Shown: positions 1 to 38,517 of the stretch, one piece after another
Layout of the letters: each line of letters opens with the position of its first letter
Position numbering within the stretch: position 1 is the stretch's first letter
Origin: Myxococcales bacterium
Lineage (GTDB): Bacteria; Myxococcota_A; Polyangia; Fen-1088
Reading direction: 5' to 3'
NCBI GenBank assembly: GCA_003136095.1
Contig: PNBO01000355.1
Span: 7,924-46,440 of the forward strand
DNA: 38,517 nt
The notes under the pieces: generated by a model
Seen by the model: only the letters and a program-made list of their open reading frames with translations
The model's database searches: none
What the model was told of the DNA's origin: nothing
Program-made: the position numbers and the translations under genes

Positions 1-66
1 CGCGCCTACGATTCCAACACCAACCGCTTCAGCGAGTACTGCAATTCGGGCCCGGGCGCCGGTTGA
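1..66 (+). CDS. Pectinesterase, C-terminal end only (partial)
   Basis: The window opens inside a reading frame that ends with TGA at 64-66, leaving 21 residues. The last residues include NRFSEYCNSGPGAG. This matches the usual pectinesterase ending (a hydrophobic residue, then EY, N and GPGA) and also the end of the next gene, which finishes NRMYEYKNTGAGAAP. I read it as the tail of a second, upstream pectinesterase (carbohydrate esterase family 8), so the locus would hold a tandem pair. Only the last strand is visible, and no catalytic residue lies inside the window. The 175 nt to the next proposed start contain no other convincing gene. Confidence 0.6.
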   Translation, partial: RAYDSNTNRFSEYCNSGPGAG

Positions 67-204
67 CGCGGAGGCTCCGCCTGGGCTGGCACCGATCGAT
101 CGCTCCGACCCCTAGCTCAAAGGTATGACCATGCGACATCCACCATTTTCATGTAAACCCTGGGAGGGTTTCCAAACTTTCCCGCGACGCGGAGCTGCGC
201 AGGG

Positions 205-221
205 CGCGGCCGAAGGCCGCG
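205..221 (+). promoter_or_regulatory. Perfect 7-bp hairpin with GAA loop in the pectinesterase leader
   Basis: CGCGGCC (205-211), GAA (212-214) and GGCCGCG (215-221) form a perfect stem. It lies just upstream of a purine-rich stretch (225-230, AAAGGG) and the proposed GTG start at 242. If translation began further upstream at 125 or 131, this hairpin would be inside the coding region. Its position suits a transcript leader better. Its function is unknown. Confidence 0.4.
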
Positions 222-241
222 GGGAAAGGGCGGGTTGGCGG

Positions 242-1972
242 GTGTCCCAAGTGCCGGCTTTGCGGCACGGCGAGGCCGGCAGGCTCCGCACGCGATTGTG
301 CGGACTGGCTCTGGGCGGTTTGCTGCTCGCAACTGCGCTCTGCGGTTGTAGCTCGTCATCGCCCGCGCGCGGCACAGGTGGGAATTCGGCGTCGGGCGGT
401 GGCAGCGGCACGGGTGGCGCGGCTCAGACCGGCGGCGCGACCGGCAACGGCGGATCTTCGTCCTCGGGCGGCGCGAGCGGTTCGGGTGGAGCCATCGCAT
501 CGGGCGGCACGAGCAGCTCGGGTGGAACCAAGGCATCCGGCGGTGTGACCAGCACGGCGGGTGGGGCACCGTCGGGCGGAGTGACCAGCGTGGGTGGTGC
601 GTCGGCGACAGGTGGCACGGTAGCCACGGGTGGCTCTGCGCCGTCGGGTGGAACGACGAGCTCGGGTGGCAATTCGTCATCGGGTGGCGCCACGGCCACC
701 GGCGGATCCGCGAAGACAGGCGGAGCGACCGGCACGGGGGGCAGCACGGCCACGGGCGGCTCGGTCCAGACCGGCGGCAGCTCCGGCACCGGCGGCGCCA
801 CGGCCACGGGGGGAGCAAGCGCGACAGGTGGTACGGGCGGCCCTATCGCCACCGGCGGCGCAACCAGCACAGGTGGCTCCACCCAGCCGCCCGTCACCTG
901 CACGCCGGCATACACGGGGACGGACACGCGACCGCAGCTGACCGATGCCGCGGCGGCTTGCTACACCATCAAGAACTACCTGGCGCAGGCCGGGACCATC
1001 GGCTCCTTGGTGCGTGACGACTGGGATCCCTCGCCGGCGCCCTTGACCCTCCCGGCAAGCCCGACCTACACGGTTGCGGCCGATGGCAGCGGCACGCACA
1101 CCACCGTGCAAGCCGCCATCACCGCCGCCCTCGCCTCGGGCAGCACCTCGCGCGTGACCATCCTGGTCAAGCCGGGGACCTATCGAGAGCTGGTGTGCGT
1201 GAAGCCGGCGTCAGGAGTCACGGCCATTCCCGTCACGCTGTACGGGGCCGACGACGACGCCAGCAAGGTCACCATCGTGTACAACAACGGGTCGGGCGTC
1301 ACGGTGACCACCGAGAACACCAACCCGTGCTCAGTGCCGTCGGGGACGACCCACGGAACCAGCGACAGCTCGACGTTCATGGTCTCCACCCGAGCGTTCC
1401 AGGCCATGAACCTCACCCTCGCGAACGACTTCGCCGAGCCATCGGGGCAATCCGCCGTGCAAGCGCCGGCCCTGACCGCGCAAGCCGACCAGCTGGTCTT
1501 TCAGAACGTTCGCTTCTTGGGCAATCAGGACACGCTCCAGTACAAGACCGGGAACGTGACGACCGTGGCCCGCTCGTACTTCAAGAGCTGCTATATCGAG
1601 GGCGACGTGGACTTCATCTTCGGTCGCGGCACCATGGTGTTCGATGGCTGCACCATCAAATACATCACCGCCCGCAAGAGCGGCGGCACCATTTTTGCCC
1701 CCAGCACCGAGAGCTCGCATTCGTTCGGAATGCTGGTCATCAACAGTCAAATCGGCAGCGCCTCGGGGACCAACAGCACCTACCTCGGCCGCGCCTGGGA
1801 CGACAGTAGCGGGACGAGCCCCAATGGACAAATCGTCATCCGCGAATCCACGCTCGATGCGAGCATCCAGTCTGCGGCACCCTGGACCACCTCGACCCAA
1901 GGTCGGGCCTTTTCCGCGTCGGGGAACCGCATGTACGAGTACAAGAACACGGGCGCGGGCGCCGCGCCGTAG
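242..1972 (+). CDS. Pectinesterase lipoprotein (CE8) with Thr-Gly-Gly linker
   Basis: Pectinesterase removes methyl esters from pectin, which prepares homogalacturonan for lyases. A lipoprotein signal (hydrophobic run, then LCGC) precedes about 180 residues of TGG-type repeats and a right-handed beta-helix domain. Family motifs are present: GTHTTVQAAI, VKPGTYRE, a QAPAL glutamine (Gln407), QDTLQ with the acid/base Asp430, GDVDFIFG with the nucleophile Asp457, and YLGRAW with Arg517. All expected catalytic residues are therefore in place. The frame is open from ATG 125 or 131, but those starts put about 75 residues before the lipid cysteine. GTG 242 gives a normal 36-residue signal peptide, so I prefer it. 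AAAGGG lies 11 nt upstream of that GTG. The protein is probably anchored at the outer surface with the linker as a tether. Family assignment is firm; the start is uncertain. Confidence 0.9.
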   Translation: MSQVPALRHGEAGRLRTRLCGLALGGLLLATALCGCSSSSPARGTGGNSASGGGSGTGGAAQTGGATGNGGSSSSGGASGSGGAIASGGTSSSGGTKASGGVTSTAGGAPSGGVTSVGGASATGGTVATGGSAPSGGTTSSGGNSSSGGATATGGSAKTGGATGTGGSTATGGSVQTGGSSGTGGATATGGASATGGTGGPIATGGATSTGGSTQPPVTCTPAYTGTDTRPQLTDAAAACYTIKNYLAQAGTIGSLVRDDWDPSPAPLTLPASPTYTVAADGSGTHTTVQAAITAALASGSTSRVTILVKPGTYRELVCVKPASGVTAIPVTLYGADDDASKVTIVYNNGSGVTVTTENTNPCSVPSGTTHGTSDSSTFMVSTRAFQAMNLTLANDFAEPSGQSAVQAPALTAQADQLVFQNVRFLGNQDTLQYKTGNVTTVARSYFKSCYIEGDVDFIFGRGTMVFDGCTIKYITARKSGGTIFAPSTESSHSFGMLVINSQIGSASGTNSTYLGRAWDDSSGTSPNGQIVIRESTLDASIQSAAPWTTSTQGRAFSASGNRMYEYKNTGAGAAP

Positions 1973-2141
1973 AGCCCATCGGGGCCGAGCGACGCCCTGC
2001 TGTCCGAAAACTCAATGCGTCGGCTCAGGCCGCCTCTCGATGGTAGTTCAGCAAGCTGGGCGGCATGCCTCGGGATGGGAAAGGTAGCCACCACGGGTTT
2101 GCGTTACCGCGGGCGAGCTGCTGGCTGATGCAGGGCTGCGC

Positions 2142-2459
2142 CTATGCCTTCTTGAGCGACAGGGCCAGCTTCACGGCCTCGCCCACGCCCTTGTCATTCG
2201 CCATCTGCTTCACGTTGGCGCGGTCCGCGCCGGTGAGGGATTTCAAGGAGCCGAGATACTGCCCCTGAAGCTTCCGCGCGCGAGCGACCTTCGGCGACGC
2301 CTTCTTGACCTTCTGCTCCGGCCGGGGCTTCGCCGGGGTGCGGAATGCACCAGCGAGGGCGGCCTGCATGCGCTAGGCCATGGCCGCTTCCACGGCTGCC
2401 GCGATCTGGCGAGCGAAGGTCTCGACGAGGAACGTGACATTCAGGGCGGCGTTGGGCCT
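2142..2459 (-). pseudogene. Decayed small basic protein gene with an in-frame stop
   Basis: On the minus strand one frame reads LNVTFLVETFARQIAAAVEA, then AMA, an in-frame TAG (2373-2375), and continues RMQAALAGAFRTPAKP into a Lys/Arg-rich linker and a helical end with RKLQGQYLGSLKSLTG. Both sides of the stop read like one small protein: an amphipathic Ala-rich helix, a basic linker and a helical tail. I have an impression of similar small proteins in myxobacteria but cannot name a family. No ATG or GTG opens the frame before the next upstream stop at 2487-2489, so the start is also lost. The part after the stop could restart at ATG 2369 and give 75 residues. A sequencing error at the TAG would be the other explanation. 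Confidence 0.42.
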
Positions 2460-2536
2460 CCGTACTCCTGGGGTTTTCGTTGCTGCCTATCGTAGGCGGA
2501 AGGGGGGGGTGAGCAAGTTGAGTCCCGATACCAGAA

Positions 2537-2566
2537 GTGGATGACGACTTGGCGGACCACACCTGG
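2537..2566 (-). repeat. 5' box of the dispersed upstream element (copy K)
   Basis: The plus-strand stretch starting GTGGATGACGACTTGGCGGA resembles 6061-6090 (GTGGATGACCTCGTGGCGAA) and 14097-14122. It is read in minus orientation here, about 80 nt upstream of the decayed gene at 2142-2459. Only the 5' half of the element is recognisable. It also falls inside the leader region of the divergent cold shock gene. Confidence 0.35.
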
Positions 2567-2618
2567 TATATGTGGCACGATGCTTCTCACGTTGAGAGGC
2601 AAGGAAGGGAAACGGTAA

Positions 2619-2813
2619 ATGCAAAAAGGTACGGTCAAGTTCTTCAACACAGCAAAGGGTTTTGGATTCATCACGCCGGAGAGCGGCGGCAAGGACGTGT
2701 TCGTCCACGCCAACGATCTCGGGGGTGCCGTCATTCAGGAGGGCACCAAGGTTGAATTCGAGGTCGTCGAAGGAAAGAAGGGGCCTCAGGCCAGCGGCGT
2801 CAAGGTCGTCTGA
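2619..2813 (+). CDS. Cold shock protein, CspA family
   Basis: A 64-residue single cold-shock domain that binds single-stranded RNA or DNA in the cytoplasm and melts RNA structure. The RNP-1 motif KGFGFI (residues 13-18) and the RNP-2 motif VFVH (27-30) are intact, and length is typical of the family. A strong ribosome site, GGAAGGGA, lies about 10 nt before ATG 2619. The gene stands alone. Myxobacteria usually have several paralogues, so I give no specific symbol. A TGGCAC at 2572-2577 looks like half of a sigma-54 promoter, but the matching -12 GC is absent. Confidence 0.95.
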
Positions 2814-2978
2814 TCCTGTCGTGTCCGGAAGGTCACTCTGAGGCCACGGGATTCGCGGCTATGGCTTTTCGGACACCACGCCATTTGAGGCCACAGCACG
2901 CTTGAAGCTCGTGGCTTCAGATGGCGCGCACGCCGTGCCGGGGCTGATGCCAGACTGCGTCGTCCGGCCAGCTCGACC

Positions 2979-3731
2979 ATGAAACCGTGGAAGATCATCG
3001 CGAGGGCTACCAATCCTGGCGGTGACGACCTTGTCTTGTGGCAGAGAGACGCCGAGTTCGTGGTGCGGGTGGGCAACACCGAACTGATGTCGAGCCGCCG
3101 CCATGGCTCGGAAGAAGCCATGGCAACCGCGGCGCTGTCGGCGCTCGCGCGCGACGATGCCCGTGTTTTGATCGGCGGCTTGGGATTCGGATATACCCTA
3201 CGCGCCGCGCTCGATCGCCTCGGTCCGAGGGGGCACATCTTGGTTGCCGAGATCTCGAACGACATCATCGAGTGGAACCGACGTTTTCTGGGAGGCCTTG
3301 GCGGCCAGCCCATGGACGACATTCGCGCCACCGTAGAATGCACCGATGTGCGTTGGGTCCTGGCGCGCGCATCCAGGGCCTCTTCACGCGGGCGCTACGA
3401 TGCGGTTTTGGTCGATGTCGACAACGGCCCGCGGCCCTTGGTGACGAAGACCAATCGCTTGCTCTGGCAACCGGACGGAATCGCGGCCACAAGCCGGGCG
3501 ATGAAACCGGGGTCCGTGCTGGTGGTTTGGTCCACGGGTTCGGATCCAAGCTTCGTCGCGCGTCTGCGTGCCGGGGGATTCGCGGTGGAGGTGAAGCCTG
3601 TTCGTGCGGAAGCTGGGCGCGGTGCCCGCCACACTCTCTTTGTCGCGCGGCGAGGGGTGCCGCGGCAAGACCCGATCCCGTCTGGTTGTCAATCGTCCAA
3701 ATCCCATCCCCGGTCAGTGATGCGACGGTGA
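2979..3731 (+). CDS. Spermidine-synthase-like SAM-fold protein
   Basis: A 250-residue protein with a Rossmann nucleotide-binding fold of the spermidine synthase-like group. Visible motifs are SSRRHGSEEAMA (39-50, a substrate-gate-like segment), the glycine motif VLIGGLGFG (63-71), an acidic strand end LVAEIS (Glu91) and YDAVLVDVDNGP (about 140-151). Members of this group are usually annotated as spermidine synthases or methyltransferases, but few have been tested, and I cannot assign a substrate. The domain ends near HTLFVARRG. The last 25 or so residues read like accidental translation of non-coding DNA and overlap a copy of the dispersed repeat at 3688-3735. No ribosome site is obvious. Confidence 0.8.
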   Translation: MKPWKIIARATNPGGDDLVLWQRDAEFVVRVGNTELMSSRRHGSEEAMATAALSALARDDARVLIGGLGFGYTLRAALDRLGPRGHILVAEISNDIIEWNRRFLGGLGGQPMDDIRATVECTDVRWVLARASRASSRGRYDAVLVDVDNGPRPLVTKTNRLLWQPDGIAATSRAMKPGSVLVVWSTGSDPSFVARLRAGGFAVEVKPVRAEAGRGARHTLFVARRGVPRQDPIPSGCQSSKSHPRSVMRR

Positions 3732-3735
3732 CCTC
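3688..3735 (-). repeat. 3' box fragment of the dispersed upstream element (copy C)
   Basis: AAATCCCATCC followed by CGGTCAGTGA and CGGTGACC matches the 3' boxes at 5212-5280 and 13900-13968 in the same orientation over about 40 nt. It overlaps the last codons of the spermidine-synthase-like gene and ends 20 nt before the stop of the LamG lipoprotein gene. Unlike the other copies, no gene start lies downstream of it. Confidence 0.5.
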
Positions 3736-3754
3736 AGGTCGACGATGGGAGCGA

Positions 3755-5104
3755 TCAGCGAAGAGCGAAGAGGGCGGAGATCTCTTGTTGCGACAACGCG
3801 CGTTTGTAGACGCGGAAGTCATCGAGTGACCCGTAGAAGAAGGGATCGCCCCCCGCCGAGCCGCCGAATGTCGAGCGGCCGATCCAGTTGTTGGTGGTGG
3901 TCGCCAGGTCCGACATGTGCAAGGTCATGGCATCGTTCGTGGCCACGACCACGCCGTCGATGTACATGGTCCCCGTGTAGGTTGAACCGGCGGGGAGCAC
4001 GATGGCGATGTGATGCCACACGTTCGCCGTGAGGGCGGATGTGCCCTCGAGGCGCTGCATGTTGGTCGTGCGTCCCGATGGGGAGATGCCGAAGCGGACG
4101 GGCGTGTTGGTGGATGTGCTGCGCGCCGTCATGTAGCAATAGGGGCCTGTCGTCGAGGATGTGTCGGCGCCAAAATCAAAAATTCTCTCCCAATTCTGGG
4201 TGGGCGTGGCGTCCGCCAGGTTGACCCAGACCGCAATCGTGAGGGCATTGGGTGCCAGGGTTTGCAGGGCGGGTACCGTCACGTAGCCGCCACCGGAGCT
4301 GGGATCGGACGTGGCGGGCATGAGGTTGAGCGCGTGGGTTCCCACTTGGTGATCGGTCGAGAAGGCCGCGCTCCCGTCCGTCCCGTAGGTTGCTAGCTTT
4401 CCGTCGTGGGTGCCGCTTGCGGATGTCGACGAATCGGCCGCGGTCGTGCCGCTGCTCTCGTCGAACTTGTACCAGAGGACCAGGTCAAGGTCCGCACCAC
4501 CGGTGCCCCCTGCGCCGCCTTTGCCGCCGGTGCCGCCTCTGCCGCCGGTACCGGCGCCACCCGTTCCACTACCGCCGGAGCCGCCGCCCGTCCCGGTTCC
4601 GCCGGCGCCACCCGTTCCACCGCCGCCGGAGCCGCCGCCCGTTCCGGTTCCGCCGGTTCCGCCGGTGCCGCCGGCGCCGCCCGTTTCCCCGTCGCCATCC
4701 ACGCCTGCGCCACCGGTGTCTTCGTCTGCGGTGGGCTGATCCAGGGAATCCGAAATATCCTCAGGAACGACGACATCCTGCGCAACATCGATCTCGGGGA
4801 GATCCTCGGCATCGTTGGGAAAGGCGACCTCGTACGCAGCGGGTAGATCGGGCAGAGCCGATGCGCTGTCCGTGTCGACGCTGCCGTCACTACCGCCCGT
4901 GTCGCCGCTCCCAGCCTCGGTCGCGTCGGGCGCGACGGGGCGATCCATGGGCCCGTCAGGAGCGCGCGGGGTTGGGCCGCGCAGCTTGCCGATGTCGACC
5001 GAGCACGCCGCAGCCAGCATGACACTCAGGCAGAGAGAAGAAATGCAGATCTCTGCGGGAAAGGAACGCTCTGCTTCGTCCGGACGGAATGACGCCTTCA
5101 TCAT
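3755..5104 (-). CDS. Surface lipoprotein with LamG (concanavalin-like) domain
   Basis: A 449-residue lipoprotein with lipid cysteine at residue 34 (AAACSVDIG). It has an Asp/Pro-rich stretch, a long Gly/Thr-Gly-Gly linker, and from about residue 207 a laminin-G/concanavalin-like jelly roll of the LamG_3 type. Diagnostic segments are LVLWYKFDESSG, TIAVWVNL, WHHIAIVLP, MYIDGVVVA and the ending GSLDDFRVYKRALS. Such domains commonly bind carbohydrate or surface ligands; no catalytic site is seen. The sequence just after the lipid cysteine, CSVDIGKLRGPTPR, recurs in the Vgb-like lipoprotein at 27514 (CSVDVGKLRAPTPR), although the rest of the two proteins is unrelated. ATG 5104 and ATG 5101 are both possible starts. 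A copy of the upstream element ends 108 nt before the start. Confidence 0.85.
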   Translation of the reverse strand: MMKASFRPDEAERSFPAEICISSLCLSVMLAAACSVDIGKLRGPTPRAPDGPMDRPVAPDATEAGSGDTGGSDGSVDTDSASALPDLPAAYEVAFPNDAEDLPEIDVAQDVVVPEDISDSLDQPTADEDTGGAGVDGDGETGGAGGTGGTGGTGTGGGSGGGGTGGAGGTGTGGGSGGSGTGGAGTGGRGGTGGKGGAGGTGGADLDLVLWYKFDESSGTTAADSSTSASGTHDGKLATYGTDGSAAFSTDHQVGTHALNLMPATSDPSSGGGYVTVPALQTLAPNALTIAVWVNLADATPTQNWERIFDFGADTSSTTGPYCYMTARSTSTNTPVRFGISPSGRTTNMQRLEGTSALTANVWHHIAIVLPAGSTYTGTMYIDGVVVATNDAMTLHMSDLATTTNNWIGRSTFGGSAGGDPFFYGSLDDFRVYKRALSQQEISALFALR

Positions 5105-5211
5105 TAGGCAGCCGCCCCATGAGCACGCCGGCCACCGGGACCACGCTCACAGGTTGGCCTGCGCAGGATATTAGCACGTTGGCCGTCCCGACCGCGGCAT
5201 CGAGTAGGTGT

Positions 5212-5440
5212 CCATCGCCATGATCCCATCCGCGATCAGTGCCGTGGCGGTGACGCCGGTCGTGCGGCAGAACGGGATTTAGGCAAGTTCTCCCAATCGT
5301 CATCCGCGCCCTCTGCCGTTCATCGGTGGCAACGATGGACGACTCGGTCTGGCCGTGACAACGGTCGGACTCGCATGAGGAGTGGACCAGCTCTGGGGGC
5401 CGGTCAGCGCGACTACTGCCAGTGCTGGCGGACACGATGG
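5212..5440 (-). repeat. Dispersed upstream element, copy A
   Basis: This copy fills much of the 494-nt gap between two divergent lipoprotein genes. The 3' box (5212-5281, minus strand) starts ATCCCGTTCTG and ends GGCGATGGACA. It agrees with copy B at 59 of 70 positions with no gap. The box ends 108 nt before the LamG lipoprotein start; in copy B the distance is 107 nt. A weak 5' box (TGTCCGCCAGCACTGG, near 5419-5437) lies about 210 nt further upstream. The rest of the gap holds the inverted repeats at 5504-5545 and nothing else I recognise. Confidence 0.7.
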
Positions 5441-5503
5441 GTAGCCAGCCCGGGTCATGCTGGCGAGGTCATGCCTGCGCAGACCCGCATCTTCAAGCTG
5501 CTC

Positions 5504-5545
5504 ATTCTCGCGGATTCATGCGAGAATCCTTCCGATGTATTCTCG
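5504..5545. promoter_or_regulatory. Three alternating inverted-repeat arms (operator or switch hairpin)
   Basis: ATTCTCGC (5504-5511), then GCGAGAAT (5520-5527), then ATTCTCG (5539-5545). The middle arm can pair perfectly with either the first (8 bp, loop 8) or the third (7 bp, loop 11). The array ends 53 nt before the start of the small lipoprotein at 5599. It could be a set of three protein-binding half-sites or two mutually exclusive RNA hairpins. Confidence 0.5.
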
Positions 5546-5598
5546 GACACTACGGGTTCGGCGGTTCCGCCGCATCCAACGAGCGCGAAGGAGATGCA

Positions 5599-5910
5599 AT
5601 GAATCGAACATTCAAGCTAGTGACGTTGGGAGTTCTCGGTGCCTGGTTGCTGACGAGCACGAGTTGCGAAGACAAAGTCTGCAATGACGCCTTGCAGACC
5701 TGCAAGAAGGAGGCGACCGAGCAACGGAAAGAAGGCGCGAGCAACCTGGCCAAGCTCACCGAGCTCAAGACGCAACTGGCGGCCACCCAAGCGAAGGTCG
5801 ACAGCCTGACCAAGGAGAACGACGAGCTCAAAGCAAAGAGCGAAGCGGCGGAGGCGAAGGTCAAGGCCAAGGGTGGCAAGGGCAAGCACAAGAAGCGGGG
5901 CAAGAAGTAG
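5599..5910 (+). CDS. Small coiled-coil lipoprotein
   Basis: A 103-residue protein with a lipoprotein signal (MNRTFKLVTLGVLGAWLL, then TSTSC, lipid Cys23). Next come a CEDKVCNDALQTC segment with three cysteines, a charged heptad-like helix (about residues 48-85, with KLTELKTQLAATQAKVDSLT) and a Lys/Gly-rich basic tail (GGKGKHKKRGKK). ATG 5599 is chosen because AAGGAG lies 6 nt upstream; longer frames to the left lack a signal peptide at the right place. The shape recalls small Lpp-like envelope proteins, and the basic tail could bind peptidoglycan, nucleic acid or polysaccharide. I do not recognise a family. The gene stands alone and is divergent from the LamG gene. Confidence 0.75.
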   Translation: MNRTFKLVTLGVLGAWLLTSTSCEDKVCNDALQTCKKEATEQRKEGASNLAKLTELKTQLAATQAKVDSLTKENDELKAKSEAAEAKVKAKGGKGKHKKRGKK

Positions 5911-5921
5911 CCGGGGGAGGT

Positions 5922-5942
5922 CCGCGCTCAGCACCCGCGCGG
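5922..5942 (+). terminator. GC hairpin after the coiled-coil lipoprotein gene
   Basis: CCGCGC (5922-5927) pairs with GCGCGG (5937-5942) across a 9-nt loop, 12 nt after the stop codon. There is no T-tract, so intrinsic termination is uncertain. Confidence 0.3.
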
Positions 5943-6060
5943 TCCGCAATCCCTGGCCTTCGCCAGGTCACCGTTTGCGTGCGGTGTCTCCTGTCGGTGG
6001 CGAGGACTCGCGACACGGGTCGCTTGTCTCCGCCATCGCCACCGGCGGGAATGAAACATT

Positions 6061-6090
6061 GTGGATGACCTCGTGGCGAACGACAGCCTT
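6061..6090 (-). repeat. 5' box of the dispersed upstream element (copy G)
   Basis: GTGGATGACCTCGTGGCGAA and the following bases match copies K (2537) and B (14097) and, less well, H (7450). Here it lies 29 nt beyond the stop of the lipoprotein gene at 6119, in the same orientation as that gene. Copy H lies on the gene's other side. Confidence 0.4.
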
Positions 6091-6118
6091 CCGGCAGACC
6101 GCCGGATGCGGGCGCCTT

Positions 6119-7222
6119 TCACAGCTCGACAGGCTTGGGCCCCGTGCCGGTATCGACCTTCTTCGGTTGGGGAGCGCTCTTGGCGGGAACGCTCCAGGCC
6201 GGAGCGGGCTTCGGTAAGGGAGCGCTCTTGGCCGGAGCGGGCTTTGGTTGGGGAGCGCGAACGACAACGGGAGGGGCGTCGCCAACCTTCTTGCACACGT
6301 GCAGCTTCTGAGCCGTCTCGCCGCGGCAGCCGCCACAGGCCCGCTTGCACTTTGCGGTTGGCGGCTTGCCCGAATCCTTGTCCTCGCAAGCGCAGGCCTC
6401 GGCACAGCGCGCCTCCTCGTCGCCGACCTTCTCCACACAGCGCTGCACGAGGTTCATGCGATAGAGCGCATCCTCGGCTGGTGACAGATTGGGCAAGTAC
6501 GTCGCGTAGTTCACCACATCGCTCGTGCCGGCTTTGTTGCCCGGGTGGAATGCCACGCACGCGGTCAGGAGGTCCACCCGAGCCGCATCGGGCGCCGCTT
6601 CCGTCCTCGCTCGGCTGCGGGCGCACTGCGATTCCATGCCCGCGGCGTCGCCGGCTTCGCGCAAGAGCTCGAGCCTACGCCGGATGACCGCGACGGCATC
6701 GGGGTGCGAGCGAGCGTAGTCGTCGATCAAGTTCTGCTCCTCCACGGAGCGACCCGCCAGCCAGAGCAGCCGTCCTTTCGTCGCGACCAGTGGATCGGTC
6801 TGCTCCGCCGTCAGTCCCAGAACCTTCCCGAGAGCCTCGAGCATGGACAGGGCATCCTCGATGATCGGCCAGTAGTGGGGCTCGATCTCCGACCTCTGCT
6901 TGTACTTCGGTAGCCCGCCCGTGCACGAGGCGCAACTCGTGTCGACGAGCGAGGCCAGGCTGGCATCGGTCACGGCTTTCGCATAGGTGTAGACTGCATC
7001 GAAGTCCCGCGGGGCGGCCTTGGCCGCCTGGTACCTCGCGGCCATCTCCGGGTTACGAAACCTGATCTCGCCTTGCGGAGGCTTCGCTACCTGCGCTCTC
7101 CTCACGTCGGAGCGCGGGCGGTTGTCCACGGCCGACGAGCAGCCGACAGCAAAGACGAGGACCAGCGTCGGCCACGCAGGCCGAAGCTGCTTGCGGTTCG
7201 AGGCAAGACGGAGCACTCTCAC
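6119..7222 (-). CDS. Lipoprotein of unknown function, helical and Cys-rich
   Basis: A 367-residue protein. From GTG 7222 (GGGAAAG 4 nt upstream; GTG 7216 is an alternative) it has a signal peptide ending FAVGC with lipid Cys28. The body is mostly alpha-helical and contains a CASC pair (DTSCASCTGG). A Cys cluster follows (CAEACACEDKD and CKRACGGCRGE, near residues 285-315), then a Pro/Ala/Lys tail with repeated PKPAPAKSAP-type units. The helical middle (ARYQAAKAAPRDFDAVYTYA) suggests TPR-like packing. I do not recognise a family. Upstream in-frame codons to 7489 lie in repeat copy H and have no signal features, so I exclude them. Confidence 0.7.
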   Translation of the reverse strand: MRVLRLASNRKQLRPAWPTLVLVFAVGCSSAVDNRPRSDVRRAQVAKPPQGEIRFRNPEMAARYQAAKAAPRDFDAVYTYAKAVTDASLASLVDTSCASCTGGLPKYKQRSEIEPHYWPIIEDALSMLEALGKVLGLTAEQTDPLVATKGRLLWLAGRSVEEQNLIDDYARSHPDAVAVIRRRLELLREAGDAAGMESQCARSRARTEAAPDAARVDLLTACVAFHPGNKAGTSDVVNYATYLPNLSPAEDALYRMNLVQRCVEKVGDEEARCAEACACEDKDSGKPPTAKCKRACGGCRGETAQKLHVCKKVGDAPPVVVRAPQPKPAPAKSAPLPKPAPAWSVPAKSAPQPKKVDTGTGPKPVEL

Positions 7223-7299
7223 TGCGCTTTCCCGTCGACACTCTACTGCTCTCCCTGTAGCACGGCTATAGCCAACCGAGGCGCTTGGCGTCAGACGAT

Positions 7300-7478
7300 T
7301 TCCGAAGTCTCTGGCGCGTTGACCGCCCATTTCGCTTCTTGCCACGACCGCGTTCTGCCCCCCAATGTCACTCGCCAGGGTGATGGGGCCACGTCTCGCC
7401 AAGGTCATGCGGCCAGTCGTCGCCACCATCGGTGAATACCGAGCGCAGAGCGCGACCTGGCGAACCACAGCCCCGTGC
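7300..7478 (-). repeat. Dispersed upstream element, copy H (diverged)
   Basis: The minus-strand segment GGCTGTGGTTCGCCAGGTCG (7453-7472) matches the 5' boxes at 2537, 6061 and 14097. Further down, around 7305-7345, short blocks such as CGTCAG, GAAGTCT and CTTGCC fall in the same order as in copy B on the plus strand. The 3' box is hard to recognise. The copy lies upstream of, and in the same orientation as, the lipoprotein gene starting at 7222. It accounts for most of this 279-nt gap. Confidence 0.4.
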
Positions 7479-7501
7479 CACTCCGGCAACCATGCTGGCG
7501 A

Positions 7502-10500
7502 CTAGGAAGTGCCGCCTTCGAGAACGCGCGCGACGGCGCGAGTGAGCCCTTCGACGGTGTAGGGTTTGGCGAGCCAGATCAGCCCCTGGTTGACCGCGAG
7601 ATCGGCGCGCTCGCCTGGAGCATGGCCGCTGACCACGATGGCCTTCTGTTCCGGGAATAGGCGCGAGATGAGCTCGAGGACTTGCAAGCCATCGAGCCGC
7701 TCGCCCAGCACCATGTCCATCACGACGAGGTCGTAGGGACTCTTCCCGGTCTTCGCCGCCCGCCTGAACGCCTGGTAGGCGCGCAAACCACTTTCCATCG
7801 TGTCGACCTGGTGCCCCAGCTCCTGGAGAACCCGTTGGCAAGTGCGTAGCTGGATGCCTTCGTCGTCGACGACCAGGATCCTCGCGGGGACGCGCGACGT
7901 GAGTGTCGATGGCTTGGTCACGGCCTGCGTCGCGGGCGCGAGGGGGAAATAGAGAACGAACGTGGTTCCCTGGCCGGGGACGCTCGTCACATCGATGAAC
8001 CCCTCGTGCTCCTTGACCACGCCGTGCACGATGGCCAAGCCCAGCCCGGAGCCAGAGCTCTCGCCGGTTCGCTTTCTGCTGAAGAAGGGCTCGAAGACCC
8101 GCCCGAGCTCCGACGGTTCGATGCCGCAACCGTCATCGGCAACCGTCAACACCGCGTAGTTTCCGGCCGGAATAGTCTCGTAGCGAGCAGCAGGCATGGC
8201 TAGGTGCTCGTGCCGCGTCTTCACCAGGATCTGTCCGCTGCCGCCGATCGCCTCAATCGCATTCCGCAGCAGGTTGCCAACCGCGCGTGCCAGTTGCGCC
8301 TCCGAGCCACGGACGGCGAGCGGTTCGGAGGAGTAGTCGGCCACGATGTTGACGTTGCGCCCCTTGTCCTCGAGCAGGTACAGGGCACTTTCCGCGAAGC
8401 AGGACTTCACCACACGAGCAAGATCGATGTTCTCCTTCACGGTCCTGCCCTGGCGTCCGAGCGTCAAGAGATCCTTGATGGTCTGGACGGCCCGCATGGA
8501 CGCGGTCTTGATGATTTGGACATCGGCGCTCAATTTTCCGACCGTGTCGTTATCCAAGTGTAGCTGGCTGAGCTCCCTGAGAATGAGATCGGGCAGGGCC
8601 ACGAGCGGGCCCAGGGCATTGTTGAGATCGTGCGCCACCCCGCCGGCGAGCACGCTCAATGCCTCCATCCGCTTGGTGGCGGCCAGCCGCTCTTGCACGC
8701 TGCGCTCGTGCAACATCGTCTTTGCGACCAGCTCCCGGTGCAGGCGAATGCTCTTCAAGACCGCCGTGATTTCGTTGCGGAAGACTGCGTAGCTTCTGAC
8801 CCCATCCGCGTAGTCGAAGGCCGCCACGCCGAGGAGCTGAGACTCGACCGCCATGGGGAACACCAAGAAGGTACGGCGTGGATCAAGCACCAGGGCGCTG
8901 GGCGGTACGAGAACGCTCGCCGGGAAGCTGGGCTCGGGCATCTCGATTGGTTGGCCGTCCACGAGACAGACCACGGGTGCGAGCTCGCTGGCGTTCGTCT
9001 CGAGCGTGCACGACAGAAACGCGGTGCGCACCCCGGCCGCGGGCAGGCCCTTGAGCAACGTTTGCTTCAGGGACGAGAGATCGAAGGCGACCGAGGCCTG
9101 CTCGCTGACATCGAGCAGGGTCGTGTAGTTGTCCTCCAAGGTGAGGCGTTGGGCCATCTGCATGGTCGTGCTGGAGGTCGCAACCAGGTTCAGCCCCTCG
9201 TAGAAGGCGCGTTCGAGCTCGATATCGGCCAGGCCGCCGAGCTCGTCACGCAGCCATCCGATCGCTTCTTGGAGCATGGCATGGCGTTCAGTGTCGTCGG
9301 CCATGTCTTCGAGTAGGTCGCCAACCGCCTTCTGAAATGCTCGGCGTTGACCCGAAGGCCCGATGCGCAAGGATTCGACCAACCGCTCACTGATGGAGGC
9401 GGCGGCGGCCGGATGGGCGCGCAACGCGCTCGCCAGCTTCGGCCGCAGGGCATCGAGCCGGTCGAGGCAGCCCGTGGGCGCACCGTTCTTCTCGGCAGCC
9501 GAATGGCTTTCCGCACGTTGCTCGAATTCGCATCCGCAGGATCGGCGGCGGATGAATCGGGAAGGCAGCACGACGCGATCGGGAACCGGCTGGCCGGCGA
9601 GCTGGGCCAGGATGGTGTCGATGGCCAGGTTCGCCATTTGCCACAAGGGCTGCGCCACGGTGGTCAGCGGAGGGTTCCCCAGCGCGGCGAGCGGCAGGTC
9701 GTCGAAACCCGTCACCGGGATGTCGCGCGGCACACGGCGGCCCCACTTGCGCAGGGCATCGATGGCCCCCAGCGCCATGTTGTCGCTCGCGGCCACGACG
9801 CCGTCGAAGGGGATGCCACCGGCAAGAAGACCGTCCATCGCGCTACGGCCCTGCTTGGGCATGAAATAGCCACACGCCACGAGCGCCGGATCGAAAGGAA
9901 TGCCATTTCTGGCAAGAACCTCCTGGTAGGCATCGAGGCGCGCTCGCGCCTCGGGGTTGTTGGGCGTCCCGGCGAGAAAAACCGGGCGTCGGACCCCATG
10001 CTCCCGCACGAGGTGTTCGACCGCCGCCTCCATGCCAGCCCGGTTGTCGAGCACCAGGCTCGGCACACCCGGCAACGACAGGCCGATGCTGCACACGCAG
10101 GTCGGCCGGAGGCCTTCCACCAAAGCGGCGACCGGTTCCGGTCCACAGAAGGCCGCCAGCATGCTCGACACGATGATGATGCCATCGAAGCTACCTGGCC
10201 GTAGCGCCCGAAAGATCGTGTTGTCCGCCGTGGCCATCGGCCCTGGCGCAGCGAGGGGGCCGCCGTAGAGCAACAGCAGGTTGTGGCCCTCTCGGCGACA
10301 CTTGGCATCGAGCGCCTCGCGGAGGCTGGCCTCGTAGCAGCCCTCGAAGAAGTTAGCGTTGTCGATGAGAACGGCGATGGTCAGACGCTTCGCCCCAGCC
10401 CACGCGGTTGGGGCTCGCGCTTCCTGGGCCGGGGGCGCGTGCGGCGGAGACGTTGTCGGTGCCGTCACGGGATTCTCGGGAATGTCTGCGCATGCAGCTG

Positions 10501-10537
10501 GGCTGGGGTGCGCAGTGTCCCCCGAAAAGCGCGTCAT
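7502..10537 (-). CDS. Soluble hybrid histidine kinase with LacI-type sugar-binding sensor
   Basis: About 1011 residues from ATG 10537 (ATG 10567 is also possible; neither has a clear ribosome site). In order: a Pro/Ala-rich N-terminus; a periplasmic-binding-protein-like domain of the LacI/GalR type at about 50-335 (RLTIAVLIDNANFFEG, PVTGFDDLPLAALGNPPLTT); a helical stretch; a GAF-like region; a coiled coil; a HisKA with AGGVAHDLNNALG (phosphorylated His636); a HATPase with NLLRNAIEAI, VADDGCGIEP and SGSGLGLAIV; and a receiver with LVVDDEG and phospho-Asp941 in VVMDMVLG. There is no signal peptide, membrane helix or DNA-binding helix-turn-helix, so it should sense a small molecule, perhaps a sugar, in the cytoplasm. 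No separate response regulator is adjacent. It is divergent from the OmpA gene across 71 nt. Confidence 0.9.
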   Translation of the reverse strand: MTRFSGDTAHPSPAACADIPENPVTAPTTSPPHAPPAQEARAPTAWAGAKRLTIAVLIDNANFFEGCYEASLREALDAKCRREGHNLLLLYGGPLAAPGPMATADNTIFRALRPGSFDGIIIVSSMLAAFCGPEPVAALVEGLRPTCVCSIGLSLPGVPSLVLDNRAGMEAAVEHLVREHGVRRPVFLAGTPNNPEARARLDAYQEVLARNGIPFDPALVACGYFMPKQGRSAMDGLLAGGIPFDGVVAASDNMALGAIDALRKWGRRVPRDIPVTGFDDLPLAALGNPPLTTVAQPLWQMANLAIDTILAQLAGQPVPDRVVLPSRFIRRRSCGCEFEQRAESHSAAEKNGAPTGCLDRLDALRPKLASALRAHPAAAASISERLVESLRIGPSGQRRAFQKAVGDLLEDMADDTERHAMLQEAIGWLRDELGGLADIELERAFYEGLNLVATSSTTMQMAQRLTLEDNYTTLLDVSEQASVAFDLSSLKQTLLKGLPAAGVRTAFLSCTLETNASELAPVVCLVDGQPIEMPEPSFPASVLVPPSALVLDPRRTFLVFPMAVESQLLGVAAFDYADGVRSYAVFRNEITAVLKSIRLHRELVAKTMLHERSVQERLAATKRMEALSVLAGGVAHDLNNALGPLVALPDLILRELSQLHLDNDTVGKLSADVQIIKTASMRAVQTIKDLLTLGRQGRTVKENIDLARVVKSCFAESALYLLEDKGRNVNIVADYSSEPLAVRGSEAQLARAVGNLLRNAIEAIGGSGQILVKTRHEHLAMPAARYETIPAGNYAVLTVADDGCGIEPSELGRVFEPFFSRKRTGESSGSGLGLAIVHGVVKEHEGFIDVTSVPGQGTTFVLYFPLAPATQAVTKPSTLTSRVPARILVVDDEGIQLRTCQRVLQELGHQVDTMESGLRAYQAFRRAAKTGKSPYDLVVMDMVLGERLDGLQVLELISRLFPEQKAIVVSGHAPGERADLAVNQGLIWLAKPYTVEGLTRAVARVLEGGTS

Positions 10538-10608
10538 CGTCAAGCGGATCGGAGGGCGTGCGTGCATCGGAAGATGCGTCGTACGGCAATTGTGTGTACC
10601 CTGGGCCG

Positions 10609-12333
10609 ATGCTAGGGCAGCGGAGAGTTGCAGCGGTACTGAGCTCGGGCGCGGCGCTCGTGTGGCTTGCGCACGCGGCCTGGGCCCAGCCCACACCCGC
10701 GGGGTTGGAGCGGGGAATCGATCCGGTCAGCTTCAAGCTGAGCCCGTCGATAGGCGCGTATCTGACCACCGCCGGGGCGCGCATGGCCCCCGGCGGGATG
10801 TTGCAAGTCGATCTGGTGGCCGACTTCAACATGACCCTGATGGCCTTGCGGCTGGGCGACGAGCGCCTGGGCAGTCTCATCGAGGATCGCCTGGATCTGC
10901 ACCTCTTGGCGGCCTATGGCTTGCTGAACGGGCTCGAGGTAGCGGTAGACGTTCCCTTCACCCCCTGGCAGGCGAGCGATTTTGGTCGCCTGAATGCGGC
11001 CACTGGCCTCGCCGTTGCCGGGCCGACGTCCTACGGGCTGGGAGACGTGCGTGGCCTGCTGCGGGGTCGCGTGCTGGGCGGTCCGCGATCGCGGGTAGGC
11101 CTCGCCCTGATTGGCGAGGTGCGCGCCCCGAGCGGCGACGACCAGGCCTTTCTGGGTGAACGGGGTTGGTTGCTTTCACCCCGTGCCGTGCTCGATGTGG
11201 CCATCACCACGCGCACGCGCCTGGCCTTCGAGGCGGGCTACCGTTACCGCAGCCAGGCCGGGCGTTTCCTCAACCTCTATGTGGGCGACGAGCTGACCTT
11301 TGCCCTGGCCGGCGCGCGCGAGCTGCCGAGCTTCGGACGGCTGGCGCCCACGGCCTATGTCGAGGTTGTTACTGCCACGCCGGCGCGAGCGCCATTCACG
11401 GTGGACTCGTCGGATGCTCTCAAGACCGCGCTGGAAGCGCTGGTCGGGGTGCGCGCCAGTCGGGGTCCGCACTGGCAGTACCTGCTGGGCCTGGGTCGCG
11501 GTTTTGCCGTCCATGGCGGCGTGGGCCGCGAGGATCTGCGTGTGTTCGCGTCGGTGGGCTGGCGGGGCTTCGTGCCGCCTTCCCGCAACCCCGAGCGCGA
11601 CCGAGACGGCGACGGCGTTCTGGACGTCGATGACCACTGTCCCGATGATCCCGGTCCGGCCGTGTACGACGGCTGCCCGGACCGTGACGGCGACGAGATC
11701 CCCGACATCGAGGACAAATGTCCGCTCGAGCCTGGCCCGGCCGCCAACGATGGCTGCCCCACGAGCAATCTGGTGCACATGCAGAAGGGGGCCATCAACG
11801 TGCTGGGTAACATCACGTTCGACACCAACAAGGACACGCTCAAGCCGGAGTCGTTCCCCGTGCTCGACGCGGTCGTGGGGCTGCTCAAGGAGCACCCCGA
11901 GATCAAGCGCGTCCGTGTCGAGGGACACACCGACAGCCAGGGCAGCCTGGCCCTGAACATGGACCTGAGCCGGCGCCGCGCCCTGACCGTGTTGCGCTAC
12001 CTGGTCGGCAAGGGCATCGACCCGGCCCGGCTAGAGTCCGAGGGCTACGGCCCCACGCGCCCGGAGGCCCCCAACACCACCGTGCTCGGCCGCGCCAAGA
12101 ACCGCCGGGTGGATTTCGCCATCGTCGAGCCCGGGTCTGCCCCCGTGGCGACGCCGGCACCGTCGCCTGCGCCGCCGGCGGCACCGCCGCCTGCGCCGCC
12201 GGCGGCACCGCCGCCTTCGACGACGCCGGCACCGCCGCCTTCGCCGACGCCGGCACCGCCGCCTTCGCCGACCACCCTGGCGCCTGCGCCGCGGCCGGCA
12301 CCGCCGCCTTCGCCGGCGCCGCCCACAAAGTAG
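10609..12333 (+). CDS. OmpA-family outer membrane protein with TSP3 repeats
   Basis: 574 residues. A Sec signal peptide ends AHAAWAQ. About 300 residues of beta-barrel-like sequence follow. Two thrombospondin type-3 calcium-binding repeats come next (DRDGDGVLDVDDHCPDDPGP and a second copy beginning DRDGDEIPDIEDKCP). An OmpA domain then binds peptidoglycan (ITFDTNKDTLKP, VEGHTDSQGS, LNMDLSRRRA, AKNRRVDFAI), and the protein ends with about 60 residues of Pro/Ala. It probably anchors the outer membrane to the cell wall, with the TSP3 segment as a rigid spacer. The start at ATG 10609 is set by the signal peptide; the in-frame extension to 10408 overlaps the divergent kinase. Architecture is typical of myxobacterial outer membrane proteins. 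Confidence 0.92.
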   Translation: MLGQRRVAAVLSSGAALVWLAHAAWAQPTPAGLERGIDPVSFKLSPSIGAYLTTAGARMAPGGMLQVDLVADFNMTLMALRLGDERLGSLIEDRLDLHLLAAYGLLNGLEVAVDVPFTPWQASDFGRLNAATGLAVAGPTSYGLGDVRGLLRGRVLGGPRSRVGLALIGEVRAPSGDDQAFLGERGWLLSPRAVLDVAITTRTRLAFEAGYRYRSQAGRFLNLYVGDELTFALAGARELPSFGRLAPTAYVEVVTATPARAPFTVDSSDALKTALEALVGVRASRGPHWQYLLGLGRGFAVHGGVGREDLRVFASVGWRGFVPPSRNPERDRDGDGVLDVDDHCPDDPGPAVYDGCPDRDGDEIPDIEDKCPLEPGPAANDGCPTSNLVHMQKGAINVLGNITFDTNKDTLKPESFPVLDAVVGLLKEHPEIKRVRVEGHTDSQGSLALNMDLSRRRALTVLRYLVGKGIDPARLESEGYGPTRPEAPNTTVLGRAKNRRVDFAIVEPGSAPVATPAPSPAPPAAPPPAPPAAPPPSTTPAPPPSPTPAPPPSPTTLAPAPRPAPPPSPAPPTK

Positions 12334-12359
12334 GCGGCGCGCCGGCCACCAGGGCTGCG

Positions 12360-13793
12360 TTACTCGGCGCAGAACAGGCGCACCGACACCTTGTCGCCGA
12401 AGTGCAGCCGGCAGCGCCCTTCCATGGTGATGCGGGCGGGCGTGGTCACGGTAGAGTGCGCGAAGGTGAACCCATCGCCGACGCGACAGGTGATGGTGAA
12501 GGTGGGCTCGCCGCCGTCATGGCTGGCCCCCCCGCCATCCGTGGCCTGGGTCGCGGCGTCGACGGCGCTGGGGGCGCTCGCTGCGCTCGCGTCCACCGCT
12601 CCCGCGTCCGTCGCCAGGATCCCACCGTCGGCCGTGGGCTCGCCGGCCCGCTGGATGTCGACCACCAGCAGCTTTCCGTCCACCGGGTCGCCGGGCAAAT
12701 CCAGCACCTGCGCCTCGCTCACCAGCGCGGCGATCCGCTGCAGGGCCGAGCCGAAGTCGTCGGCGCAGATCGAGGCGATCAGGCCGCGGTCGCCCATGGA
12801 GGTCACCGCCTGCGCATGGCGCACGCCTGAGCCATTGGCCTCGTCGATGGCGCTTTGGCAGCGGACTGGGTGGCCTAGGGCGTCCACCGGGCCGATGACG
12901 GACAGGTACACCTCGCGCATGCGTCCGGTCCCGGTGCCGTCATCGAGGTTTTTGAGGAAGTCGACGTAGCTAGACACCGGGGTGAGGGCGGCGCGTCCGG
13001 CCTGCGTCTCGCAGGCGTCCTGCGAGCAGCTTCGCTGCGTGGTGCCGGGTTGGATCAGACAGAAGGCTCCGTCGGCCGCGCACTCCGAGTCTGCCGTGCA
13101 CGCGGCGCCGCAATTAACCGGCTGCAGAGCCACCGCCCTGCCGGTTGTGTCCGAGCAGTCGTCCTCGTCGCTGACCACCACCACCACCAGGCGTGCCCCG
13201 GGCCGCAGCAGCCCGCGGTTGCCGGGCGGCACCGCGTCCAGGGGCGTATCGATGAGAGGCGGCGAGAGCGCGCGTCGCATGGCCTCGTAGGGCATTTCCT
13301 GGCCCGACCCGACCACGCCCTGGCCGATGAGCAACCCGAACTGTTCCAGCAGATCTGGATCCTGGTAGGTCAGCAGCTTGCGTTTGCTGGCAGGCTGGGT
13401 GACGCCGGAGAGGTCGGTCCCCAATTGCAACCGGCCGGCCTGGCTAGAGTAAGCGTAGAACTGTGTGCTGGTGGCGGGCGGGCAGGCGTCAAGGTAGTTG
13501 ACCGACACGCTGGTCGTTATGACGCCGACCTGGAAGTCGTTCTTCACCGGCGCGTTGCTCAGCGCATCCACAAAGGCGCTCAGCCGCGCCACCACCTTGG
13601 CCTGCTCATCACCCATGGAGATCGAATTGTCGATGACAAACAGGAAATCGGTCGTCACCGAGGGGGGTAGCGACAACTGGTCGGTGCACTTGTCCACCAC
13701 GCCGCGCGGCGCACCCCCACAGGTGAGGGACGAGACCAGTGTCGTCGCAACCACGATTCGCGTGGTCGCCCTCGCCATGCCCAGCCTGCTCAT
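12360..13793 (-). CDS. von Willebrand factor A domain lipoprotein
   Basis: 477 residues. The signal peptide ends SSLTCGG (lipid Cys25; Thr before the Cys is unusual). A vWA domain has the metal-site motif DNSIS (Asp55, Ser57, Ser59) in FLFVIDNSISMG, and a later strand reads VVVVVSDEDDCSD. A Cys-rich insert (CGAACTADSECAADGAFC) and an Ala/Asp-rich linker precede a small C-terminal domain ending RLFCAE. vWA domains mediate metal-dependent protein contacts; this form is a common myxobacterial surface protein whose partner is unknown. ATG 13778 is an alternative start. The gene converges on the OmpA gene with 26 nt between stops. Its upstream region carries copy B of the dispersed element. Confidence 0.88.
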   Translation of the reverse strand: MSRLGMARATTRIVVATTLVSSLTCGGAPRGVVDKCTDQLSLPPSVTTDFLFVIDNSISMGDEQAKVVARLSAFVDALSNAPVKNDFQVGVITTSVSVNYLDACPPATSTQFYAYSSQAGRLQLGTDLSGVTQPASKRKLLTYQDPDLLEQFGLLIGQGVVGSGQEMPYEAMRRALSPPLIDTPLDAVPPGNRGLLRPGARLVVVVVSDEDDCSDTTGRAVALQPVNCGAACTADSECAADGAFCLIQPGTTQRSCSQDACETQAGRAALTPVSSYVDFLKNLDDGTGTGRMREVYLSVIGPVDALGHPVRCQSAIDEANGSGVRHAQAVTSMGDRGLIASICADDFGSALQRIAALVSEAQVLDLPGDPVDGKLLVVDIQRAGEPTADGGILATDAGAVDASAASAPSAVDAATQATDGGGASHDGGEPTFTITCRVGDGFTFAHSTVTTPARITMEGRCRLHFGDKVSVRLFCAE

Positions 13794-13899
13794 GGTGTAA
13801 GGGTAGGTTCAGGGTGCGAGGTCCGTCAAGGCTCGACGTTCCGCGTCGGCTATGGGCCAAGCTCGAAGAGGTCCGCCACGGGCATTGAGAGCCTCCTGT

Positions 13900-14122
13900 C
13901 CATCGCCAAAATCCCATCCGCGGCCAGTGACCTGGCGGTGGCGCCAGTCATGCGCCAAAACGGGATCTCGTCAGTAGGGAACCCAGTCTTGAAAGTCTTC
14001 ACAACTCTCCCCGAACCGCCGCTCTTGCCCTCATGGCGCAAGACCGGATCTGCCAGGGTAGAGGTACTTGTTCTTCCTAGGCTGATTCTGTTCCGGATGA
14101 CCTCCTGGCGAGGCACAGAGAC
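13900..14122 (-). repeat. Dispersed upstream element, copy B (best copy)
   Basis: On the minus strand the 5' box (14097-14122, TGTGCCTCGCCAGGAGGTCA) and the 3' box (ATCCCGTTTTGG to GGCGATGGACA, ending 13900 or slightly beyond) are both clear, about 195 nt apart. The 3' box contains a hairpin: TGACTGGCG, loop CCAC, then CGCCAGGTCA with one bulge. Copy A keeps only the inner GGCG/CGCC part of it. The element ends 107 nt before the vWA lipoprotein start. One frame through it is open (13850-14338), but the copy A/B differences are spread evenly over codon positions, which argues against coding. Confidence 0.7.
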
Positions 14123-14191
14123 GCAAGCAGGCCCTGGTTTGCAGCTGGGTACCATCCACGCAATGCGGCGACACAAAAGTGGCGGCCGGAC

Positions 14192-14226
14192 TTCCTGCGC
14201 CCCGCAGGAACGTCGTATCATACGAC
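14192..14226. promoter_or_regulatory. Two adjacent perfect inverted repeats before the propeller lipoprotein gene
   Basis: TTCCTGC (14192-14198) pairs with GCAGGAA (14204-14210), and GTCGTAT (14212-14218) pairs with ATACGAC (14220-14226) around a single C. The second ends 36 nt before ATG 14263. The 15-bp palindrome looks like an operator; the first could be a leader hairpin. The rest of the 13794-14262 gap is repeat copy B. Confidence 0.45.
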
Positions 14227-14262
14227 ATGCTCTCTTCCAGCTCGAAGTTGACAGTAAGCCCA

Positions 14263-16632
14263 ATGGTCCATCGTTCGCGCGTCCTGCTCTGTCTGACTGG
14301 CGCGCTCGTGCTCGGCTGCGGTGGCGGAAGCAGCTCATCCTCAGGCGGCGTGGTTGGTTTCGCCACGGGCACAGAAACGGCCGGTCCCGTACCCGTGGAC
14401 GGCACCAGCGCGGCAGCGCCCGTGGTGACCGCGCTGACGGCGGCGAGCACCAGCATCAGCAAGGGGCAGCCGCTGCGGGTCAACTTGAACTTCTCGGATC
14501 CGCAGGGGGATGTCGCCGTCATCAACTTCGGTATAGCCGGCGAAGACACCCACTCCGTGTTGTCCGCCGACATGGTCGGCAGCAACACCAGCGGAACCGT
14601 GACGCTCGACCTGTATCCCGCCAACTACGTCGCCGGTGTCCATGTGTTGATGGTGTCGCTTACCGACAAAGCCGGCCACGTCAGCGCGTCCGCGACGTTG
14701 GCGTTCACCATCGTCGGTGGCGCGACCGGCGCGGGCGGCGCCATCGATTCCGGCGCCATCCTCGGCGCGGGCGGTGGGGGAGGAAGCCGATTGGACGCGG
14801 CCTTCGGCGTCGATGGTTTGACCGTCACGCCTGTCCTCGACGGTGGCCCGGGCAGCCAGGAAACCATCCTGTTCAAGATGGAGTCGGTCCAGGGCGTGTC
14901 CTTCAACCCGCCCGTCACTACCATCTTCACGTTGCCCACGGCGTCGTACATCACCCGGGTTATGACCTATCACTACGGTGCCACGATTGGCAGCAAGAGC
15001 CCGACGGTGGCGTTCAAAGACACGACCACGGGCGCGATCTACGGACCGTGGCTACAGGTCGGCTACAAGAGCTTCAACGGTACGGCGGGCGCCACCCGGT
15101 CCGATCCTGGCAACGTTGCCGGTCCCCCCGACAATTATTGGCTGGCGTATCCGGCCCAGATCGTACCGGCGGGCACGTACCAGGTCGTCGATTCGGATCC
15201 GACGACCTGGGCCTACACGGCCGATCTCGGCAATCGCGGCTGCGCCTGGGTGTACGGCTGGAGTCTCGGCGGCGCCGTCGACGGCGGCGCGCCAGGCCTG
15301 GATGCAAAGACCTCGGACGCATCGGTGACCACCGGCGATGTCGCCTTGATAACGGACGCCCCGTCCCCAGCCGATACGCCGGTAGCAGCCGCGTGGTCCA
15401 TACCGGTGCTCATCGAAAACGGCGCGGGAACGGTCACGTCGCCCAAGCTGGCGATGGATTCGAGTGGCAACATCATCGCGGTCTGGGTGCAGGGCGATGG
15501 TACGTCGAACAACTATCAGAACATCTACGCCAACCGCTACACCGCCGGCGGTGGTTGGGGAACGCCGACCCTGCTCGAAACCAGCGACATGCCGGCCGAC
15601 AGCCCGCTGGTCGCCACCGACTCGAACGGCAATGCCATCGCCGTCTGGCACCAGGCATGGAACCTCGTCAACGGCACCAACTATGGCCTCTACGCCAATC
15701 GCTACGTTCCGGGCGTTGGCTGGGGAGCCGCGACCACGGTCTTCGCCGATACCAGCACCACCAGCACGACCGCGAATGCGCCCGACCAGCTCGCCTTCGA
15801 CGCCAATGGCAACGCCATGGTGGCGTGGACCTTCTACGAGTGGTCATGGAACCACACCAGCGTGCACACCACCCGCTACGTGGCGGGAACGGGTTGGGCG
15901 GCCGCCGAGCTCATGGATACTGGCACGGCAAGCGCCAGCTCGCCGAGCGTCGCCTTCGATGCTGCCGGCAATGCCACGGTGCTGTGGGTTCAGGGCGATA
16001 GCGGCAACGACGTCGTATACGCCAATCGCTACGTCCCAGGAACCGGCTGGGGCACGGCAACGCTCGTCGATACCGCAGCCAGGGGCGGTGCCTCGGCGCC
16101 GAGAATGGTCTTCACCTCGGACGGAAACGCCATCGCGACGTGGTTCAACTACGGCCTGCTCGGCATCACCGCCGATCGCTATCTTGCGGCCAGCGGGTGG
16201 GGTACTCCGGTCACCATCATCGAGACCGGCGACACCGGCTACGATCAAGGTCTGCAGTTCGCCCTCGACAAGAGCGGGAATGCCGTGGCCGTGTGGAACA
16301 ATTATGGCGGCGGTCTTTTCGCCAGCCGCACCCTTGCCGGCGGCAACTGGGACACGCCCAGCGCGATCGAGTCCGGCGGAAGCGACTACTCGGGACAAGT
16401 CGCATTCTATGCCAATGGGAATGCCTTGGCGGTTTGGGGCCGTTTTGCCGCCAATTCCTCCAACATCTGGTCGAGTAAGTACGTCGTCGGCACTGGCTGG
16501 AGCACGCCCATCATGGTCAATGCCACGCCAGACAATACCAGCGACCCACACATGGTGATCGACAAGAACGGATTGGCGACGGCCGTGTGGGTACAGTCCG
16601 GCAGCCTGTACGCTAGCAGCGCGGCGTTCTAG
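14263..16632 (+). CDS. Repeat-propeller surface lipoprotein
   Basis: 789 residues. The lipobox LVLGC gives lipid Cys19, followed by a Gly/Ser stretch. Next is an Ig-like segment (about 55-165) and a beta-sandwich-like region (about 200-350, containing NYWLAYPAQIVPAGTYQVVD). The C-terminal half holds eight modules of about 50-58 residues with the pattern D-x-x-GNA-x-AVW and then ANRY-x-x-G-x-GWGTP. The eighth lacks the last strand, while AAWSIPVLIENG just before module 1 looks like that missing strand. This is the closure expected of an eight-bladed beta-propeller. No catalytic motif is seen; a binding or adhesion role is inferred. ATG 14263 is chosen for the signal peptide; in-frame ATG 14179 is less likely. 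The last four bases overlap the convergent pectate lyase gene. Confidence 0.8.
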   Translation: MVHRSRVLLCLTGALVLGCGGGSSSSSGGVVGFATGTETAGPVPVDGTSAAAPVVTALTAASTSISKGQPLRVNLNFSDPQGDVAVINFGIAGEDTHSVLSADMVGSNTSGTVTLDLYPANYVAGVHVLMVSLTDKAGHVSASATLAFTIVGGATGAGGAIDSGAILGAGGGGGSRLDAAFGVDGLTVTPVLDGGPGSQETILFKMESVQGVSFNPPVTTIFTLPTASYITRVMTYHYGATIGSKSPTVAFKDTTTGAIYGPWLQVGYKSFNGTAGATRSDPGNVAGPPDNYWLAYPAQIVPAGTYQVVDSDPTTWAYTADLGNRGCAWVYGWSLGGAVDGGAPGLDAKTSDASVTTGDVALITDAPSPADTPVAAAWSIPVLIENGAGTVTSPKLAMDSSGNIIAVWVQGDGTSNNYQNIYANRYTAGGGWGTPTLLETSDMPADSPLVATDSNGNAIAVWHQAWNLVNGTNYGLYANRYVPGVGWGAATTVFADTSTTSTTANAPDQLAFDANGNAMVAWTFYEWSWNHTSVHTTRYVAGTGWAAAELMDTGTASASSPSVAFDAAGNATVLWVQGDSGNDVVYANRYVPGTGWGTATLVDTAARGGASAPRMVFTSDGNAIATWFNYGLLGITADRYLAASGWGTPVTIIETGDTGYDQGLQFALDKSGNAVAVWNNYGGGLFASRTLAGGNWDTPSAIESGGSDYSGQVAFYANGNALAVWGRFAANSSNIWSSKYVVGTGWSTPIMVNATPDNTSDPHMVIDKNGLATAVWVQSGSLYASSAAF

Positions 16633-18335
16633 GGGCTTTCGAAACAGCCCAGATCGGGGGCCGACCCGTTGAACGGAAGCCCCACGTCGGTGCCGGCGTT
16701 GATGAGTTTGCTGCCGGGGGCCAGGTGCATGAAGGTGATCGCGGGTAGACTGCCATCGGCGGCGCGTGGCTTGAGCGCCTGCGTGGTGTCCAGGCTCTGG
16801 AAATCCGCATCGGTGACCGTCAGTCCGTTTTGCCAGCTGTTGTTTTTCTGCGTGCCACTCGTGATGTTGACCTTACCGTTGTAGGAAATGCAGTTGGCGA
16901 AGGTGTGCGTGCCCGATGTGAGCGTGTTGGTGAAGACGAAATTGCCGTTCGTGTTGCCGAAGGCGGTGCAGTTGTAGAGCGTCTGACCCGCGAGGTTGTT
17001 GTTCTCGTCGAAGCCCTTGCCGCCGTTGCTCGTGTTGTCGAAGGACAGACAGTTGGTGACGGTGTGGGGAGTGGCCACCTGGTTCCCACCCAACTTGAAT
17101 CCGTTACCGTTGCCCGCGAAGCTGGAAGAATTCCAGCTGTTGACGCCGTTGTTGAAGGCCCAGCAGTTGTCGATGACGATGGAATGATCGGCCATCCAGA
17201 GATCCCAGCCGTCGTCGGAGTTGTTGTACGACCGGCAGCCGCGGAAGACGTTGCCATCGCCCTGTTCCCACTTGGCGCTGAAACCATCCGCGTTACCGCC
17301 CACTGGCCCGTCGAAGTTGAAGTACGAATCGGTGTTCAAGATGAGGTTGTTGCCCGCGTCGGTCCCGCGGATGAGCATGCCGCTGTTGCCGCAATCGTGG
17401 ATCTTGCACGCCTCGACGGTGTTGTTGCCGCCGCTGACGCGGATGCCGTTGTGGCCGGCATGCCCAACCTCGACACCCTTGAGATGGACGTAGCTCGCGC
17501 TCAGCGAGAGCCCATCGTCGCCGGTGGCCTGGCCAGTGAAATCGAAAACCGGGCTCTCTCCGCCATAGGCCCAGATCTTGAGCAGGTTGCCGGCTGCGCC
17601 GCTGACGTTGAGGCCAATGGTGGCGGTCTGGGTGAAGGTGCCTCCGCGCAGCCAGATTTGCGAGCCAGCTTTGGCCACGGAGAGTGCTTTGGTGAGCGTC
17701 TTGTACGGCGCCTCCAGGGTGCCCGCGTTGCTGTCGAGCCCGGTGGGGGCCACGAAGATGCCCGTGGTGGGCGCCGGTGGCGCGTCCGCGACGGCGGCGT
17801 CCGGCTGGGGTGGGCCTGCGTCAGGCGGAGGGACGGGGAGGTCAGGCGTGGTGTCTGGGCGAGGTGACACGTCATTGGTCGCATCATTGGTCGCATCATT
17901 GGTCGAGGTCGCCTCGGCCGGCTGTCGCGTGTCCGCGATGGTGGTGTCGGGATTGACGAATGTGTCGTTGGCAGTGTCCGGTCGCGCATCCGGCAGTCCG
18001 CCACCGCTGCCGCCTGCCGAAGTCGCGCCGGTCGCGCCTCCGCTGCCCTGGACGCCACCGCTGACGGTCGCGCCACCGCTGCTCGTGACGCCACCCGAAC
18101 CGAGCGCGCCGCCGGCGGTCGTGACCGTGCCGCTGCCGCCCGTGCCACTACCGCCCGTGTTGCCGATCGTGCCGCCGGTTGCGTTCGCTCCGCCCATCGC
18201 CTGCGCGCCGCCCGAGTCTTTGGCCGTCCCGGTGCCACTCGAGTTGTTGCACGCAACCCCCAGCAAGCCCAGGCCGACGAGCAGGGCGAAGAACGCAGCG
18301 GATGGTATCGGTCCGAGAGCTCGCGGGTTGCACAT
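16629..18335 (-). CDS. Pectate lyase, polysaccharide lyase family 9, lipoprotein
   Basis: 568 residues. The signal peptide ends LLGVACNN (lipid Cys29). TGG-type repeats and an Asp/Pro-rich linker follow, then a parallel beta-helix domain from about residue 200 (IFVAPTGLDSNAGT). It cleaves de-esterified pectin by calcium-dependent beta-elimination. Asp350 (NADGF), Asp374, Asp375 and Asp378 (NSDDGWD) and Lys414 (NGFKLGG) have exactly the spacing of the calcium ligands Asp209/233/234/237 and catalytic Lys273 that I recall for Pel9A of Dickeya. The enzyme should therefore be active. ATG 18335 follows GGAG by 6 nt; an upstream open frame to 18644 has no signal peptide. It acts on the product of the pectinesterase at 242, though the two are 15 kb apart. 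Stops of this gene and its convergent neighbour overlap at CTAG. Confidence 0.92.
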   Translation of the reverse strand: MCNPRALGPIPSAAFFALLVGLGLLGVACNNSSGTGTAKDSGGAQAMGGANATGGTIGNTGGSGTGGSGTVTTAGGALGSGGVTSSGGATVSGGVQGSGGATGATSAGGSGGGLPDARPDTANDTFVNPDTTIADTRQPAEATSTNDATNDATNDVSPRPDTTPDLPVPPPDAGPPQPDAAVADAPPAPTTGIFVAPTGLDSNAGTLEAPYKTLTKALSVAKAGSQIWLRGGTFTQTATIGLNVSGAAGNLLKIWAYGGESPVFDFTGQATGDDGLSLSASYVHLKGVEVGHAGHNGIRVSGGNNTVEACKIHDCGNSGMLIRGTDAGNNLILNTDSYFNFDGPVGGNADGFSAKWEQGDGNVFRGCRSYNNSDDGWDLWMADHSIVIDNCWAFNNGVNSWNSSSFAGNGNGFKLGGNQVATPHTVTNCLSFDNTSNGGKGFDENNNLAGQTLYNCTAFGNTNGNFVFTNTLTSGTHTFANCISYNGKVNITSGTQKNNSWQNGLTVTDADFQSLDTTQALKPRAADGSLPAITFMHLAPGSKLINAGTDVGLPFNGSAPDLGCFESP

Positions 18336-18367
18336 GGTGATCTCCAGAACGCCGTGTTGCACAGCCG

Positions 18368-18394
18368 CCGTCCGTCGACGGCCGTCCAGGACGG
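18368..18394. promoter_or_regulatory. Nested inverted repeats before the pectate lyase gene
   Basis: CCGTCC (18368-18373) pairs with GGACGG (18389-18394), and the palindrome CCGTCGACGG occupies 18372-18381. They lie 33-59 nt upstream of the pectate lyase start on the minus strand, a position suited to an operator or leader hairpin. GC-rich palindromes arise easily by chance in this genome. Confidence 0.3.
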
Positions 18395-18565
18395 ATCGCA
18401 TGAGCAGTGCTACACCTCGGGCTCGATGGCTCAGCGAATCGCGCAGAGGCGCTGAGTGTCGTGGGGATTTTTGTGCTACGGGCCGCCTCGTCCGGTGCGG
18501 TTTCTCCTCGACGTGGCCACCGCCTGGCACCAATCCCCGCCACCTCCTGGCGCTATCCACCGCCA

Positions 18566-18662
18566 ATTCTCTTTCGGCAAGCGAGGTCCAGTTGTCATGC
18601 CGCCGGGTCTTGCGCCAACCTGGGATGCGATGCGACCATGGCAAAGGGGCGCTCGAACCTAC
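18566..18662 (+). repeat. Dispersed upstream element, copy E1
   Basis: GGGATGCGATGCG, CCATGGCAAAGGGG and CTCGAAC in this order also occur at 27433-27472 (copy E2); 18625-18661 and that segment agree at about 29 of 37 positions. The part CATGCCGCCGGGTC to GGATGCGAT resembles the 3' box of copy B with a roughly 10-nt deletion. It ends 30 nt before the small lipoprotein start at 18692. The gap 18336-18691 otherwise holds the inverted repeats at 18368-18394 and a doubtful element-like stretch on the minus strand around 18520-18565. Confidence 0.5.
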
Positions 18663-18691
18663 CCGCCGTTGCTTCTCTGGAGGGCTACTCC

Positions 18692-19162
18692 ATGAGGAAG
18701 AGCCGACCTGGTGCTGGCTTCGTTCTGGTGGTCATTCTTCTAGCAAGCTGCTCGGATGGAGGCGGCGGCCTGACGAGCCCGGGCGCGGGTGGCACTCCAG
18801 GTCTGGGTGGTATGGGCGGCACGGGCGGCACGGGCGCGGGTGGTATCGGTGGGTCGGGCGGAACTGCAGGAACATCCAGCACCATTTGCCGCCCAGCTTC
18901 TCCCTGCCCGACGGGACGGATGGCCTACCAGGACACGATTTGCCCGTGGCCCTCGGGCACCTGCACCCCCAATGGAGATGGCCTCTGTTACCAGCGTTGT
19001 AGCACCGATGCGGATTGCACCGATTCGAAGTTCCCGCTCTGTAGTGGTTCAATCTATCTGTATGGTGGTAGCGATTATGGCCAAACTGTGCATGTCTGCC
19101 AGAGTGTGCAGGACGTAGCCGGATGCGCCTCGCCCCAGGGCATAGACGGAGGCTCCCCATAG
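18692..19162 (+). CDS. Small Cys-rich lipoprotein with Gly linker
   Basis: 156 residues. The signal peptide MRKSRPGAGFVLVVILLASC gives lipid Cys20. A linker of GGTGG-type repeats (about 25-62) is followed by a domain with ten cysteines (STICRPASPCP to CASPQGIDGG), including CYQRCSTDADCTD, a pattern seen in short disulfide-rich surface domains. ATG 18692 follows GGAGG by about 8 nt. I do not recognise a function; a disulfide-stabilised binding module displayed at the surface is an inference. It is monocistronic and converges on the large kinase gene. Confidence 0.78.
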   Translation: MRKSRPGAGFVLVVILLASCSDGGGGLTSPGAGGTPGLGGMGGTGGTGAGGIGGSGGTAGTSSTICRPASPCPTGRMAYQDTICPWPSGTCTPNGDGLCYQRCSTDADCTDSKFPLCSGSIYLYGGSDYGQTVHVCQSVQDVAGCASPQGIDGGSP

Positions 19163-19251
19163 GGTGATATCCCTGGAGAAGAGTCTAGAAACGACCCAAC
19201 CAAGAATCGTCGCATCCCAGCCATGGTCGGCGCGAAGGAAGGGCGGCAGCG

Positions 19252-22200
19252 CTATCTCGTCCGCCGCAGGACCACGAGGCTCCGATCGTCCTGCCGATGT
19301 GGCTCCCATGCTTGCGACGCATCGAGGATGCGACGGCAGATCTCGGCCGCAGGTTCAGCGTGCGCCAGGGCTACGATTTCGATGACCCGCTTGACACCGA
19401 ACTGTTCTCGGTCTGGCCGCCGCGCTTCGATGACGCCGTCCGTGAACAGAACCATCACGTCGCCGTCTCCCAGGTAGCCCTCGCGGCTGCGGGTGGCGAA
19501 TTCGATGCGTTCGGCCGCGCCAATCCAGGTTCCCTGGCTCCGGATCTGCTCGCATTGTCGTGACTGCGCCCGCCAAACCAAGATGTCCTCGTGAGCGCCT
19601 GCGACCAGAAAGCGTCCGTCGGGGAAGAAGCGAAACAGCGATAGGGTCACGTAGTCGTCACGTTGCAAACGGCAGCGGACGTTCTCGTAGAACGAGAGGT
19701 TGAGTAGGCAAAGCAGCCTCGCCGGATCGACGCAGGCATCATTGCGCATGAGCGAGGCCAAGCCGCTCTGGAGCATCAGCATCACAAGGCCGGCGTTGAG
19801 ACCATGACCCGATACGTCGCCGATCCCCAGCCAGAAACCGCCGTCTTCGGTGGGCAGAAGGTCGTAGTAGTCGCCACCGACCTCCGTCGCGGTCTGCATG
19901 GTGGCCGCGATTTCCATCCCTGCCACCGACAATTGTCGGGGAAGAATCGCGGTCTGGATTCTCTGCGCGATGGCTAACTCGCTTTCCAGCTGGGCAACGG
20001 CGGCACGACGTTCCGCCTCGACGAGCTTGGCCTGGCCGTCCTGGATGGTGAGCAGGCTTGCCTCCAGCTTCCGCGTGCGGTCCCGTACCCGCTGTTCCAT
20101 CTCCGCGTAGAGCCCTGCGTTCTCGAGCGAGATCGCCGCCTGCGTGGACAGCGTCTCCAGCAATTCGATCTGGTCGGAGGTGAACACGTCGGCCGTCAGT
20201 CGATTTTCCAGGTAGAGAATACCGATCAGTTCTCCGTGTCGGATCATCGGCATGCATAGGAGCGACTGCGGCTTGTGCTCTGCGAGGTAGGGATCCGAAG
20301 AGAACCGGGTGGGCTCGAAAGGCTGGGTCAGCACCACCTTCTCGCGCGCTTGCCACACGAAGTCGACGATGGTACGCGGAAGCGGCGCGAGGGGTTCGTC
20401 GGATGGCGTGCCGCCGTCGGAAAGTCCCGCGTCGGCTGGGAAGCGGAGCCGTCGGAAGCCATCCGCCTTGGCTCCCGCAGCGCACTCCACCCAAAGCTCG
20501 CCATCGCGAAGCAAGAGCAAGAAGCCTCGCTCGGCGCCGGCCTGCGCGATGGCGATCTCCATCAGCCTCGCCATGAGTTTGGGCAGGACGATTTCCCCGG
20601 AAAGGGCTTGTGTCGCTTTGGCCAGCGCGATGGCGTCGAAGTTGTCGGTCCGCACGGCGCCTGACCACCCTGCGGCGTCGACAGCGGAAACCTGATGACG
20701 ATGGCCCGGCTCGGCGACGCGGACCGCGAGCTGCCTAGCCTTTCGGATAGCACCCCAGCGAGCGTAGGCCGTGCTCGCATTCTCGAAGTAGAGCTCCCTG
20801 GCGATTCGAGCCCAACCCCGCCGCTCGGCGTACCTACCCGCCAACTCGTTGGCCAACGCCTCAAACAGGATCGACCCCGCATCGCGCGCGAGCTTGATCG
20901 CCTGCTCGAACCAGGTGAGCGCTTGGCCGTCGTCGCCACTCGCGGCGCAAAGCTCAGCCGCAACCAGGGCGTGGCGATGGCCGAATGTCTTGGGTGATGC
21001 CGCGGCCCACCGGCGGAGCGTGGCTTCTTCGGCCTTGAGCCCTGCGAGGGCGGCCCCGGCGTTCTCGCCGCCGGCTCGTGCCAGCTCGGCCAGCAGCAAG
21101 GCTTCGAAGAGCTGGGTTTGTGGTCCGTTGAAGTTGCCCGGAACCGAGGGTTTGGAGCGTGCCAGACACGTGGTTGTGCCTTCAAGGTCCCCTGCGAGGA
21201 ATTTCTCAAGAGCCAGGAACAGGAAGTGGCACGAGATGACAAAGGGATTGTGGCTTTCGAGGATCTTGCGTTCGGCTTCGGCGTCGTCGGGTCCCAGGGC
21301 TGCTCCCGCGGTAGCCCGCAGGCGGTCGACAACCCTGCGCAGCGAGCCGACCACATCGCGATTGGTTACGTCTCCCGTGCGCTCGATGAGGTCGGCCGCA
21401 TGGCGAGCGACCTCGACGACGTCCTCGAGGGCGTCCCCCATCTGGAATGCGAAGACCGCCTGCCCCATGGCGCAATAGCAAGCGTAAAGATAGTCACCGG
21501 CATCGAGCGCCGCTTTCCATCCCTTCCGAAGATGTTCCACGCTCTCTAAGATGTCTGCGGACCAGAAGGCGACGAACGCGCCCAGGATGAAGTGAACTGT
21601 GCATGCGACGGCCTGGCTACCGATGGTCTGGTTGAGGCGGGTGGCGATCTGCCCGATCGCGTAGGCCTTTTGCACCTCGCCCCTCACGACGTGGACATGG
21701 GCAAGGCACGCACAAAAATACGCCGACACCGGCGCGTTGCCTTGTCGCAACGAAAGCTGCACGGCGCGTGCGACGATCAAGGTCATCAGGGTTGGGTTGA
21801 TCTGTGCCGCAGCCGGCATCATGCGATGGAGGACGTGAAGCAGGAGCAGGCTCTTCCGGTCGGTCATCGGGGGCAGGTCGAGAAGCGCCGCGACGCCTCG
21901 CGGCCCAAGCGTGGCGGAGATCGCACCAAGCTCCGCGCCGATGGCCGGACCGATGGCTTCGGGGGAATCTGGAAAATCCACGCCCAGGATCCTGGCGGCC
22001 TTGACCCCGCAATCGATCGCCTCGCCCATGCGATTCATGCTGACATGAACCAGGGTTCGCAAGGCCAGAGCCGTCGCCCGGTCGATGTCATCCCTCGCAA
22101 CCGCATCGGCGTGGTCGAGCACGCGAAATGCGTCGTCGAAGCGTCCGGTGGCAATCTCACATTCGGCTCGGCAGATCTGGGCCTGGAAGGCAGTCTCGTA

Positions 22201-24582
22201 GTCGTCCTGCCCAGCGCTATCTGCCAGCAGCTCCGAACAGATATCGAGGTGCCGGATTGCGGTGGCGTGAGCGGCGGCGTCCTTCGCTTTCCGTCCGGCG
22301 GAGAAGTTCAACTTCGCCAAGGCTCGGCGTTCAGCCGGATCGCCCATGTGCCCGATGCCTAGGTTGAGATGGTTGACGATTTCGAAGAGCTGGCGGTCAT
22401 CGGTGGTCGCGCCCTCCGCCGCCAGCTGCATGCGCCCGATGCGAAGGTGCATGTCTTGGCGCTGGCTTTCCGCCAGGGTGGCGTAGGCCGCTTGGTGGAC
22501 GCGATCGTGAAGAAATCGATAGGATGGGTTGTATTCCTCGTCGTGCACATTCGATGCCGCATCGGGGGATGCAATGCCAGCTTCGTGGAGAAACGCCTGG
22601 CCGACATCGACGGGAACCACCAGACCTTCGCGCAGCCCATGCCAAAGCGCACGTCTCACGTCGGCGGCGCTGCGTTCCGCGATCCGCGCCAGGGTTCGCC
22701 GGTCGAACCGGTGTCCGATACAGGCCGCTATGCGCAGAAGGTCCTGCGTCTCTTGCGGCAGCCGCTGCAGGCGTCCAACCATGAAGTCGACGACGTTGTC
22801 GGTCACCATCGCCTCGCCGATCGCTTGCAGGCTGAACCTCCACTCGTGCACGGTCGCATCGAAGGCGATGAGCCCGTCGCGGTAGAGGGTGCTGAGGAAT
22901 TGCCCGAGGAAAAACGGGTTCCCGTGTGTCTTCTCCAGCACCAGCTTGGCCAGTGAACGAACGTGGTGTGCCTTGGTGGCGAAGGTGTCGCCGAGCAACT
23001 GTAGGGTGGCGCCTTCGTCCAATGGTTGGAGCTTGATCTCGGCGATGCTGGTTCCCATCCGGCGCAACTCAGCGACGGCGTCCGTGAGCGGGTGGGTTGG
23101 ATCGACCTCGTTGTCTCGGAGCGCGCCGATGACCAGCAAGTAGCCCCGCTGGGGCGCGGTCAAGAGGAGTTGGATCATGCGCAGCGAGGCGGCGTCGACC
23201 CACTGCAAGTCATCGAGGAAGAACACCAGCGGGTGCTCGGCGGAGGCGAAGACCTGCAGGAACGCCAGGAAGGTTGCTTCGAAGCGGCGTTGCGTCTGCG
23301 CCGGATCCAGCTCCTCGATGGGCGGCTGGGTACCCAGAACCAGGGATACCTCGGGAATGATGTCCGTCACCACCCGGCCGTTGTTGCCGACGGCCTCGAG
23401 AATCTTCTGCCGCCATTGCGCGAATACGGCGGGCGGCTCGGCGAGAATCGAGCGAAGCATCTCGCCACAGCCCTGGATGATGGGGGCATAGGGCATGCGC
23501 CGGCCAATGGGATCGAACTTGCCGGTGGCGAATCGCGCGCCGGTCGCCATCTGTTTGTGAAGCTCGCCCACCAGGACCGACTTACCCACGCCCGAATAGC
23601 CGGAGATGAGGAGCAACTCGGCGGCGCCCTGGCAGGCGCGTTTGAAGGTCGCAAGCAGCGTTGCCAGCTCCTGCTCGCGACCATAGAGCTTCTGCGGGAT
23701 GCGAAGCTCGTCGGAGAAGTCCTGCTGGCCGAGGGTGAACCCGGGAATCGTCCCGGTTTGGGCGAGCAGCTCCTGGCAATGAAGCAGATCGGCCTTGAGA
23801 CCAGAGATATCCTGGTAGCGATCCTCGGCGTTCTTGCCCAGAAGGCGCATGACGATCTCCGACAGGATGCGTGGCCAGTCGCTGCGAATCATGTGCAGCG
23901 GCAGGGGCGAGCGGGCGATATGACTGTGCAGGAGCTCGAGGGGATCGTCGGTGGCAAAGGGCAAGACACCCGTGCCGAGCTCGTACAGGGCCACGCCCAG
24001 CGAATAAAGATCCGTACGCCGATCGACCGAGCGGTTCATGCGTCCGGTCTGCTCCGGCGACATGTACGCCAAGGTTCCTTCCAGTCGCCCCACATGCGGG
24101 CTCCGCCGGTCTTCCAGCGTCAGGCGCGTCGCTGCTCCGAACTCAATCAATGTGACGTGGCCGGCGTCATCGCAGAAGAAGTTCTCGGGTTTGATGTCCT
24201 TGTGGATGACTTGGCGGCGGTGAACGGCCTCGACGGCTTCGGCCATCGCGATGGCAGTGCGCAGGAACGTGGCTAGGCCCAATCGTCCCGGCCCGACGAG
24301 GTAGTCGAGCGACTTGTCCCCGGGATACTCCATCACCAAGGCGACGCTGTCACCCAGGTCTACGATGCCCAGCCCCTTGGCGACCCCAGCCACGTCGAGC
24401 CAGCTGAGAATCGAGGACTCATGCCGTAGACGAGCCAACTGGGTCGTCGTCGGCCTGCCTCCGCGCGGAGACTTCAGCAGAACCGACCGCCCGTCCGCGT
24501 TGCGATAGCCTCGAAACAATGCGGCTTCGGCATTCTCCCGGATCTTGGCGGCAATGGTGAATCCCTGTACTCCCCCAGACAT
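19252..24582 (-). CDS. Ser/Thr kinase - AAA ATPase - GAF - SpoIIE phosphatase signalling protein
   Basis: 1776 residues, no membrane helix. In order: a protein kinase domain (1-270) with Lys37, HKDIKPEN (Asp129, Asn134) and APE-loop-like MSPEQTGRMNRS; a predicted ATPase with Walker A GYSGVGKS (328-335) and Walker B LVFFLDDLQW; a long helical TPR-like region (about 640-1300); a GAF domain (about 1350-1510); a coiled coil (VRDRTRKLEASLLTIQ); and a PP2C/SpoIIE phosphatase with GGDYYDLL, IGDVSGHG, FTDGVIEAR and DDRSLVVL, so its metal-binding acids are present. Close relatives in myxobacteria and cyanobacteria usually end in a histidine kinase instead. The kinase DFG motif reads EFG (Glu147, codon 24142-24144), so kinase activity is in doubt while the phosphatase looks intact. 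A role as a stress or sigma-factor switch is inferred. No ribosome site is clear before ATG 24582. Confidence 0.92.
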   Translation of the reverse strand: MSGGVQGFTIAAKIRENAEAALFRGYRNADGRSVLLKSPRGGRPTTTQLARLRHESSILSWLDVAGVAKGLGIVDLGDSVALVMEYPGDKSLDYLVGPGRLGLATFLRTAIAMAEAVEAVHRRQVIHKDIKPENFFCDDAGHVTLIEFGAATRLTLEDRRSPHVGRLEGTLAYMSPEQTGRMNRSVDRRTDLYSLGVALYELGTGVLPFATDDPLELLHSHIARSPLPLHMIRSDWPRILSEIVMRLLGKNAEDRYQDISGLKADLLHCQELLAQTGTIPGFTLGQQDFSDELRIPQKLYGREQELATLLATFKRACQGAAELLLISGYSGVGKSVLVGELHKQMATGARFATGKFDPIGRRMPYAPIIQGCGEMLRSILAEPPAVFAQWRQKILEAVGNNGRVVTDIIPEVSLVLGTQPPIEELDPAQTQRRFEATFLAFLQVFASAEHPLVFFLDDLQWVDAASLRMIQLLLTAPQRGYLLVIGALRDNEVDPTHPLTDAVAELRRMGTSIAEIKLQPLDEGATLQLLGDTFATKAHHVRSLAKLVLEKTHGNPFFLGQFLSTLYRDGLIAFDATVHEWRFSLQAIGEAMVTDNVVDFMVGRLQRLPQETQDLLRIAACIGHRFDRRTLARIAERSAADVRRALWHGLREGLVVPVDVGQAFLHEAGIASPDAASNVHDEEYNPSYRFLHDRVHQAAYATLAESQRQDMHLRIGRMQLAAEGATTDDRQLFEIVNHLNLGIGHMGDPAERRALAKLNFSAGRKAKDAAAHATAIRHLDICSELLADSAGQDDYETAFQAQICRAECEIATGRFDDAFRVLDHADAVARDDIDRATALALRTLVHVSMNRMGEAIDCGVKAARILGVDFPDSPEAIGPAIGAELGAISATLGPRGVAALLDLPPMTDRKSLLLLHVLHRMMPAAAQINPTLMTLIVARAVQLSLRQGNAPVSAYFCACLAHVHVVRGEVQKAYAIGQIATRLNQTIGSQAVACTVHFILGAFVAFWSADILESVEHLRKGWKAALDAGDYLYACYCAMGQAVFAFQMGDALEDVVEVARHAADLIERTGDVTNRDVVGSLRRVVDRLRATAGAALGPDDAEAERKILESHNPFVISCHFLFLALEKFLAGDLEGTTTCLARSKPSVPGNFNGPQTQLFEALLLAELARAGGENAGAALAGLKAEEATLRRWAAASPKTFGHRHALVAAELCAASGDDGQALTWFEQAIKLARDAGSILFEALANELAGRYAERRGWARIARELYFENASTAYARWGAIRKARQLAVRVAEPGHRHQVSAVDAAGWSGAVRTDNFDAIALAKATQALSGEIVLPKLMARLMEIAIAQAGAERGFLLLLRDGELWVECAAGAKADGFRRLRFPADAGLSDGGTPSDEPLAPLPRTIVDFVWQAREKVVLTQPFEPTRFSSDPYLAEHKPQSLLCMPMIRHGELIGILYLENRLTADVFTSDQIELLETLSTQAAISLENAGLYAEMEQRVRDRTRKLEASLLTIQDGQAKLVEAERRAAVAQLESELAIAQRIQTAILPRQLSVAGMEIAATMQTATEVGGDYYDLLPTEDGGFWLGIGDVSGHGLNAGLVMLMLQSGLASLMRNDACVDPARLLCLLNLSFYENVRCRLQRDDYVTLSLFRFFPDGRFLVAGAHEDILVWRAQSRQCEQIRSQGTWIGAAERIEFATRSREGYLGDGDVMVLFTDGVIEARRPDREQFGVKRVIEIVALAHAEPAAEICRRILDASQAWEPHRQDDRSLVVLRRTR

Positions 24583-24756
24583 GCGCGAATCTTATCGCCA
24601 GTTGGCTGCCATGTCCTCATGCCTCCGTGAGGCGGTGGCGGCATCCCGGGCTCGCCGTCGCTCAGCGTCTGCTCCGATCATGCCCGGATGCAACCCGGGA
24701 GATCGAGCGATGACGACGGGGCGATCGGTGCGTTTCGCAGACTACGCTCTGAGGCT

Positions 24757-25983
24757 ATGCTCTGGCCCATGGACCCTCTTGACAAGAGCGCCTCGTCGCA
24801 ACCGCCATCCGGGGGTGGTGGGGCCCTGCTGCTCGTGAGCTCGGTAGCGGCGTTGGCCGTCGCTCTCCTACTCTGCGCCAGCCTGCTGGCGCAGCAACGT
24901 CCTCTGTGGCTGGCGATCGGGGCTGGCCTCGCCGTTTTTCCCTTCCTGCCGCTCATGTGGCACGGCTCGGCCGAGGCCCGGGACAAGGATCGGGGAACGG
25001 CCTCGCACAGGTCGCGAAGCCGCTTCGCCCTGCGCAGCTTGGCCGTCGCCTTGGTGGTGCTCGCTGTGTCCCTGGGCGACCTAGGACCCAAGCGGGTGGC
25101 CCAGAACCTGCGCGCTCTCGCCGGCCGCATCCAGGCGAAACCAGCGGCAAAGCCGGGGCTGGTTCCGTTTCCGGCACCGGGGGCAGCCACGTCTCACGGG
25201 CTGGAGTCCTTCATCCCGGCCGATGCCACCTTGGTGGTCGGGCTCGCAGGCTCGACGGCCATGGAGCAACTCTTGGCGGCCCATGGCGTAGACACCCGCG
25301 CGAAGCTCGCGGCGCTGGCGACCTGCAAGATCGACCTCACGAGCGCTCGTGTCTTGGTTGCCGCGCGCGGCAGCGGGGCTCACAGAATCGTGGTGCGGGC
25401 TCCGGGAGTCGCCGATGAACGGAATCTCTACTGCCTGGTGGGTGTCATGGGACCAGAGTACCTGCAGCTTCGCAGCGATGGGGGCGCCATGACCGTGCAG
25501 GTGAGTGGCTTTCGCTCGCGTCCTCTGATCTTCCAGCTGCTCGATCCGACGACCCTCATCGCGACCGACGAAGGCTGGCAGGACACCGCGGACCAGAAGC
25601 TCTTTGCGGACGATCTTGCCACTGCCCGAGGACGACTGGCGCTCCCCCTCCTTCGTGTCGATCGCACCACCCCGCTTTGGGTAGTCAGCGTGGACGAGAC
25701 GCCGCAGGGCGCCTGGGATCTCGCTCTCGACTCTCGGCAAGAGGGAAGCCTGTTCAAGCTGCAAGGTAGCTCGACGCCACCGTCGGGGGAAGGGGACCGG
25801 GCGCAGATCTCCGTGCGCGTCCCCCTGGCCTTCGCACGAGCCTTGCCCGAGAGCACCGTGGCGCTGGGGATTCGCGGCGTGGTGGCCGCCATTGCCGCAA
25901 CCGGCGCTTGGCAATCCCCGGCCAAGATCCTGCCCGCTCCGCCGAAACCGACGGGCTCCGGCCATGATGCGGGCGCTCGGTAA
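24757..25983 (+). CDS. Membrane protein of unknown function
   Basis: 408 residues from ATG 24757 (GAGG 3 nt upstream; ATG 24769 and 24688 are alternatives). Three hydrophobic segments lie near the N-terminus: LLLVSSVAALAVALLLCASL, LWLAIGAGLAVFPFLPLMW and LRSLAVALVVLAVSLG. The third is followed by a basic stretch and a soluble domain of about 290 residues that begins GLESFIPADATLVVGLAGS. This domain has alternating strands and helices and three cysteines. The phrase FIPADATLVVGL resembles openings of secreted domains seen in myxobacterial proteins, but I cannot name a family. The gene is divergent from the giant kinase (174 nt between starts) and lies 82 nt before the MotB/OmpA-like gene, which has its own operator-like site. 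Confidence 0.72.
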   Translation: MLWPMDPLDKSASSQPPSGGGGALLLVSSVAALAVALLLCASLLAQQRPLWLAIGAGLAVFPFLPLMWHGSAEARDKDRGTASHRSRSRFALRSLAVALVVLAVSLGDLGPKRVAQNLRALAGRIQAKPAAKPGLVPFPAPGAATSHGLESFIPADATLVVGLAGSTAMEQLLAAHGVDTRAKLAALATCKIDLTSARVLVAARGSGAHRIVVRAPGVADERNLYCLVGVMGPEYLQLRSDGGAMTVQVSGFRSRPLIFQLLDPTTLIATDEGWQDTADQKLFADDLATARGRLALPLLRVDRTTPLWVVSVDETPQGAWDLALDSRQEGSLFKLQGSSTPPSGEGDRAQISVRVPLAFARALPESTVALGIRGVVAAIAATGAWQSPAKILPAPPKPTGSGHDAGAR

Positions 25984-26005
25984 AGCGGCCCGTGCCGGCG
26001 AATTC

Positions 26006-26049
26006 TGACAGACAGGGAGATCCGCGCGCCGCTGACAGGTAGACTGTCA
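26006..26049. promoter_or_regulatory. TGACAG/CTGTCA operator-like sites before the MotB/OmpA-like gene
   Basis: A perfect inverted repeat, TGACAG (26033-26038), GTAGA, CTGTCA (26044-26049), lies 17 nt before the ATG at 26066. A third half-site, TGACAG (26006-26011), lies 27 nt upstream of the first in the same direction. The spacing and position suit a dimeric repressor overlapping the transcription start; the regulator is unknown. Confidence 0.5.
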
Positions 26050-26065
26050 CGCGCAAGGAGACAGT

Positions 26066-27256
26066 ATGCAGCAGCGACACCCCAGCCACCCGACGCTCCC
26101 GACCCCTCAGTCGACGCAACGGCCGTCGGGGGAGAGCCCGGCGCTGCCACCGCCTGCTTCCTCACGGTCGTCTGCGCTTCGCATCCCACCGCCGCCGCCC
26201 CCGCCATCCCTTCGGCCGTCTTCACCTTCGCTGCCGCTCTCCCCGCCGTCCCTTCGGCCGTCTTCACCTTCGCTGCCGCTCTCTCCACCGTCCCTTCGGC
26301 CGTCTTCACCTTCGCTGCCGTTCTCCTCGCCGTCCCTTCGGCCGTCTTCACCTTCCCTGCCGCTCTCCTCGCCTTCGCTCCACGTGCCGGAGCCATTCCT
26401 TTCGCCGGCAGCGCCATCCCGCCCGCGGCATTTCCGGCTGGTGACCGCTCTCCGCGCGGCGCCGCCGTGGGTGCCCTGGCTGGTGGCGGTGCTGGTGACC
26501 GGCGCAGCCCTGTACGGCGTCGTCTGGGGGTACGGCGTGCGCGGTCGCCTGCTCGAGCAGGCCGAGAAGGCCGAGGCAGCGGCGGGCGCGGCCGCGGCGG
26601 CGAGGCGGTCCGTCGAGCGAGAGCTGGCCCCCCTGAAGGCCGACAAGGCCGGCATTGCCAGCGAGAAGGTGTCGCTGGCAGCCGCGCGTGCGTCCCTGAC
26701 CAGGGAGCTGGCACTGCAGGCGGGCCAGCAGGCCGCGCTGAAGGCCGCGGCCGACCGGCTGCGCGAAACGATGAAGCGGGAGATCTCGCAGGGCGACGTG
26801 CACCTCACCGCGAGCAAGGGCCGGCTGGAGGTGGGCCTGGCCGACCGGATCCTGTTCGAGCGGGGCAGCGTGTCGCTCTCGGCACGCGGAGAGGGCGTGC
26901 TGGCTCGCGTGGGCACCGCGCTGGGCGGCACCGACGGCTGGCAGATCCAGGTCGCCGGGCACACCGACAACACGCCGGTCGCCAGCAACCTGCGATCGCG
27001 CTACCCCAGCAACTGGGAGCTGTCGTTGGGGCACAGTGCTAGGGTCGTGCGCTTCCTGCAGGAACGGGCCGTGACCCCGCCCGACCGCCTGGTCGCGAAC
27101 GGCCACGGCGAATACCAGCCGGTAGCCAGCAACCAGCTCGCCGCCGACCGTGCGAAGAACCGCCGTGTCGAGCTCCTGGTGATGCCCGCGCCTCCGTCCG
27201 GGGAGCGGGCAACCGCCGAGCATCAGCCGACCGCGCGGGAGCCGCCTTCCCGGTAG
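26066..27256 (+). CDS. MotB/OmpA-like protein with cytoplasmic Ser-Pro repeat
   Basis: 396 residues with an ideal ribosome site (AAGGAG, 6 nt before ATG). Residues 1-130 are disordered and include four copies of a 14-residue Pro/Ser/Leu unit (SLRPSSPSLPLSPP type). A single membrane helix follows (about 140-158, WLVAVLVTGAALYGVVWGY), then a coiled coil (about 165-235) and an OmpA/MotB peptidoglycan-binding domain: ILFERGSVSLS, QVAGHTDNTPV, NWELSLGHSARVVRFLQ and AKNRRVELLV. With one N-terminal helix the repeat would sit in the cytoplasm and the OmpA domain in the periplasm, as in MotB. No MotA-like gene is adjacent, so it may be a stand-alone cell-wall anchor instead of a stator. Confidence 0.85.
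   Translation: MQQRHPSHPTLPTPQSTQRPSGESPALPPPASSRSSALRIPPPPPPPSLRPSSPSLPLSPPSLRPSSPSLPLSPPSLRPSSPSLPFSSPSLRPSSPSLPLSSPSLHVPEPFLSPAAPSRPRHFRLVTALRAAPPWVPWLVAVLVTGAALYGVVWGYGVRGRLLEQAEKAEAAAGAAAAARRSVERELAPLKADKAGIASEKVSLAAARASLTRELALQAGQQAALKAAADRLRETMKREISQGDVHLTASKGRLEVGLADRILFERGSVSLSARGEGVLARVGTALGGTDGWQIQVAGHTDNTPVASNLRSRYPSNWELSLGHSARVVRFLQERAVTPPDRLVANGHGEYQPVASNQLAADRAKNRRVELLVMPAPPSGERATAEHQPTAREPPSR
26207..26374 (+). repeat. 42-bp tandem repeat, four copies, within the coding region
   Basis: A unit starting TCCCTTCGGCCGTCTTCACC recurs at 26207, 26249, 26291 and 26333, the last copy being the most diverged. The 42-bp period keeps the reading frame and encodes 14 residues rich in Ser, Pro and Leu. 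Few substitutions separate the first three units, which suggests recent expansion. Confidence 0.85.
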
Positions 27257-27384
27257 CCAGGGCCGTGGCGGAGCAGCGCCGCGACCCGCTACCTGGGCGC
27301 GCAACTCCGGCCCGAAGCCAAGCGCGGGCATAGCGGGGAGTTGACGTAATGCTTCTTATCGGACATGTTACTGCAGACGCGTTT

Positions 27385-27475
27385 CGGCCAAGGCAAAATG
27401 GCGCTTGAAACGATTTCGTTGTCGGATGTCTTGAGATGCGATGCGGCTGTGCGAAAAGGGCCCTCGAACTTGCTA
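27385..27475 (+). repeat. Dispersed upstream element, copy E2
   Basis: GAGATGCGATGCGGC to CCCTCGAACTT (27433-27472) matches copy E1 at 18625-18661, and TTTCGGCCAAGG (27385-27396) matches TTTCGGCAAGCG there. It ends about 40 nt before the Vgb-like lipoprotein start at 27514, compared with 30 nt for E1. The rest of the 257-nt gap (27257-27513) shows nothing I recognise. Confidence 0.45.
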
Positions 27476-27513
27476 CGCGCCCGCGGTCGCGTACGCGTGA
27501 GTCACCAAAGAAG

Positions 27514-28872
27514 ATGTTGACGAGCGCAAAGATGTTTCTCGGGCCGGGGCTGGCCCTCTTGTCGACCTTGGCCATCGTCGGCTGCTCGGTGGATGTGGGC
27601 AAGTTGCGCGCTCCCACGCCAAGGGACACAGGGGCCACGGCAGACCTTCCATCGATCGAGCACGACGGCGTCGCCTCTGGCGTGGATGCCAACGCGGACC
27701 AGGCAGAGGCGCAGGACGCCAACCCCCTCGCTGACGTGGTGGATAGTCGGATCGACGCCGCAATTCGCGATGGCAGTGTCAGGCAAGACGCGCCACCGTT
27801 GGATACTCCGTTCGGTGACGACGCCTTCGATTGGCCAGGGAATGACGGCCCTGCCGTCGGGATCGACATCGGTGGGATGGATGGAATCGGCGGCGCCGAC
27901 GGCGGTGCCCCAGATGATGTCGCATTCCAGGATGCGCCCGCGGGTTCGGTCTGTGACGATGGCGGGAGCGGCGCGTGTGATGCGTCAGGGGATGACCTAG
28001 CTCGTGAGGACGTCGCGATTGACACGGAAGGTGACTCGGCCGGCGATGGGCCGGTCGTCACGGACGGAAAGCCGGACCTCATCCGCGACAGCCCGACTGC
28101 AATCGACAGTGTTGTTCACACCGTGAAGGAGTTTGGGGTTCTCACCACGACGGGCCAACCTTGGGGAATTGCCGCGGGTCCGGATGGCAACCTGTGGTTC
28201 ACGGAGCGCAGTAGCAACAAGATCGGCCGTATGACACCCACGGGCACGGTCACCGAATACTCGCTACCGGTGGCGGGCGGATATCCCGCGGGCATCGTCG
28301 CCGGGCCGGACGGCAATCTCTGGTTCACGGAATACAGCGGCAACAAGATCGGCCGCGCCACCACCAGCGGGACGATCGCCGAGTACACGATTCCCTCCTC
28401 GGGCGCCGGGCCCACGGGCATCACGGCGGGGCCGGACCACAATCTCTGGTTCACCGAGCTCGGCGCCAACCAGATCGGGCGCATCACGGTCACGGGCACC
28501 GTCACCGAGTACTCGGTGACGACCCCGGGCAGCAGCCCCGCGCGCATCGTGGCGGGCCCCGACGGCAATCTCTGGTTCACAGAGCACAAGAGCGACCACA
28601 TCGGCCGCATCACCCCGACGGGAACGGTCACCGAGTTCCCCATCCCCACCGCGACCGGCAATCCCTACGGCCTGGCGGCGGGCCCCGACGGCAATCTCTG
28701 GTTCACCGAATACACCGCCAACCAGATCGGCCGCATCACCCTGGATGGGACGGTCATCGAGCTCGCAATCCCGACCGCGAGCAGCGCCTCCTCCGCCATC
28801 GTGGCCGGTCCCGACGGCAACCTGTGGTTCACGGAATCGGGCCCGGGCAAGCTCGGCCGGATCAATCCCTAG
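27514..28872 (+). CDS. Lipoprotein with Vgb-like six-blade propeller
   Basis: 452 residues. The signal peptide ends LAIVGCSVDVGK (lipid Cys24). An Asp/Gly-rich linker of about 170 residues follows. The C-terminal domain has six repeats of 42 residues, each with GPDGNLWFTE and then NKIGRIT, GTVTEY and P. The first repeat is preceded by VKEFGVL, which supplies the strand missing from repeat six, so the ring closes with six blades. The repeat is that of virginiamycin B lyase (Vgb), but Vgb has seven blades and this protein is a surface lipoprotein. I would not infer antibiotic lyase activity; a binding role is as likely. ATG 27514 with AAAGAAG upstream is preferred over an in-frame ATG at 27436. 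The segment just after the lipid cysteine is shared with the LamG lipoprotein at 3755. Confidence 0.85.
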   Translation: MLTSAKMFLGPGLALLSTLAIVGCSVDVGKLRAPTPRDTGATADLPSIEHDGVASGVDANADQAEAQDANPLADVVDSRIDAAIRDGSVRQDAPPLDTPFGDDAFDWPGNDGPAVGIDIGGMDGIGGADGGAPDDVAFQDAPAGSVCDDGGSGACDASGDDLAREDVAIDTEGDSAGDGPVVTDGKPDLIRDSPTAIDSVVHTVKEFGVLTTTGQPWGIAAGPDGNLWFTERSSNKIGRMTPTGTVTEYSLPVAGGYPAGIVAGPDGNLWFTEYSGNKIGRATTSGTIAEYTIPSSGAGPTGITAGPDHNLWFTELGANQIGRITVTGTVTEYSVTTPGSSPARIVAGPDGNLWFTEHKSDHIGRITPTGTVTEFPIPTATGNPYGLAAGPDGNLWFTEYTANQIGRITLDGTVIELAIPTASSASSAIVAGPDGNLWFTESGPGKLGRINP

Positions 28873-28875
28873 GTA

Positions 28876-28897
28876 GCCCCGCGCGTGACGACGGGGC
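28876..28897 (+). terminator. GC hairpin just after the Vgb-like gene
   Basis: GCCCCG (28876-28881) pairs with CGGGGC (28892-28897) across a 10-nt loop, starting 4 nt after the stop codon. No T-tract follows. The position fits a terminator or a 3'-end stabiliser. Confidence 0.4.
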
Positions 28898-29071
28898 CAC
28901 CGGGCATCCAGGCTAAGTGAGGGTGAGACCCCCGAGCCTTGCAGCACGCCTCTGCGCAAATCATCAAGAGCCTGGATTCTGCGTTCGAGGGGATAGACCG
29001 TGGTCTTGGCGAGTGCGGGCGTACTCGCGGGGTACAACGGTGCAGGGCGGCGATCTACGAGCGCCGAACGA

Positions 29072-29101
29072 ACAATTTCCGCAGGGGACACTCGAAATTG
29101 T
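29072..29101. promoter_or_regulatory. Perfect 8-bp inverted repeat upstream of the 968-residue lipoprotein gene
   Basis: ACAATTTC (29072-29079) and GAAATTGT (29094-29101) are separated by 14 nt. This AT-rich palindrome stands out in GC-rich DNA and lies 107 nt before ATG 29208. It could be an operator with half-sites about two helical turns apart, or a leader hairpin. I see no gene or other element in the 28898-29207 gap. Confidence 0.5.
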
Positions 29102-29207
29102 GAGGGCCCACGCTCGCGAAACCCGGGACCTAGCCCGAGAATCGCGTGAGAACGGGCAGAAGTCGCGTGGCCCAACTCTTGCTGAATGCAGGTGCCGAGG
29201 AGCTACC

Positions 29208-32114
29208 ATGACAAAGCGAGTCGGATTCTCCCTTCAGGCCTCTGTCCTTCTGGGCGCGGCCCTACTCATGTTTGCCGGCTGCGGCGGAGACACCGCGGGT
29301 GGCGCCACCGGGACCGGTGGTGGCGCCGGGAGCGGTGGTACCGGCGCGGGCGCTGGCGGAGCCGCGGGCGGTGGTGCCGGTACGGATATCGATGGCGGCG
29401 GCATTGACGGTGCCGTGAGCCCGCCATCCAGCCTCGCCGCGTACACGCTAAGCTACCGCAGCCAGGTGCGCGTCCCCTCGTCCGGTGCGGTCATGAGCTA
29501 CGCCGACTTCGTGGCGCAGGTCAGCCGATTGGACCCGCTGGCGGCGAAACGCTGTCCGGTCAGCAACGACGCCGGATTCCAGGCCGCCGTGGATGCCCTG
29601 GGCGGGATCAACTGGACTCACCCCGTCGATATCCTGAAGGACCTGAGCCAGCCGCCGCTCTACCGTGGGCACATTCCCCCGATGCGAGGCGACGCGCCGA
29701 CCGTGGCCGGTGATGCGAGCAATGCGGCGGCGCCCACCATCGAACGCCCCGACCTGGTCGGATACCAGGAGAACACCGCCATCTTCCTCTCCCAGCGCCA
29801 TGGCCTCCTTGCCGTGAACACCGCGGGGGCAACGCCCGTGTTGAGCTGTGCGCTCAAGCTGCCCGGCCGTCCCAAGTACTTCTTCTATCACGGCAGCGAG
29901 ATCGTCCTGCTCGTCAACGGCATGGCTTCAGGCACGTCCGTGAACGAGGCCGCGCTCCTGCGCTTCGGCGTCAAGCCCGGCGGCTTCGACTTCCTGGACG
30001 CCGTGATGCTGGACAACCAACAGATCCAAGACGCGCGCCTGTTCGACAGCACCTTGGTCATCTACGCCACGCTGTACAGCCCGCCGGCTCCCGCCACGAC
30101 CGCCAACCCGGATGGCGGCGCCGTCGCCGTTCCCGTCACCAGCACCGCCGGCGGCAGCGCCACCGGCGTCAAGGTGACCGTCGTCAACTGGGGCACGCAG
30201 CTCACCCTCGCCTGGCAGGAGGAGCTTCTCAACGACCATGTCAGCTCCGATCCCCTCGCCGGCCAGGACCTCGTCACGGCCGTGCAGCAACTGACCCCGG
30301 GCCAGGTCGTGGCCACTTACAAGAGCTACAAGTCCTTCATCAGCGCCAGCGACCGCTACTTCGTGGTCAGCCGTGACGTCAGCAGGACGGTCTTTACCGG
30401 CACCCAGTCCCAGACCTATTCCTACTGCACCGCCAGTCACGCGGGCCCCGAGCACAGCGTGCAGTATTGCTATCCCAATTACGAGAGGCGGGACAATCCC
30501 GACTACAAGGATCCCCAATCCACCAAGGGCGACTACCCCTGCAACGGCAAATCGTTGCTCGATTGCATCCAGGAAGCGGCCCCCGTGGTCAGCAAGTACA
30601 TCTACGTTCGCGTCGGAGAAACCTGCAACACGTACACGTACCACGACACCATCTGCGACCACACCGAGACCCGGACGCTGTCGTATCCGACCTACCGCAC
30701 CGATCAATCCACCCAGTTCGTTGTGTGGCGCTACACCGATGGCGACTTCGTCAAGCTGGACGAGCAGCTCTTCGAGATGGCGTCGCCGGGAACCACCACC
30801 GGCAGCGTTCCCTCGTTGACCTTCACCGGCGCACCGCTGGAGGTCAGCGGCTCCATCGACAGCAAGGGCGACTTGCAATTCCAGCAGGGGCACTTCTACG
30901 TGCTTACCAATCAGGGACAGGTGCTGCACACGTTGCTCATCGCGGGCAACTCCATCGCCGAGCTCGGCGGGCAGAACACGCCTCGGCAGGGCGGAAGTTA
31001 TTCCTATTCCGGATCTCACTCGACCCTCTTCTCCGACACCCGGATGATGGTCTCGCGCGCCTACTACGACTCCACGGCGCCCAAAGGCATTACCAGTTGG
31101 TCGGACGTCATCATGATGGATCTCGGCGCGCCGTCCTTCCCGACCCAGCTCACCCACTTCGTGATGCCGGGATCGAGCATCCAGCTCATCCTGGCCAGCG
31201 CCGGCATCCTCGGCCCCGGCACCGTGAGCTTCACCAGCAGCGGTGTCGCGCGCAATCTGCAGAAGATCACGCTCTTCAATCAGGACGACGCCAGCGAGGT
31301 GGACAACGTTCTCCTGGGCACCGAGTACAACGCGGACTTCACGCAGACCTGGCTCGGCACCTCGGACGATCAGCGCATCCGCCTCGACTGGGACAGCCAG
31401 CGCTTGTTCATGCCCTACGCCGGCTATCTGAACTCGCCCCAGACTTCCTTCAATCCCACCGCGCACCGGCTCAACATCACGGCGGTCGGTGTAGGCACGG
31501 GGCTCTCGTCCGAGATGACCTTCGACCTCGTCGAAGACATCGTCCGCACGGTTTCCCTCGACTCGTCCCCGGGCGCCGGCAGCGCCCTGGCCTTCGGCGA
31601 TTCGTCGATCTACGTCGTCAATCAGGACTCGCAAGGCTGGTCGAAGGACGTCCTCGAGGAGTACGCCACCCCGATCGCCGTTTATCGCATCAACGACGCC
31701 GGCGACGTTCACGTCCGCATCGACCGCATCGGCGCCCGCTGCCAGGTCTCGACTTTCCGCGGGAGCCTCAACGCATTTTCCCCGACTCAACTGGCGACCG
31801 GCCCAACCATCGCTTGCCCGGAGTCTGGCTCGCCGATGGCCATCGGGCTCACCGTCGTCTTCTCCAGCTCGTCGACCGGCTGGCGCTTGAGTCAGGATGG
31901 CCTCACCATCACATCCATGACCGCAGACGAGGTCACGGAAGCGCTGACCCACGTCATCGATGACCAGTATTGCGCGCTGGACGGAACCAAGGACGACGCT
32001 ACGCCGGTCCCCTACCTCGACGCGGTACCAGCGTCGGTCTGGTGCTACCCGTGGCCGACCACTAGCGGTGGTGCCGTCGGCGGGCTGCCGACCCCGAGCA
32101 CGGCGACCAACTAG
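29208..32114 (+). CDS. Large surface lipoprotein, possible beta-propeller
   Basis: 968 residues. The signal peptide ends LLMFAGCGGD (lipid Cys25), with a TGG-type linker to about residue 70. The body is beta-rich, with repeated patterns of the kind GYQENTAIFLSQRHGLLAVN and HGSEIVLLVNG. This resembles secreted proteins with a divergent WD40-like beta-propeller (the Beta_propel family); I hold that assignment loosely. An insert near residues 400-500 is rich in Cys and Tyr (SYCTASHAGPEHSVQYCYPN, CNTYTYHDTICDHTETRT) and could hold disulfides or a metal. No enzyme motif is seen. GAGGAG 6-7 nt before ATG 29208 sets the start; the open frame to 28917 has no signal peptide. Confidence 0.8.
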   Translation: MTKRVGFSLQASVLLGAALLMFAGCGGDTAGGATGTGGGAGSGGTGAGAGGAAGGGAGTDIDGGGIDGAVSPPSSLAAYTLSYRSQVRVPSSGAVMSYADFVAQVSRLDPLAAKRCPVSNDAGFQAAVDALGGINWTHPVDILKDLSQPPLYRGHIPPMRGDAPTVAGDASNAAAPTIERPDLVGYQENTAIFLSQRHGLLAVNTAGATPVLSCALKLPGRPKYFFYHGSEIVLLVNGMASGTSVNEAALLRFGVKPGGFDFLDAVMLDNQQIQDARLFDSTLVIYATLYSPPAPATTANPDGGAVAVPVTSTAGGSATGVKVTVVNWGTQLTLAWQEELLNDHVSSDPLAGQDLVTAVQQLTPGQVVATYKSYKSFISASDRYFVVSRDVSRTVFTGTQSQTYSYCTASHAGPEHSVQYCYPNYERRDNPDYKDPQSTKGDYPCNGKSLLDCIQEAAPVVSKYIYVRVGETCNTYTYHDTICDHTETRTLSYPTYRTDQSTQFVVWRYTDGDFVKLDEQLFEMASPGTTTGSVPSLTFTGAPLEVSGSIDSKGDLQFQQGHFYVLTNQGQVLHTLLIAGNSIAELGGQNTPRQGGSYSYSGSHSTLFSDTRMMVSRAYYDSTAPKGITSWSDVIMMDLGAPSFPTQLTHFVMPGSSIQLILASAGILGPGTVSFTSSGVARNLQKITLFNQDDASEVDNVLLGTEYNADFTQTWLGTSDDQRIRLDWDSQRLFMPYAGYLNSPQTSFNPTAHRLNITAVGVGTGLSSEMTFDLVEDIVRTVSLDSSPGAGSALAFGDSSIYVVNQDSQGWSKDVLEEYATPIAVYRINDAGDVHVRIDRIGARCQVSTFRGSLNAFSPTQLATGPTIACPESGSPMAIGLTVVFSSSSTGWRLSQDGLTITSMTADEVTEALTHVIDDQYCALDGTKDDATPVPYLDAVPASVWCYPWPTTSGGAVGGLPTPSTATN

Positions 32115-32194
32115 CGGCCCTGGCGCATGCGTCAGATCGGCCCACTTGGGGCAGCGAAGTTGCGGGACCGGTCGGTTTGGCGAACACGCAGCGC

Positions 32195-32460
32195 CACAGC
32201 TCTGGAGTTTTCGCGCAGACAGTGGGGCTCTGCTCACTGGCACCTGGCGAGGAGCACGCTGACCGTGTTCAAGAAGCTGTTGCAAGACTGCCTCCCAGCG
32301 CCGTTCCCGGCGCTCGAACGGACCGTAGGCCGCGAAGACCTCGGTTCTGCACGACTCGGCGTCCGACTGCGCATCCGCGGGCTCCTGCGGATGCTGCTTG
32401 CTGCCGGCGCATGACTGGATTCACGCTCCAGTGGGATTGTGGGCTGCCGGCGATGGGGTC
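32195..32460 (+). repeat. Dispersed upstream element, copy I
   Basis: The 3' box (32405-32460) shares an exact 13-mer, GGCGCATGACTGG (32406-32418), with copy B, and GGCGATGG (32449-32456), though about 7 nt are deleted between them. GGCGATGG ends 102 nt before the start at 32558, compared with 107 and 108 nt for copies B and A. A weak 5' box (GGAGTTTTCGCGCAGACAGT, 32205-32224) precedes it. This explains about half of the 443-nt gap (32115-32557); the remainder shows no gene. Confidence 0.55.
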
Positions 32461-32557
32461 GGCAGGGGATGGAGGCACGTTGCTGGGAAGCGATGCAATT
32501 CCGTCCCACGCCGATGCCTGCGCAGCAGGCGGCCTGGACGGAATCCGACGGAGTACA

Positions 32558-34603
32558 ATGAAGGGCACCATGACCAGGAGCGCGAGGCTAGTCGTTTGCG
32601 CGGCGGTTGCGCTCGCGGTGGCTGGCTGCGGGTCGCACGCGATCTCGGTGCGCGTGGATGCTCGGCAGGCGGATGCGCCAGTGGCCATGGTCCCTGACAG
32701 CGCAAGCGGAGACTCGGCAAGCAGCGGCGCAGACGGTGGACATGTCATCCCGGTCGCGCTCTCGGCGGGCTTGTTCTCCACCTGCGCCCTGCTGTCGAAC
32801 GGGTCGGTGAGATGCTGGGGGACCAACACCTACGGCCAACTCGGGAACGGGACGCGGATCGGCTCGACCACGCCCGTCGTGGTGCAGGGATTGAACGACG
32901 CCGTCGCGCTCTCGGCGTCGGATGGGTATCACGCCTGCGCGGTGCGGGCCGACGGCACGGCGCAATGCTGGGGGGGCAACGGCTACGGAGCTCTTGGCGA
33001 TGGCACCACGATGGATTCTTCCTCGATCAAGACGGTGTCGAACCTGCGCGACATCGCGAACATCAGCGCCGGCGCCAATGACACCTGCGCCGTGCTCGGC
33101 GATGGGACCGTCTACTGCTGGGGCATGACGCCGGGCGGGGGAAGCTCCGAGACGCCGACGCGGCGGCCGCTCTCGGGCGTCGTCTCGATCCAGGCGGGCC
33201 AGAGCAACATCTGCGCGCTGCTCGGCGATGCCACCGTCGAGTGCTGGGGGGACAATACGGCTGGCCAGATTGGCAACGGCACCTACGCCGACGCCGTGCA
33301 CCCGGTGGTGACGCCCACGGCGGTGCAGGGGTTGAGTCAAGTCGTCGCCCTCGCCGCCGGCGCCGAGGGCGAGTGTGCCGTCCTGGCGGATGGCACGGCC
33401 GCCTGCTGGGGCGCCAACGACCATGGTCAGCTCGGCAACGGCACGGTGTCAAGCGGCCCACCCTACGGTAGCTCGACGCCCGTGGCGGTCTTCGGCTTGA
33501 CCAACGTGGTCGCGATCACCACGGCCGGCTCCTATGCCTGCGCGCTGCTCGCCGACGGCAGCCTGCGTTGCTGGGGCGACAACGAAGACGGTACCCTGGG
33601 CAATGGCACGACACTGGACTCCACATTGCCGGTCGCAGTTCCGGGCTTGACCGACATCGTATCGGTCTCGGCCGGCACCGAGCATGCCTGCGCGCTGGCG
33701 GCGGATGGAGCCATCTGGTGCTGGGGACTCAACAGCCACGGCCAGCTGGGCCATGCGCCCACCAACGATTCGTGCCACGGTGCTGTGTGCTCGATGACTC
33801 CGGTGCGGGTCGACTGGTCGGTGGACGCGGACGCGGGATTGGACAGCACGTTCCCGCCGGCGCGCGACGCCGCCTGGGAAAGCCTGCCGTCCAGCGCCGA
33901 TGGCGGCGTGCCCTGCCGGCTCGACTCGGATTGCGCGAACTTAGGCGGGACGTTCTGTCAGAAGGATGCGTGCGACCCTTCGGTCATCGGGGTCTGCGCG
34001 ATGATTCCCGACTACTGCCAGCTCGACACCGGCTTCGTGTGCGGCTGCGACGGCCAGACCTACGTCTATGCGTGCCTGGCCCACGGCGGAGCGGTTAACA
34101 TCGCATCCCAGGGCCCGTGTCCGCTGCCCGACGGCGGAGCCCCCTGCGCGAGCAACGCGGACTGCGGCACCGGGCTCTACTGCAAAAAGGAGTCTTGCGG
34201 GGCGCCGACCGGCCTCTGCACGGGCGAGCCGGATTTCATGGTCTGCTTCGTCGAATCGAGGGACGGTGGCCAGTCGGCCTGCGGCTGCGATCACCAGACC
34301 TACCTCGATGCGTGCGAGGCCGCCTCCTACGGGATCAACGTCGATAGCGAGGGAGCTTGTCCCCCACTGCCCTCGGGGCCTTGCACCCTACCGGCGGATT
34401 GCGGTGACCCAAGCTACGCGGCGCTGGTGTTCTGCATGCCTACCAGCTGTGGTGCGGCCGCCGGGAGCTGTACGGCCATCCCCGGTGTCTGCCCGTCCCT
34501 CTTCGAGCCAGTCTGCGGTTGCGACGGTCGCATGTACTCCAACGCGTGCGTCGCCGCGCGTGCGCGGGTCGGCTGGTATGGTACCGACGGGGGTTGCCCC
34601 TAG
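32558..34603 (+). CDS. RCC1-repeat and Kazal-like surface lipoprotein
   Basis: 681 residues. The signal peptide ends AVAGCGS (lipid Cys24). Residues about 65-420 hold seven RCC1-type repeats of the form SAG-x-x-x-x-CALL-x-DG-x-x-x-CWG then G-x-LGNGT, which should form a seven-bladed propeller; each blade has a conserved Cys pair. The C-terminal third has three Cys-rich modules with VCGCDGQTYVYACLA, ACGCDHQTYLDACEA and VCGCDGRMYSNACVA, the core of Kazal-type serine protease inhibitors. The combination suggests a binding propeller displayed with protease-inhibitor-like domains; inhibitory activity is untested. ATG 32558 has GGAG 5 nt upstream; ATG 32570 (AAGGG upstream) is also possible. Confidence 0.88.
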   Translation: MKGTMTRSARLVVCAAVALAVAGCGSHAISVRVDARQADAPVAMVPDSASGDSASSGADGGHVIPVALSAGLFSTCALLSNGSVRCWGTNTYGQLGNGTRIGSTTPVVVQGLNDAVALSASDGYHACAVRADGTAQCWGGNGYGALGDGTTMDSSSIKTVSNLRDIANISAGANDTCAVLGDGTVYCWGMTPGGGSSETPTRRPLSGVVSIQAGQSNICALLGDATVECWGDNTAGQIGNGTYADAVHPVVTPTAVQGLSQVVALAAGAEGECAVLADGTAACWGANDHGQLGNGTVSSGPPYGSSTPVAVFGLTNVVAITTAGSYACALLADGSLRCWGDNEDGTLGNGTTLDSTLPVAVPGLTDIVSVSAGTEHACALAADGAIWCWGLNSHGQLGHAPTNDSCHGAVCSMTPVRVDWSVDADAGLDSTFPPARDAAWESLPSSADGGVPCRLDSDCANLGGTFCQKDACDPSVIGVCAMIPDYCQLDTGFVCGCDGQTYVYACLAHGGAVNIASQGPCPLPDGGAPCASNADCGTGLYCKKESCGAPTGLCTGEPDFMVCFVESRDGGQSACGCDHQTYLDACEAASYGINVDSEGACPPLPSGPCTLPADCGDPSYAALVFCMPTSCGAAAGSCTAIPGVCPSLFEPVCGCDGRMYSNACVAARARVGWYGTDGGCP

Positions 34604-34630
34604 CTCGCGACCTTCCCGTCGTGGGCTTTG

Positions 34631-34829
34631 CTACTTCGCTAGCCGCAGGATCAGGTTGGGCGAGCTGCGCCCCCAGTAGAGAGCGGTGTCGTCTTGGTAG
34701 CAGCCGCCAGACTGCAGTGCACGCACGGGGCATCGTCAGCCAGGCCGGCATCATCGCTATCGCGCCATCGCGGCCTCCGACGGGCGTGAGGCCATTCGCC
34801 TCCTGCGCGAGCACACGGAGCCCGTCCAT
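34631..34829 (-). pseudogene. Remnant of a YW-repeat surface protein gene
   Basis: On the minus strand, MDGLRVLAQEANGLTPVGGR (from ATG 34829) fits one frame. In another frame the stretch SGGCYQDDTALYWGRSSPN, then LILRLAK and a stop at 34631-34633, reads like the end of a myxobacterial surface propeller protein (typical ending: VDDT, then VYW, then MKLAK). No single frame covers both parts, so a frameshift and truncation are likely. It lies between the Kazal lipoprotein and the TPR glycosyltransferase genes. A chance reading frame cannot be ruled out. Confidence 0.35.
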
Positions 34830-34836
34830 CTCGCGT

Positions 34837-36597
34837 TCAGTGCTGCCTCTGGGCCTCGGCAGCACGTAGCATTGCCGCTGCGGCCGAGTAGTCTGGCCGC
34901 AGATCGAGGGCTTTGTGAAACTGCGCGATGGCTTCATCGCTCCGGCCCATCGCAAGCAGGGCGGTCCCCAGGTTGTTGTAGGCCACGACGTATTCCGGCG
35001 CCACAGCCACGGCCTTCTGGAAATGCGGGAGGGCCTCGGCAGCCCGTCCCAGATACATCAGGGCTAGGCCGAGGTTGTTGTGCGCGAAGGCATAGTCCGG
35101 CTCGAGGTCCACGGCCTTTTGGCATTGCTCGATGCCCTCCGCGATCCGGCCCTGGGTGAGCAAAGCCAGACCGAGGTTGTTCATCGCCTTCACGAAATCC
35201 GGCTTGATGGCCAGGGCCCTTCGGTACTCCTCGATCCCCTCGTCGATCCGAAGCTGGTTCACGAGGACGAAGCCCAGGTTGTTGTGGACCTCCGGGATGT
35301 CCTGCTCGAGCGCCAGCACGTGGCGAAACAACGTCTCGGAGTCGTGCCACAGCCTCGACTGGCGCCAGCTCAGGGATGCGAGCAACAACAAGACCGAGGC
35401 CAACCCGGCGGCGGCTATTCGGCGGTGTCGGCTCGCCAGCCGGCGCAACGTCACCAAGCTTGCGGCGCCACCCAACACGGCCCAGGCCATACAAGGCAGA
35501 TAGGTGTAACGGTCGGCCACGAGCAAGATGCTCACCGAAACCAGCCCCAACACGGGTAACAGGGTGACCACGTAGTAGGCCCATGCGACGAGGCCGCCCG
35601 GCCAGCGGCGCCGTTGGCGTAGCACGACGGCGGTCAGCACCAGCACGAGCCCAAAGCTGACGGCGACGGTCGCCGGAGGGAGCCGCAGATTCAGCGGGAT
35701 CGGATAAAAGGGCATGAGCTGGACCGGGGCCGCCGTCTTGCCGAGATAGAACACGAGGCCATAGAGCGCCTGCTGGATTCGGAAGCCCAGACTTAGAGGC
35801 TGGAGCATCGTGGTCTGATGCCGCGCCACAAAGGCCACCAATCCAGCCGCGACCGCGATCGCCAGCAGAGGGAGCTTCTCCAACCAGACACGCCGGTATT
35901 GGGGGGCCAGCCACAGCCGGGGATTCTCGGGAAGCCGGCGCAGCGGATAGAAATCCAGCAGCAGTAGCGCGATGGGGAAGGTGATGCCGTTGGCTTTGGA
36001 GAGCATCGCGGCCGCGAAGAGCACGACGCAGGCCGAAAGCCACCGCCGTCGGCGCGCCTCGTTCGAGCAGCCTCGCAGATAGCAGAGGACGGCCGTTAGA
36101 TAGAACGCGCCGGCCAGAAGGTCGTGCTGGCCGCTCAGCCAAGCCACGGACTCGACACGCAAGGGGTGCAGAGCGAAGAAAAGCGCGGCGAAGGCAGCGG
36201 CGATTGGCAGGGCCGCGTCGTCGTCGGGCAAGGGAGCGGCCAGGCGCAGCAGGCGCGCCGCCACGAAGTAGAAGAGGACGGCGTTTAGGATGTGGAGCGC
36301 AAGACTGGTCGCATGATAACCGAAGGGCTGCATGCCCCAGAGCGAGTAGCCAAGGCAAGAGAAAAGCCAACTCAGTGGCTGGTAGTTGCTCATGTAGACG
36401 GTGGTGAACATCCAGCGCAGGTTCCGCCAGTCCAGGCCGCGGAAATGGGGATTGTTGAGGAAGTTGGCGTCGTCGTCCCAGCGGATGAAATCGGCGCGCA
36501 GCGCGGGCCAGAACGCCGCGAGCACTGCCAATGGGATCAGGACCAGAAGCAGGCGCTTGACGAGGTCCGCGGAGATCGTCGAATCCGAGGTCTTCAT
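34837..36597 (-). CDS. TMTC-like membrane glycosyltransferase with TPR repeats
   Basis: 586 residues. From ATG 36597, a first helix (LLLVLIPLAVLAAFWPAL) leads into a periplasmic loop with the acidic motif WDDDANFLNNPHFRGL. About ten further helices follow in the arrangement of the GT-C fold (NYQPLSWL, GYHATSLALHILNAVLFYF, HPLRVESVAWLSGQHD, ADRYTYLP). The C-terminus has four TPR units (NNLG...PD pattern, about 430-575). This is the layout of TMTC-type O-mannosyltransferases, which use polyprenyl-phosphate sugars on the outer face of the membrane. The Asp cluster is where the catalytic acid is expected. The substrate is unknown; the many Thr/Ser-Gly linkers on nearby lipoproteins are possible acceptors, which is speculation. 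Upstream in-frame ATGs to 36741 are less likely. No strong ribosome site is seen. Confidence 0.85.
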   Translation of the reverse strand: MKTSDSTISADLVKRLLLVLIPLAVLAAFWPALRADFIRWDDDANFLNNPHFRGLDWRNLRWMFTTVYMSNYQPLSWLFSCLGYSLWGMQPFGYHATSLALHILNAVLFYFVAARLLRLAAPLPDDDAALPIAAAFAALFFALHPLRVESVAWLSGQHDLLAGAFYLTAVLCYLRGCSNEARRRRWLSACVVLFAAAMLSKANGITFPIALLLLDFYPLRRLPENPRLWLAPQYRRVWLEKLPLLAIAVAAGLVAFVARHQTTMLQPLSLGFRIQQALYGLVFYLGKTAAPVQLMPFYPIPLNLRLPPATVAVSFGLVLVLTAVVLRQRRRWPGGLVAWAYYVVTLLPVLGLVSVSILLVADRYTYLPCMAWAVLGGAASLVTLRRLASRHRRIAAAGLASVLLLLASLSWRQSRLWHDSETLFRHVLALEQDIPEVHNNLGFVLVNQLRIDEGIEEYRRALAIKPDFVKAMNNLGLALLTQGRIAEGIEQCQKAVDLEPDYAFAHNNLGLALMYLGRAAEALPHFQKAVAVAPEYVVAYNNLGTALLAMGRSDEAIAQFHKALDLRPDYSAAAAMLRAAEAQRQH

Positions 36598-36774
36598 GCC
36601 GTCACGCGAACAATAGATCAACAGGTCCATGCTGTCCGCGCTCATATGCGAGCGCGGTCGACATCCCGGTCCCCTTGGCCAGACGTCCTGCACGCAGCCC
36701 TGGAGCCTTGCGCGTGCAGGCCAACCCGGCCCTAACGGCACGGGCCGAGGCGTCTGCCCGGCAGCCAGACCTCA

Positions 36775-36800
36775 GGACGGGGATGGGATCGTCGGGGAGC
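36775..36800 (+). repeat. Possible dispersed upstream element, copy D (weak)
   Basis: ACGGGGATGGGATCGTCGGG resembles the GCGGATGGGAT core of copies A and B and has the same orientation relative to the esterase gene at 36962, but lies about 165 nt from its start and has no recognisable 5' box. The remainder of the 36598-36961 gap contains a T-rich stretch (36855-36866) and the palindrome at 36910-36930. Confidence 0.25.
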
Positions 36801-36909
36801 CTTGGCCGATCATGACTCATCACATCATGACGCAAGCCATCGGCTTTCCTAGGGTTTTCTTTTTTGTGAACCGGGATTCGGCTTTCGCGGAACTGGATAT
36901 GGAAGTGCG

Positions 36910-36930
36910 TCTGTATGAGGACTATACAGA
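36910..36930. promoter_or_regulatory. Perfect 7-bp palindrome before the esterase gene
   Basis: TCTGTAT (36910-36916) and ATACAGA (36924-36930) flank a 7-nt spacer, 31 nt before ATG 36962. The length and AT-rich arms are typical of a dimeric repressor or activator site. A hairpin in the leader is the alternative. Confidence 0.5.
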
Positions 36931-36961
36931 GCCTAGTCACCCGTTGCCCGAGGAGACCGTG

Positions 36962-38299
36962 ATGAAGATGCTATCGTTCAACCGACTCGCGCTTTGTTTC
37001 GTTGCCGTCGGCTCGATCGTGGTTGCCTGTTCAAGCACCAACTCGGGCGGTGGGCCCAAGGGTAGTGGAGGCTCCGGATCCGGCGGAAGCGGAACCGGTG
37101 GCTCCTCGGAACCACCTGGAACCGGCGGACAAGGCACCGGCGGAGCCGCACACGGCACTGGCGGTGCCACGCAAGCCACCGGCGGTACGATGGCCGGAAC
37201 CGGCGGGCGTGGTAGCGGAGGCACGACGACGGGCGCCGGCGGCGCCACGGAAAGCACTGGCGGCACAACGGCCGGAACCGGCGGTCGAGGCAGCGGAGGT
37301 GCGACGACGGCCACCGGCGGTAGAGGCTCGGGCGGCCAGACGGGCGGTGGCACCGCGGGCGGAGGCGGCGGAACGGGCACCGGCGGCGGCACGAGCCCAG
37401 GTGGGCAGGCGGGCGGCGGCAGCACAGGCACGGGTGCCGGCGGCTCGACGACGACCGGCGGCAGCACGGGCTTGGCCGGTCCGGCTGTTCCGAGCGACGG
37501 CTGCGGCAAGGCAACGACAGCCACGACCGGGGCCAACCAAACGATCACAGTGAGTTCATCGAGCCGCACGTACGACCTCAAGCTCCCCGCCAGCTACGAC
37601 GAGAATCACCCCTATCGCCTGATCGTTTCCTATCACTGGCTGGGCGGGACCGCCGCCAACGTCTCCACCGGAAGTGGTGGGGTCATCAAACCCTGGTACG
37701 ACCTGGACACCACTGCCGCGTCCAACGGGACCACGGTTTTCGTCGCGCCCCAGGGGATCAGCAACGGCTGGTCTAACACGAGCGGAGCTGACGTCGAGTT
37801 CTCGCGCCAGTTGATCACCCAGCTCGAGAGCACAATTTGTATCGACAAGGCGCGCATCTTCTGCGAGGGCTTCAGCATGGGCGGCTCCATGTCCTACGCC
37901 ATGGCCAGCGCCATGCCGGACGTCATTCGGGCGGTCGCGGTCCACTCGGGCGGCCCCATGAGTGGAACCACGCCTGGTCACAGCAAGCCCGTCGCCTACT
38001 TCATGACCCATGGCACCCAAGACACCGTATGCACTTGGCCGTCGTTCGGCCTGCCGCAGCTCGAAGATTTTGCCAAGGTCAACGGGTGCAAGACTCCAGA
38101 CCCAACCCTGAGCGCGACTGCATTCCAGGCAGCATTGCCCCAGCCCACCAGCACTGCAGGCGTCTGCCTTGAATTCACGGGTTGCACGGCAGGTTATCCC
38201 ACGCGGTCGTGCCTCTTCGTCGGCCCTCACACGCCTTCGCCGGACAATACAGACGGGTGGGTGCCGAAAGAGACCTGGAAGTTCTTCTCGCAGTTCTAG
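36962..38299 (+). CDS. CE1-type esterase lipoprotein (feruloyl esterase / PHB depolymerase-like)
   Basis: 445 residues. The signal peptide ends SIVVACSS (lipid Cys23), followed by about 150 residues of TGG-type repeats and an alpha/beta-hydrolase domain from about residue 180. The catalytic triad is visible: Ser305 in GFSMGGS, Asp354 in GTQDTVC and His423 in VGPHTPS. The strand YRLIVSYHWLGG carries the oxyanion-hole segment. The domain belongs to the LpqC/CE1 group, which includes feruloyl and acetylxylan esterases and poly-hydroxybutyrate depolymerases; sequence alone does not decide the substrate. With pectin enzymes nearby, feruloyl or acetyl esters of plant wall polysaccharide are the better guess. 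AGGAG lies 6 nt before ATG 36962. Confidence 0.87.
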   Translation: MKMLSFNRLALCFVAVGSIVVACSSTNSGGGPKGSGGSGSGGSGTGGSSEPPGTGGQGTGGAAHGTGGATQATGGTMAGTGGRGSGGTTTGAGGATESTGGTTAGTGGRGSGGATTATGGRGSGGQTGGGTAGGGGGTGTGGGTSPGGQAGGGSTGTGAGGSTTTGGSTGLAGPAVPSDGCGKATTATTGANQTITVSSSSRTYDLKLPASYDENHPYRLIVSYHWLGGTAANVSTGSGGVIKPWYDLDTTAASNGTTVFVAPQGISNGWSNTSGADVEFSRQLITQLESTICIDKARIFCEGFSMGGSMSYAMASAMPDVIRAVAVHSGGPMSGTTPGHSKPVAYFMTHGTQDTVCTWPSFGLPQLEDFAKVNGCKTPDPTLSATAFQAALPQPTSTAGVCLEFTGCTAGYPTRSCLFVGPHTPSPDNTDGWVPKETWKFFSQF

Positions 38300-38323
38300 C
38301 GGCCGCTTTTCAAGGCTGCCGCT
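38298..38323 (+). terminator. GC hairpin overlapping the esterase stop codon
   Basis: AGCGGC (38298-38303) pairs with GCCGCT (38318-38323) across 14 nt containing CTTTT. The stem begins within the stop codon. It is a weak terminator candidate. Confidence 0.3.
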
Positions 38324-38327
38324 CTAG

Positions 38328-38517
38328 CAGTCGGTACTCTCGCTCGAGCACGGTCACGGGCGCCTATCGACCGAACACATCACCAACGCCTTTGCCTTGG
38401 TTCGCCAGCTCGCGGCAGGCGTTCTCGCCTCCCCTGAGGTGCGTTTCTTGTCGGTGAAGGGCGTTCCCACGGGCGCTCCAGGCACCACCTACGATACGAC
38501 GCCGCTCCAGTGGACGT
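38328..38517 (+). other. Open frame at the window end, possible remnant or partial gene
   Basis: After a TAG at 38325-38327 the frame stays open to the end of the window and contains LSTEHITNAFALVRQLAAGV and LASPEVRFLSVKGVP. This has the look of a real protein: a helix, then a strand, somewhat like the last elements of polysaccharide deacetylases. No ATG or GTG start precedes the coding-like part, so it is either a truncated gene or chance. The other frames contain stops. Confidence 0.25.

Follow-up and report, generated by a model that had tools for sequence, protein, structure and literature searches.

An EFG-bearing kinase-like domain in a myxobacterial kinase/ATPase/GAF/SpoIIE protein and the erosion of kinase catalytic residues among its class relatives

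The window, a 38,517-nt stretch of contig PNBO01000355.1 from a Myxococcales bacterium, encodes a protein of 1776 residues whose N-terminal kinase-like domain carries a glutamate, Glu147, where the DFG motif has its aspartate. We consider that this domain is probably a retained and folded pseudokinase, or else a kinase of very low activity, with a regulatory role towards the ATPase and phosphatase to which it is fused. The substitution belongs to a wider pattern in the class, where catalytic residues of this kinase domain have been altered repeatedly, and this class-wide erosion is more interesting than the EFG motif alone.

The gene is a single uninterrupted frame opened by an ATG, and its features are listed in Table 1. 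The Pfam Pkinase match covers residues 22-224 and scores 99.4 bits where the cut-off is 31.7, which identifies a genuine domain of the kinase type and no chance motif. The AAA_16 ATPase presents a Walker A motif (GYSGVGKS at residue 328) and a Walker B-like motif (FFLDDLQW at 454), and the long region that follows it is presumably made of helical repeats. The C-terminal domain is identified as a SpoIIE/PPM phosphatase by its Pfam match and by its acidic motifs: GGDYYD, GDVSGHG, LFTDG and QDDRS, which we take to be the metal-binding motifs of these phosphatases, are all found in the protein. GGDYYD begins at residue 1569, before the Pfam match, and is kept in 10 of the 10 rows of the near clade described below. 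Pfam detected no HisKA or HATPase domain in the 1776-aa protein at E ≤ 0.001.

Table 1. Features of the gene and of its kinase-like domain, in window coordinates
Feature	Position	Strand	Basis or remark
Gene, 1776-aa kinase-like / AAA ATPase / GAF / SpoIIE protein	19252..24582	minus	single open frame from ATG; Pfam domains
Kinase-like domain, residues about 8-285	23728..24561	minus	Pfam Pkinase, AlphaFold2, Foldseek
AAA_16 ATPase, residues 298-485	23128..23691	minus	Pfam, 135 bits
Long middle region, residues 486-1330	20593..23127	minus	without Pfam family at E ≤ 0.001
GAF domain, residues 1336-1486	20125..20577	minus	Pfam, 57.8 bits
SpoIIE phosphatase domain, residues 1580-1774	19261..19845	minus	Pfam, 120.2 bits
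Lys37 (AAG; VLLK; beta-3 lysine)	24472..24474	minus	codon read
Glu55 (GAG; alpha-C glutamate)	24418..24420	minus	Glu in 131/139 class rows
Asp129 (GAC; HKD catalytic base, within HKDIKPEN 127-134)	24196..24198	minus	codon read, alignment
Asn134 (AAC; second metal ligand), Phe135 next	24181..24183	minus	codon read; Asn also in L205
Glu147 (GAG) replacing the DFG aspartate	24142..24144	minus	codon read, alignment
Residues 176-184, PEQTGRMNR, C-lobe signature of the group	24031..24057	minus	P176, Q178, G180 identical in 139/139; E177 99.3%

An AlphaFold2 model of the kinase domain, built with 76 relatives, shows the N-lobe strands, alpha-C and the C-lobe helices (mean pLDDT 88.6, pTM 0.89), with pLDDT under 50 at residues 1-4 and in a stretch of the activation loop (158-165). 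In a Foldseek comparison, PknB or Stk1 structures fill the first ten places (TMq 0.75-0.79), and the sequence-nearest solved structures are PknB too, over about residues 66-268. The kinase domain is predicted to fold like PknB.

Residues 145-149 read L-I-E-F-G. The initial annotation had placed Glu147 in the DFG position and reported that Lys37, the HKD aspartate and Asn134 remain; each of these codons, as well as the LIEFG context, was found exactly as described. The aspartate of DFG chelates magnesium. Under the sequence definition given in the accessible part of a 2025 review (PMC12599244), a pseudokinase lacks the beta-3 lysine, the HRD aspartate or the DFG aspartate, and the present domain falls under it because its DFG aspartate is replaced. 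According to the accessible sections of two further papers (PMC12862963, PMC4042850), exchanging this aspartate for glutamate drastically reduces or inactivates phosphotransfer. The weak or altered phosphotransfer foreseen in the annotation is the best inference for this domain, although three of its four canonical residues remain. The main rival, which we regard as unlikely, is that the domain is still an active kinase whose metal site has been re-tuned: Glu147 and Asn134 would form an alternative site, possibly with one metal or with manganese, and a common target would be both phosphorylated and dephosphorylated. The retention of Lys37, Glu55, Asp129, Asn134 and the glycine of the motif speaks for such an enzyme, against which stands the drastic loss of transfer reported for the same exchange (PMC12862963, accessible sections).

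Titin kinase resembles the domain in several ways: it presents EFG, keeps the lysine and the catalytic aspartate, has a bulky first residue in the AxK motif and is a domain within a giant protein. It differs in that its homology to the present protein is no closer than the kinase fold, the latter being bacterial and linked to an ATPase and a phosphatase. With EFG and its second deviation, the bulky AxK residue, titin kinase shows undetectable catalysis (accessible text of PMC4042850 and PMC12862963), which argues for the pseudokinase reading. This inactivity is nevertheless ascribed to two residues jointly, M34 and E147 (PMC4042850, same sections), and the reason for the conserved glutamate is stated to be unclear in the available part of PMC12862963. 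The present protein reads Leu35-Leu36-Lys37 and hence combines a bulky first AxK residue with Glu147, a resemblance to the titin type and not membership of it. Since V, I or L occupies column 35 in 106 of the 139 class rows described below, some of them possibly active, the bulky residue does not discriminate for the titin type. The EFG pair formed by this protein and its same-genus relative is a bacterial parallel to titin kinase.

We give next to no credence to the explanation that Glu147 is a sequencing or assembly error. The assembly that holds the window is admittedly fragmented (456 contigs, 84.75% complete and 6.73% contaminated). However, a separate assembly from a second species in the genus (G002) encodes a protein, L205, that is 79% identical over the full length, reads LIEFG and carries the same GAG codon; the DNA of the two is 80.6% identical over positions 19250-24615 of the window. 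The same codon in a separate assembly, within a protein that differs at 21% of its residues, argues against an error, and this explanation was rejected as refuted for practical purposes. The alignment with orthologues that the initial annotation had proposed thus returned glutamate in the same genus and aspartate in the next relatives (51% and 42% identical). No match at a strict cut-off (E ≤ 1e-60, query residues 1-640) was found in G001, the third genome from this genus (74% complete). One other species cannot show that Glu147 is fixed over the long term.

When the two species are compared, dS is about 0.61 for the whole gene, and the persistence of an identical Glu147 codon at this divergence is one of the grounds for the pseudokinase reading. 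Omega (Nei-Gojobori) is 0.19 for the kinase domain, 0.19 for the AAA domain, 0.19 for SpoIIE, 0.20 for the middle region and 0.29 for GAF. Omega in the kinase domain equals that of the ATPase and phosphatase domains, so that the kinase domain is maintained by purifying selection, which is equally what an active kinase would show. It is also somewhat more conserved than the protein as a whole (82% vs 79% identity) and contains neither stops nor frame breaks. These values bear against a further explanation, that the kinase domain has become dispensable and is drifting, with Glu147 as an early step of decay. We hold this to be improbable, all the more as the fold is predicted to be intact and a set of C-lobe residues is identical in all relatives aligned. 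Decay of the whole domain is likewise unsupported by the per-domain selection.

The next relatives beyond the genus, in genomes G009 (51% identity) and G012 (42%), keep DFG and present HKDIKPHHF and HKDVKPHHF, respectively, with histidine replacing Asn134. A tree of 37 rows, computed with the motif columns excluded and with bootstrap values not fully settled, groups the window protein with L205 and L206 (100/99) within a clade of 10 SpoIIE-output proteins (97/95). Nine of these rows have data for the kinase domain. Seven present His134, accompanied by the DFG aspartate in six and by glycine in L126, which has also lost Asp129; only the window protein and L205 combine Asn134 with Glu147. None of the nine rows therefore keeps both metal ligands in the canonical state, and the frequency of His134 suggests that both ligands have been in flux. 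It follows that Asn134, although present as the annotation had said, is not a plain remnant of the canonical site. The co-occurrence of Asn134 with Glu147 in two rows, against His134 in the other seven, has the look of a compensatory pair and favours an active kinase; two substitutions in a single lineage could make a working metal site, which weighs against the pseudokinase reading. The history of residue 134 is a parsimony tie, with two changes whether asparagine was regained or never lost, and a clean reversion from histidine to asparagine was set aside for this reason. Phe135 occurs in 11 class rows, nine of which carry His134 while the other two are the window protein and L205. Its restriction elsewhere to His134 rows (9/9) hints at a regain of Asn134 and is no proof of it.

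We then considered the whole class. With query residues 1-640 and E ≤ 1e-60, 107 of the 317 genomes of the class presented a match, three candidates being scored per genome. The class alignment comprises 139 kinase-region rows taken from the 150 matches listed: the window protein and 138 relatives, of which 135 have open frames of 1300 aa or more and three come from G002, G009 and G012, the 11 listed rows with shorter frames being left out. Column 147 contains D in 116 rows, G in 14, N in 3, E in 2, one each of A, H and S, and one gap; the two glutamates are those of the window protein and L205. Column 129 contains D in 126 rows, N in 6, H in 4, one G, one A and one gap, column 134 N in 124, H in 12, S in 2 and one gap, and column 37 K in 124, R in 6, L in 2, one H, one V and five gaps. 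In 134 rows none of the four columns has a gap; 97 of these rows are canonical at all four and 37, about a quarter, are not, although the rows are kin and the counts are not independent; 25 of the 134 depart at one of the three classical positions. The EFG substitution was thus correctly read for this protein, but it is one case of a class-wide pattern and is not confined to it.

The altered site is not typical of the genome that carries it. Same-genome kinase domains were taken from 23 of the 58 other matches (59 in all; L003-L025), giving 27 hits, 25 of them distinct as two loci overlap: all 27 present the histidine, Asp129, Asn134 and DFG, and Lys37 is found in all 24 that cover it.

On a tree of the AAA region, the minimum number of state changes is 15 at column 147 and 18 for the state of being canonical at all four columns or not, a count that is blind to loss versus gain and that was obtained on a single tree with 50 of its 136 inner branches under 80. 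These at least 18 switches are in line with drift, as are rows that depart from the canonical state at several positions together (e.g., L222 and L170). The frequent absence of catalytic residues in the class also weakens the case for an active kinase in the window, whereas the 97 rows that keep all four residues count against the pseudokinase reading, since most of the relatives examined look competent. Conservation is distributed unevenly over the domain. Ranked among 277 kinase columns, K37 is 36th, D129 41st, N134 43rd, D147 55th and G149 67th, while P176, Q178, G180, R189, D191, Y193, G196, K250 and R255 are identical in all 139 rows. The group thus guards parts of the C-lobe more strictly than the catalytic site. 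The Walker A motif of the ATPase is intact in 139/139 rows, including the 37 whose kinase site is non-canonical.

These patterns suggest that the kinase domain of this class has often turned into a sensor or a scaffold instead of an enzyme. Such a role, which the annotation had proposed for the present domain, would fit both its omega, equal to that of the ATPase and phosphatase, and the behaviour of its relatives, which repeatedly lack K/D/N/D residues yet keep C-lobe residues and Walker A. Non-canonical rows account for 9 of the 21 gap-free SpoIIE-output rows and for 28 of the 113 others; all nine belong to one clade, and we draw nothing from this comparison about a tie between SpoIIE output and lost catalysis. 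Bacterial pseudokinases are little studied, and this group offers many natural replicates of what a kinase fold does after an apparent loss of catalysis, with its canonical class relatives as controls.

Outside the class, 5 of 40 rows from other classes of the phylum, hand-picked from the upper part of the match list, were non-canonical. One of them, L327, presents glutamate at column 147 and alanine for the catalytic aspartate (HKALTPTN...VVEFG). In this second EFG row the catalytic base is gone too, which supports the pseudokinase reading and argues against an active kinase. One Nostoc genome (0/17) and three further loci (0/3) showed no non-canonical site. Two non-canonical sites were found among the best 80 of 578 contig loci, one of them in a Sorangium that belongs to the same class as the window; as the best 80, these loci lean towards proteins that resemble the query profile, and they are mostly cyanobacterial. 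Their low count agrees with a 2007 survey of cyanobacteria, the accessible part of which gives the DFG aspartate in 97.2% of its 286 kinases (PMC2176072). In the sampling used, erosion is strongest in the window's class.

The cyanobacterial loci, which align over the kinase and AAA domains (about 640 residues; 40-45% identity), carry Gly-to-Ser in DFG and Glu-to-Gln in alpha-C. Both are features of the cbSTKIII family in the available part of the same survey (PMC2176072), and we take these loci to be members of that family. HstK and cbSTKIII share with the present protein an N-terminal kinase domain of the KD type (here HKDIKPEN) and a GAF domain, which here follows the kinase and precedes the C-terminal domain; they differ by their C-terminal histidine kinase and DFG, in place of which the window protein has a SpoIIE phosphatase and EFG (PMC2176072, available part). 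As the defining histidine kinase is absent, we file the protein as a SpoIIE-output relative and not as a cbSTKIII dual kinase. The architecture is a SpoIIE variant of HstK-type proteins. A match on a Bradyrhizobium plasmid is annotated at NCBI as "trifunctional serine/threonine-protein kinase/ATP-binding ...".

Other known systems resemble parts of the protein. Bacterial pseudokinases (ActPs1-3, GLW, CP1, DYD, DLHK and others) share a serine/threonine kinase fold with altered catalytic residues and make up to 67% of some bacterial kinomes, and Nocardia U5EIF8 (family Act1) has EIG in place of DFG in Table 1 of the same 2025 review, so that the window protein is not the only bacterial case of glutamate at this position (PMC12599244, accessible part). 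The words AAA, SpoIIE, STAND and Myxococc have no occurrence in that review, in which the kinase/AAA/GAF/SpoIIE architecture is therefore not described under those words. SpoIIE-like phosphatases of Sorangium are alike in their SpoIIE-like domains, some of them fused to HAMP, FHA or GAF, but the kinase/AAA/GAF/SpoIIE fusion is not found in the available sections of PMC2887360. Kinase-like sequences that lack the catalytic aspartate are tabulated in an older survey (PMC1262709, accessible part). In searches of the open-licence literature, we found no paper that describes the repeated erosion of catalytic residues in this group. A published survey of myxobacterial kinomes may hold related counts.

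The pseudokinase reading can be put as a tentative model. In this protein, related to the giant signalling proteins of the HstK type but with a SpoIIE output, the N-terminal kinase fold is predicted to be kept, while the altered magnesium site (Asn134/Glu147) most likely makes phosphate transfer very poor or nil. The domain may instead have a weak affinity for a nucleotide, or use its conserved C-lobe to bind a partner protein. Its state would be passed to the intact AAA ATPase switch, if the signal runs in this direction, and the switch together with the GAF ligand sensor would set the activity of the C-terminal phosphatase.

The His134 rows of the near clade recall STRAD-alpha, in which His200 at the position of the asparagine helps replace the metal ion and ATP binding is independent of magnesium (accessible parts of PMC2686265 and PMC4718504). 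STRAD-alpha differs in having also lost the lysine, the HRD aspartate and DFG, and the present protein itself has Asn134. A bolder proposal, which we offer as speculation and would not expect to hold in full, is that the kinase fold of the SpoIIE-output clade was rebuilt as a nucleotide sensor with a metal site of His134/Asp147 (STRAD-like) or, in this genus, of Asn134/Glu147. Such a sensor would bind ATP or another nucleotide with an altered metal need and no phosphotransfer, and would gate the ATPase and the phosphatase in cis, the class having made the switch from enzyme to regulator many times independently.

STAS domain proteins are the classical substrate partners of SpoIIE phosphatases. 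Pfam STAS gave no match in the genome that carries the window (85% complete), compared with matches in 10 of 14 control genomes. The expected substrate is thus not apparent in this genome, which counts against the pseudokinase reading.

The genomic context was compared over a 19-kb stretch of G002 that covers about 10.7 kb before the gene and 2.9 kb after it. DNA similarity was limited to the gene (window 19250-24615) and one piece of 198 columns, and eight neighbouring window proteins had no tblastn match (E ≤ 1e-4) in L205, L206 or L207. The gene therefore seems to stand alone, and no operon partner was seen in these two comparisons. A pattern search with the single protein as query returned five pattern matches, none of them a relative. 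The adjacent frames (18732-19160 and 24688-25983) have no Pfam match, and neighbours further away match a Pel9A-like beta-helix, OmpA and a propeller of the virginiamycin-B-lyase type.

Among the relatives that match the kinase and AAA part of the SpoIIE-output protein, a second Glu at the DFG position was found in a protein from another class of the phylum (L327; G462:C209:13321-15375), which reads VVEFG and also carries HKA in place of HKD. Four other relatives (L123, L134, L135, and L139) form a clade in which the catalytic Asp is replaced by His and the beta-3 Lys by Arg or His, together with GFG. The kinase site of this clade is more fully altered.

The catalytic-loop Asn is replaced by His in seven members of the SpoIIE clade (L206, L207, L085, L101, L103, L110, and L126) and again in a separate clade (L151, L174, and L185). 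Phe directly follows this His in nine of the ten proteins, the exception being L126. In the pseudokinase STRAD-alpha, His200 likewise occupies the place of the Asn (PMC2686265, PMC4718504).

SpoIIE-type domains are present in the protein's own genome, for which the search of the 84.75% complete assembly returned no match to the Pfam STAS domain. Among the other proteins of the window, the one of 1064 aa resembles a hybrid histidine kinase.

Other proteins encoded in the window
Window positions	Protein or domain matches	Score
7502-10696	1064 aa; periplasmic-binding-protein-like domain, HATPase, and receiver domain	
26066-27256	OmpA family; N-terminal proline/serine-rich repeat region (RPSSPSLPLS...)	
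27436-28872	Virginiamycin-B-lyase-family propeller (family match, no enzyme function implied)	325.9 bits
32177-34603	Several RCC1 repeats; C-terminal Kazal-type domain	Kazal-type, 24.5 bits (cut-off 21)
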